43,784 nucleotides of DNA from NCBI GenBank assembly GCA_900315395.1, contig OMZC01000045.1, positions 1 to 43,784 on the forward strand, given 5' to 3'. Below, in pieces: positions 1-43,784 of the stretch (position 1 is its first letter; each line of letters opens with the position of its first letter). Position numbers and translations under genes: made by a program. The notes beneath the pieces are model-generated. The model saw only the letters and a list, made by a program, of their open reading frames with translations, made no database searches and was not told where the DNA came from. This DNA comes from an uncultured Gammaproteobacteria bacterium (GTDB lineage: Bacteria; Pseudomonadota; Gammaproteobacteria; Enterobacterales; Succinivibrionaceae).

Positions 1-77
1 ATATCACCTTAGGCTTTATAATCAAAAATCATATTTTAAAGAGCAAAGTCGGTGCAGGACCGCTTATATTTAACGTT

Positions 78-1094
78 TTAACTCAATTTTTGAAATGCAA
101 AAGTTGAGTTTTCTAATAAGTTCTTAGGAAGCTTCTTTTTCTTCAACCTATCGTTTACGAAATTTACAACATCAAATGGGCTTATTGAAGTTCCATCTGT
201 AAGCTCATAGCCACCAAAGTTTTCTACAATAAAATCCTTATGTTTACTTAAGCAGAAGCTCTCTAAAAGTTCATCTAAATCTGTAGGTGTAAAACCAAAA
301 CAAAAATCTGTCGACAATCGCCAATCTTCTACATTGCATCGGTCAGAATGACTTAACTGACTTGACATAATCTCATTGCCTACAGAATTAGTAGCACATA
401 CATATGACTGTCTTATTGAAGAGTTCTCGTCACGAAGACACCAAAGCAAACGCCCAATCAAGTATGAAATCTGATTTAGATAACAGTGATTTTTACCTTC
501 AAAGATTGGTATTTCATAATCATCAATAAAATGAAACACTGATCGCTCAAAATGAATATTAAGAAGACGAGAAAGCACTCTTACATATCTTTCAACTCCA
601 ATGGCATTATCAATATCCATAAGATAATCAGGATCTAAGTATCTCTTAAATTCTCGTTTGTCAGATTCTCTTAGTTTTGGACTGTCTAACAAATAAGCAA
701 ACTTTTTTGCGGATTCATAAATTGTATTTGCAAATTTTTCATAAGCTTCCTCATAAGTTCTTCCCTTCACATCTTTTAATGGCAGATAGATACAAGGGTA
801 CTGTCCCATAAACTTTTGACAAAATTCTTTGTCTTCAAGGATCTTGGTGCCAGCAAAGAGCTTTTGCTGTTTTTCTGTACTGCCAGGATTATTCACATCA
901 ACATCTAAAAATGCCCTCATCATAGTTAAAAAGGTGGTTTTACCAAAGCCCTTAGGTCTAGTAAGAACATTGCTATCCCAACAATTTTCTACGGCTTCTT
1001 TTATCAGCATAGTTTTATCCACAAAGTAACTGTTGCTCTCTCTTAGAACCACAAAATCATCACTTGTAGACATGAGTTTAGTTGAATCAAACAT
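78..1094 (-). CDS. Truncated AAA-ATPase-like protein lacking the nuclease end
   Basis: A 338-residue member of the AAA-ATPase-like family that is normally followed by a C-terminal PD-(D/E)XK nuclease domain. The N-terminus carries the family opening (a YFVDKT-like block near residue 25), a Walker A RPKGFGKTT around residue 47 and a Walker B-like FHFIDDYEIP around residue 188. It aligns along its length with the first part of the paralogue at 22324-24150, including the DKEFCQKFMGQ and FGGYE blocks, then stops where the paralogue continues for about 270 residues to a nuclease motif. AAGGA lies about 8 nt before the ATG. No nuclease remnant can be judged because only 77 bases remain downstream. 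Function unknown; it may be a decayed copy or an ATPase-only variant. Confidence 0.75.
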   Translation of the reverse strand: MFDSTKLMSTSDDFVVLRESNSYFVDKTMLIKEAVENCWDSNVLTRPKGFGKTTFLTMMRAFLDVDVNNPGSTEKQQKLFAGTKILEDKEFCQKFMGQYPCIYLPLKDVKGRTYEEAYEKFANTIYESAKKFAYLLDSPKLRESDKREFKRYLDPDYLMDIDNAIGVERYVRVLSRLLNIHFERSVFHFIDDYEIPIFEGKNHCYLNQISYLIGRLLWCLRDENSSIRQSYVCATNSVGNEIMSSQLSHSDRCNVEDWRLSTDFCFGFTPTDLDELLESFCLSKHKDFIVENFGGYELTDGTSISPFDVVNFVNDRLKKKKLPKNLLENSTFAFQKLS

Positions 1095-1564
1095 TGATTT
1101 TTCCTTAATTACATCATAAATTATGTATTACTCATACAGTATATATCAGATTAAAAGCAAAAAGCTAGAACTTTGTATAAATAAATGATCAAAAAGATCA
1201 TTTTGAGGCTTTTTAAAATTTGATCTGCTTATGCAATAAGGGCTTTTAGATGAGCGTATTAGGACTACAAAAATCTATCTTCAGATGGGACTTGTAAGGT
1301 TTGCCCTTGTTAAATTTGATCGTTTACAACAATAATTGAGATCAAATTTGAGGTTGCAGAAAAGTCGAAGTTATTGAGTTCTCTTAAAAGACAGCAAAAG
1401 CTTGATAGATAAGCTCAAATGTAAAGTAAGACGATTGTTACTTTTCTTTTTGATGATAGGGATCTTAAAACTTGCTGAGAGTAATACTCTTCACATCAAG
1501 ACTTGAAGATAGCTGTTTGAATTTTGATTTTGTGTTTTTGAGTTTTGAGTTTGAGTTGACTAGT
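1095..1564. other. Non-coding spacer with GATC-centred inverted repeats
   Basis: No convincing gene. It contains a hairpin AAATGATC/GATCATTT at 1183-1203 with a 5-nt loop, and three copies of AAATTTGATC (about 1215-1224, 1312-1321 and inverted at 1340-1349); the last two form a 10-bp dyad with an 18-nt loop. CTTATGCAATAAG at 1228-1240 recurs at 40296-40308. Role unknown. Confidence 0.5.
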
Positions 1565-1601
1565 TAAAAATAATGCAGAGATGAAAGTCCTCTGCATTAT
1601 T
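1565..1601 (-). terminator. Rho-independent terminator of argC
   Basis: A perfect 12-bp stem AATAATGCAGAG (1569-1580) / CTCTGCATTATT (1590-1601) with a 9-nt loop. Read on the minus strand it is followed directly by a T tract, 26 bases after the argC stop. Confidence 0.85.
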
Positions 1602-1626
1602 TAAGAGATTTTAAGGTTACTTTCTC

Positions 1627-2628
1627 TTAGATAAGACCTTGTGTCTCATCAAAGCCGTAATATAGATTTAGTACCTGTACAGCCTGAGCTGATGCACCCT
1701 TTAAAAGGTTATCAATGCATGAGCAAATAACAATGTAGTTATCTTTCATTGCATAGCCAATATCGCAGAATGGTAAGTACTGAACATCCTGTAACTTAGG
1801 CATACCCTTCTTTACTCTTACTAGTGGCTTATTGTCATAGTATGAATAAGCTTTAGCTACCTGCTCAGGAGTTACACCATCTTTTAACTTTGCATTGATG
1901 GTTGCATGAATACCACGCTTAAAGTCACCTAAATGAGGTGTAAAGATAACCTCTGTACCTAAGTGCTCAGCAATCTCTGGCTGATGACGGTGGGTAAATA
2001 CACCATAAGCGTTTAAGCTTACCTCACAGAAGGAGTTGGTAAGCTTTGCCTTACGTCCTGCACCTGATACACCTGATACAGCGTTAATTGATGGACGGTA
2101 ATTTAAGTCTAATAACCCGTTCTCAATTAAAGGCTTTAGAGCTAACTGTGAAGCTGTAGGATAGCAGCCTGGCAGTGAGATCATCTTGGTATTCTGAAGA
2201 GCTTTTACATCAACATACTCTGCTAAAGCATAAACAGCTTTCTTTAAAAGATCTTTGTGCTCATGAGCAAAGCCGTATGCCTTTTCAAAGACATCGGTAT
2301 TTGAAATTCTAAAAGCACCTGACAGGTCAAATACTGCAACACCAGCATCTACTAAAGTAGGAGCAATATCATGACTTACTTTATGATCAGTTGCTAAAAA
2401 TACAGCATCAGCAATATCAATGATGTCTTTAGCACCAGTTAATGGCTGTAGAACCTTATCACATACACCATTTAACTCGCCATAAAGCTCTGAAATCTTT
2501 TTACCCTTATCTAGTGAATTCTCTGATACAAATAGACCTGTAAGTTCTAACTTCTCATGTCTTGAAATAATTCTGCAAAGCTGTGCTCCAGCATAACCAC
2601 TAGCACCTACTACGGCTACCTTTACCAT
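1627..2628 (-). CDS. argC: N-acetyl-gamma-glutamyl-phosphate reductase
   Basis: ArgC catalyses the NADPH-dependent third step of ornithine/arginine synthesis, reducing N-acetylglutamyl-5-phosphate to the semialdehyde in the cytoplasm. The 333-residue length is normal. An N-terminal Rossmann motif GASGYAGAQ is at residues 8-16, and the catalytic cysteine lies in SLPGCYPTASQLAL near residue 154. The VSGVSGAGRKA and HLGDFKRGIHATI blocks also fit the family. GGAG sits 7 nt before the ATG. It stands alone here, with no argB or argJ neighbour, and has its own terminator. A clear ARG box is not visible upstream, although a half-site ATTCA is present near 2670. Confidence 0.95.
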   Translation of the reverse strand: MVKVAVVGASGYAGAQLCRIISRHEKLELTGLFVSENSLDKGKKISELYGELNGVCDKVLQPLTGAKDIIDIADAVFLATDHKVSHDIAPTLVDAGVAVFDLSGAFRISNTDVFEKAYGFAHEHKDLLKKAVYALAEYVDVKALQNTKMISLPGCYPTASQLALKPLIENGLLDLNYRPSINAVSGVSGAGRKAKLTNSFCEVSLNAYGVFTHRHQPEIAEHLGTEVIFTPHLGDFKRGIHATINAKLKDGVTPEQVAKAYSYYDNKPLVRVKKGMPKLQDVQYLPFCDIGYAMKDNYIVICSCIDNLLKGASAQAVQVLNLYYGFDETQGLI

Positions 2629-2929
2629 GTTTATCTCCGTTATTTATTAGAGCCTAAATTGAATTTTTACAACAACAATGGGACTAGTTTACCTTATGTA
2701 AAAAAAATGTAAGCAATTCTTGTGAAGACAATGGATTTGCACCATTTTTCACCAGCTACGGCTGGTATTAGGTCTGTCGCTTGAATTTAAGTGAAGGATT
2801 AAGATTTGGTTTTAGCTTGCTTTTGATTGAGGATTGGATAAAGAGTGCAAAGCACTCTTTATCTTTACGATAGGTTAAATTAAGAACCAATGTTGAGCTT
2901 TGTCAGGTTCTCCTGAGTACTTTGCCCTT
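2629..2929. other. argC-mepA intergenic region with a perfect hairpin
   Basis: About 300 non-coding bases. The main structure is GATAAAGAGTGC (2837-2848), loop AAA, GCACTCTTTATC (2852-2863), a perfect 12-bp hairpin downstream of mepA. No long T run follows on either strand, so it is a plausible but atypical terminator for mepA. Confidence 0.45.
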
Positions 2930-3760
2930 TTAGTATGAAGATGAGGCAAATAGTGCTCTACACTCTGCTGGCATAACTCTCTTCTTTTTAACCTGAGGTT
3001 TGCCCTTTTTTGCTGGCTTTTGAGCATATTTCTTTGGATAGAGCCATGAGTCTAATTCCTGACCGCAGCCATCTCCTTGTGGAGCTTTAGCCTGATTTAC
3101 ACACAAAGGACTGTCTAATGGGCAGGCAAGTCTTACATGCATATGACCTCTGTGTCCAAACCATGGACGCAGTTTTTGTAGCCAGCTCTTATCATGACCT
3201 TCATAGACCTGACATAAGGCTTTTTTAATACCAGGAGCTACAAATATTCTTTCAACACGGCTGTCAGCTGCAGCAAGATAAATTAAAGCTACACGTCTTT
3301 TATCAAAGTTTTTGGTTACTCTATTATGTGTATCCACAAGATATACATCCTGTGGATGAGAGAGCTCATAAAAGGATTTCTTTGGGGTTGCAAAGTCAAA
3401 GGAAATATCTACATCCAAACCTGATTGATGTGAACCATGACTTGAACCACCACCGAATGAGCCACCACGTCTTTTGGATAAGTCACCTATCAAAAGATCA
3501 GGTAAATTGTAGTGTTTGGCTCTTAGTACCAACTTTTGAATGTAATCGATAAGCTCTGGATGACCGTAGTTTCTGCCCTGTCCCCAGATCTGAACCTGAT
3601 AGTTGGTACCACTGTTCAGGGGTACTGCGCCTTTAATACAGCCGTTTGCGTATTCGCCGATAACCTCAGCTGAATTAGCTGTACTTACAATTGTGTTTGC
3701 ACCAAATAATAAAGCTGCCGTAAATGCAGCAGCTTTTAAAGAATTTAAGATCATTTTCAC
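2930..3760 (-). CDS. mepA: Penicillin-insensitive murein endopeptidase
   Basis: MepA (peptidase family M74, LAS metallopeptidase fold) cleaves D-Ala-meso-DAP cross-links of peptidoglycan in the periplasm. Residues 1-30 form a signal peptide with an AxA-type site (TANSAEV). Zinc-ligand motifs are visible: HQSGLDVDISF (HxxGxD) near residue 112 and GHRGHMHVRLACP (HxH) near residue 204. Several cysteines typical of the family are present. The frame starts at GTG (3760) with an in-frame ATG two codons later; neither has a convincing ribosome-binding site, and an 11-bp hairpin at 3769-3799 ends 8 nt before the GTG. The C-terminus carries a basic Lys-rich stretch near residues 247-262. Confidence 0.93.
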   Translation of the reverse strand: MKMILNSLKAAAFTAALLFGANTIVSTANSAEVIGEYANGCIKGAVPLNSGTNYQVQIWGQGRNYGHPELIDYIQKLVLRAKHYNLPDLLIGDLSKRRGGSFGGGSSHGSHQSGLDVDISFDFATPKKSFYELSHPQDVYLVDTHNRVTKNFDKRRVALIYLAAADSRVERIFVAPGIKKALCQVYEGHDKSWLQKLRPWFGHRGHMHVRLACPLDSPLCVNQAKAPQGDGCGQELDSWLYPKKYAQKPAKKGKPQVKKKRVMPAECRALFASSSY

Positions 3761-3768
3761 TATTACTA

Positions 3769-3799
3769 CTATGTAAGATACTCAGAAGATCTTACATAG
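3769..3799 (-). other. Hairpin immediately before the mepA start
   Basis: CTATGTAAGAT (3769-3779) and ATCTTACATAG (3789-3799) form a perfect 11-bp stem with a 9-nt loop between the upstream gene (stop at 3817) and mepA. No T tract follows on the minus strand, so it looks like a 5'-UTR element or weak terminator. Confidence 0.45.
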
Positions 3800-3816
3800 T
3801 TATACTCAAAACTGAT

Positions 3817-5466
3817 TTACTCAAAACTAAATAAACGCTTAAAGAAGCCAACTTTTGCAGCTGAGATGATCTCTACTTCAATTGAAATTCCCTGGAAGTT
3901 AAATTGGAATGGAGGGATCTCAATATTGTCATCCTGTAATGCAGCAAAAATCTTTTTGAGCTCATTATACAGTTTTAAAAGATATTCATAAGCACATCTT
4001 TCAAGTATTTTGCTAAGGCTTGTTCTTACCTCAATTAACTCACTTGAGTCGTTTGCTCTTACAGGGCGCACAATCTCGGCGATATTGCAGCCTGTAATAA
4101 ACTGTATCCACAGTTTTAAGGATGGAGTAAGCCACATATCTGAAAAGACGTTACGAGCATCGTTATAGAGTCTGTTTAAATTTCTCAGTACAAGATCTTT
4201 TGCAGCAGCTCTCTCTTTACCTCTGCCCTTTACCTCATAACGTCTGTAAATAGTACGTCCTGAAGCGTCACGAATTTCTTTATAGCAGTTCTTTAACTTA
4301 GTGTCAGGAGCATTATCTGTAAAGTACAGTTTCTGATCATCACCACGGTGAGAAGCATACTGCTTTTGCAGAGCATCAAAATCAAAATGCTCAAAACGAG
4401 CTGAGCCATTAGCATCAAAAGACTGTTTGATTAAAGATGCTAAAAGCTTTTGCTTTTGATCTCCTGATAAGAAAACATCTAGGTTTTCAATGATAAAGTT
4501 TGAGAAGTTCTCTAACTGAGCACTCTTTAATTTACGCAAGTCGCATCGGTCTAAGGCAATTTGTCTTGCGGTCTCTAATCTGTGATTGTAGATTGAGTAG
4601 TAAATCAGAACCCAAACTTGCATCTTGAAGTTTAAGACGTTTTTAAAGATGAAATCTGCCATCTCATTACGTCCTTCAAGATCCTCTGTACCCCTGTTCT
4701 TTTGACGATGGAAGACCCAGTCACAGGCATACATACTCATCTCAAACCAGTTGATTCTGTCTGCTAAAGTGCCACTGAAGAACTCTTTAATCTCGTCATC
4801 AGTCAGATCTTTAAAAGAGTTTACATCGCGCTCAAACCACTTTTCTTTGGTCTTAGGTAATGGCCAAATAAAGTTGAACTGCATGCCACCTGCGCCCATA
4901 GTACGTTTTGACTTAGGGTGCTTTGACATTTCCTCTAATAAGAACCATAAAGCTGCCATTTGATGCAGGCGCTTTAACAAAGGTGTGTAATTGGTGTTTT
5001 CCTTATCATCTGGCAACATACCAATGAAGTCACACATCTTTGAAAGAGTGGTACATAATAGAGCTTTTTCATTATCGGCAAACAGATCATTCCAAAGCTG
5101 AACTATGGATACTACCTCTGAACTTTTTTCTAATAGTGAATAGAAAGGTTCTACAGTACTATCAAAACAGACCACTGATTTACCTTTTAAGTAATCAGCT
5201 TCAATCATGTCATCGATAGTTGGAAGATCACTGTTGTTCTCAATGAAATCTTTTGAGATATGCATCTCAACAGATGCATTAGACCAGCGTACTCGATTAG
5301 GAGTAGTTGCTGGTTTTAAAAATGAATGTACATATACCTCTGGTCTATCTTTTTTTAAGCTAGACCAGCTGAGAATGCCATATTCAAGGCATAAGCCCAT
5401 CTCACCTTCATTTGGGGTGTATGCATCCACAAAGAAGACTGCTTGGGGTTTAGATCTTTGAGCCAT
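3817..5466 (-). CDS. Protein with degenerate DnaQ-like exonuclease N-terminus
   Basis: A 549-residue soluble protein I cannot assign to a named family. Residues 10-180 follow the DnaQ/RNase T pattern: an FFVDAY strand, a YVHSFLKP strand, NASVEMHISKDFI resembling the family's 'A..vHgIt' block, VVCFDSTVEPFYSLL resembling 'lVaHNa.FD..fL', and LKRLHQMAALWFLLEEM resembling the 'HxAxxDAxxT' helix. The DEDD acids are largely replaced: DxE is D14-A-Y16, the motif II Asp aligns with E106, and the Asp after H168 is a Leu. Residues 200-549 are helical and charged with no recognised motif. It follows the DolP-like gene by 12 bases, so the two are probably co-transcribed; its own ribosome-binding site is weak. 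Fold assignment is inference. Confidence 0.7.
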   Translation of the reverse strand: MAQRSKPQAVFFVDAYTPNEGEMGLCLEYGILSWSSLKKDRPEVYVHSFLKPATTPNRVRWSNASVEMHISKDFIENNSDLPTIDDMIEADYLKGKSVVCFDSTVEPFYSLLEKSSEVVSIVQLWNDLFADNEKALLCTTLSKMCDFIGMLPDDKENTNYTPLLKRLHQMAALWFLLEEMSKHPKSKRTMGAGGMQFNFIWPLPKTKEKWFERDVNSFKDLTDDEIKEFFSGTLADRINWFEMSMYACDWVFHRQKNRGTEDLEGRNEMADFIFKNVLNFKMQVWVLIYYSIYNHRLETARQIALDRCDLRKLKSAQLENFSNFIIENLDVFLSGDQKQKLLASLIKQSFDANGSARFEHFDFDALQKQYASHRGDDQKLYFTDNAPDTKLKNCYKEIRDASGRTIYRRYEVKGRGKERAAAKDLVLRNLNRLYNDARNVFSDMWLTPSLKLWIQFITGCNIAEIVRPVRANDSSELIEVRTSLSKILERCAYEYLLKLYNELKKIFAALQDDNIEIPPFQFNFQGISIEVEIISAAKVGFFKRLFSFE

Positions 5467-5478
5467 ATTATTTTCTGA

Positions 5479-6288
5479 TTAGAAACTTTGAGCTGGAGCA
5501 CTTGGAGCTAACAAGTCAGTGTCATCTTCAAGTACAGCACCACCATTGTCAACATCAGACTGAACTTCATTAGCCATTGATGATGAGCTTCTAGTAGTTG
5601 TAGCTGGTGTTACAGTTAATGATTCTGATGAATTATCTGATACTACAGGAGCACCATCTGATGAGTTAGGTGTACCTGAGGCATCCATATAGTCAAAGAT
5701 TGGGTGGATCTTCTTGATACCGCCAACTTTTCTGGTCTGGTTGATAGCTCTCTGACCTTCGTCACGAGTGATGTAGCCTAATAAGTAAACTACGCTATCT
5801 TCGGTATATACCTTAAATCTACCTGAGCTAATCTTTGAACCGAATAAAAGAGCACTCTTAACTTTTGAAGTGATGAAAGCATCATGAGCAATCACACTAG
5901 TCTTAATAGGATCTTTGTTAGATACGCAGTTGAAAATTCTCTTTACGTTAGGAACTTTCTTAATGTAGCCTAAAGCCCAGTTCATGTACTCTGTATCACG
6001 AGTCTGACCTACTAACAGCACATTACCATTTACTGATACACAGTCAACTCTAAAGACTTTTGAATCTGATCTCATGCGATCATTCTTTAAAATTCTGCCT
6101 ACCTGGTTTTCGATCTTCTGATCATCAACCTGTACATCAACAGTACGGCTGTCAGAACCGATAACAGCACCAGCACCTGCTGCAGTTGCACCTACTAAAG
6201 CAGTGATACAGCCGTTGCAAACTAACATTGAAGAAGCTGATACAGCTAAAACTAGAGTTAATCTCTTAAAATCTGATACAAAAGACAT
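5479..6288 (-). CDS. dolP: DolP-like outer-membrane BON-domain lipoprotein
   Basis: Similar to E. coli DolP (formerly YraP), an outer-membrane lipoprotein with two BON domains that supports envelope integrity. The leader ends in a loose lipobox LVCNGC, predicting lipidation at C27; the following Gly/Ala-rich stretch and SDSRTVDVQVDD match the family. BON1 spans roughly residues 55-125 (NVLLVGQTRD) and BON2 about 130-200 (VVYLLGYITRDEGQRAI, VGGIKKI). Beyond BON2 is a tail of about 65 residues rich in Ser, Thr and Asp that E. coli DolP lacks. At 269 residues it is longer than the usual 190 or so. GGAG is 8 nt before the ATG. It is the first gene of a pair with the unknown gene at 3817-5466. Confidence 0.85.
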   Translation of the reverse strand: MSFVSDFKRLTLVLAVSASSMLVCNGCITALVGATAAGAGAVIGSDSRTVDVQVDDQKIENQVGRILKNDRMRSDSKVFRVDCVSVNGNVLLVGQTRDTEYMNWALGYIKKVPNVKRIFNCVSNKDPIKTSVIAHDAFITSKVKSALLFGSKISSGRFKVYTEDSVVYLLGYITRDEGQRAINQTRKVGGIKKIHPIFDYMDASGTPNSSDGAPVVSDNSSESLTVTPATTTRSSSSMANEVQSDVDNGGAVLEDDTDLLAPSAPAQSF

Positions 6289-6611
6289 CCTTTGTTCTCC
6301 ACTCTCAACAAAATTAAATTATGTCGATGCTTTCATAGTTATATTTTTATTATATAAGTGGATTATTGTAGCAAAAAAATGCTGTGTGTTCAGAATGTTA
6401 AACAATAAAGTGTAAGTCAGTTTTAAAAAATATGAACTTAAGCATTATAAAGCCAAAGCTGAATACATGGATAACGTTTTAAGACCATAGCGTTGAAGAC
6501 AGTATTAGACAAAAGCTCTGTTAGTAAAGATATAAGGAATTGATGATTGGAAGTTGTTTAACTTGTGAAGTGAGGTTGACTTAATACCTCAGAAAAAAAT
6601 TGAATACCCCA

Positions 6612-6651
6612 GAAAGAAAAATCCCCTGAATACAAAAAATCATTCAGGGGA
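6612..6651 (-). terminator. Strong minus-strand terminator without an obvious gene
   Basis: A 10-bp GC-containing stem (6622-6631 / 6642-6651), 10-nt loop, followed on the minus strand by TTTTTCTTT. The plus-strand side has no T tract, so it acts on minus-strand transcription. Confidence 0.7.
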
Positions 6652-6676
6652 CAACAATCAAACAAACATAAGGAGT
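6612..6676 (-). ncRNA. Candidate small RNA with CUCC/GU-rich 5' part and terminator
   Basis: Read on the minus strand, an extended -10 (TGATATAGT, plus-strand 6683-6691) would start a transcript near 6676. Its 5' end reads ACUCCUUAUGUUUGUUUG, a GU-rich single-stranded segment complementary to Shine-Dalgarno-type sequence. It then runs into a 10-bp hairpin (TCCCCTGAAT 6622-6631 / ATTCAGGGGA 6642-6651) followed by TTTTTCTTT. That layout, about 62 nt, is typical of Hfq-dependent small RNAs. No good -35 is seen and no annotated minus-strand gene lies upstream to use the terminator. Inference only. Confidence 0.35.
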
Positions 6677-6679
6677 ACG

Positions 6680-6860
6680 TGAACTATATCACATTTTTTT
6701 CATTTGTGATCACTTTCTCAAAAAATATTTTTTAAGAATTTTTATGAATTCTTAAAAATCAATGAGTTAGTAAAAAATTATTTTTTAAAATTTTTTATCA
6801 CATAGTTCAGTTTTTGAGTTTTTAGTAAAAAACACCTCGTTTTTTACTAAAAATGAGGTT
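6680..6860. repeat. Cluster of AT-rich inverted repeats
   Basis: TGAACTAT (6680-6687) and ATAGTTCA (6802-6809) bracket the cluster. Inside are ATCACA/TGTGAT (6688-6710) and TTTTTAAGAATT/AATTCTTAAAAA (6729-6758, 12 bp). Just outside is TTTTTAGTAAAAAAC (6819-6833) with GTTTTTTACTAAAAA (6839-6853), a perfect 15-bp stem with a 5-nt loop. The loop ACCTC can instead pair with GAGGT at 6855-6859, giving an alternative hairpin. Function unknown. Confidence 0.6.
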
Positions 6861-7293
6861 CATTTTTAGAAATTCGATCTTTTAAGCTAATTTACAGGTG
6901 CAATTTTAATTTGTCTTATTGATTTATAAGTATTAGTTACTCCGCATTTTAGATGTCAGTTTACATTAGTAGATAGACATGGTTAATTTAGTTGATATAT
7001 TTTTGTTACCAAGTTATAAAAAATCTGTTCAATTAAATGTATGGTCTTTTCAAAGATAGTTACGTTTTAAGTATCTAGCGATTTTGAATGATTTGAGATT
7101 TTGATTTGCTTTGAGTTTTGAACAGTTGCTTCAGGACACGTTCATAGTTGAAGATCCTGCCTTTTATAAGATACCTCTTAACAAAGCCGATATTTATCCT
7201 ATTCATGCAGATTTATTTTTGTTTTTCAGGACCTATTGCAGATGAAGTAAGTTGAAATACCTGAAAAAAGTTTGAAAAAGATCTGAAAAAAAA

Positions 7294-7322
7294 TTGACAT
7301 CAGCTCAGTCAATTCTTATAAT
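7294..7322 (+). promoter_or_regulatory. Consensus sigma-70 promoter of tRNA-Pro
   Basis: TTGACA (7294-7299), a 17-bp spacer, and TATAAT (7317-7322): both hexamers are perfect. The predicted start lies about 4 bases before the mature tRNA 5' end. Confidence 0.9.
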
Positions 7323-7332
7323 GCTTTCCGTT

Positions 7333-7409
<77 letters not shown>

Positions 7410-7507
7410 TCTAAATCTCTCCCCTTTTTAATTCCTGATTAAATCAAAAATAAAGAGTAAAGAAAGGCTTTTTGGCTTTACCTTTTCTATTCTTATGATC
7501 TATTTTG

Positions 7508-7575
7508 AGTTCTTACACGAGACTTAAGTCTGAATGTAGTTCTTACACGATGTTCTGATGTTAGTTCTTACACAA
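7508..7575. repeat. Three direct copies of AGTTCTTACACGA
   Basis: AGTTCTTACACGA occurs at 7508-7520 and 7538-7550, with AGTTCTTACACAA at 7563-7575. Start-to-start spacings are 30 and 25 bp. It lies about 100 bp downstream of tRNA-Pro. Repeated short motifs of this type occur at the ends of some insertion sequences, but no transposase is present. Confidence 0.7.
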
Positions 7576-7618
7576 TTTCTTGTTTTCTCAATTAGTTTCT
7601 TTTCAAAAATCTACTAAC

Positions 7619-7658
7619 AAATTCACTTCGAATGCTCAAATTCACTTGAATGCTCAAA
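7619..7658. repeat. Tandem duplication of about 20 bp
   Basis: AAATTCACTTCGAATGCTC (from 7619) and AAATTCACTTGAATGCTC (from 7638) are adjacent copies differing by one indel, both followed by AAA. No function apparent. Confidence 0.7.
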
Positions 7659-7749
7659 GATCAGGCTAGCAGTCTGCTTGTCTTATCGCCTTATTTATTG
7701 TCAAATCAGTTATACAGATTAGCTATAACGAGGTATAAATAATTAGTAT

Positions 7750-7778
7750 TTTACATATACCTAAAGCGTCTATATACT
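7750..7778 (+). promoter_or_regulatory. Sigma-70 promoter of the candidate small RNA
   Basis: TTTACA (7750-7755), 17-bp spacer, TATACT (7773-7778). Each hexamer differs from consensus at one position. The predicted start is A7785. Confidence 0.7.
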
Positions 7779-7784
7779 TTCTAT

Positions 7785-7917
7785 AAAGCTTAAGACATAG
7801 CAACCGAATGTTGGGCGGTTGTTATGTTTAAGCGCCCCAACCAGTTTAAATACTGTTTTGGATTTTTAAGATTTATCTTACCTTTGGTCCAGTGCCGTTA
7901 GGCACTGGATTTTTTTT
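7785..7917 (+). ncRNA. Candidate structured small RNA, about 133 nt
   Basis: A free-standing transcription unit with its own promoter (7750-7778) and a strong terminator (7888-7917), without an open frame and without any plus-strand gene downstream. The 5' half is a long hairpin: 7788-7806 pairs with 7816-7833 over about 18 bp with one bulged G. The loop GTTGGG (7810-7815) is complementary to CCCAAC at 7836-7841. That pairing is incompatible with an intact long stem, so two alternative folds are possible. Small hairpins follow (CAGT/ACTG at 7842-7855; TAAGA/TCTTA at 7867-7880). It matches no RNA family I recognise (not 6S, SRP, tmRNA, RNase P or Spot 42). Confidence 0.65.
7888..7917 (+). terminator. 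Strong rho-independent terminator
   Basis: TCCAGTGCC (7888-7896), loop GTTA, GGCACTGGA (7901-7909), then eight T residues (7910-7917). It ends plus-strand transcription 11 bases before the convergent gene's stop codon. Confidence 0.95.
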
Positions 7918-7928
7918 ATCTTGAAATT

Positions 7929-8573
7929 TTAGAAGGATGAAGCTGCTTTTGACAGGAGTTTTATAGCTTCTTTAGTTTTAGTCTCATTAGGATCTTCATC
8001 AAAGACATATAAGCCTACAGGGATCTCTTGTACTAAAGTGGTAATACCCAAAAGGTTTGCTTTCTTATTGGCGCCAAAGCCATTTAGATTAACTGTAGCT
8101 AGGAACAAAGCATAGGAGTCTGAGGCTGACTGCAACTTATACCCAAGATTTGACACCTTTGCGCCAAATGGAGCAATACGTCGGTTAACAGAGTTCTCTA
8201 CTCTATCTAATGGTGCTGACTTAAATGCTTTTGCAAGATTTACATACACAAATCTGCCTAGCTTAAAGTAGCCATAGTTACCGTCAATGCCGATTTGAGT
8301 AAAGGCAATGTAGTGACTTAATCTTCTGATATTTCCCTGTTCTAAAGCTTTAGTATCCATGCAGGGAGCTGCAATAAATCCAAAGTTTACAGAGTTACCA
8401 AAGGCAGCTTTGGTAAATTTATAGTAGTTAGTATCTTGATTGAGAACACAGTAGTTCTCAGGAAGAGAGATGTTAAAAGTGTTGTTTAAAAAAGTAGTTT
8501 CTACAGCATCTGCTCTACAACCGAGTAACAGCAACACTGCTCCAATTAACTTTGATGCAAATACCTTTTTCAT
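7929..8573 (-). CDS. Exported protein of unknown function
   Basis: A 214-residue protein I do not recognise. Residues 1-23 form a signal peptide. LLLGC fits a lipobox with lipidation at C19, but ADA-V just after could also be a signal peptidase I site. The mature part has alternating hydrophobic segments (VNFGFIAAP, YKLQSASDSYALFLATVNL, LGITTLVQEIPVGLYVF) suggesting a beta-rich periplasmic domain, and ends in a short Lys/Thr-rich helix. GGAT sits about 8 nt before the ATG. The gene converges on the candidate small RNA at 7785-7917. Confidence 0.75.
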   Translation of the reverse strand: MKKVFASKLIGAVLLLLGCRADAVETTFLNNTFNISLPENYCVLNQDTNYYKFTKAAFGNSVNFGFIAAPCMDTKALEQGNIRRLSHYIAFTQIGIDGNYGYFKLGRFVYVNLAKAFKSAPLDRVENSVNRRIAPFGAKVSNLGYKLQSASDSYALFLATVNLNGFGANKKANLLGITTLVQEIPVGLYVFDEDPNETKTKEAIKLLSKAASSF

Positions 8574-8776
8574 ACTGATTTTATCCTAAGATTATCTTTT
8601 ACTTATCAAGTCTAATCTTTATGGGTGAAGCTTAAGCTTATTTACTTTGATAGAACTTAGCGACACTAGCTTATTACAGTCTTTTATTTTTCTGTGCTTT
8701 TAATTTTATGTCTTTTATTTTTCTGTCTTTTATTTTTCAAAAGCTTGGTTTTAGAGATCTTATTTTTAACTTCCAA

Positions 8777-8818
8777 TTAAAAAAGCTCTTAAAGCATGTG
8801 CTTACAAGAGCTTTTTAA
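8777..8818. terminator. Bidirectional terminator after aroA
   Basis: AAAAAGCTCTT (8780-8790) pairs with AAGAGCTTTTT (8806-8816). A second stem AAGCA/TGCTT forms in the loop. T tracts flank the hairpin on both strands; for aroA (minus) the run is six T. Confidence 0.85.
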
Positions 8819-8873
8819 TGATTAAGTCAAATGACTTAATCACAGGTATTAGTTATAAACCTGACAAAACCTT

Positions 8874-10148
8874 TTAGTTCTTACTTACAGACTTCAAGTT
8901 ATTAAAGTAAGTTGGGAAGGTCTTATTGATACACTCAGGATCATTGATAACAATGTCTCTGTCAAAAGCTACTAATGACATACACATTGCCATACGGTGA
9001 TCATTGTAGGTATCAAAAGTTGGGGTTACATCATTGCGTGTTGAAGCATCAATGCTGATAAAGTCTTCACCTGACTCTACCTTAACACCTAACTTAGACA
9101 TTTCCTTTACCATAGCTTCAATTCTGTCAGTCTCTTTAACTCTCCAGCTAGCGATGTTTCTGATAGTTACAGGACCATCTGTATAAAGAGCTAATGGAAC
9201 TAAAGTCATAGCAGCATCAGGCATTGCATTCATATCAATATCAATACCATGTAACTTTGACTTTTTAATGATTACAGAGCTATCTGTCTTCTTGATCTTA
9301 GCGCCCATTTTAGCAAGCACATCTAAGAACTTGATGTCACCCTGTACAGAATCCTCAGGTAAACCGTAGAGCTCTAACTCACCACCTATGGCAGCAGCTG
9401 CCGCAAAGTAAGTAGCACCAGTTGCATCACCTTCAATTAAATATGAACCAGGTGAAGTATAACCTGTGCCTTCTACGGTAAATTCTGAATAACCGTTGCG
9501 TGATACTACTGCACCGAACTTTTCAATGAGCTTTACAGTAAGATCAACATAAGGTTTTGAAATTAAATCGCCCTTGATTTTAATCTTTAAACCGCCACAG
9601 ACTGGAGCTGCCATTAAAAGTGCAGTAATAAACTGACTTGAGGTAGAGCCACTTATTGTCACCTCATGAACCTTAGGTACAGCACCACGAATACGTACTG
9701 GTGGGAAACCATCATTGTTAAGGTATTCGATGTTGATACCTAATGAGCGTAAAGCTTCAGTTAAAGGACCTATAGGACGCTCCATCATACGAGGTTCACC
9801 GGTTAGGGTGAAGACACCTGTAGACACAGCTAAAGCTGCACATAAAGGACGCATAGCAGTACCTGCGTTACCTAAATACAGCTCAACACTGTTCAGACCT
9901 TCGTTGAAGACTCCGCCCATGCCAGTTACATCAACAGAACTTGCATTAACCTTTAACTTTACCTTTAAAGTCTGTAAAGCCTCGATCATACGTGAAGTAT
10001 CATCAGACTTTAGGACATTTAATAACTTGGTGTTGCCTTTAGCTAAAGCTGAAATTAACAGAGCTCTGTTGGTAAGGCTCTTTGATCCTGGCAAGATCAC
10101 CTTGCCTTCAACGGACTTTATCTTTTTTAAATTAAGGGCGTTTTTCAA
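8874..10148 (-). CDS. aroA: 3-phosphoshikimate 1-carboxyvinyltransferase (EPSP synthase)
   Basis: AroA joins phosphoenolpyruvate to shikimate-3-phosphate in chorismate synthesis, in the cytoplasm. The 424 residues match the usual 425-430. Signature segments are LPGSKSLTNRALL near residue 20, LGNAGTAMRPL near 92, GEPRMMERPIGPLTEAL near 117, the DATGATYFAAAAA block near 242, and WRVKETDRIEAM and YNDHRMAMCMS toward the C-terminus. The LGNAGTAMRPL form is that of class I, glyphosate-sensitive enzymes. The start is TTG, placed directly after the hisC stop; AAGGA lies within the last hisC codons about 12 nt upstream, so translation is probably coupled. A hisC2-aroA order is known from Pseudomonas aromatic clusters. 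Confidence 0.96.
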   Translation of the reverse strand: MKNALNLKKIKSVEGKVILPGSKSLTNRALLISALAKGNTKLLNVLKSDDTSRMIEALQTLKVKLKVNASSVDVTGMGGVFNEGLNSVELYLGNAGTAMRPLCAALAVSTGVFTLTGEPRMMERPIGPLTEALRSLGINIEYLNNDGFPPVRIRGAVPKVHEVTISGSTSSQFITALLMAAPVCGGLKIKIKGDLISKPYVDLTVKLIEKFGAVVSRNGYSEFTVEGTGYTSPGSYLIEGDATGATYFAAAAAIGGELELYGLPEDSVQGDIKFLDVLAKMGAKIKKTDSSVIIKKSKLHGIDIDMNAMPDAAMTLVPLALYTDGPVTIRNIASWRVKETDRIEAMVKEMSKLGVKVESGEDFISIDASTRNDVTPTFDTYNDHRMAMCMSLVAFDRDIVINDPECINKTFPTYFNNLKSVSKN

Positions 10149-11261
10149 TTATTTCATTTCCTTTAAGATCTTATCTAGGGCAGTAAACAGTCTATCATTC
10201 TCTGAAGGCTTACCAATAGAAATTCTTAAAATATCCTGTAATTTGTAGCCTAATAGTGGACGCACAATGATGCCCTGATGTAATAGCTTATCAGCTATTG
10301 CCTGTGCATCATAGCCCTTAAAATCAACAGCCACGAAGTTAGCCTTTGATGGGATCATAAATAAGTTATGCTCTTTACAGAAAGTAGCATATCTTTGGCG
10401 CTCGTGAGTGTTGTTCTCAACAGTCTTCTTTAAGAACTCAGTATCATCTAAAGCTGCAACAGCTGCTGCAAGAGCTACGATATTGACGTTAAATGGAGCT
10501 CTTAAACGATTTAGAATTGAGGTGATCTCTTTGTTAGCTACCATATAGCCTACACGTAAACCTGCTAGACCATATGCCTTTGAGAAGGTACGTGATACAA
10601 CTAAGTTTTCAAACTCGTCAGTCCAGCAAGCTGTATCCTCAAAAGTATCATCGCCACTGTTAAACTCGTTATAAGCTTCATCGATTACAACTAATGTGGT
10701 CTTAGGAACCTTTTTAATAAATTCCTTCATAGACTTTGAACTGATTGCTGTACCGATTGGGTTTGAAGGGTTGGCAAAAGCTACAATACGTGTATCTTTA
10801 TCAATAGCAGCAGCAATTGCATCTAGATCTGCATTGTAATCTTTTAAAGGGATAACTTTAGCTTTAGCGCCGTTTACGGTAGTTTCCATTGGATATACTA
10901 CAAATGAGTACTCAGGGAATACTACATTTACCTTATCATTTACAAAGGCTGCAAATAATAAGTTAATAAGCTCGTTTGAACCTGCACCTAAAGTGATTTT
11001 CTCAGGATCATAACCAAACTTGTCATGTAACTTTTGCTTTAAGTAGTAGCCATTTGAATCTGGGTAAATATTACCCTGCTCTACACACTTTAAAGCAGCT
11101 TCTTTAGCCTTAGGCCCCATACCAAATGGGTTCTCGTTTGATGCTAACTTGATGACATCGTTTAAACCTAACTGGCGCTGCACTTCCTCAATTGGCTTAC
11201 CAGCCTGATATGGTTTGATTAAAGTAATTCCGCCGTTTGCAAGTTCACTGTAATTTGTCAT
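10149..11261 (-). CDS. hisC: Histidinol-phosphate / aromatic aminotransferase, HisC2-like
   Basis: A PLP-dependent fold-type I aminotransferase of the HisC family, converting imidazole-acetol phosphate to histidinol phosphate; some HisC2 paralogues also aminate aromatic 2-oxo acids. Motifs: VIKLASNENPFGMGPKA near the N-terminus, VVIDEAYNEF mid-protein, and SRTFSKAYGLAGLRVGY with the Schiff-base lysine. I chose the ATG at 11261 (370 residues): TAAGGA lies 7 nt upstream and the protein then begins where homologues do. A longer frame back to 11318 exists but is unlikely. The absence of other his genes and the direct junction with aroA suggest a role in phenylalanine/tyrosine synthesis; substrate is inferred. 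Confidence 0.92.
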   Translation of the reverse strand: MTNYSELANGGITLIKPYQAGKPIEEVQRQLGLNDVIKLASNENPFGMGPKAKEAALKCVEQGNIYPDSNGYYLKQKLHDKFGYDPEKITLGAGSNELINLLFAAFVNDKVNVVFPEYSFVVYPMETTVNGAKAKVIPLKDYNADLDAIAAAIDKDTRIVAFANPSNPIGTAISSKSMKEFIKKVPKTTLVVIDEAYNEFNSGDDTFEDTACWTDEFENLVVSRTFSKAYGLAGLRVGYMVANKEITSILNRLRAPFNVNIVALAAAVAALDDTEFLKKTVENNTHERQRYATFCKEHNLFMIPSKANFVAVDFKGYDAQAIADKLLHQGIIVRPLLGYKLQDILRISIGKPSENDRLFTALDKILKEMK

Positions 11262-11348
11262 TTTCATATCCTTAGTTTTCAATATCATCATTGTAGAGGC
11301 TTTTATAAAAAAGCTCAAACGTATCTACTTCAAACTTCACTTCTTTAT

Positions 11349-11380
11349 AAAAAAGCTCACCTAAAAGGTGAGCCTTTTTA
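11349..11380. terminator. Terminator between GGDEF genes and hisC
   Basis: GCTCACCT (11355-11362), loop AAA, AGGTGAGC (11366-11373), with A/T tracts on both sides. On the minus strand six T follow the stem, ending transcription from the GGDEF pair. Confidence 0.85.
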
Positions 11381-11459
11381 TATAAAACTGTTTTTAACTA
11401 ATCTACTGCTTTTAGCTAATCTAGTGTTTTTTCTAATCTGTAGCTATAGCTAAACTTAA

Positions 11460-12671
11460 CTAGATCATCTCTTCTAAATTGCGATGCTCTTCTTTATGCT
11501 TGGCCTTTTGGTCATACATTAGGTTATCAGCTGCTGCAATAAAGTCATCAGGAGATAGGTATTTTTCTGAGTACTGAACATGACCTATAGACAGAGAAAT
11601 AGTCATAGCATAGTTGCCTGAGTTATTGCACTTATCTAGCTCTTTTTCTAAAGCATCGATATAATCCTGTGCAGTCTCTGAGGTTGATTCTTTTAGCACT
11701 ACAGTAAACTCATCACCTGCATATCTGCAGATAAAGCAGTTCTTTTTAAAGGCTGCCTTTTTAAGACATGAAGCTACAGTTAATAAGGCTTTATCACCCT
11801 GATTATGACCATAGGTGTCATTGATGCCCTTAAAGTCATTGATATCAATAAAGATAAGACCTAAGTTATGGTCTAACTCATCAGACTTTTCAAAAAGTCT
11901 ACCTAAATATCTCATGAGCTCTTTACGGTTATTAAGACCGGTTAAGAAATCCACAGATACTGCTCTGTCCTGTGAGATTAACTGCATTACAAAAACCATG
12001 CAGACTAAAAGACCAAACATACATGGCAGTGTGTAGAACCAGCCTAAAGGGATCATGATAAATGGAGCTATGACAAAGAATATTCTTAACAGCACTGAAG
12101 CCTGTTTAGAAACAATCGAACCTTCACATAGATCTTTTAAGAATTTGTTAAGCTCACCTGCTGCTAGTAAGAAAAACAGCATCTTAACTACAGGGATAAA
12201 GATTAAAAAGAGTCTATCAGCCTGAGTGATGGTAATCTCGTGAGAGTATTCATAGATAATACAGGTAGCTTCATAAACATAAATAGCTGAGGTTATAAAA
12301 AAGAAGCCATAGATAGAGCGTCTTATCTTATTGTTCATGAAGTGATTGCCATGAGCATGGATCTTCAAGAGCACAAACAGGATAAATGGAGTGGCAAAAG
12401 AAACATAGCCCATGATAAAGCCAACTGATGCAAAGATAGTGTTAAAACCTAACACATGCTCTGTAAAGATAGCTTTTTCTTTAAAGACATCTAAAAGTGC
12501 AAACAGACCGATTAAAAAAGCCTGCGCCATCAAAAATAAAGACAAGTTAAAAGTGATCTTTGAATTTGATGAGACCACTAATGACTGATTTTTTAATAAG
12601 GTAAAGAGAATAAAGATAGCTGCAACAGAGAAATAGAACATCGAAGTTGCATTGATACTAATAGACTCCAT
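11460..12671 (-). CDS. Membrane-bound diguanylate cyclase (AGDEF motif)
   Basis: A 403-residue protein predicted to make cyclic di-GMP at the inner membrane. Residues 1-230 hold about seven hydrophobic segments without a recognised sensor domain. The C-terminal GGDEF domain (about residues 235-400) has DFLTGLNNRKEL, FIDINDFKGINDTYGH and the active-site signature RYAGDEF. The first Gly is Ala, a substitution tolerated in active cyclases. The RxxD inhibitory site expected five residues upstream is absent (KKNC there). AAGGAG precedes the ATG by 6 nt. Its start overlaps the end of the paralogous gene at 12658-13800 by 14 bases, so they share a transcript and probably arose by duplication. Confidence 0.9.
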   Translation of the reverse strand: MESISINATSMFYFSVAAIFILFTLLKNQSLVVSSNSKITFNLSLFLMAQAFLIGLFALLDVFKEKAIFTEHVLGFNTIFASVGFIMGYVSFATPFILFVLLKIHAHGNHFMNNKIRRSIYGFFFITSAIYVYEATCIIYEYSHEITITQADRLFLIFIPVVKMLFFLLAAGELNKFLKDLCEGSIVSKQASVLLRIFFVIAPFIMIPLGWFYTLPCMFGLLVCMVFVMQLISQDRAVSVDFLTGLNNRKELMRYLGRLFEKSDELDHNLGLIFIDINDFKGINDTYGHNQGDKALLTVASCLKKAAFKKNCFICRYAGDEFTVVLKESTSETAQDYIDALEKELDKCNNSGNYAMTISLSIGHVQYSEKYLSPDDFIAAADNLMYDQKAKHKEEHRNLEEMI

Positions 12672-13800
12672 TTACAGCTCCTTGATTCTTATTCTGCTTA
12701 TCTAAGTACATAAGCTTGTCTGCTTTAGCGATAAGTTCTTTGATGTTCTTAGAATTTGGAGCTACAGGAACATAACCACAACTTACAGTCAAATCATATT
12801 CTTTGTTTGAAAAGATGAGTCTTTCTTCTAATTCATAGGTAATGTTCTGAATGATCCTTTTAACTTTAGTCTCATCAGCGCCATTTACCACTAGGACGAA
12901 CTCATCACCGCCCATTCTAGCTACAAATGAATTGGTCTCACCTGCAATGCTCTTTAGGGTCTTACCTACTAAGGCAATAGCCTCATCACCTTCAATGTGA
13001 CCGTAGGTGTCATTGATGTGTTTGAACTTATCAATATCAATAAAGACAATAAAAGCTGCACCATGCTCACGTGAAACAAAGACGTTATTGATGTACTTGT
13101 TAAAGCTTACTCGATTATTAACACCTGAGAGGGCATCCTGAGAGATCAGAGTCTTAGAATGAGTCATGATGTTGAACATGAGTAAGGTAGTAATTGAGGT
13201 TGCAAAATCTACATAACCGAAAATCAGCTGCTGTAAGAACAGCACTAAACATAAGATTAAGTAGAAAAAGAAATGCTTTCTTGCAATGTACTTAATATCA
13301 AAATCAAGGTTATAGACATAGGTCTTATAGCAGAGCCATGAACCGATTAGGATATAGAAATTGATAATGAAATATAAACTGGTGCCTGTTGCAGTTGAGA
13401 TTAAAGAGACATCAGTTGCATTAAAGGCACTTAAGTTAAAGAAGACTAATAAAGAGGCTTCAAAGATAGCTGGTACTACATAAGCCCAGTCTGATTTTAA
13501 ATTGTTTCTCTGATACTTTTCTTTTAGCTCATTTAAAACCAAATAGAACACAGACACGATTGAGAGCAGTAATGACAACTGCCACATGAGTGTTAATAGA
13601 TATGAGTTTAAGAATAGAGAATTACGGTAGCTTGATACAGTTACAGCAATATCAGTAGCCTGTGTTACAAACACAGACAAGATAGAAATAACATGAATAT
13701 TGGCTAACCTCTTTTCTGTTTTGATAACAGAATAGAGCATTGGTAACAAAATCAGTGAATTAAATATAACTAACCAGATTTTGCCTAAAATAACGTCCAA
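12658..13800 (-). CDS. Membrane-bound diguanylate cyclase (GGDEF motif)
   Basis: A 380-residue paralogue of the downstream gene with the same layout: about seven hydrophobic segments in residues 1-215, then a GGDEF domain (about 220-375). ALSGVNNRVSF, FIDIDKFKHINDTYGH and RMGGDEFVLVV are intact, so cyclase activity is likely. No RxxD inhibitory site precedes the motif (ETNS at that position). The frame opens with TTG; AGG lies 6 nt upstream, so TTG is the best start seen. It is the promoter-proximal gene of the pair. The signal sensed by the N-terminal membrane part is unknown. Confidence 0.88.
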   Translation of the reverse strand: MDVILGKIWLVIFNSLILLPMLYSVIKTEKRLANIHVISILSVFVTQATDIAVTVSSYRNSLFLNSYLLTLMWQLSLLLSIVSVFYLVLNELKEKYQRNNLKSDWAYVVPAIFEASLLVFFNLSAFNATDVSLISTATGTSLYFIINFYILIGSWLCYKTYVYNLDFDIKYIARKHFFFYLILCLVLFLQQLIFGYVDFATSITTLLMFNIMTHSKTLISQDALSGVNNRVSFNKYINNVFVSREHGAAFIVFIDIDKFKHINDTYGHIEGDEAIALVGKTLKSIAGETNSFVARMGGDEFVLVVNGADETKVKRIIQNITYELEERLIFSNKEYDLTVSCGYVPVAPNSKNIKELIAKADKLMYLDKQNKNQGAVNGVY

Positions 13801-14118
13801 AACACACCTATTGTTATTGTGATGCTGTACCTAGTACTTAAATAAAAAAATAATCCGCCAAAGGACAAAAACATCCTCTGAATTAAGTAGTGGATATCTA
13901 GTTATTTAAAGTTTATTTATAAATTTATTAGTAAATTTAATTAACAGTGCTATTGGGTAAATAACCTGCTTACAGTTTCTTATAATTCCTTTTCTTGTAA
14001 GAAAAGTTAAATCTGAATAATATATTTGTGGCTAATTTTAAGGCTATTAAGCCCTAAATGGCAATTAAAATCGAAAATGAAAGCGATCTTTTTGCGTGAT
14101 CTGTGATGATAATTAGCA
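13801..14118. other. Intergenic region upstream of the GGDEF pair
   Basis: About 320 AT-rich bases with no frame of note. It should hold the promoter of the GGDEF genes, but I could not pick a convincing one. Confidence 0.5.
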
Positions 14119-14175
14119 AATCTGCCAGTTTCCTGGCAGATTAAATGAGACTATCTGCCTGAGTTCAGGCAGATA
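14119..14175 (-). terminator. Twin hairpins after nifS
   Basis: AATCTGCCAG/CTGGCAGATT (14119-14142, 4-nt loop) and TATCTGCCTGA/TCAGGCAGATA (14152-14175) are two perfect adjacent hairpins sharing the TCTGCC core, 15 bases past the nifS stop. T tracts are short, so they could also stabilise the mRNA 3' end. Confidence 0.6.
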
Positions 14176-14189
14176 AGTAAGAAAGACTA

Positions 14190-15440
14190 CTATGCACGAA
14201 CTTCTTTGCTGTCAGCATCAAAGTCATGATCAAGTCCCTGGATCTGAGGCTTACCCTCTTTCCAGTATGGAGAGAGTTTACGTAAGGTGCTGATAATGCC
14301 TGGCAGTACCTCAATGGTCTTATCAACCTCAGCTTCTGTAGTGAATCTTGAGAGTGAGAAGCGGATAGTACCGTGAGCTGCTGAGAATGGAACATTCATA
14401 GCTCTCATTACGTGGCTAGGCTCTAGAGACTCTGATGAACAAGCTGAACCTGATGATGCTGCAATACCGTACTCATTTAACATTAACAGAATTGCCTCAC
14501 CTTCAACGAACTTGAATGCTACGTTTAAGGTGTTATCAGTTCTTCTTGACTCATCACCGGTTACAAAGCAGTCTGGAATTGACTTTAAGATACCCTGTTC
14601 TAGTTTATCTCTTAGAGCTTTTACTCTTGAAGATACTACAGCTAGGTTCTTCTTGGCTAATTCACAGGCTACACCTAAACCTACGATATAAGGTACGTTC
14701 TCAGTACCTGCTCTTCTACCGCGCTCTTGGTGACCGCCCTTCATGAATGGAATGAATCTGGTACCACGTCTTACATACAGTACACCAATACCCTTTGGTG
14801 CATGGATCTTATGACCTGAGAAAGAGAGCATATTGATCTCGGTGCCTTTTAATGAGATAGGTACTTTAGCTACTGCCTGTACAGCATCGGTGTGGAACAT
14901 TACGCCGTGCTTGTAAGCAATCTCTGCTAACTCAGGTACTGGGTAGATGTTACCGGTCTCATTGTTAGCCCACATCACTGAAGCTAGAGCTGTATTTGGA
15001 GTTAATAGGCTTTCAAACTCGTTTAAATCAAGATCTCCCTGATTTGAAACCTTTAAGTACTTAATGGTTGCGCCATGTGATGATAAGAAATCACAAGTCT
15101 GCATGATAGCTGGGTGCTCAACTGGAGTTGTAACAATCTCAGTCTTACCCTTTTGTGACCATAATGCTGACCATAAAGCGGTGTTATCTGACTCAGTTGC
15201 ACATGAGGTAAAGATGATCTCATCAGGGTGTTCAGCACCTAAGAAATCTGCTACCTGCTCACGAGCTTTAGCAATTGCCTTTTCAACAGGAACACCATAA
15301 CCATGCTGTGAAGATGCGTTACCAAAGTAAACGCTCAAATATGGCTGCATTGCCTCTACTACTTGAGGATCAATCTGAGTAGTAGCGTTATTGTCTAGGT
15401 AAATACCACCTAAACCTGCGCCTAAATTCATTGTATCCAT
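14190..15440 (-). CDS. nifS: Cysteine desulfurase, NifS type
   Basis: A PLP enzyme that takes sulfur from cysteine and hands it as persulfide to a scaffold for Fe-S cluster assembly. The 416 residues include YLDNNATTQIDPQVVEAM at the N-terminus, the PLP lysine in SFSGHKIHAPKGIGVLYVRR near residue 210, and the persulfide-forming cysteine in SSGSACSSESLEPSHVMRAM near residue 335. It sits 147 bases downstream of nifU on the same strand, giving the order nifU-nifS. There is no nif structural gene nearby, so the pair probably serves general Fe-S maturation, as in Helicobacter and Campylobacter. The C-terminal 20 residues are acidic and species-specific. Confidence 0.93.
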   Translation of the reverse strand: MDTMNLGAGLGGIYLDNNATTQIDPQVVEAMQPYLSVYFGNASSQHGYGVPVEKAIAKAREQVADFLGAEHPDEIIFTSCATESDNTALWSALWSQKGKTEIVTTPVEHPAIMQTCDFLSSHGATIKYLKVSNQGDLDLNEFESLLTPNTALASVMWANNETGNIYPVPELAEIAYKHGVMFHTDAVQAVAKVPISLKGTEINMLSFSGHKIHAPKGIGVLYVRRGTRFIPFMKGGHQERGRRAGTENVPYIVGLGVACELAKKNLAVVSSRVKALRDKLEQGILKSIPDCFVTGDESRRTDNTLNVAFKFVEGEAILLMLNEYGIAASSGSACSSESLEPSHVMRAMNVPFSAAHGTIRFSLSRFTTEAEVDKTIEVLPGIISTLRKLSPYWKEGKPQIQGLDHDFDADSKEVRA

Positions 15441-15587
15441 TTTTATCTCTATTTAATAAATTCTGTTTACTATTCTGTTTACTCTATAGTCTGCTTTAGC
15501 TTTACTTTTACAGTGCTTTTGCAGACTAAGACTTAATGTATTGCACTGTCTAAAAGACAATGCTCAAACTAGCTAGCTTTAACCACA

Positions 15588-16559
15588 CTATCTGGTAGTT
15601 ACGCTGATCTGACGACCGGTACCATCAGTTAGCTTCTGCTTGATAAAGCCTAAGGTCATGTCTTTCATCATGCCTGTAGCTACAGGACCTGATAATTTAA
15701 CGATGACATCAGCACCTGAGATTGCATCTAGCTCTACAGCTGAACCTTCGCCTAAACCTTTTGAGATTTCCTCTAAGATCTTCTTAACATCATCATAGAT
15801 TGGTGATGACTTAGTCTTCTCATCAATAGCTGCGTTTACAGCTGCAGTTGCTGCTGTTGCGCTGGTTGTAGCTGAAGCTGTAGTTGAGCTAATTGAGCTA
15901 AAGCCTGATGCTGGAGCTGAAGATGTAGTAATAGTAATTGATGGAATTGGAGTTGGTGCATGACCAGGTCTTGGTACACCACACTTTTCAAGATCAACCC
16001 AAACCTCGTCGATGATCTCTTCAATTCTCATCTTACAGCTACCGCAACCACCACCTGCTTTAGTGTAGTTGGTAACTTCTTCAACGGTGGTTAAATGGTT
16101 TTCCCAAACTGCCTTTTTAATCTTGTTGATACCAACACCGAAGCAGTGGCAGATTAACTCACCGTCATCATGAGAATGCTCATATGACTGACCATGATAA
16201 TTAGCAATTGCAGCATCTAAAGCTTCACGGCCCATAACTGAGCAGTGCATCTTCTCAGGAGGAAGACCGCCTAGGTAATCAACAATCTCCTGATTGGTGA
16301 TCTTTTCAGCTTCTTTTAGAGTCTTACCCTTTAACATCTCGGTTAAAGCAGATGATGAAGCAATCGCACTACCACAACCATAGGTCTGGAATGCTGCGTC
16401 TTCAATAACCTCAGTTGTAGGATCGATTTTTAACATCAAACGTAGTGCGTCACCACAGATGATAGAACCTACATCACCAACGCCGTTTGCATCTTCAATA
16501 ACACGTGCGTTACGAGGATGAAGGAAATGATCTTTAACTTTATCTGAATAATCCCACAT
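15588..16559 (-). CDS. nifU: Modular Fe-S scaffold NifU with altered C-terminal domain
   Basis: Residues 1-125 are an IscU-like scaffold with cluster cysteines C35, C62 and C106. Residues 134-185 are a Bfd-like [2Fe-2S] domain with C137, C139, C172 and C175, the spacing known for Azotobacter NifU. A low-complexity Ser/Thr/Ala linker spans about residues 205-245. The C-terminal Nfu-like domain (about 252-323) ends VKLSGPVATGMMKDMTLGF, where the family's CxxC should be; both cysteines are missing. The second scaffold site is therefore probably non-functional. AAGGA precedes the ATG. Partner NifS is encoded directly downstream. Confidence 0.93.
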   Translation of the reverse strand: MWDYSDKVKDHFLHPRNARVIEDANGVGDVGSIICGDALRLMLKIDPTTEVIEDAAFQTYGCGSAIASSSALTEMLKGKTLKEAEKITNQEIVDYLGGLPPEKMHCSVMGREALDAAIANYHGQSYEHSHDDGELICHCFGVGINKIKKAVWENHLTTVEEVTNYTKAGGGCGSCKMRIEEIIDEVWVDLEKCGVPRPGHAPTPIPSITITTSSAPASGFSSISSTTASATTSATAATAAVNAAIDEKTKSSPIYDDVKKILEEISKGLGEGSAVELDAISGADVIVKLSGPVATGMMKDMTLGFIKQKLTDGTGRQISVTTR

Positions 16560-16689
16560 TTTGTGTTCCTTCTAATTGCTAGTGGTACTAATAAAAAACT
16601 TGTTCTAAAAAGTAATTCAATTAACAAAGTAACTAAAACAACTTTTGCAAAAACTATTTTTAGTAATTTGCAGTTATTAGCTATTGTCC

Positions 16690-17181
16690 TTAAGATTTAT
16701 CTTTAACATCTGCCTCTTTTTTAAGCTCCGTTGTTTTAAGTTCCATAGGAGCTCTTGAGGAGAATTCTTTTTTCAAAACTAACTGTACTTTAGTTTTGCC
16801 ATAATTCTGCTCTAAATTAAGCGCAAAATTGTTTAACTTTTCAATGCTGTCAAATGAAGCTATAGCCATATAGGTATAGTCAGCGCCTAGTCTGTATAAA
16901 GAGCTTACACATAAGGTCTTTTTCATATAGGAGACAAACTCTGCTTCCTTTTGAATACCTACACAAACATATAAAACAGCTTCTACAGTAAGCGCAAAGG
17001 TACCAGGATTTATAGCTATGGTATAAGCTTCAATTACATGATTCTCTTCTAAACGTCTTAATCTTGCGGCAACTGCTGGTGCACTCATAGAAACTTTAGC
17101 ACCTAAATCTCTTAAAGAGAGACGTGAATCGTCACGCAGTGCACTCAATAGCAGTAAATCTGCAGTATCAAGACTAATCAT
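16690..17181 (-). CDS. Lrp/AsnC-family transcriptional regulator
   Basis: A 163-residue regulator. Residues 3-50 form the N-terminal winged helix-turn-helix (LDTADLLLLSALRDDSRLSL, then LGAKVSMSAPAVAARLRRLEE). Residues 65-145 follow the RAM/ligand-binding domain pattern, including VLYVCVGIQKEAEFVSYM and YRLGADYTYMAIASFDSIEKL. A charged 20-residue tail follows. The start overlaps the end of copA by 8 bases, so both are translated from one message. Lrp/AsnC proteins usually respond to amino acids; pairing with a copper pump is unusual, and the target genes are unknown. Confidence 0.85.
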   Translation of the reverse strand: MISLDTADLLLLSALRDDSRLSLRDLGAKVSMSAPAVAARLRRLEENHVIEAYTIAINPGTFALTVEAVLYVCVGIQKEAEFVSYMKKTLCVSSLYRLGADYTYMAIASFDSIEKLNNFALNLEQNYGKTKVQLVLKKEFSSRAPMELKTTELKKEADVKDKS

Positions 17182-19663
17182 GAATGATCTCCACTACCTT
17201 AAAGCCAGCATCTGCAATGGCATCTTTAATCATGTCATCAGTTACATCAGTTTTAAGAGCTAGTGTAGCTTTCTTTTGTTCTAATGATACCTGAACATCA
17301 CCATTGTCACTCAATGGAGTTAAAGCCTTCTGTACGCTCTTGACGCAATGCTGACACTGCATACCATCAATTTTAACTGTAGCAACAGCAATGCCTTCTT
17401 TTTCTAAAACCTCAAATTTAGCATTCTCAGTCTTAAGAACCTTCATGAAGCTTAATCTTAAAGCATTTAAAACCACGCAAACAGAGCTTATGCCCATAAG
17501 AGCTGAGCATAGCATTGGGTTTAGCTTTACACCTAAGCTCTCATAGAAAAGACCTGCTGCAACAGGAATGGTTAAGACGTTATAGATTAAAGCCCAGAAA
17601 AGATTCTCTTTAATGTTAAGCATGGTCTTAAATGAGATTAAGTAAGCATTAAAGACATCGGTTACCTTTTCATGTAATAAGATGACATCACAAGCAGAGA
17701 CTGCAATATCAGCAGTACCTTTAAGACCGATACCCACATCAGCCTGAGATAAAGAGATACTGTCATTAACACCATCACCTGCCATTGCTACCTTACGGCC
17801 AGTGCTCTGCATATTCTTAATGAAGGTAGCTTTCTGCTCTGGGGTAAGTTCTGAAGCATAAGAGTCAAGTTTAATGCTCTTAGCGACATCGCGTGCAGGA
17901 CCGTCACTGTCACCTGTCAGCATCAAGGTCTCTTTACCATGTGATCTTAAAGCTACCACAAGATCTTTAGCATCTTCTTTTAAGGTATCTTTTACAGTGA
18001 TATAGGCAATGATGCTCTTATCTTTTAATAAAGTTAAAACTAAAGCTCCAGAACGGGCAATAGTTTTTTTTAATTGAACACCAAAGGCGTCATCTTCAAC
18101 CCCCATGCTCTTTAGCATTCTGTCATTACCAAAAGCGTAAACGCTGTTATTTACTGTACCTTTTACGCCCTCACCTTTGATGTAGGTGTAATCAGGGATA
18201 TCTACAAGTTTTGCATTTTTAAAGCTTGTAGCTACAGAACGCGCAATAGGATGAGAGCTCTTTTTCTCAAGTGAGAGTACTACGCTTTTAATGAAATCAT
18301 CATCTAATGTCTTATCAATCTTTTCTAGAGCACTTACAGACATCTTGCCATAAGTTAAAGTACCGGTCTTATCAAAGGCAAAGACTCTTACTCTGCTTAA
18401 CTCTTCAAGTGCCTCAGGATTTTTAAAGATGATACCTTCTTTTGCAGCACGACCAGTTCCAGCTACTACAGCTACGGGAGTAGCAAGACCCAAAGCACAT
18501 GGACATGACACTACTAACACACTGATTGCAAACTGCAGTGAAAGTGATAAGGATGAGTCATGAATAAAGTACCAGGCTACAAAGGTAATAAGAGCTAAAG
18601 TTAGAATAAATGGTACAAAGTATGAAGCTACTACATCGGCAATTCTTGCAACAGGAACTTTAGTTGCAGCTGTCTTTTCTACAAGTTTTATGATCTTGCC
18701 TAAGGTAGTGTCTTCACCTGTGGTAGTAACCTCCACCTCAAGATAACCATCAGTTAAAACAATTGATGCCTTTACTACATCACCTGCTACTTTTTTAATC
18801 TCACGGCTCTCACCTGTAAGTGAGCTTTCATCAATGAAGCCTTCACCACTTACAACTACACCGTCAACACCTAATCTCTGTCCCTGCTTTACCAGTAAGA
18901 TTTGACCTTTTTTAACTTCCTGCAAAGCAACAGTCTTTTGAGTGCCGTCTTCTGCCTTAATTACAGCAGACTCTGGAATTAAGTTATATAAAGCATTGAT
19001 AGCATCGGTAGTTTTTACTTTAGCTTTCTTTTCAATATATTTACCGATGGATACAAAGCATAAGATACCGGCAGCGCCTTCAAAGTAGACAGCCTTGTCA
19101 TCCATTAACACTGCACAGGTATCAGTAAATTCGATAGTTGAAAGTACAAAAACTGAATAGATAAATGAAGCAATGGCACCTAGTGATACTAAAGTGTCCA
19201 TATTTGTAGATAAGTGCTTTAAACCTTTAAATGCATTTATAAAGTACTTTTTCTCAAGTACCATAACAAAGAAGGTAAGTACCCCCTGCACTGCTGCATT
19301 GATAAAACCGTTATGAATGATTTCAAAACCGGTCATATGCCCCATAGAAATGAGCATGATGATAAGGGTTGCTACAATTGCTAAAATCAGATTGATAAAA
19401 TCAGGATCTTTGCCCTGACTGTCTTTACCCATAGTTTTGATTGATGCTATGGTTGAATCCATAACTTTAGCGCCGTAACCAGACTCAGTTACAGCTTTAA
19501 TTACATCCTCATCTTTTAAATTGTCTGAACAGGTGACTGTCAGAATGTTCTGCATTAAATTAACATCAGCGTTTTCTACGCCAGTTGCTTTCATGGCTGC
19601 TTTTTGAACTCTAGTAGCACAAGCTGCGCAGGACATTCCCATTACTTGGTATGTTTTAATCAT
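17174..19663 (-). CDS. copA: Cu(+)-exporting P1B-type ATPase with N- and C-terminal HMA domains
   Basis: An 829-residue copper efflux pump of the inner membrane. An N-terminal HMA domain has C12 and C15 (MSCAAC). The core has the P1B-1 metal site VVSCPCALGLATPV in a membrane helix, the phosphorylation motif DKTGTLTYGKM, the SSHPIARSV histidine, and the hinge GDGVNDSISLSQADVG, which departs from the usual GDGxNDAPAL. About eight hydrophobic segments are visible. A second HMA domain with C770 and C773 (MQCQHC) lies at the extreme C-terminus, an uncommon location for CopA. AAGGA precedes the ATG. It shares a transcript with the Lrp/AsnC gene it overlaps. Copper specificity is inferred from the CPC region. 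Confidence 0.92.
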   Translation of the reverse strand: MIKTYQVMGMSCAACATRVQKAAMKATGVENADVNLMQNILTVTCSDNLKDEDVIKAVTESGYGAKVMDSTIASIKTMGKDSQGKDPDFINLILAIVATLIIMLISMGHMTGFEIIHNGFINAAVQGVLTFFVMVLEKKYFINAFKGLKHLSTNMDTLVSLGAIASFIYSVFVLSTIEFTDTCAVLMDDKAVYFEGAAGILCFVSIGKYIEKKAKVKTTDAINALYNLIPESAVIKAEDGTQKTVALQEVKKGQILLVKQGQRLGVDGVVVSGEGFIDESSLTGESREIKKVAGDVVKASIVLTDGYLEVEVTTTGEDTTLGKIIKLVEKTAATKVPVARIADVVASYFVPFILTLALITFVAWYFIHDSSLSLSLQFAISVLVVSCPCALGLATPVAVVAGTGRAAKEGIIFKNPEALEELSRVRVFAFDKTGTLTYGKMSVSALEKIDKTLDDDFIKSVVLSLEKKSSHPIARSVATSFKNAKLVDIPDYTYIKGEGVKGTVNNSVYAFGNDRMLKSMGVEDDAFGVQLKKTIARSGALVLTLLKDKSIIAYITVKDTLKEDAKDLVVALRSHGKETLMLTGDSDGPARDVAKSIKLDSYASELTPEQKATFIKNMQSTGRKVAMAGDGVNDSISLSQADVGIGLKGTADIAVSACDVILLHEKVTDVFNAYLISFKTMLNIKENLFWALIYNVLTIPVAAGLFYESLGVKLNPMLCSALMGISSVCVVLNALRLSFMKVLKTENAKFEVLEKEGIAVATVKIDGMQCQHCVKSVQKALTPLSDNGDVQVSLEQKKATLALKTDVTDDMIKDAIADAGFKVVEIIHD

Positions 19664-19720
19664 GATAGCTTTCCTTATTTAATCCTTTGATATATTACAG
19701 CATTAAGAGCTTTTTTAGGT

Positions 19721-19732
19721 ATTCTTGAGAAT
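19721..19732. promoter_or_regulatory. Short dyad upstream of copA
   Basis: ATTCTTGAGAAT is an inverted repeat (ATTCT/AGAAT) about 60 bases before copA, near a minus-strand TATAAT at 19747-19752. It does not match a CueR site well. Possible operator. Confidence 0.3.
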
Positions 19733-19801
19733 AATTTTTGTCCAAAATTATAGATTTATTTCTGCTATATAAGATTTGTTTAAAATAAGGTGAAACGATA
19801 T

Positions 19802-19841
19802 AAAAAAACCTAAGATCCTAGACAATGTAAGATCTTAGGTT
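19802..19841 (-). terminator. Terminator of the Zn/Cd-type ATPase gene
   Basis: AACCTAAGATC (19807-19817) pairs with GATCTTAGGTT (19831-19841) over 11 bp; on the minus strand the stem runs into a T tract (plus-strand A run 19802-19808). Confidence 0.85.
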
Positions 19842-19872
19842 AACGTTATATTTATCTATGTTTACTTTACGA

Positions 19873-21738
19873 CTACTTAAATCTTAAGGTTCTCATAGCA
19901 TTTAATACAGCAATGATCAGCACACCTACGTCACCGAAAATTGCCATCCAGATGTTAGCAATACCTAAGGCACCTAAAATTAAGATTAACAGCTTAATAC
20001 CCATTACTAGGTACATATTTGAGATAGCTAAATGACAGGTTCTTTTAGCTAAAGTAATGGTCTTTGGAATGGTATTAAGATCATCGTGCATGATAACTAC
20101 ATCAGCAGCTTCTACAGCACAGGCTGAACCAATATCACCCATTGCAATACCTACATCAGCACATGAGAGCACTGGAGCATCGTTTAAACCGTCACCTGTA
20201 AAGGCAGCAGGAGTATTCTCCTCTTTGAACTTGTTAAAGTTATCTAATTTGTCCTGAGGTGTTTGCTCATAGAAAACTTTATCTAATTTAAGATCTTCTG
20301 CGATATTTAAAGCTACAGCCTTTCTATCACCTGTAATCAGGCAAGTCTTAATGCCAAGCTTAGCTAAAGCACTCATCATTGATTTAGCTTCTTTCTTTAA
20401 CTCATCGAATAACTCGATGATGCCTAGAAGCTTGTCATCAGAACTTACATAGATTGCAGTTCTGCCGTTCTTGTTTACAGGAACATCACCTTTTACGTAT
20501 TCTTTTACTAAGTCAGCTTTTCCTACAGCAATCTTATGACCGTCAACAGTACCTGTAATACCTAAGCCTGCGCGCTCTTCGATATCAGTTACCTCTACAT
20601 CTTCAACCTGAAGCTCTTTAGCGTGATTTACTACAGACAGAGCTACTGGGTGAGTTGATTTTTGCTCAAGAGCCTTTGCATATGTAAAGATAGTCTTTTC
20701 ATCAGCATCAGAGAGTTTCTCAACATTTACTACTTTGAACTTACCGTAAGTTAAAGTACCGGTCTTATCAAAGGCAATTGCCTTTAACTTTGATAAGGTC
20801 TCTAAATGGATGGTGCCCTTTACAATTACACCGATCTTACTGATAGCTCCCATACCACCAAAGAATGACAGTGGTACTGAAAGAACTAGAGCACATGGGC
20901 AAGATACAACTAAGAATACTAAAGCTCTTTCAATCCAATCAGAGAAGGTTGCACTAGGAACCACTACTGGTACTAAAGCTAATAAACAAGCTGCGGTTAC
21001 CACAATAGGTGTATACCAAACAGCAAAACGTCTGATTAAGTTCTCAGGACGAGACTTATTAGCTGAAGCATCTTCAATTAAGTTTAGAAGACGTGTAATT
21101 GAAGAGTTTTTGTGTAAGGTATTAACTTTTAAAGTAATTACCTTACCCTGATTGATACAGCCTGATGGAACAGACTGACCTTTTTTGTACAGACGTGGCT
21201 CTGATTCACCTGTTAGAGCTGAAGTGTCAATAGCAGCACTCTCTTCAATTAAGGTGCCATCAATTGCTACCGCTTCACCTGCCAAAACTCTGATGATATC
21301 ACCTATCTTTACCTGTCTTGGTTTTACGATAGTCTCAGTACCGTCAGCGTTAACAAGTCTTACTTTTGATGGCTTTAGTTTTACAAGATTAGAGATCTCG
21401 GTATGAGCTCTGCCTGAAGCATATTCCTCAAAGATCTCACCTATCTTATAAAAGACCATTACAGCTAATGCTTCTGGAAGATCCTGTAATCCAAAGGCAC
21501 CGAATGTTGCAATCATCATCAAAAACTGCTCTGACATACGATGTTGCTTAAATAAGGTCTTAAATGCAGCAATGATAATGTCTGTTGCAATTAAAAGATA
21601 AGCAACCACTGCTATAACTACCTGAGCTACAAAAGGAATTGCCGCTAATGAAGAGTATTTTACAAATACAAGGTAAAGCATACAGATAGTAGCAATACCT
21701 AAAAATACTTTTTCATATTTCTCATAGAGTTCTTTCAT
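19873..21738 (-). CDS. P1B-2-type Zn/Cd/Pb ATPase lacking its own HMA domain
   Basis: A 621-residue heavy-metal efflux ATPase. It starts directly with membrane helices, without the N-terminal HMA domain found in ZntA/CadA. Motifs: TGES in the actuator domain, VVSCPCALVLSVPLSFF in the transport helix, AFDKTGTLTYGKF, THPVALSV, and GDGLNDAPVLSCADVGIAMG. The last helices have GDVGVLIIAVLNAMRTL, where the conserved Asp of zinc-type pumps sits. The pattern supports Zn(2+)/Cd(2+)/Pb(2+) export. AAGGA precedes the ATG. A free-standing 73-residue HMA protein is encoded just upstream (21897-22118), but a strong terminator separates the two. Metal specificity is inference. Confidence 0.9.
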   Translation of the reverse strand: MKELYEKYEKVFLGIATICMLYLVFVKYSSLAAIPFVAQVVIAVVAYLLIATDIIIAAFKTLFKQHRMSEQFLMMIATFGAFGLQDLPEALAVMVFYKIGEIFEEYASGRAHTEISNLVKLKPSKVRLVNADGTETIVKPRQVKIGDIIRVLAGEAVAIDGTLIEESAAIDTSALTGESEPRLYKKGQSVPSGCINQGKVITLKVNTLHKNSSITRLLNLIEDASANKSRPENLIRRFAVWYTPIVVTAACLLALVPVVVPSATFSDWIERALVFLVVSCPCALVLSVPLSFFGGMGAISKIGVIVKGTIHLETLSKLKAIAFDKTGTLTYGKFKVVNVEKLSDADEKTIFTYAKALEQKSTHPVALSVVNHAKELQVEDVEVTDIEERAGLGITGTVDGHKIAVGKADLVKEYVKGDVPVNKNGRTAIYVSSDDKLLGIIELFDELKKEAKSMMSALAKLGIKTCLITGDRKAVALNIAEDLKLDKVFYEQTPQDKLDNFNKFKEENTPAAFTGDGLNDAPVLSCADVGIAMGDIGSACAVEAADVVIMHDDLNTIPKTITLAKRTCHLAISNMYLVMGIKLLILILGALGIANIWMAIFGDVGVLIIAVLNAMRTLRFK

Positions 21739-21809
21739 AGAATATTCCTTCTTACTTGAACTTTACCCTTAACGAAACTTTTATCTGCTTTGTAATTACT
21801 AATTAACTT

Positions 21810-21837
21810 TTCTATATTTAATTATCGTTCTATATTT
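21810..21837. promoter_or_regulatory. Direct repeat upstream of the Zn/Cd ATPase
   Basis: TTCTATATTT occurs at 21810-21819 and 21828-21837, 18 bp apart, in the promoter interval of the ATPase gene. Possible regulator site; unproven. Confidence 0.3.
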
Positions 21838-21863
21838 GAGCAATCATGCAACTATTAACTTCT

Positions 21864-21892
21864 AAAAAAACGCAGTCTCCTGCGTTTTTTTT
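21864..21892. terminator. Bidirectional terminator after the small HMA gene
   Basis: CGCAG (21871-21875), TCTC, CTGCG (21880-21884), flanked by seven A and eight T, so T tracts follow on both strands. It ends the HMA transcript 5 bases past its stop and isolates or attenuates the ATPase gene downstream. Confidence 0.9.
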
Positions 21893-21896
21893 AAAG

Positions 21897-22118
21897 TTAA
21901 TCACGAAGCGAAATGCTAATACCGTCTTCAAAGCCATTAGCAACTGACTGAGCTTGCTCAACAACAGCATCTTCATCAGCATCATCATTTACATCTAATA
22001 CTAATGAGCCCATTGAAAAGTTTAAATTTGCATCATTAAAAGCATCTTTTAATAAGCCTTCTAATTTAGATGCACAATGTGGACAATCAAGACCAGAAAT
22101 ATCGCAACGTACTTTCAT
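21897..22118 (-). CDS. Free-standing heavy-metal-associated (HMA) protein
   Basis: A 73-residue ferredoxin-like HMA domain with the metal-binding motif GLDCPHCASK (C12 and C15) and an extra C5. The C-terminal half is strongly acidic (NDDADEDAVVEQ), as in Zn-type HMA domains. I chose the ATG at 22118: AGGAAG lies about 7 nt upstream and the protein then begins at the domain. A longer frame to 22184 has no support. It may be the soluble metal donor for the neighbouring ATPase, which lacks this domain; that link is inference. Confidence 0.85.
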   Translation of the reverse strand: MKVRCDISGLDCPHCASKLEGLLKDAFNDANLNFSMGSLVLDVNDDADEDAVVEQAQSVANGFEDGISISLRD

Positions 22119-22212
22119 AATATTCTTCCTAAGTAATGAAATACTAAATTTACCTTCTGATTTAATTATACGACAGTTGCGCACATATTCAACTGTTTTT
22201 TAAATTTCTTAT

Positions 22213-22257
22213 AAAAAAGCTCTAAAGAGATTTATCTTATTGATCTTTAGAGCTTTT
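22213..22257 (-). terminator. Terminator of the AAA-ATPase/nuclease gene
   Basis: AAAAGCTCTAAAGA (22215-22228) and TCTTTAGAGCTTTT (22244-22257) form a 14-bp stem with a 15-nt loop; on the minus strand six T complete the signal. Confidence 0.85.
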
Positions 22258-22323
22258 AAAAGATGCTTACAAGAAAAAACGCTATAAGCATTATGTAAGA
22301 TTTTGATTACTTTAGCTTCATTG

Positions 22324-24150
22324 CTACTTTATCTTTTTTACAGAGATAAAACAGTTCTTTCCTGCAAAGGCAATTCCATAGGCGTAGATACTTTGGATCA
22401 TGCTGTTTTGTAAGAATGGATCTGCATAGTTCTTGCTCTCTATTTGAACTATTGCATTCTTGCTCAAAGGAATTAAATCAGATCCTACTGGAGCTGCTTT
22501 TATCTCGATGATCACAGCTTCTTCTGAGAATTCACTTTTAAAAGTGATATCTGCATAGCCATCACCAGATTCATAATTTGAATGGTATTCAGATAAGAAA
22601 TCTTTAGAGCAGTTAGTAAAGACACCGTTTAAGAAACCGTGATAATAGTTTTCGTAAGGTGCTTTTGTAGCAGTGTCTCTTATAGATACGAATTTCTTTA
22701 GATAAGTACGCAGTTGAGCTTGAACAAACTTAGTATCACCAGTAAACAGGGCATTAGCTATTTTGTCAGCAAGATTATCTTTCTTTAAGAAACTGTCAAA
22801 TCTCTTTTGAATAACATCTTTAAAGCAATTTTTGATTTCTAGATTTGGAATCCTTGCAAAGACGTTATTATCTAATTGATGCTTTTTCTTCTCTTCTTTA
22901 GTCTTTTCAAAATCGATTTTTAAATAACCAAAGTTCAAGAGTAAAGTCCACTTATCATCTAAGTCTGGCTCAGACAATTTGCAGTAACCAACAAATTGAT
23001 TTAGCTCAAAGCAAATAGACTTACCATCAATTAAGTCCTGCATGTTTTGATTATCATGGTCAGTCAAATAAGCTATGTATTCAGCTGATACAGGCTCTAA
23101 AGTTTCTCCTACCCAATAGCCATCTGTTTTTACTTTTTCATTAGAACTGTTTAAGTTTCTCTTACAGTTAGCTTCTACAAATTTAATCAGGTCTAATGGA
23201 TTGAATATGTCTGAGTAACAGAACTCGTATCCACCGAAATAATCTTCGACAGTTTGACTGTAGTTTTCAAGCTCATAGTCTTTTAAAAGCTTGTGGGTCT
23301 CATCTTTGGTAAAACCAATGATGTCTGCATATCTATATAATTTGTTAAGACTTGTATTGATTTTTACGTTGTTTGCAATATCTGGAATACTGTGTTGTAC
23401 TATTGGAGAGCTACTTGTAGCAACTATATTGGAAACAATCGGAAGTTGAGTTTCAGGATCTTTATTGAAGTCTTTAAAGAAATCACATAGATGACAATAA
23501 AGCTTTACCATGTCATCATAGTAACCATGATCTAAAGCGCTGACTAAAGGTACATCATAGTCATCGATAAAAACATAAACCTGTCTTTTAAAATAAGCAT
23601 AGAGCATTGATATCAATGAACCAATAGCAGAGGTCAAATATGAGCGGTTTAAAGATTTTCTGCTTTTTAGATATGTTTCATCTGATATTTTTGAGAAGGT
23701 TTCCTTATCATTCTCGTTTAATTTAGAGCTGTCTTTTAAGAAACTGTATTCATTTACTTTTGCACATATTGTTTGAGCAAGTTTTGAATAAGCTTCATCA
23801 AAGTTCTTGCCTTTGATATCTTTAAAGGAAATGTTGATTACAGGAACTTGTCCCATAAACTCATTACAGAACTCTTTGTCTTCAAATATCTTGGTACCTT
23901 TAAACAGTTTCTCCTGAAGAGTTGTGTCACCAGGATTTTTATAGTCAATCTTAAAGAAAGCCTCAAACATAGTAAGAAGCATCGTCTTACCAAATTTATT
24001 TGGTCTTACAAGGATCAGGACTGTGACTCCATTATTATAAAATACCTGCTTTAAGCTTGGAGTCTTATCTACGTAGTAACAGTTCTTTTCTCTAACCTCT
24101 GCAAAGGTATCACCAGTTACTGGTAAGGCTAAGAATTGTTTGTTGCTCAT
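22324..24150 (-). CDS. AAA-ATPase-like protein with C-terminal PD-(D/E)XK nuclease
   Basis: A 608-residue two-domain protein. The N-terminal AAA-ATPase-like part has YYVDKT, Walker A RPNKFGKTMLL near residue 50 and a Walker B-like VFIDDYDVP near 195. The C-terminal part shows GDGYADITF followed by VIIEIKAA, a clear PD-(D/E)XK catalytic core. The start at 24150 is preferred because AGGG lies 7 nt upstream and homologues open this way; the frame extends to 24246 without support. Such genes are abundant in gut anaerobes, usually of unknown function and sometimes linked to mobile or defence DNA. It interrupts the metal-transport block between the HMA gene and feoB. Confidence 0.85.
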   Translation of the reverse strand: MSNKQFLALPVTGDTFAEVREKNCYYVDKTPSLKQVFYNNGVTVLILVRPNKFGKTMLLTMFEAFFKIDYKNPGDTTLQEKLFKGTKIFEDKEFCNEFMGQVPVINISFKDIKGKNFDEAYSKLAQTICAKVNEYSFLKDSSKLNENDKETFSKISDETYLKSRKSLNRSYLTSAIGSLISMLYAYFKRQVYVFIDDYDVPLVSALDHGYYDDMVKLYCHLCDFFKDFNKDPETQLPIVSNIVATSSSPIVQHSIPDIANNVKINTSLNKLYRYADIIGFTKDETHKLLKDYELENYSQTVEDYFGGYEFCYSDIFNPLDLIKFVEANCKRNLNSSNEKVKTDGYWVGETLEPVSAEYIAYLTDHDNQNMQDLIDGKSICFELNQFVGYCKLSEPDLDDKWTLLLNFGYLKIDFEKTKEEKKKHQLDNNVFARIPNLEIKNCFKDVIQKRFDSFLKKDNLADKIANALFTGDTKFVQAQLRTYLKKFVSIRDTATKAPYENYYHGFLNGVFTNCSKDFLSEYHSNYESGDGYADITFKSEFSEEAVIIEIKAAPVGSDLIPLSKNAIVQIESKNYADPFLQNSMIQSIYAYGIAFAGKNCFISVKKIK

Positions 24151-24244
24151 TTTTTGCCCTGACTTTAAAAAAGATCTTTTTGCTCTCATCTGATGAGTAT
24201 AACTTATTAGCATTTTATATGGTGACAAAAAGTGCCACAAATGC

Positions 24245-24277
24245 AAAAAAGCGCTAAGTTTTTAGGGCTTAGCGCTT
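24245..24277 (-). terminator. Terminator of feoAB
   Basis: AAGCGCTAAG (24249-24258) and CTTAGCGCTT (24268-24277) form a 10-bp stem with a 9-nt loop; six T follow on the minus strand. Confidence 0.88.
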
Positions 24278-24317
24278 GTCTTTTTTAGAGATTATCTTTT
24301 CTTTTAAATCGTCTTAA

Positions 24318-26540
24318 TTAGATTGTCTTTGAAGCAATCTTTAAAGCTGTCTGTGGCTTTGAATCTGGTCTGAACAGCATGTATAAGAATGCAGCTAGAA
24401 CGATGAAAGCAGCAACAGTGAATACGCTGAATGGAACTAAACCAGTAATCAAACCTCCGATCTGGAAGATTACTAATGCTAAGCAGTATGCCCAAACAGT
24501 CATATAAGTGATTGCAAAGATCCACCACTTAGTTGAACCTAACTGTCTCTTCATAGCACCTAAAGCAGCAGCACATGGAGTTGACCATAAGTTGAAGCTT
24601 AAGAAGCTTAAACCAACTAAGCTCATTAACATGGGGCTTGGGGTTAAACCTGAAACCTGTGAGAAGTAGTTAGTTAAAGCAGCGGTTAAATCTGACTCAC
24701 CACCTTCGTACTCACCGTCTAAGCCTAGAACAACAGCTAAGGTACCTACAACGTTCTCTTTAGCTAGTAAGCCGTTGAATACAGCAACTGTAGCCTGCCA
24801 TGAACCGAAACCTACTGGTACGAATAAGAAGCAGATAGCACCACCGATTGCAGCTAAGATTGAGTCATCTACGTTCTCAACCATGCCAAAGCCGTCTGCA
24901 AAGCCGAAGTTTGCTAAGAACCATACAACTACTACAACGGTGAAGATGATGGTACCAGCCTTGATTACGAATGCTCTGCAACGCTCGTATACAGCCTTTA
25001 AGATGTTACCTAATGTTGGCATGTGGTAATCAGGGATTTCCATAACGAATGGAGAAACCTCTTCTTTGAATGCGCTGTTCTTCTTTAAGATGATACCGGT
25101 GCAAACAATTGAGAAGATTGAGATTGCATATACGAATGGAGCAAACCACCAAGCGCCATCAAAGCATGAAGCAAAGATCATAGTCATGATAGGTAACTTT
25201 GCTGAACATGGGATGAAGGTAGTGGTAATTAAACCAATACGTCTTTCATTGATGTTATCAATGGTCTTGTTAGCCATTAGAGCTGGAACACCGCAACCTG
25301 TTGCGATAACCATTGGAATGAAGTTACGACCTGATAGACCGAAGTGACGGAAAATTCTGTCTAAAACGAATGCTACACGGGTCATATAACCTGACTGCTC
25401 TAAGAATGATAAGAACAGGAATAAGAATGCAATCTGTGGTAAGAAGCCTAAAACAGCACCAACACCACCTACAACACCGTCAACTGCTAATGACTGTAAC
25501 CACTCAGGAGCACCTGCGCTCTCACATAATGCGGTAACAGCATCGGTTACGTAACCGCCGAAGAAGTTATCGTTAACCCAGTCAGTGATAGTTGCAAACT
25601 CAGTCTCACCGTCATCATTGGTAAATGGAATTAACTCAAGATATGAGGTGAAGTACATAGCACCGAAGTAAACTAAACTTACAACGATTAAGAAGATAGG
25701 TAGAGCTAAGATCTTGTTTAGAACTAACTTATCAATTGCAGCGGTAATTGCTGAAGCTGATTTAACTTCTTTCTTTGAGCTGTTTAAGATCTCTTCGATT
25801 ACCTGATAACGGCGCTTAGGGAAGTATGCCTGAGCATCAGTATTGTAAGCCTGCTCAATTTCAGCACAGCCACGAGCAACCTCAGATAAAACGTCCTGCT
25901 TATCCTTGTACTCTTCTAAATAAATCTCATCGCTCTGTAATAAAGCAGTAGCAATAAAGTTACGTGCACCTTCATTTAAAGATGAATCTAACTTTGAAGC
26001 TACATTGTTGATTGCAACATTTGCAACGTCTTCAAAGAAAGACTTAACTTTAGGAGTCTCTGCAGACTCTAGAGCCTGAATTAACTTATCAATGCCCTGT
26101 TTGTTTGATGCTGAAATATCAACAACTTTTACGCCTAACTTTTCAGATAACTTTTCAACATCGATGGTGATACCGGTCTTCTTAACGATATCCATCATGT
26201 TTAAAGCTACAACCATAGGCTTGTTGAATGCTGCAACTTCTAAAGTTAATGACAGTGATCTGTCTAAGTGTGAAGCATCAACGATGTTTAGAATTACATC
26301 ATAGTCATCTGATAATAAGAAATTACGTGAAACGATTTCTTCAGGTGAATATGGTGATAATGAGTAAAGACCTGGAAGATCAACGATATCCCAGTCCTTT
26401 GATGAAACTTTACCGATAACCTTATCAACGGTTACACCTGGCCAGTTACCTACGTACTGATTTGAACCTGTCAGAACATTGAATAAGGTGGTCTTACCGC
26501 AGTTCTGGTTACCAATTAAGGCAAATGTTTTCTTAGACAT
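24318..26540 (-). CDS. feoB: Fe(2+) transporter, GTPase-coupled
   Basis: FeoB imports ferrous iron across the inner membrane and is typical of anaerobic life. The N-terminal G domain has GNQNCGKTTLFNVLTG (G1) near residue 8, the GNWPGVTVDK switch region, VDLPGLYSL (G3) near 55, and ALNMMDI (G4) near 117. After a helical insertion domain come about eight or more membrane segments with the gate motifs GCGVPAL and PCSAKLPI. The 740-residue length is slightly under the 773 of E. coli. feoA overlaps the start by one base (TAATG), with GGAGGT well placed for feoB, so translation is coupled. Confidence 0.96.
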   Translation of the reverse strand: MSKKTFALIGNQNCGKTTLFNVLTGSNQYVGNWPGVTVDKVIGKVSSKDWDIVDLPGLYSLSPYSPEEIVSRNFLLSDDYDVILNIVDASHLDRSLSLTLEVAAFNKPMVVALNMMDIVKKTGITIDVEKLSEKLGVKVVDISASNKQGIDKLIQALESAETPKVKSFFEDVANVAINNVASKLDSSLNEGARNFIATALLQSDEIYLEEYKDKQDVLSEVARGCAEIEQAYNTDAQAYFPKRRYQVIEEILNSSKKEVKSASAITAAIDKLVLNKILALPIFLIVVSLVYFGAMYFTSYLELIPFTNDDGETEFATITDWVNDNFFGGYVTDAVTALCESAGAPEWLQSLAVDGVVGGVGAVLGFLPQIAFLFLFLSFLEQSGYMTRVAFVLDRIFRHFGLSGRNFIPMVIATGCGVPALMANKTIDNINERRIGLITTTFIPCSAKLPIMTMIFASCFDGAWWFAPFVYAISIFSIVCTGIILKKNSAFKEEVSPFVMEIPDYHMPTLGNILKAVYERCRAFVIKAGTIIFTVVVVVWFLANFGFADGFGMVENVDDSILAAIGGAICFLFVPVGFGSWQATVAVFNGLLAKENVVGTLAVVLGLDGEYEGGESDLTAALTNYFSQVSGLTPSPMLMSLVGLSFLSFNLWSTPCAAALGAMKRQLGSTKWWIFAITYMTVWAYCLALVIFQIGGLITGLVPFSVFTVAAFIVLAAFLYMLFRPDSKPQTALKIASKTI

Positions 26541-26764
26541 TACATAACCTCCACTAATGCGGCATCGCTCTTGCGTAAGGTAAGAGAATAACCTCTTACG
26601 TTTAGCTCAATTGGATCACCTAAAGGAGCGCTTCTAACAAAAGTTACCTTGGTATTAGGAGTAATACCCATATCAAGCAGTCTTCTTCGTAATGATGAGC
26701 CTTCACCGTGAACTTTTACAACTTCAACAGTCTGACCCACTTTGATGTTATCTAGTGTGGACAT
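26540..26764 (-). CDS. feoA: Ferrous iron transport accessory protein FeoA
   Basis: A 74-residue SH3-like cytoplasmic protein needed for FeoB activity. Diagnostic features are the RRRLLDMGITPNTKVTFVR block and the PLGDPIELNVRGYSLTLRK segment. The ATG at 26764 is used here; an in-frame GTG three codons upstream (26773) is possible. Neither has a strong ribosome-binding site. It is the first gene of feoAB; feoC is not seen. Fur-like half-sites lie 90-160 bases upstream. Confidence 0.93.
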   Translation of the reverse strand: MSTLDNIKVGQTVEVVKVHGEGSSLRRRLLDMGITPNTKVTFVRSAPLGDPIELNVRGYSLTLRKSDAALVEVM

Positions 26765-27196
26765 ATTCTTCACTATTATGTAGTTAAAGGTTAATAATTT
26801 TTTCTCGCTAACCGTAATACTCAGCTAACATCTATTAGCTTTAAGTAATCGGAATTATCAATGATTAAAACTGGTTACTGTTGATTTATTCAAATTGCAT
26901 ACAACTAAACCAAGTTATCATTATTTAACGACCGTAACTATATGCTAACTATTTTTAAAATTCAACTACATTTTTGTAAAAAACAAAATTTGTGCTGCGT
27001 CACAATTTCTTGGTGCATGTGTGAATAAAAAATACGATCACTTATAATGAACAAAATTTTCGAAACGTTATTTTTGCAACTATTATTTGAGTAGCTATTT
27101 CTACAGTCATCTCTACAGCTTATGATTGAAGCTGTTCAAACCGCTACTACAAATAACAGCTGCAGGTAACCTTACTTATATATAACTACATATATA
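26765..27196. other. Divergent intergenic region feoA / sstT
   Basis: About 430 bases without a gene. It must hold the divergent promoters of feoAB and sstT. Fur-like sequences are listed separately. No strong hairpin is seen, and I could not settle either promoter. Confidence 0.5.
26854..26926. promoter_or_regulatory. Candidate Fur-binding half-sites upstream of feoA
   Basis: GTTATCATTATTT at 26914-26926 (AATAATGATAAC on the other strand) matches about ten positions of one half of the GATAATGATAATCATTATC consensus. ATTATC at 26854-26859 is a second, weaker half. Iron repression of feoAB by Fur is well known in related bacteria; binding here is inference. Confidence 0.3.
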
Positions 27197-27208
27197 TTGG
27201 AGCTTATT

Positions 27209-28444
27209 ATGATCCACGCTGTTGATCCACATGGAAGTTTCTTTAGATTCTTCAACAGGATCCCTTTCATTATGCAGATTGTTCTAGGTATGATTTTAGG
27301 TATCATCCTAGCTTACTTAATTCCACAGGGACAAAGCTTTATCACCATGTTAGGTGATCTCTTTGTATCTGGTTTAAAGGCAATTGCACCTTTACTGGTT
27401 TTTGTGCTGGTTTCAGCTTCTATTGCCCGTCACAAGCAGGGCGCTGATGCTAAGTTAAAGCCAATCTTAGTGCTCTATGTTTTAGCAATGGCTCTATCTG
27501 CAGCTACTGCTCTTATTATGACCAGGATCTTCCCTAGCACCTTCTCTGTATTAGCAACACAGGCTGTAGCAGATGCACCTCAGGATGTATCAACAGTGTT
27601 AGTAGGTTGCATTAAGAAAGCAGTAGATAATCCTGTTAATGCTTTAATCTCAGGTAACTATCTGGCAATCTTATTATGGGGTATCTTATTTGGTATTCTT
27701 TTCCGTAAGGCAAATGACGCAACTAAAGCAGTTCTTTCAGACTTTGCTTCAATTGTAAGTGGTGTTGTAAGAATCGTAATCAGATTCGCTCCATTAGGCG
27801 TTTTAGGCTTGGTTTACTCATCATGCACCCAAGAAGGCGGCTTCTCAAACTTATTAAGCTACGTTCATGTTGTAGGTGTGTTAGTTGCAACCATGCTAAT
27901 CATTGCTCTTGTAATTAACCCATTATTAGTATTCTTAACCACCTTTAAGAATCCTTACCCTCTTGTTATCACCTCAATCTTACATTCAGGTATTACAGCA
28001 TTCTTCACAAGATCATCTGCTGCTAACATTCCTGTAAACATCGCTTTATGTGAAAGATTAGGTGTACCACGTGAGTCATACTCAATTTCAATTCCTTTAG
28101 GATGCACCATCAACATGTCAGGTGCTGCAGTTACCATCGTTGTTATGACAATGGCTGCTGTTAATACCTTAGGTATTGAAGTTAACTTCGGTACTTCATT
28201 CTTAATGTGTGTTGCTGCTGTAGTTTGCGCTTGTGGTACTTCAGGTATCGCTGGTGGCTCTTTAATGTTAATTCCTCTAGCTTGCTCTATCTTTGGTATT
28301 TCTAACGATATCGCAATGCAGGTTGTAGGTATTGGCTTTATTATCGGTGTAATTCAGGATTCAACAGAGACAGCTCTAAACAGCTCATCAGATGTTGTCT
28401 TCACCGCTGCAGCTAACAAGATCACTGCTGTTCCTAAAGACTAA
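27209..28444 (+). CDS. sstT: Serine/threonine:Na(+) symporter
   Basis: SstT is a dicarboxylate/amino acid:cation symporter (DAACS family) importing serine and threonine with sodium. The 411 residues align along the length with E. coli SstT (414): KAIAPLLVFVLV, FFTRSSAANIPVNIALCERL, the SIPLGCTINMSGAAVTI core and GISNDIAMQVVGIGFIIGV. About eight membrane segments plus re-entrant loops are expected. The ATG at 27209 is chosen over the TTG at 27197 because GGAG (27199-27202) then serves as its ribosome-binding site 6 nt upstream. It is monocistronic and ends at a strong terminator. Confidence 0.96.
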   Translation: MIHAVDPHGSFFRFFNRIPFIMQIVLGMILGIILAYLIPQGQSFITMLGDLFVSGLKAIAPLLVFVLVSASIARHKQGADAKLKPILVLYVLAMALSAATALIMTRIFPSTFSVLATQAVADAPQDVSTVLVGCIKKAVDNPVNALISGNYLAILLWGILFGILFRKANDATKAVLSDFASIVSGVVRIVIRFAPLGVLGLVYSSCTQEGGFSNLLSYVHVVGVLVATMLIIALVINPLLVFLTTFKNPYPLVITSILHSGITAFFTRSSAANIPVNIALCERLGVPRESYSISIPLGCTINMSGAAVTIVVMTMAAVNTLGIEVNFGTSFLMCVAAVVCACGTSGIAGGSLMLIPLACSIFGISNDIAMQVVGIGFIIGVIQDSTETALNSSSDVVFTAAANKITAVPKD

Positions 28445-28470
28445 TCTTAACTTTTAGAACATCTGATCAG

Positions 28471-28500
28471 AAAAGGTCCGCATTGCGGACCTTTTCTTTT
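28471..28500. terminator. Shared terminator of sstT and the aldo/keto reductase
   Basis: AAAAGGTCCGC (28471-28481), ATT, GCGGACCTTTT (28485-28495): an 11-bp stem with T tracts on both strands, between two convergent genes. Confidence 0.92.
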
Positions 28501-28528
28501 GCTATATTATGAGTTCAAATCTAAAAGA

Positions 28529-29548
28529 CTACTTAGTAATCACTAAGGTACCTAATGGTGGATTCTTATCAATTGCACCTACTACCTTGTGAGGCTGATA
28601 CATTTCTTCAAGATAAGCTACATCCTCATCTGTTAGTTGTACCTCTAAAGCATTTACAGCTTCATCAAGATAGTTAGCTTTAGTAGCTCCGATAATTGGA
28701 GATGCTACCCCCTTCTTCCACATCCAGGCTAAAGCAATTTCAGACATCTTTACGTTGTACTTTTGAGCAATCTCATAAACTCTGTGTACAACTTTAAGAT
28801 CTTCATCCTCGGTACTGTTGTATTTATAGGCTGCAGCTTTATCTGTCCTACTTCTGATTGATTCACTGTTCCAAGTGTTTCTTGATAAATGACCTGCAGC
28901 TAGTGGGCTGTATGGCATTAAAGATACATTCTGTTGCTTACAGATTGGGATTAACTCTCTTTCATCCTCACGGTATAAAAGATTGTAGTGGTTCTCCATT
29001 GCTTCAAAGCGTGCAAAGTTATTATCTTTGGCAACCTGTTGCATGTTCATGAACTGATATCCATACATGGCAGAAGCGCCTAATGATCTTACCTTACCTG
29101 ACTTAACAAGAGAGTCTAAAGCTTGCATGGTCTCTTCAATTGGAGTTTCATAATCAAAGCGGTGAATGATGTACAGATCAAGATAGTCAGTACCCAGTCT
29201 TTTTAAAGTACCATCAATCTCTCTTTTAATAGCAGTATCTGACAGTCTGCCTTCATTAAAATAGACCTTTGATGCTATTACTACCTTGTCTCTTGAGGAT
29301 AAGTGATTGTTAAAGGCGTTTTTTAAAGCTCTGCCTAAGAACTCCTCACTTGAACCTTTTGAATAGCAGTTAGCTGTATCAAAGAAATTGATACCTAATG
29401 ATAAAGCATGATCTACCATATTCTGAGTATCGCTCTCAGACAATGTCCAGTCATGCATAGAACCTGCTACACCAAAACTCATACAGCCAATACAGAGCTT
29501 TGATACTTTAAGCTCACTCTTTCCAAGATTTGTGTACTGCATATTCAC
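28529..29548 (-). CDS. Aldo/keto reductase, YajO-like
   Basis: A 339-residue NAD(P)H-dependent oxidoreductase with the aldo/keto reductase barrel. The catalytic tetrad is visible: Asp in FFDTANCYS (tyrosine two positions after the Cys), Lys in IASKVYF and His in LYIIHRFDYETP. The C-terminal cofactor segment ASPIIGATK is present. LCIGCMSFG near the start and NHYNLLYREDEREL resemble E. coli YajO. Physiological substrate unknown. It is monocistronic and convergent with sstT. Confidence 0.88.
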   Translation of the reverse strand: MNMQYTNLGKSELKVSKLCIGCMSFGVAGSMHDWTLSESDTQNMVDHALSLGINFFDTANCYSKGSSEEFLGRALKNAFNNHLSSRDKVVIASKVYFNEGRLSDTAIKREIDGTLKRLGTDYLDLYIIHRFDYETPIEETMQALDSLVKSGKVRSLGASAMYGYQFMNMQQVAKDNNFARFEAMENHYNLLYREDERELIPICKQQNVSLMPYSPLAAGHLSRNTWNSESIRSRTDKAAAYKYNSTEDEDLKVVHRVYEIAQKYNVKMSEIALAWMWKKGVASPIIGATKANYLDEAVNALEVQLTDEDVAYLEEMYQPHKVVGAIDKNPPLGTLVITK

Positions 29549-29845
29549 TCCAAAAATCGATTGTGCTCTTTATTATCCTAGCTAATTATCTTGATAAATT
29601 ATAAGATGAGTGTAGTTGATTGATGATAAAAGCGGTTGCTAAAAAGTATCTTTATCTTGCCTAAAAGTTGCAAAGATAAAATAAGAAGTAAGACGAAACT
29701 ACCATGCACAACTCTCTCTTGCGCTGATCACTTTGACGCTCTCTTTTTTACTCTAAGCTTTTTGCTTATGCACGCTGTTATTCATTGTTTGCAGCAAGTT
29801 AAAAAGACAATCACCATAGAATTCAATTCCTTTGGAGTACACAAA

Positions 29846-30595
29846 ATGATTTACGTCACTGGCGATTTACACCGTGAAAACGATATTGATAAGTTGTATA
29901 AGATTGCAAAACTTGAAAAGATACCTGATATCGTTCTAATTGCAGGTGACTTTGGTGGTATTTGGAATTCTGTTCAAAATACTGAAAATGGTGTAGAACC
30001 AGGAGATCTCGACAAACGCTTTTTAAAGCAACTGTCAGAGCTACCATTTAAAATCATCACCTGTCTTGGCAATCATGAGAACTATGATGCCATTTCTATG
30101 TTACCTAGAACAGAGGCTTATGGTGGCAAGATCATAAAACTAACAGACAATGTTGAGATCTTAGACCGTGGTTATGTCTTCACAATCGAAGGTAAAAAGA
30201 TCTTCTCACTAGGAGGTGCAATGTCACCTGATAAGCAATACAGAACAGAGCATAAGTCATGGTGGTCACAGGAAACTATCACAGAGGCAGAGTACCAAAG
30301 AGCACTTGTTGAATTAGCAAAAGTTGATTTTACAGTTGATGCTATATTAACTCATACTGCTCCTTCAGGCATCCTATCATCTCTTATGGACTTTTATATT
30401 AGAACTCCAGCTAGCTGTGCTTACTATATGCAGGCTTTCTCTCATGATGAGAGCTCTAAATATCTTGAAAAGATAAGACAGGAACTTCAGTTTAAACACT
30501 GGTACTACGGTCATTTTCATGAGGATATCGACTTTAGCTGTGAGAATAAGAAATTCTCTTGTCGCTATAACTCTTTTACAGAGCTAGAAGTCTAA
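29846..30595 (+). CDS. Calcineurin-like metallophosphoesterase
   Basis: A 249-residue two-metal phosphoesterase. The full motif set is visible: TGDLH at residues 5-9, AGDFGG near 33, CLGNHENYD near 74, LTHTAPSG near 172 and YGHFHED near 228. I chose the ATG at 29846, with TTTGGAG 7-8 nt upstream, because the motif-bearing domain begins at that methionine; the open frame runs back to 29636 with no homologous content. Substrate unknown. It stands alone between divergent and convergent minus-strand genes. Confidence 0.9.
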   Translation: MIYVTGDLHRENDIDKLYKIAKLEKIPDIVLIAGDFGGIWNSVQNTENGVEPGDLDKRFLKQLSELPFKIITCLGNHENYDAISMLPRTEAYGGKIIKLTDNVEILDRGYVFTIEGKKIFSLGGAMSPDKQYRTEHKSWWSQETITEAEYQRALVELAKVDFTVDAILTHTAPSGILSSLMDFYIRTPASCAYYMQAFSHDESSKYLEKIRQELQFKHWYYGHFHEDIDFSCENKKFSCRYNSFTELEV

Positions 30596-30651
30596 AACAG
30601 AGCTTAACGTCTGATTTTATAAAGATAAAGGAATTTAAATAAGGTCTTATG

Positions 30652-30686
30652 CAAGGACCGCTCTTATGAGATCAGAGCTGCCCTTG
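30652..30686. other. Two-part hairpin between convergent genes
   Basis: CAAGG (30652-30656) pairs with CCTTG (30682-30686), enclosing GCTCT (30660-30664) / AGAGC (30674-30678). It lies between the phosphoesterase and acetyltransferase genes. Possible terminator without a T tract. Confidence 0.35.
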
Positions 30687-30703
30687 TAGAATTTGTCTTT
30701 AAA

Positions 30704-31120
30704 CTATCTCTTCTCAGAGTTTTCGTTAAATAAGGTCATAGCAGCGCCTTCTGGCATAACCTTAAAGCCTGACTTCTCATAGAAAGGACAGTTATTTTTA
30801 TCCTCAGGCATAACATCGATATAAAGATAGTCCTGATACTTCTCTTTAATCATCTTAATAAGAGTTGAGGCAATATGATGACCTTGATAGTCAGGATCCA
30901 CTAAAACGTAATGGATAAAAGCTACCATTTCACTATCATCTAGAGCTCTGGCAAGACCTACTAACTTATCTCCATCCCATGCTGTAACCACGGTTTGAGA
31001 ATTCATAAGAGCTTTGTGTAATCTATCAGGGAAATTAGCTGAATACCAGTTAATAGACTTAAATAAACGGTGAGTGTCCTCTTTTGAGAACTTCTTTTCA
31101 AAGGTGTATTCAATTGACAT
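30704..31120 (-). CDS. GNAT-family N-acetyltransferase
   Basis: A compact 138-residue GNAT domain. The acetyl-CoA binding motif A is DPDYQGHHIASTLIKMI near residues 75-91, following the beta-strand MVAFIHYVLV; a late strand FYEKSGFKV completes the fold. Substrate unknown. Its start lies 14 bases after the Rpn-type gene on the same strand, so the two may be co-transcribed. Confidence 0.85.
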   Translation of the reverse strand: MSIEYTFEKKFSKEDTHRLFKSINWYSANFPDRLHKALMNSQTVVTAWDGDKLVGLARALDDSEMVAFIHYVLVDPDYQGHHIASTLIKMIKEKYQDYLYIDVMPEDKNNCPFYEKSGFKVMPEGAAMTLFNENSEKR

Positions 31121-31134
31121 AACAACTACCTGTT

Positions 31135-32055
31135 TTAGTATTGATCTTCTTTAAGACCTGTTAAATTAAAGATGTCTTCAGAACTCATTCCTTTGTTTCT
31201 CATTTTTATGGCAATTTTAACTTGTGCTTGCATCAAACCTTTCTCTATTCCCTGTTTTTCACCCTTCTCTATTCCCAGCTTCAAACCTTTCTCCATTCCC
31301 TGCTTCAAACCTTCTTCCTTTCCTTTTTTTTGCCCCTCAGTAAAACTTGACTCTAAAGTTGCATAGTTATCCCACATCTTTTTCAGACTTTCTTCATAAG
31401 CATATTTCTCTTTTTCTGAAAATTTGGCAATTTCAGCAATTCTAAATAACCTAGTGAAAACTTGCTCTTTTAATGCAACGGGCTTGTCATTTAAAGCAGA
31501 CAAATTCTTAATTGCAAACATCCATTTATCTTGGATAGTTTCAAGTTCATCTTCTCGTTTTGTGAACTTTGGTAATTCTAAATAGTAGTAAGCTAATTTG
31601 TCATAAAACTGCTTTTTTATAGCTTTGTCATACAAAACAACTTCATGACGATATGGCTCGCTGTCTTTATCTAAGACAAAGTTTAAAATACCTATGGTAT
31701 AAACGGCCTTTAATTGATAATTCCAAACACCTTGTGGAGCCTGATTTCTTATGGCAAAAGAGCTGTAAAAGATGCTTCTATCTTTAAAATAGTTCTGAAC
31801 TGCATTTTGCATTTCTACAATGATATATGCATCATCTGAGGTTTTGCAGTATACATCGAAGATTGCATCTCGGTCTGAGACAAGATCTCCTAATTGCTCT
31901 AAAGATAAATATGACAAATCTACAATCTTATCTTTTAAGTTCAAGAATGAATTTAAAAAGCTAATTAAGATATCTTTGTTTAGTTCTGTTCCAAACAGTC
32001 TTTTAAATCCAAAATCTGTATAGGCACAGACATATCTACCTTGATCAATTGGCAT
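31135..32055 (-). CDS. Rpn-family PD-(D/E)XK nuclease / putative transposase
   Basis: A 306-residue member of the recombination-promoting nuclease (Rpn) family. The N-terminus TDFGFKRLFGTELNKDIL is diagnostic, and the catalytic core is AIFDVYCKTSDDAYIIVEMQ (D...ExQ form) near residues 65-83. The C-terminus has four eight-residue Lys/Glu/Gly-rich repeats (near residues 240-273) encoded by a 4 x 24 bp DNA repeat, then a short helical domain ending LKEDQY. AGAGGAAG precedes the ATG. E. coli Rpn proteins are DNA endonucleases implicated in phage defence, with a smaller C-terminal product made from an internal start; whether that occurs here is unknown. Confidence 0.88.
   Translation of the reverse strand: MPIDQGRYVCAYTDFGFKRLFGTELNKDILISFLNSFLNLKDKIVDLSYLSLEQLGDLVSDRDAIFDVYCKTSDDAYIIVEMQNAVQNYFKDRSIFYSSFAIRNQAPQGVWNYQLKAVYTIGILNFVLDKDSEPYRHEVVLYDKAIKKQFYDKLAYYYLELPKFTKREDELETIQDKWMFAIKNLSALNDKPVALKEQVFTRLFRIAEIAKFSEKEKYAYEESLKKMWDNYATLESSFTEGQKKGKEEGLKQGMEKGLKLGIEKGEKQGIEKGLMQAQVKIAIKMRNKGMSSEDIFNLTGLKEDQY
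31239..31334. repeat. Four tandem 24-bp repeats inside the Rpn-type gene
   Basis: Units at 31239-31262, 31263-31286, 31287-31310 and a more diverged 31311-31334. The unit length is a multiple of three, so gain or loss of copies changes length without a frameshift. Confidence 0.85.
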
Positions 32056-32099
32056 ACTTGCTTCCTCTTAAATATTTTCTTTATTGTACCTTACAATCA

Positions 32100-32141
32100 T
32101 AAAAAAAGATCTTCCCCTAAAAATTAAGTGAAAGATCTTTT
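32100..32141 (-). terminator. Terminator of thrABC
   Basis: AAAAGATCTT (32104-32113) and AAGATCTTTT (32132-32141) pair across an 18-nt loop; on the minus strand seven T follow. Confidence 0.75.
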
Positions 32142-32196
32142 GTTTATTTCCTTCAAACCTTAGCTTGAAGCTATGTATTAAAGTTATGAACTAAAA

Positions 32197-33480
32197 CTAG
32201 TTAAGCTTTAATTCCTTTAAAACATAAGCTTTTAAGGTATTGTAGTCAGCAGGTAACTCTACTGCCTGTGAAGCTAACTTAGCCTTATCAGCTAATGCCT
32301 GAGGTAGAGGTAGATCGATACCTAAAATTCTGTCTACATCAGCTTTAAACTTAGCTGGATGTGCTGTGCCTAAGAAGATACCTGTCTCACCTTCTTTTAG
32401 GTTGTTCTCTAAAGTCTGATATGCAATAGCTGCATGAGGCTCTAAAACGTAACCTGTCTTCTTATAAAGGTTCTGCATGGTCTTTTCAGTTTCAGCATCT
32501 GACATAGAACCAAAAGCAAAGTCCTTTAATGACCAGCCCTGCATCTTAACTAAAGCTTCAACACGTGGCCAGTTGTTAGGTCTTGAGATATCCATTGCAT
32601 TAGATAGAGTTGCAACTGTTGCATGAGGATCCCATTTACCTGACTGTAAGTAACGAGGTACAGTGTCGTTTGCATTACATGAAATAACAAAACGAGCCTT
32701 AAGTCCTAAAGCTTTAGCAATTAAGCCTGCGGTAATGTTACCAAAGTTACCACATGGAACTGAGAACACTACGTTGTTTCTCTTCTCTTTAGGCAACTGT
32801 GATACAGCCTCAAAGTAGTAAGATACCTGAGCTAATAAACGGCTGATGTTAATTGAGTTAGCACTATTCAAACCAACAGTAGTCTTAAACTCAACATCAT
32901 CAAAAGCTGTCTTTACCATGTCCTGGCATTCATCGAAAATACCATCAACCTGAACTGCTTTAATATTCTTACCTAAAGTTGCAATTAACTTTTCCTGAAG
33001 ATCTGAAATCTTTCCCTTTGGATACAGAACTACAACATCAATACCCTTTTGTTCATAGAAAGCAGCAGCTACAGCTGCACCAGTATCACCTGAGGTTGCA
33101 GTTAAAATGGTTAAGTGCTTATCGCCACGGATTGAGCCTAATACACGAGCCATGAAACGGGCACCAAAGTCTTTGAATGCTAAGGTAGGACCGTGGAATA
33201 ACTCTAAGGCATATACATTCTCATCAGCTTTTACAATTGGAGCTTTAAAAGTAAAAGCATCAGCAATAATGCTCTCTAATTCAGGGATCTCATCACCGAT
33301 TAAGTGACGTAAAATCTTTTGAGAACGCTCAACTAATGGTAAGTCTAATAACTCATCTACATTAGCTAATGGTTCGATATGATCTGGGAAGAATAAGCCC
33401 TGATCTTTACCAATACCTTTTACAACTGCCTGTGCAAAAGATACCTTCTCGTTATGATCTTTTAAATTGTATAGTTCCAT
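32197..33480 (-). CDS. thrC: Threonine synthase
   Basis: A PLP enzyme converting O-phosphohomoserine to threonine. The 427-residue length is normal for the E. coli-type enzyme. The Schiff-base lysine lies in HGPTLAFKDFGARFMARVL near residue 107; TATSGDTGAAVAAAF and VPCGNFGNITAGLIAK bind the cofactor phosphate and substrate. It is the third gene of thrABC, 10 bases after thrB. Confidence 0.97.
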   Translation of the reverse strand: MELYNLKDHNEKVSFAQAVVKGIGKDQGLFFPDHIEPLANVDELLDLPLVERSQKILRHLIGDEIPELESIIADAFTFKAPIVKADENVYALELFHGPTLAFKDFGARFMARVLGSIRGDKHLTILTATSGDTGAAVAAAFYEQKGIDVVVLYPKGKISDLQEKLIATLGKNIKAVQVDGIFDECQDMVKTAFDDVEFKTTVGLNSANSINISRLLAQVSYYFEAVSQLPKEKRNNVVFSVPCGNFGNITAGLIAKALGLKARFVISCNANDTVPRYLQSGKWDPHATVATLSNAMDISRPNNWPRVEALVKMQGWSLKDFAFGSMSDAETEKTMQNLYKKTGYVLEPHAAIAYQTLENNLKEGETGIFLGTAHPAKFKADVDRILGIDLPLPQALADKAKLASQAVELPADYNTLKAYVLKELKLN

Positions 33481-33490
33481 AATTTATTTA

Positions 33491-34456
33491 CTAATCCTCT
33501 AAAGCTTCTGCATAGGCACCACGTCTGTCAATCTTACAAATATGACAGAAACCGTCTTCGTTGGCAATAAAGTTTCTCTCAAGATATTCTTTCATCTGCT
33601 CTGCCTTTTCTTTGTCTTCAAAGATTGAGAATACAGATGAACCTGAGCCTGAAATACCGGTAGCTAATGCTCCTAAGGTCTTACCGTGCTCTCTTGCCTC
33701 GGTAAAACCAGGAATTAAACTTGCTCTGTATGGCTCTGCAATTACGTCGATTAAGCAGGAAGCTGCAAGCTTATCATTACCCTCATGACAAGCATGTACG
33801 AAGGTAGCTAAACGACGACCAAAGGTAATCACATCAGCACGTGAATATTCCTTTGGCAGAATTTGACGAGCAGCATTAGTTGAAACTTTAATACCAGGGA
33901 AACATGATACCCAGTACCAGTTATCAAAATCAGGAAGAGTGGTAGATATCACTCCATTTTCCTGAACGATAAGCTGCAGACCACCGAAATAGCATGGAGC
34001 AACGTTATCGTAATGAATAGAGCCTGAGATTTTTCCCTCAAGTCTACCCATAAGCTCAAGGCAGCCTTCCTGACCTAAAGCTTCTGAATGAATAGCATCT
34101 AGTGCTACTACAGCAGCTACCACAGAAGCTGCTGATGAGCCTAAACCGGAGCACACTGGAAGGTTCTTAGATAACTCCATGTGCACATCTTTAACTTTTA
34201 AGCCTTTTTTCTCTAAAGCATCTTTGTACATTAAATAAGCATCGTACACGATGTTCTTTTTAGGATCAGATGGCAGTTTGTGAGCAAAACGACCAACCAC
34301 TGCAACATCGCAACCTGGCTCTGAGTTTTCAGAGATGGTAATTTCATCTCCTAATAAAGCTCCATCGATTGGCTTTAGAGCTGCACCTAATAAATCAAAA
34401 CCTACTGACAGGTTTGCAGCTGATGCAGGAGCATATGCTTTAAAAATCTTAGACAT
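33491..34456 (-). CDS. thrB: Homoserine kinase
   Basis: A GHMP-family kinase phosphorylating homoserine. The 321 residues include APASAANLSVGFDLLG at the N-terminus, the ATP loop LPVCSGLGSSAASVVAA near residue 90 and the C-terminal GISGSGSSVFSIF. It lies 9 bases after thrA and 10 before thrC. Confidence 0.97.
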   Translation of the reverse strand: MSKIFKAYAPASAANLSVGFDLLGAALKPIDGALLGDEITISENSEPGCDVAVVGRFAHKLPSDPKKNIVYDAYLMYKDALEKKGLKVKDVHMELSKNLPVCSGLGSSAASVVAAVVALDAIHSEALGQEGCLELMGRLEGKISGSIHYDNVAPCYFGGLQLIVQENGVISTTLPDFDNWYWVSCFPGIKVSTNAARQILPKEYSRADVITFGRRLATFVHACHEGNDKLAASCLIDVIAEPYRASLIPGFTEAREHGKTLGALATGISGSGSSVFSIFEDKEKAEQMKEYLERNFIANEDGFCHICKIDRRGAYAEALED

Positions 34457-34465
34457 GGTTAAATC

Positions 34466-36928
34466 CTAATCCTCATGAGCCCAATTCTGTAAACGTAAAA
34501 CATCAGAGAGCACACCAGCTGCAGTTACTGCAGTACCTGCACCATAACCTCTGATTACTAATGGAATTGGCTGATAGTAAGCTGTAGTGAATGCTAAAGC
34601 ATTCTCACCGTCACGAACCTTGAATAAAGCCTGATCAGGACCTACTGCCTGTACAGAGCAGGTGCACTTACCGTCTTTAATAGAACCAACATAGCGTAAT
34701 ACCTTACCTTCAGCTTTAGCTTTTTCAACTAAAGCTGTAAATGAAGCATCAGCTTTCTTGATGTTCTCGATAACTTCCAAAGCATTATTGCCCTGTAAGT
34801 ATTCAGAAGGAACAGCGCCCTGTACATCAACGTCTGATAACTCTAACTTCAGACCGCACTCGCGAGCTAGGATTAACAGCTTTCTTGCTACATCCATACC
34901 ATCAAGATCGTCTTTTGGATTTGGCTCAGTAAAGCCCTTCTCATAAGCAATCTTAGTTGCCTCAGATAAAGACATGCCATCTTCAACAAGACCGAATAAG
35001 TATGAAAGTGTACCTGATAAGATACCTGAGAAATCAATCAGTCTGTCGCCTGCTGCAAGCTCGTTCTGAACAGTGTTGATAACAGGCAAACCCGCACCTA
35101 CGTTTGCTTCATATAAGAACTTTCTGTGCTGAGCGCGAGCGGTTCTTCTTAACTCCTGATAGTACTCATAAGAACCGGTGTTAGCTTTCTTACTTGGGGT
35201 TACTACGTGGTAACCTGCTTTCATGAAATCAACATACTTAAGAGCTAACTCTTCAGATGAGGTGCAATCAACTAAAACAGGGTTGATTAAATGAGCATCT
35301 TTAATTAACTGCTCAGCTGCCTCTGGAGTTAATGTAGGCTTATCGCTCTTAGCTAATAAATCTTTATAGTTCTCTAAATCCACACAATTTGGATCTGAGA
35401 TAAAGTGCTTAGAGTTACCGATACCTACAACTCTGATATCAATACCATGACTGTCTGACAATTCTGTTCTCTGACGCTTGATCTGAGCTAATAACTCACC
35501 ACCTACGCCACCGCAGCCGATTAGTACAACATCAATACGCTGTCTTGAATTGAAGAAAGCTGTATGGGCAAAAGCTACCGCCTCTGTAACTCTCTTTTGT
35601 GAGATTACAGCTGAGATTGAACGCTCTGATGAGCCCTGAGCAATTGCTCTGATGTTTACGTTTGCCTCAGCTAAGGCTCTAAAGAATTTACCTGAAATAC
35701 CGCGCACCATGCGCATACCATCGCCCACAACGGAGATAATTGCGCAACCTTCCTTAATTTCAACAGGATTTAATAAGCCTTCTTTTAGCTCTAACTTAAA
35801 TTCTGCATTGATTACTTTCTTAGCCTTAGCAAGTTCTGACTGGCTGATGCAGAATGAAATTGAGTACTCAGATGATGACTGAGTAATTAAGGTAATTGAA
35901 ATACCTGCTCTTGATACAGCGGTAAACAGACGACCTGCCATACCTACCATACCTTTCATACCAGGACCTGAGATATTGATTAGAGCAACATTCTTTAAGT
36001 CAGAAATACCTTTAATAGGTACTGATAAATCTGTTTCCTCAGAAATTAAGGTACCAGGACCTTTAGGATTCTTGGTGTTCTTAATTAAGCAAGGGATCTC
36101 AAACTGAGCAATAGGAGCAATGGTACGAGGATGTAGAACCTTTGCACCGAAGTAAGATAACTCCATAGCTTCAGCATATGACATCTTCTTTAGAAGAACT
36201 GCGCCTTCTACAGCTCGTGGATCACAGCTGTAAACACCGTCAACGTCAGTCCAAATTTCACAGCACTCTGCATTTGAAATTGCAGCTAAACATGCTGCTG
36301 AATAGTCAGAACCATTTCTGCCTAACAGTACTAACTGACCTTGAGCATTACCGCCACAGAAACCTGACATTAAAGTAATAGCTTCTTTGTCGTCAGGTAG
36401 AGCTGCATAACGAGCTCTTGACTGCTCAATGTTTACAGAAGACTCCATGATACCGCCTTCTGTTACTAATACCTGAACAGGATCAATTACTCTTACTTTC
36501 TTGCCTAAAGCCTTTAACAGCTCTGACATGATTAGAATTGAGAAACTCTCACCGCGGCTTTCTACGAATGCCATTACAAGTTCTGGGCATACGCCTAATA
36601 AAACCATACCATCCAAACGCTGTTTTAAGATGTCCATGGTCTTGTTGAATTCACCTAAAATCTTGTCAGTGTCGAACTTTTCGTACTTTGAGCCTAAGGT
36701 TGTAATAATTGGTTCAACAATAGAGCGGATCTGAGCGAACTCTTCGCTTCCGTCTTTACCGGCAGCACCCTGAGCTACCAAAGCTACTAATAAATTGGTG
36801 ATCTTTGCTGGAGCAGACAGAACTAAAGCTGTCTGTGATCTCTTAGCAGTATCAAGCGCAATTTCAGCTACATCCTGAAATCTCTGTGCATTTGCAACTG
36901 ATGTACCGCCAAACTTAAGAACGCGCAT
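34466..36928 (-). CDS. thrA: Bifunctional aspartokinase / homoserine dehydrogenase I
   Basis: A fused enzyme for the first and third steps from aspartate to threonine. The 820 residues equal the E. coli ThrA length and align throughout. Aspartokinase (1-300) has KFGGTSVANAQRF and LGRNGSDYSAACLAA. Two regulatory ACT units (about 315-460) contain ITQSSSEYSISFC and AIAQGSSERSIS. Homoserine dehydrogenase (about 463-820) has IGCGGVGGELLAQI, VTPSKKANTGS and GAGLPVINTV. AGGAG precedes the ATG by about 9 nt. Feedback inhibition by threonine is likely from the ACT layout. I see no Thr/Ile-rich leader peptide upstream. Confidence 0.97.
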   Translation of the reverse strand: MRVLKFGGTSVANAQRFQDVAEIALDTAKRSQTALVLSAPAKITNLLVALVAQGAAGKDGSEEFAQIRSIVEPIITTLGSKYEKFDTDKILGEFNKTMDILKQRLDGMVLLGVCPELVMAFVESRGESFSILIMSELLKALGKKVRVIDPVQVLVTEGGIMESSVNIEQSRARYAALPDDKEAITLMSGFCGGNAQGQLVLLGRNGSDYSAACLAAISNAECCEIWTDVDGVYSCDPRAVEGAVLLKKMSYAEAMELSYFGAKVLHPRTIAPIAQFEIPCLIKNTKNPKGPGTLISEETDLSVPIKGISDLKNVALINISGPGMKGMVGMAGRLFTAVSRAGISITLITQSSSEYSISFCISQSELAKAKKVINAEFKLELKEGLLNPVEIKEGCAIISVVGDGMRMVRGISGKFFRALAEANVNIRAIAQGSSERSISAVISQKRVTEAVAFAHTAFFNSRQRIDVVLIGCGGVGGELLAQIKRQRTELSDSHGIDIRVVGIGNSKHFISDPNCVDLENYKDLLAKSDKPTLTPEAAEQLIKDAHLINPVLVDCTSSEELALKYVDFMKAGYHVVTPSKKANTGSYEYYQELRRTARAQHRKFLYEANVGAGLPVINTVQNELAAGDRLIDFSGILSGTLSYLFGLVEDGMSLSEATKIAYEKGFTEPNPKDDLDGMDVARKLLILARECGLKLELSDVDVQGAVPSEYLQGNNALEVIENIKKADASFTALVEKAKAEGKVLRYVGSIKDGKCTCSVQAVGPDQALFKVRDGENALAFTTAYYQPIPLVIRGYGAGTAVTAAGVLSDVLRLQNWAHED

Positions 36929-37225
36929 AAAACTAGGCTCCTGTTGAAAAGCTAAATAATCTTTTTATAGTTGAAGTTAACAACTTTTAGGATTTAAACC
37001 TGTCATGTTCTAAAACACTAATCTTACTGTCTTAAACACAGGTAAATAATCCTGAACTTACAAATTTCTAGAGAGGTAACTTTGGATATGTGCTCTACAT
37101 CTATAGATCTGTAATGTTGTAATAAAGTTGATGTTAACTTTTTTATTTATTGAGTAATTCAATAATAGATATATGAAAACCTTATTTTTAAAGTTTTATC
37201 AAATATTGTCAATTCAAATTTGCCC
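36929..37225. other. Intergenic region upstream of thrA
   Basis: About 300 AT-rich bases. The thrA promoter should be here, but no leader peptide with threonine/isoleucine codons and no attenuator hairpin with a T tract can be seen. TTGA-N5-TCAA at 37150-37162 is a short dyad of unknown meaning. Confidence 0.5.
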
Positions 37226-37259
37226 TGTCTTTGCCATTTTCGGCAGGAAGTGGCAGACA
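37226..37259. promoter_or_regulatory. Candidate enhancer-binding site for the sigma-54 promoter
   Basis: TGTCTTTGCCA (37226-37236) and TGGCAGACA (37251-37259) form an imperfect inverted repeat 50-83 bases upstream of the -24 element, a usual place for an activator site. Confidence 0.4.
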
Positions 37260-37308
37260 CTCTTTCTTATAAATTAAAAATATCATTAAAGATCATAAAG
37301 TTAAATAA

Positions 37309-37324
37309 TGGCACTATCCTTGCA
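37309..37324 (+). promoter_or_regulatory. Sigma-54 (-24/-12) promoter
   Basis: TGGCAC at -24 and TTGCA at -12 with the exact spacing of the TGGCACG-N4-TTGCA consensus (one mismatch). The predicted start is near 37335, about 30 bases before the ATG of the 354-residue protein. Confidence 0.75.
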
Positions 37325-37357
37325 ATTTCCTAAAAAAAACATAATTTTTGGGAAATT
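37324..37357 (+). other. 5'-UTR inverted repeat covering the ribosome-binding site
   Basis: AATTTCC (37324-37330) can pair with GGAAATT (37351-37357). GGGA in the right arm is the only Shine-Dalgarno-like sequence before the ATG at 37364. Part of the left arm may lie upstream of the transcript start, which would limit pairing in RNA. Confidence 0.3.
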
Positions 37358-37363
37358 ACAAAA

Positions 37364-38428
37364 ATGGAAAATGTACTGAATTTGGGCAATGTACAGGCAA
37401 TTTTACGGTCATCAGACAGTTTGCTTGCTAAAAACCTGTTGTTATCTATGCAAAGCAATGCTGTAAATGCATCGACACTTGCATCTAATGCTACTAGTGC
37501 AGTTACAGCAACGCTTTTACCGAATACCAATCTTATTGCTAGCTCTATCAATGCAAGTACTGTCAATGCTAGCAGTATAGTAGCTTTTCAAAAAGAGCTT
37601 GAAAGACAGTCAAAACAGCAAGCTTACGAGAACAAGATCAATTCTATAAAGCAGGAAATCAGTTCTACTGTATCAAAAGCTTCTTTAGATTCAGCAACTG
37701 CAAGTTCTGCTTTTTATTATGCAAATAATAAAGAACTTTGCACCTCATCAAATTCTTCAAAAGCAGAGTATTTAAAAGGTAAAAAAGCTCTGCATAGTGG
37801 AGCTTATTCTCAAGATTTTGGTTCTGAGAGTTTAGATCCTGTAAATACTGATGCTATTGGTGAGTTAGCTCCGTTTTCTAGACACGATGATTCATTCAAT
37901 AACGATGAGACCGATCCTCATGTAATCGAACAAGAGTTAAAAGAGATATTTTTAAATTCAGCCCATTGTGCTTCAAAGTCTATCTTTGAAAATGAATTGT
38001 CTTTAGATGACACTCCAATCTTTTTTGGTTCTGAGCATTCTCTTAGTGTTTCAGCATCTGTAGCTCAGTTAGTAGATAACATGGTAAATACTCTTTTGAG
38101 CTACCAAAGCATTCCATTAAATAATGCTTTAGGGATGATGACAAATATCTCTATGTTAATGAAAGCAGTAAGTGACTGCTCCACTACTGCTATTGAGACC
38201 ATATCTCAATCAACTGTACTTACAAATCAGTACAATCCAAAAGTAATCATGCTACCTCTGTATGTCTTAGGTTATAGCCTCATTGATTACATCAGACGCT
38301 ATAACTGCAAGGAGTTCAATTACAAGAAGGAAAGACAAAAAGCTGAAGAAAAGATAGCTAAAAATGAGAAAGAGCGTAAACAGAGGATGGCTGAGTTTGC
38401 TGCTTCTTTCCAGTTTAACTACAGTTAA
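37364..38428 (+). CDS. Orphan Ser/Asn-rich protein under sigma-54 control
   Basis: A 354-residue protein I do not recognise. There is no signal peptide. Residues 30-75 repeat NAS-type elements (NASTLASNATSAV, SSINASTVNASSIV); 75-105 are helical and basic-acidic (FQKELERQSKQQAYENK); 110-190 are Ser-rich; 225-300 contain a hydrophobic helical stretch around NALGMMTNISMLMKAV; 315-345 form a charged probable coiled coil (KKERQKAEEKIAKNEKERK). Ribosome-binding site is weak (GGGA). The sigma-54 promoter suggests a role in motility, nitrogen or envelope functions, but nothing in the sequence decides which. Confidence 0.8.
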   Translation: MENVLNLGNVQAILRSSDSLLAKNLLLSMQSNAVNASTLASNATSAVTATLLPNTNLIASSINASTVNASSIVAFQKELERQSKQQAYENKINSIKQEISSTVSKASLDSATASSAFYYANNKELCTSSNSSKAEYLKGKKALHSGAYSQDFGSESLDPVNTDAIGELAPFSRHDDSFNNDETDPHVIEQELKEIFLNSAHCASKSIFENELSLDDTPIFFGSEHSLSVSASVAQLVDNMVNTLLSYQSIPLNNALGMMTNISMLMKAVSDCSTTAIETISQSTVLTNQYNPKVIMLPLYVLGYSLIDYIRRYNCKEFNYKKERQKAEEKIAKNEKERKQRMAEFAASFQFNYS

Positions 38429-38472
38429 AGCTGTAGACAGCCTTTTAGATTTTCAAAAGATCTCCCCTCACT

Positions 38473-38517
38473 CCGTGAATAATGTAAAGATGAAAAATCA
38501 TCTTCACATTTTCACGG
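38473..38517. other. Long imperfect hairpin after the sigma-54 gene
   Basis: 38473-38493 pairs with 38498-38517 over about 20 positions with one indel and one mismatch, loop AAAA. It may terminate the preceding gene, though the downstream T content is modest. Its arms contain the repeat core described in the next entry. Confidence 0.55.
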
Positions 38518-38595
38518 ATTGTTTATTATTCACGGTTTGTTCCTTATTCTCGATCGTTTCTTATTCACGAATTGTTCCTTTGTCTGAATAGTTCC
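38508..38595. repeat. Five tandem 17-18 bp iteron-like repeats
   Basis: Units at 38508-38525, 38526-38543, 38544-38560, 38561-38578 and 38579-38595 follow TTATTCACGRWTTGTTCC; units 2 and 4 are closest, unit 5 most diverged. An inverted copy of the core, CCGTGAATAA, sits at 38473-38482. No replication, transposase or cas gene is adjacent. Confidence 0.75.
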
Positions 38596-38720
38596 TTTTG
38601 ATAATCAATTTTTTCTGACACGCTCTTAGTTACAAGTAGACTAAGTAAAAACAAAAGTGCTAACGGCTATGTATTTAACAGCGTATTTACTTTTAATGAA
38701 TGGGGATTAGCGTCATTTTT
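38596..38720. other. Remainder of the spacer before the DUF4143 locus
   Basis: Non-coding; AAGTAAA (38652-38658) and TTTACTT (38687-38693) form a weak dyad. Nothing else stands out. Confidence 0.4.
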
Positions 38721-38751
38721 AATTCTAATTAAATTAGAATTTAAGTATAAT
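38721..38751 (+). promoter_or_regulatory. Promoter with overlapping 21-bp palindrome
   Basis: AATTCTAAT-TAA-ATTAGAATT (38721-38741) is a perfect 9-bp-arm palindrome; TATAAT follows at 38746-38751, 24 bases before the ATG. The palindrome covers the -35 position, as expected of a repressor operator. Confidence 0.6.
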
Positions 38752-38774
38752 CGATAACTAGAGGTCGATACTTA

Positions 38775-40115
38775 ATGGACAAATTCATATTCAAAAGAAA
38801 GAGTTATAAGTCTCTTTTAGAGTGGAAAGAAAAACACAGCACTCGCAATGCTCTTTTAGTTAAAGGAGCTAAAGGTGTAGGTAAAACAACGCTTGTAAAA
38901 GAGTTTGCTAAAAATGAATTTAAAACCTACATTCTGATTGACTTTAAAACAGCAACTAAAGAGATCATAAGCTTGTTTGATGACATGCAGAATTTAGACT
39001 GGTTCTTTCTAAAGTTGCAACAGTTTACTCATGTGAGACTCTATGAACATGACTCAGTCATTATTTTTGATGAGGTTGAATACTTTCCTCGAGCAAGACA
39101 GGCCATCAAATATCTCGTAGCAGATGGTAGATAAAAATACCTAGAAACAGGATCTTATCTTGAGCGTAAGAAGAACCTTCAAAATATTCTGATACCAAGT
39201 GAAGAGTTAAAACTCACTCTAAGCCCATTAGATTTTGAAGAGTTTTTATGGGCAACAGGAGATAAAACTACAGCTGACACCATAAAACAGCTTATAAAAG
39301 TAAAAAAGGAGGCAGGAGCCCCTCTACACCAAAACTTAATGCAAAAATTTAACCTCTTCATGTTAATAGGCGGTATGCCTGAAGCTATCAAGGCTTATAC
39401 AATTACAAACAACCTTGAAGAGGTAGACAGTGTAAAAAGACAGATCCTAAAAGAATATGAAGATAACCTTTTAAAGATTAAGAGAAAAGGATTCGCTTAC
39501 AAGTTATTCAAGGCAATACCAGAAAACCTGCGTAACCAAGCTTCTAGATTTATCCTGTCTAATGTAAAGAAAGGAGCAAGATCTGTTAGTGTTCAGAAAT
39601 TACTGCCTGAGATGTTAAGTTCCTATGCACTTAACATTGCCTACCAAGTAATGAATCCAAATGATGAAGTAAGTCTTTTTTCTGATGACAGTCGCTACAA
39701 ATTGTTTCTATCAGATACAGGACTTCTTATAACACTAGCTTTTATCGACAAGAAATTCACAGAGAATGTAATTTATAACAAATTGCTTTCAGACAAGCTT
39801 GAAGCTAATTTGGGGTATGTATATAAAAATGCTGTAGCTCAAATGCTAGTTTCAAAAGGTTATAAACTTTTCTATTACACTATGAAAAGTGAAACATCTA
39901 ACCATCTGTATGAAATAGATTTTTTAATCTCTGAAGGTGACAAAATAAGTCCTATTGAGGTTAAGTCTGGCAATTACAGGCAACATAAATCACTAGATGT
40001 CTTTTGTGAAAAGTTCAGTAGAAGAGTAAAGAACAAATACGTTATCCACACTAAGGATTATGCTTTTGCTAACGGAATACATTACCTTCCTGTATATATG
40101 GTTCCATTTCTTTAA
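38775..40115 (+). pseudogene. AAA_14/DUF4143-type ATP-binding protein split by an in-frame TAA
   Basis: A single 446-codon frame interrupted by TAA at codon 120 (39132-39134). Upstream are Walker A GAKGVGKTTLVKEF near residue 32 and Walker B VIIFDEVEYFPRARQAIKYL near 96. Immediately after the stop the same frame continues with KYLETGS, the family's RYxYxETGSL segment, so TAA replaces a Tyr codon. Further on are GGMPEAIKAY, LFLSDTGLL and a C-terminal EIDFLI...PIEVKSG nuclease-like core. The later part has an internal ATG at 39339 but no good ribosome-binding site. The rest of the frame is intact, so the lesion is recent, or read-through or a sequencing error is possible. Confidence 0.85.
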
Positions 40116-40332
40116 CTCCTGAAGATTTGAGATATTAAGGAAGAAAGAGAGTATAAATACAACAAGACAGTTTCATCATCGAATGCATAGAAAGCTTGGC
40201 TGTACAATACTTTAAACACTTAATATCTCAAAAGAAATTTGCACCAAAATTTGCCACCCTAATAAAACGCTTACACTCACATAAAAGTCCGCATTCTTAT
40301 GCAATAAGAGCTGTCTTTTTTTAGATGCTAGA
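40116..40332. other. Spacer after the DUF4143 pseudogene
   Basis: No gene. CTTATGCAATAAG at 40296-40308 repeats a sequence at 1228-1240. Confidence 0.45.
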
Positions 40333-40360
40333 AAAAAAAGCGCTCAAAATGTGCTTTTTA
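40333..40360 (+). terminator. Terminator upstream of tpiA
   Basis: AAAAAGCGC (40335-40343) pairs with GTGCTTTTT (40351-40359) through one G-U pair, 7-nt loop, T tract on the plus strand. Confidence 0.6.
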
Positions 40361-40461
40361 TAGTAAAATACCGAAAGTTTGTGTGCTGAAAAGAAAGTGA
40401 TATTCAATCAGAACAGCACTAACGGCTGTATCAAAAAATGTATTTTATTGAGGATAGGATC

Positions 40462-41220
40462 ATGAGAAAACCTGTTGTAATGGGTAACTGGAAATTAAAC
40501 GGTACCAAGTCAACTGTTACTGATTTAATTAAGGCATTCAGAGAGCCAGCTGACAAAAATGCAAACGTAGATGTTGCAATTTGTGCTCCTGCTATTTTCA
40601 TTGGTATGGTTGAATCATTAGCAACTGGTTCAAACTTAAAGTGGGGTTCAGAGGACTGCGATATCCACACTAAGGGTGCTTACACTGGTGAGAACTCACC
40701 TGAGATGTTAAAAGAATTCGGCTGCACCTACGCTATCGTTGGTCACTCAGAGCGTCGTGGCTACCACAATGAGTCAAATGAAATCGTTGCTGGCAAGTTC
40801 AAGGCTGCTCAGGAGAACGGTTTAACTCCAGTATTATGCATCGGCGAGTCAGAGGCTGAGTACGATGCAGGTAAGACTCTTGATGTTTGCAAGGCAGAAA
40901 TCAAGGCTGTTATCGATTTATGTGGTATCGAAGCATTCAAGAATGCAATCATTGCTTACGAGCCAATTTGGGCAATCGGTACTGGTAAGACTGCAACTCC
41001 TGAAATCGCACAGAACGTTCACCACGGTATCCGTGAGTTCTTAAAGACCTTCAATGCAGAAGTTGCTGACGGCGTACGTATCCTTTACGGTGGTTCATGC
41101 AACGCTAAGAATGCTGCTGACATCTTCGCACAGCCAGATGTTGATGGTGGCTTAATTGGTGGTGCTTCATTAAAGGCTCCAGATTTCACTGCTATTATCG
41201 AAGCAGCTGCTAAGGCTTAA
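40462..41220 (+). CDS. tpiA: Triosephosphate isomerase
   Basis: Interconverts dihydroxyacetone phosphate and glyceraldehyde-3-phosphate in glycolysis. The 252 residues have GNWKLNG (catalytic Lys), IVGHSERR (catalytic His), [17 protein letters not shown] (catalytic Glu and the mobile loop), and the phosphate-binding YGGSCNAKN and GGLIGGASL. The ATG at 40462 is chosen over 40438 because GAGGA lies 7 nt upstream and homologues begin at MRKP. It is followed by pfkA after 25 bases, so the two glycolytic genes probably form an operon. Codon use is noticeably less AT-biased than that of neighbouring genes, as expected for high expression. Confidence 0.97.
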
Positions 41221-41245
41221 TTTAAAAATAACGGACACGTGTAAT

Positions 41246-42211
41246 ATGGCAATCAAGAAAATTGGTGTTCTGACCTCAGGTGGTGATGCACCAGGCATGA
41301 ACGCAGCAATTCGTGCTGTAGTTCGCACAGCTTTATCATATGGTTGGGAAGTTTTAGGTGTACGTGATGGTTACTCAGGATTACATTCAGGTAACTTCGT
41401 ACAGTTAAACAGCCACTCAGTATCTGATCTGTTAAACCGTGGCGGTACTTTCTTAGGTACAGCTCGTTTCCCACAGTTCAAGCAGCCTCAGGTTCGTCAG
41501 GAAAGTGTTGAAGTTATGAAGAAACACGGCATCGATGCTCTAGTAGTTATCGGTGGTGACGGCTCATACATGGGCGCTAAGTTAATTTCTGAGTTAGGCT
41601 TCCCTTGCATTGGTTTACCAGGCACTATCGATAACGATATCGCTGGTACTGATGCTACTATCGGTTTCGATACAGCTTTAAATACTGCTGTTGAAGCTAT
41701 TGATAAGTTACGTGACACCTGTTCTTCACACAAGCGCATCAGCGTTGTTGAAGTTATGGGCCACCACTGCGGTGATTTAGCTGTATGCGCAGCTGTATCA
41801 TGCGGTACTGAGGCAGTTCTTGTTCCAGAAGTTGAGTGGAACAAAGAGCAGGTTTATGCTGACATTAAGAAAGGCATTGATGCTGGTAAGCGTCATGCAA
41901 TCTTAGTTGTTTGCGAGAACCAGACTGATGTTCACCAGATGGCTAAAGAGTTAGAAGAGTTAACTGGTCTTGAGACCCGTGCTACTGTTCTAGGTCACAT
42001 TCAGCGTGGTGGTTCACCATCAGCTGTTGACCGTGTATTAGCTTCACGTATGGGCGCTTATGCTTGTGAGCTATTAAAGAACGGTGAGTCAGGTCGTTGT
42101 ATCGGTGTTGAGCGTGGCGAATTAGTTCACCATGACATCATCGAGTGCATCAACAACATGAAACACCAGTTCATGAAGAGCACTTACGATTTAGCTTTAA
42201 GCTTGAAGTAA
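41246..42211 (+). CDS. pfkA: ATP-dependent 6-phosphofructokinase
   Basis: Phosphorylates fructose-6-phosphate, the committed step of glycolysis. The 321 residues closely match E. coli Pfk[19 protein letters not shown] at the N-terminus, [13 protein letters not shown] with Gly at the position that distinguishes ATP from PPi enzymes, [12 protein letters not shown] with the catalytic Asp, [11 protein letters not shown] and [19 protein letters not shown]. Located 25 bases after tpiA and closed by a strong terminator. Confidence 0.97.
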
Positions 42212-42225
42212 TTATTACTTTTCTC

Positions 42226-42252
42226 AAAATGCCCTCTTAATGAGGGCATTTT
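42226..42252 (+). terminator. Terminator of tpiA-pfkA
   Basis: AAAATGCCCTC (42226-42236), TTAAT, GAGGGCATTTT (42242-42252): an 11-bp stem followed by T-rich sequence. Confidence 0.92.
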
Positions 42253-42313
42253 CTATTCTTTCTGCATTTTTTCTTTTCCGATCTTCCTTTTTTCTACTAT
42301 TTTTTTTCAATAA

Positions 42314-42342
42314 AAGACAATTCACTAAATTACTTATATAAT
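42314..42342 (+). promoter_or_regulatory. Sigma-70 promoter of the terminal AAA-ATPase gene
   Basis: AAGACA (42314-42319), 17-bp spacer, perfect TATAAT (42337-42342), start near 42349. Confidence 0.65.
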
Positions 42343-42369
42343 CATAGACATAGGTAGAGGAGTTTTTTT

Positions 42370-43784
42370 ATGAAAGATATCAGTTCAGCAGATTCGTTTA
42401 AGGATTTTACTTTAGATAACTCTATCTATATTGATAAGACTCAATATTTACCAGGCTTAATTAAGCTTAAAAGAGTCTTTATCTCCCGTCCTCGTCGTTT
42501 TGGTAAATCTCTTACCTTAGATACCATTGCTACATTATTTGGTTATGGTGTAGAACCATACTTTAATGGTACTTGGATTTATGATAATTGGACTGAACCT
42601 ACCTATCCAGTATTTAGATTAAATCTAATTGAATATCCTAAATCAGATCTGACAGAATTTAAAAGACGACTAATCAAAGATATTACAGAATTTGCTCGTT
42701 TAAACAAAGTTGAAAATTATGTTGAAGATGAATCTCCTACAGGTTCACTAAAAAGTCTTTTAGCGTCATTAGAGATTGCTTGCAGAAGAATAGTCATTTT
42801 AATCGACGAATATGACTGCCAGTTAACAGCTAACATTAATAACAAAGAAGTCTACGATTCTTTTCAGGAGTTCTTAAGAGAATTTTACGGAACAATCAAA
42901 GGAAAGTTTGCCATAAGATTCTTAGGTATAACCGGTGTTACCAGATTAAAAGATGTCTCCATTTTTTCTGTTGGTTCTGATATCAAAGATATTACCACCG
43001 CAAGTGCATACTCTCAGATGATAGGCTTTACTCGTGAAGAGATTAAAAAGTACTACATTGATTATTTAAAGTTAGCAGCATCCTATGAGAACAACTGCAG
43101 TGTTGATGAAGTAACTGATAATATGCTTGAGTCAATGTTAGATATGATGGCTCAGAACTATGATGGCTACTGCTTTGATGAATTCTATAAAAAGAAAGTA
43201 TTCAGTACCTGGTCTGTAAATAAATTTTTCCAAAACATTGTAAGAAATAAATTTGTAGATTTTGGTGAATACTGGTACGACAATGGTGGCTTGCCATCTA
43301 TTCTAGTTAACTACTTAAAAACACACGAACTGAATATTTTTGATTACTTAGACAAAGATAAGAGTTTAAAGGTTACAGATGATGACTTTAAAAATCCAAC
43401 AGCATTAACCTCAATCAATCAGAATGTCCTGATGTGCCAGACTGGATATCTAACACTACGTTCTTCACTTAATGATTCTAATATCGTTGCTTTAGGAATT
43501 CCTAACGGTGAAATTTATAAGGCTTTAAATAAACTATTAGCTACCAAATTTTTTAAAGGCAATATCAGTGTTTCTAATTCAAAAGGAGAGAATATCTTGG
43601 ATGTAGGGGATGTTGAAGACATTATTAGTTTACTTAACACCATGGTAAACACTGTAACCTATGATGCCTATCCATTAAATTCAGAATCAGCTGTACAGAA
43701 CTATGTTAAAGCTTATCTGCTAGGAGCAAAACAGACTGTATCCTCAGAAGTTCATCAGGCTAAAGGCAGAGCAGATTTAATGAT
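42370..43784 (+). CDS. AAA-ATPase-like protein with C-terminal nuclease domain (partial)
   Basis: About 471 residues are present; the frame is open to the window end. This belongs to the RPRRFGKS branch of the AAA-ATPase-like family: YIDKT near residue 20, Walker A SRPRRFGKSLTLD near 40 and Walker B VILIDEYDCQL near 140. ITGVTRLKDVSIFSVGSD and YGGYCFD-like YDGYCFD are family blocks. The last residues (HQAKGRADLM) are where the PD-(D/E)XK domain begins, so the catalytic E-x-K should lie just outside. GAGGAG precedes the ATG by about 8 nt. It is a different subfamily from the loci at 78 and 22324. Function unknown. Confidence 0.88.
   Translation, partial: MKDISSADSFKDFTLDNSIYIDKTQYLPGLIKLKRVFISRPRRFGKSLTLDTIATLFGYGVEPYFNGTWIYDNWTEPTYPVFRLNLIEYPKSDLTEFKRRLIKDITEFARLNKVENYVEDESPTGSLKSLLASLEIACRRIVILIDEYDCQLTANINNKEVYDSFQEFLREFYGTIKGKFAIRFLGITGVTRLKDVSIFSVGSDIKDITTASAYSQMIGFTREEIKKYYIDYLKLAASYENNCSVDEVTDNMLESMLDMMAQNYDGYCFDEFYKKKVFSTWSVNKFFQNIVRNKFVDFGEYWYDNGGLPSILVNYLKTHELNIFDYLDKDKSLKVTDDDFKNPTALTSINQNVLMCQTGYLTLRSSLNDSNIVALGIPNGEIYKALNKLLATKFFKGNISVSNSKGENILDVGDVEDIISLLNTMVNTVTYDAYPLNSESAVQNYVKAYLLGAKQTVSSEVHQAKGRADLM

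Follow-up and report, generated by a model that had tools for sequence, protein, structure and literature searches.

A predicted small RNA gene shared by some Succinivibrio species, whose proposed seed match to the metY mRNA suggests what it may control

Introduction

Certain bacterial small RNAs (sRNAs) act inside polycistronic mRNAs and control one cistron separately from the next. GlmZ-glmS and Spot 42-galK are pairs of this kind, and in the former GlmZ frees a sequestered ribosome site. The sRNAs that work with Hfq typically end in a U-rich terminator. For genes of methionine metabolism, known sRNA parallels are the pairs scr5239-metE and RyhB-msrB. In Streptomyces coelicolor, scr5239 is reported to be an sRNA aimed at methionine synthesis (metE), with its site at the 5' end of the open reading frame (PMC4365011). 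In the case of Escherichia coli, control of methionine sulfoxide reductase (msrB) by RyhB, an iron-responsive sRNA, is reported (PMC3650055). Our search of the literature found no reports on sRNAs, Hfq or candidate structured RNAs in Succinivibrio; the sole match to Succinivibrionaceae combined with small RNA concerns quorum sensing, and among the matches listed for metY combined with sRNA or Hfq no title names metY.

The RNA predicted here is encoded in a window of 43,784 nucleotides (the whole stretch of DNA that was analysed), which belongs to the genome referred to below as G000. It has in common with Hfq-dependent intergenic sRNAs a sigma-70-type promoter, the lack of a conserved open reading frame, a conserved seed-like segment, a U8 terminator and the presence of Hfq in the genome, and differs from them in that it matches no Rfam family. 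As judged from sequence and conservation, its gene stands alone, with its own promoter and intrinsic terminator; its host encodes Hfq; and its conserved seed is, by computation, complementary to a trans-encoded mRNA, namely that of metY, in seven of eight genomes, with one mismatch in one of the two RNA classes (class B, see below). The predicted action within an operon resembles that of GlmZ on glmS and of Spot 42 on galK, although the Succinivibrio RNA has no Rfam match. Like scr5239 (PMC4365011), the RNA would concern methionine synthesis, in an unrelated organism and with a different predicted site, 50-60 nt upstream of metY instead of at the 5' end of a reading frame. The likeness to RyhB-msrB (PMC3650055) concerns msrAB as a minor candidate target, and the Rfam scan of the Succinivibrio RNA gave no match to RyhB.

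Genomic locus and predicted fold of the RNA

An earlier note on this DNA had proposed an orphan gene for a novel trans-acting or bistable RNA, made of a near-consensus promoter, a 133-nt non-coding body with an 18-bp hairpin, and a strong terminator. The promoter-like site TTTACA-17-TATACT was found where the note had placed it (7750-7778), and agrees with the consensus in 10 of 12 positions. Such hexamers by themselves are not above chance in this A+T-rich DNA, as 1.5 kb contained four promoter-like sites where shuffled sequences had 4.4 +/- 2.4, and the evidence for the promoter therefore comes from its conservation in relatives and not from the hexamer match alone. Terminator-like sites in the region numbered three, against 0.8 +/- 0.9 in shuffles. 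The three frames of the body contain short open stretches only; its hairpin and terminator fold as had been described, and there is indeed no plus-strand gene downstream, where the neighbouring gene lies on the minus strand (Table 1).

The minimum free energy of the 133-nt RNA is -50.4 kcal/mol, compared with -27.2 +/- 3.5 kcal/mol for shuffled sequences (z about -6.6), and none of the 200 shuffles folded as well. All eight homologues, that of G000 included, fold below their own shuffle means, with z between -3.1 and -6.6. For six of them none of 200 shuffles had an equal or lower energy, and for L002 and L006 two of 200 had in each case. The terminator helix is paired at 96% in the eight homologues, against 24-38% for slid controls. 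Covariation lends it modest support: on four of the five measures used, 10-22 of 500 letter shuffles did as well, and on the fifth 417 of 500.

With respect to known families, the view that none is recognisable was upheld by the covariance search. In the window, only tRNA reached or exceeded the gathering score of Rfam 15, and no match at E<=1 was obtained for the seven related loci described below. The best weak match of the RNA, to L10_leader (22.9 bits vs. the 44 needed), was aligned largely through the terminator, and membership in a known Rfam family was rejected because the gathering score was not reached. Identity with Spot 42 (RF00021) was rejected likewise: none of the 19 Succinivibrio genomes contained a match at the gathering score (80 bits), and weak matches (E<=0.1) occurred in 10 of the 19 and not in G000. 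All 19 genomes encode Hfq, with matches above the Pfam cut-off. In 17 of them there are two or more Hfq-family matches, the second and weaker one in open frames of roughly 100-185 aa.

The position of the gene downstream of tRNA-Pro (7333-7409), as described in the earlier note, holds in the window. A link between the two was rejected as incidental, since the 1.9-3.1 kb searched around each of the seven related loci yielded no tRNA. Between tRNA-Pro and the promoter of the sRNA gene, the window contains a 23-nt direct repeat with AGTTCTTACAC in three copies (7499-7576), spaced 30 and 25 nt. Elsewhere in the window, positions 3817-5466 of the minus strand encode a 549-aa protein that matched neither Pfam nor NCBIfam at E<=0.001.

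Conservation and distribution

The sRNA gene is present in a single copy in G000. The description of it as an orphan turned out to be wrong. A BLAST search with the 181-bp locus over 60 genomes (the own one, 18 of the genus, 17 of the family and 24 of the order) gave matches at E<=1e-3 in 7 of the 18 other Succinivibrio genomes and in none of the 41 genomes outside the genus. All seven matches span the 3' module only (about positions 114-173 of the query); promoter and body were identified afterwards in the flanking sequence. Conservation of the 3' module and terminator extends to 7 of 18 congeners, six of which also retain the promoter. A covariance model of the 3' module found it in 8 of the 19 genus genomes, the own one included; this result is partly by construction, as the model was built from the same eight, and at most 150 candidates were scored per genome. 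In a wider genome collection, the 3'-module pattern matched eight stretches, five in Succinivibrio/Succinatimonas, one in an Aeromonadales metagenome-assembled genome and two in unrelated bacteria. The first six are the genomes of six of the seven known relatives and add no cases, and the remaining two (Thorsellia, L044, and Chryseobacterium, L050) were taken as chance matches, both being inside long open reading frames. The best reading of these sequence searches is that the gene, so far found only in Succinivibrio, is restricted to this genus.

The RNAs fall into two classes that have in common the promoter, the upstream element, the 3' module and the terminator. Class A comprises the RNA of G000 and those of L005 and L007 (relatives G001 and G012), and its layout is hairpin 1, hairpin 2, a mini-hairpin and the terminator. 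Class B (L002, L003, L004 and L006; genomes G003, G009, G010 and G014) has a different 5' half, which is well conserved inside the class. The promoter and the upstream element can be aligned in seven of the eight RNA-carrying genomes, with a spacing of 17-18; in the case of G011, the upstream element has diverged and the 5' part of the RNA is short. The conservation of stems and promoter, on which the proposal of the earlier note depended, was thus found in part: the promoter is retained in six of seven relatives and the terminator helix with changes, at a modest level of covariation, and within class A the loop of hairpin 1 is kept and hairpin 2 persists despite sequence change, while the 5' half differs in class B. 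According to our computation, the RNA is structured and about 84-134 nt long; its 5' half is variable, and an invariant segment of 12 nt is followed by a terminator with a U tract.

In class B, the promoter operator pattern CTATARCNAGNTATNNAA, which is too tight for class A, matched only the sRNA promoter, at one site per genome in the four genomes, and no regulon sharing it was found there.

The genes for a secreted-looking protein and for aroA flank the RNA in G003, G014, G001 and G011, and aroA alone flanks it in G012. The contig of G010 ends at the locus, its other neighbours being the same as in G014, and in G009 the secreted-protein gene is about 5 kb away from the module. The secreted-looking protein itself has no Pfam match and occurs in 13 genomes of the 56 from the family, every one of them Succinivibrio. 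In G011 (L008, 1480-1560), TATCTTACCT and the terminator arm occur on both strands of one hairpin, so that this module would form the end of both the sRNA and the mRNA of the convergent gene.

Table 1. Positions of the promoter, RNA and neighbouring gene features in the window
Feature	Position	Strand	Remarks
Upstream promoter element, CTATARCNAGNTAT...AGTATTT	7723..7749	+	Aligned in 7/8 RNA-carrying genomes; diverged in G011
-35 hexamer, TTTACA	7750..7755	+	TTTCAC or TTTCCC in class B
-10 hexamer, TATACT	7773..7778	+	TAGAAT in L005 and L007; spacer 17-18
Predicted sRNA, 133 nt	7785..7917	+	Start deduced from the -10 hexamer, end from the terminator
Hairpin 1, 18 bp, one bulged A	7788..7833	+	7788-7806 pairs with 7816-7833; 9-nt loop
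Hairpin-1 loop stretch, GAATGTTGGGC	7806-7816	+	Kept as GARTGTTGGGC in class A
Hairpin 2	7837..7861	+	Different sequence in each of the three class A RNAs, hairpin retained
Mini-hairpin, UAAGA-UUUA-UCUUA	7867..7880	+	Holds part of the proposed seed; class A
Invariant 12-nt segment, TTTATCTTACCT, proposed seed	7872..7883	+	Identical in 8/8 homologues
Intrinsic terminator, 11-bp stem and U8	7886..7917	+	Changes on both sides in 3/10 consensus-helix pairs, 8 homologues
Convergent gene, 214-aa secreted-looking protein, then aroA	7929..8573	-	Pair flanks 4/7 related loci, aroA alone a fifth

Complementarity to the ispH-metY mRNA

Ahead of the terminator, the invariant stretch UUUAUCUUACCU has its complement in AGG(U/C)AAGAUA, a sequence located at the ispH stop codon or a few bases after it, 50-60 nt before metY. 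The product of metY was named by NCBIfam as O-acetylhomoserine aminocarboxypropyltransferase (O-acetylhomoserine sulfhydrylase); IspH and MsrA/MsrB were named by it as well. A search of the eight RNA-carrying genomes, sRNA genes included, with the seed pattern AAGGTAAGATAAA and at most one mismatch gave 134 occurrences, compared with 66 for the reversed control, part of this excess being expected because AAGG resembles a Shine-Dalgarno sequence. Of the 130 contexts that were read among the 134, 25 have a start codon within 39 nt (open frame of at least 40 codons). The non-coding sites that recur beside orthologous genes in three or more genomes, the sRNA gene aside, are those of ispH-metY and msrAB.

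For the ranking of targets, the 3' segment of the own RNA was scored against 308 start regions (-80 to +45) in 400 kb of G000, and that of class B against 311-312 such regions in 400 kb of G014; the G000 background served for class A, and that of G014 for class B and G011. These two genomes are the only sources of background, and the G000 stretches come from contigs known through seed hits, which is a mild bias. The metY region was chosen from the top of the ranked G000 list, where it was third, and then tested in the other genomes, the comparison covering all eight that carry the RNA. Regions scoring as well as metY or better were 3 of 308 in G000 (in a sample that contains metY itself), 0 and 2 of 308 in the class A relatives G001 and G012, and, of 311, one in G009, none in G010, one in G003 and none in G014. 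In G011, the RNA is present, the DNA before metY is different and the site is absent, 213 of 311 regions scoring as well. Over the seven genomes with the site, that is with G011 left out, the mean duplex energy is -16.7, compared with -9.4 +/- 1.1 for shuffled seeds, and none of 1000 shuffled seeds reached as low a value. The mean for metY of G000 and G014 is -17.4, while 25 other orthologue pairs have a mean of -9.6 (sd 1.3; best -11.8).

Most of the intergenic DNA has diverged from class to class and also among the class A genomes, yet the metY site is preserved in both comparisons. In the four class B species this site has a C opposite an A of the seed, with pairing on both sides of this mismatch; three of the class B ispH-metY intergenic regions are nearly identical and hence hardly independent. 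This pattern of complementarity indicates that the ispH-metY mRNA is a likely target of the 3' seed, and suggests what the sRNA may control.

Predicted folds in six of the seven genomes (not clearly in G000) have the site or adjacent bases paired at or next to the metY Shine-Dalgarno sequence. When the site was blocked in silico, the mean unpaired probability of the Shine-Dalgarno sequence increased in six of seven genomes in a shorter sequence frame and in five of seven in a longer one, where no rise was seen for G003 and G014. Control blocks of the same length performed as well, in the shorter frame, in 15 of 18 cases for G000, 3 of 21 for G001 and 3 of 20 for G012 (class A), and in 0 of 17 for G009 and 0 of 12 for each of G010, G003 and G014 (class B). 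The corresponding values in the longer frame are 13/33, 1/38 and 15/39 in class A, and 2/34, 1/31, 31/31 and 31/31, respectively, in class B. In these models, activation of metY appears possible and weakly supported, least so in G000.

Other candidate targets

Several seed-like sites occur near methionine-transporter genes. In class B, msrAB ranks at 0.3% in G009, 2.2% in G014 and 5.1% in G003, in all three of which it was first picked by the seed pattern, and at 22% in G010, where there is no pattern hit. For the start of the MetQ paralogue in G014 and G010 and for the metN Shine-Dalgarno region in G009, none of the 312 background regions scored as well in any case; these sites were also chosen by the seed pattern, and their top rank is partly by construction. 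We regard msrAB, the metQ paralogue and metN as weaker leads, that is, as candidate targets in class B species suggested by complementarity.

As a general target, metQ was rejected. The ranks of the MetQ family are ordinary, with the best at 3.5%, three places under 10% and the rest above, in a ranking that covered 30 of 49 matched places and to which the MetQ paralogues of G010 and G014 and metN of G009 do not belong. The cysK gene was not retained either, since it was at 2/308 in G000 but the best of 17 other cysK-family starts was only at 35/308. Also set aside were metE as a target of the hairpin-1 loop (fourth of 308 in G000) and a site in the gene after metI (G000 and G012), which falls in codons of a common EGKIK stretch and may be explained by coding. 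Apart from the sRNA genes, the three class A genomes contain the exact 11-nt complement of the loop a single time, and G000 and G001 not at all. This one occurrence, in G012 (C8:22372-22382; L190 1501-1511, minus strand), is about 120 nt upstream of a metQ-like gene.

Discussion

Results of our analysis suggest that the locus very probably encodes a real sRNA of a new, apparently undescribed family of an ordinary kind. The conserved 3' module, terminator and promoter, the lack of an Rfam match and the conserved complement before metY favour the trans-acting RNA that the earlier note had put forward. The reading that we prefer, and consider to be reasonably probable, is that of a stand-alone, probably Hfq-dependent trans-acting sRNA, the 3' seed of which pairs with the ispH-metY mRNA. 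The RNA would be made from its own promoter, Hfq would attach to its U-rich 3' module, and UUUAUCUUACCU would pair with AGG(U/C)AAGAUA just after the ispH stop codon, which would alter the output of metY separately from that of ispH. A site 50-60 nt upstream is outside the usual ribosome footprint, and direct ribosome occlusion is for this reason unlikely. Activation by freeing the metY Shine-Dalgarno sequence is possible; repression or decay is equally allowed, and there may be decay or termination between the ispH and metY cistrons.

A clearly smaller, though still appreciable, probability is assigned by us to a real trans-acting sRNA that does not have metY as its target. AGGYAAGATA would then be an unrelated cis element, and the RNA would act on other mRNAs via the hairpin-1 loop or the 3' segment. 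Such an explanation would account for the conservation of the loop in class A, for the mismatch in class B metY sites and for the complements at msrAB, galT, metN and the metQ paralogue, all of which were chosen by the seed pattern. It is at odds with the position of metY at the top of about 310 regions in seven of eight genomes, which no shuffled seed equalled over those seven, and with the near absence of exact loop complements from the class A genomes. It is improbable, in our opinion, that there is no RNA gene at all and that the conserved part is a bidirectional terminator of the convergent aroA operon surrounded by decayed intergenic DNA. The alignment of the promoter and upstream element at a spacing of 17-18, the good conservation of the body inside class B and the folds better than shuffle means would be difficult to reconcile with decay, as would the three hairpins that class A retains before the terminator though the sequence of hairpin 2 changes. 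The module of G011 on both strands of one terminator hairpin, the different 5' halves of the classes and the BLAST matches limited to the 3' module fit a terminator, yet in G009 the module persists far from the convergent gene.

The bistable RNA of the earlier note, which would switch folds or form a pseudoknot through 7810-7815 and 7836-7841, has to be regarded as very improbable. GTTGGG and CCCAAC at these positions are exact complements, as had been noticed, and this six-base pairing is worth -9.2 kcal/mol, but the alternative fold is 9.6 kcal/mol worse. Moreover, L005 and L007, the two relatives with the loop retained, lack the CCCAAC partner: the longest exact complement of their loop is 4 nt, and its best partners when G-U pairs are allowed, at -4.9 and -8.3 kcal/mol, belong to the terminator stem and not to the part after hairpin 1. 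Retention of the loop without the same internal partner argues against the switch. Hardly any more credible is a small mRNA or dual-function RNA coding for a short peptide. Frames of 7-14 codons do start in class A at an ATG or GTG of the conserved loop, but neither their lengths nor their sequences are kept (both judged by eye). In class B, L002-L004 have frames of 70-91 aa that are open across the RNA, and in L006 no frame of at least 60 aa covers it.

The preferred trans-acting sRNA with metY as its target could be taken further, at a strength that we rate as low. It could be a dedicated methionine-supply sRNA evolved within Succinivibrio, which opens the helix hiding the metY ribosome site and thus raises homocysteine synthesis apart from isoprenoid synthesis, and which in species of the S. 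dextrinosolvens type would also pair with the start regions of msrAB, metN and the metQ paralogue. If this were true, the methionine-supply sRNA would tie together the synthesis, the uptake and the repair of methionine.

Members of Succinivibrio are abundant succinate producers of the rumen. A conserved RNA for which a testable target can be named would give access to post-transcriptional control in the Succinivibrio group, and would add a further case of sRNA control of methionine synthesis.
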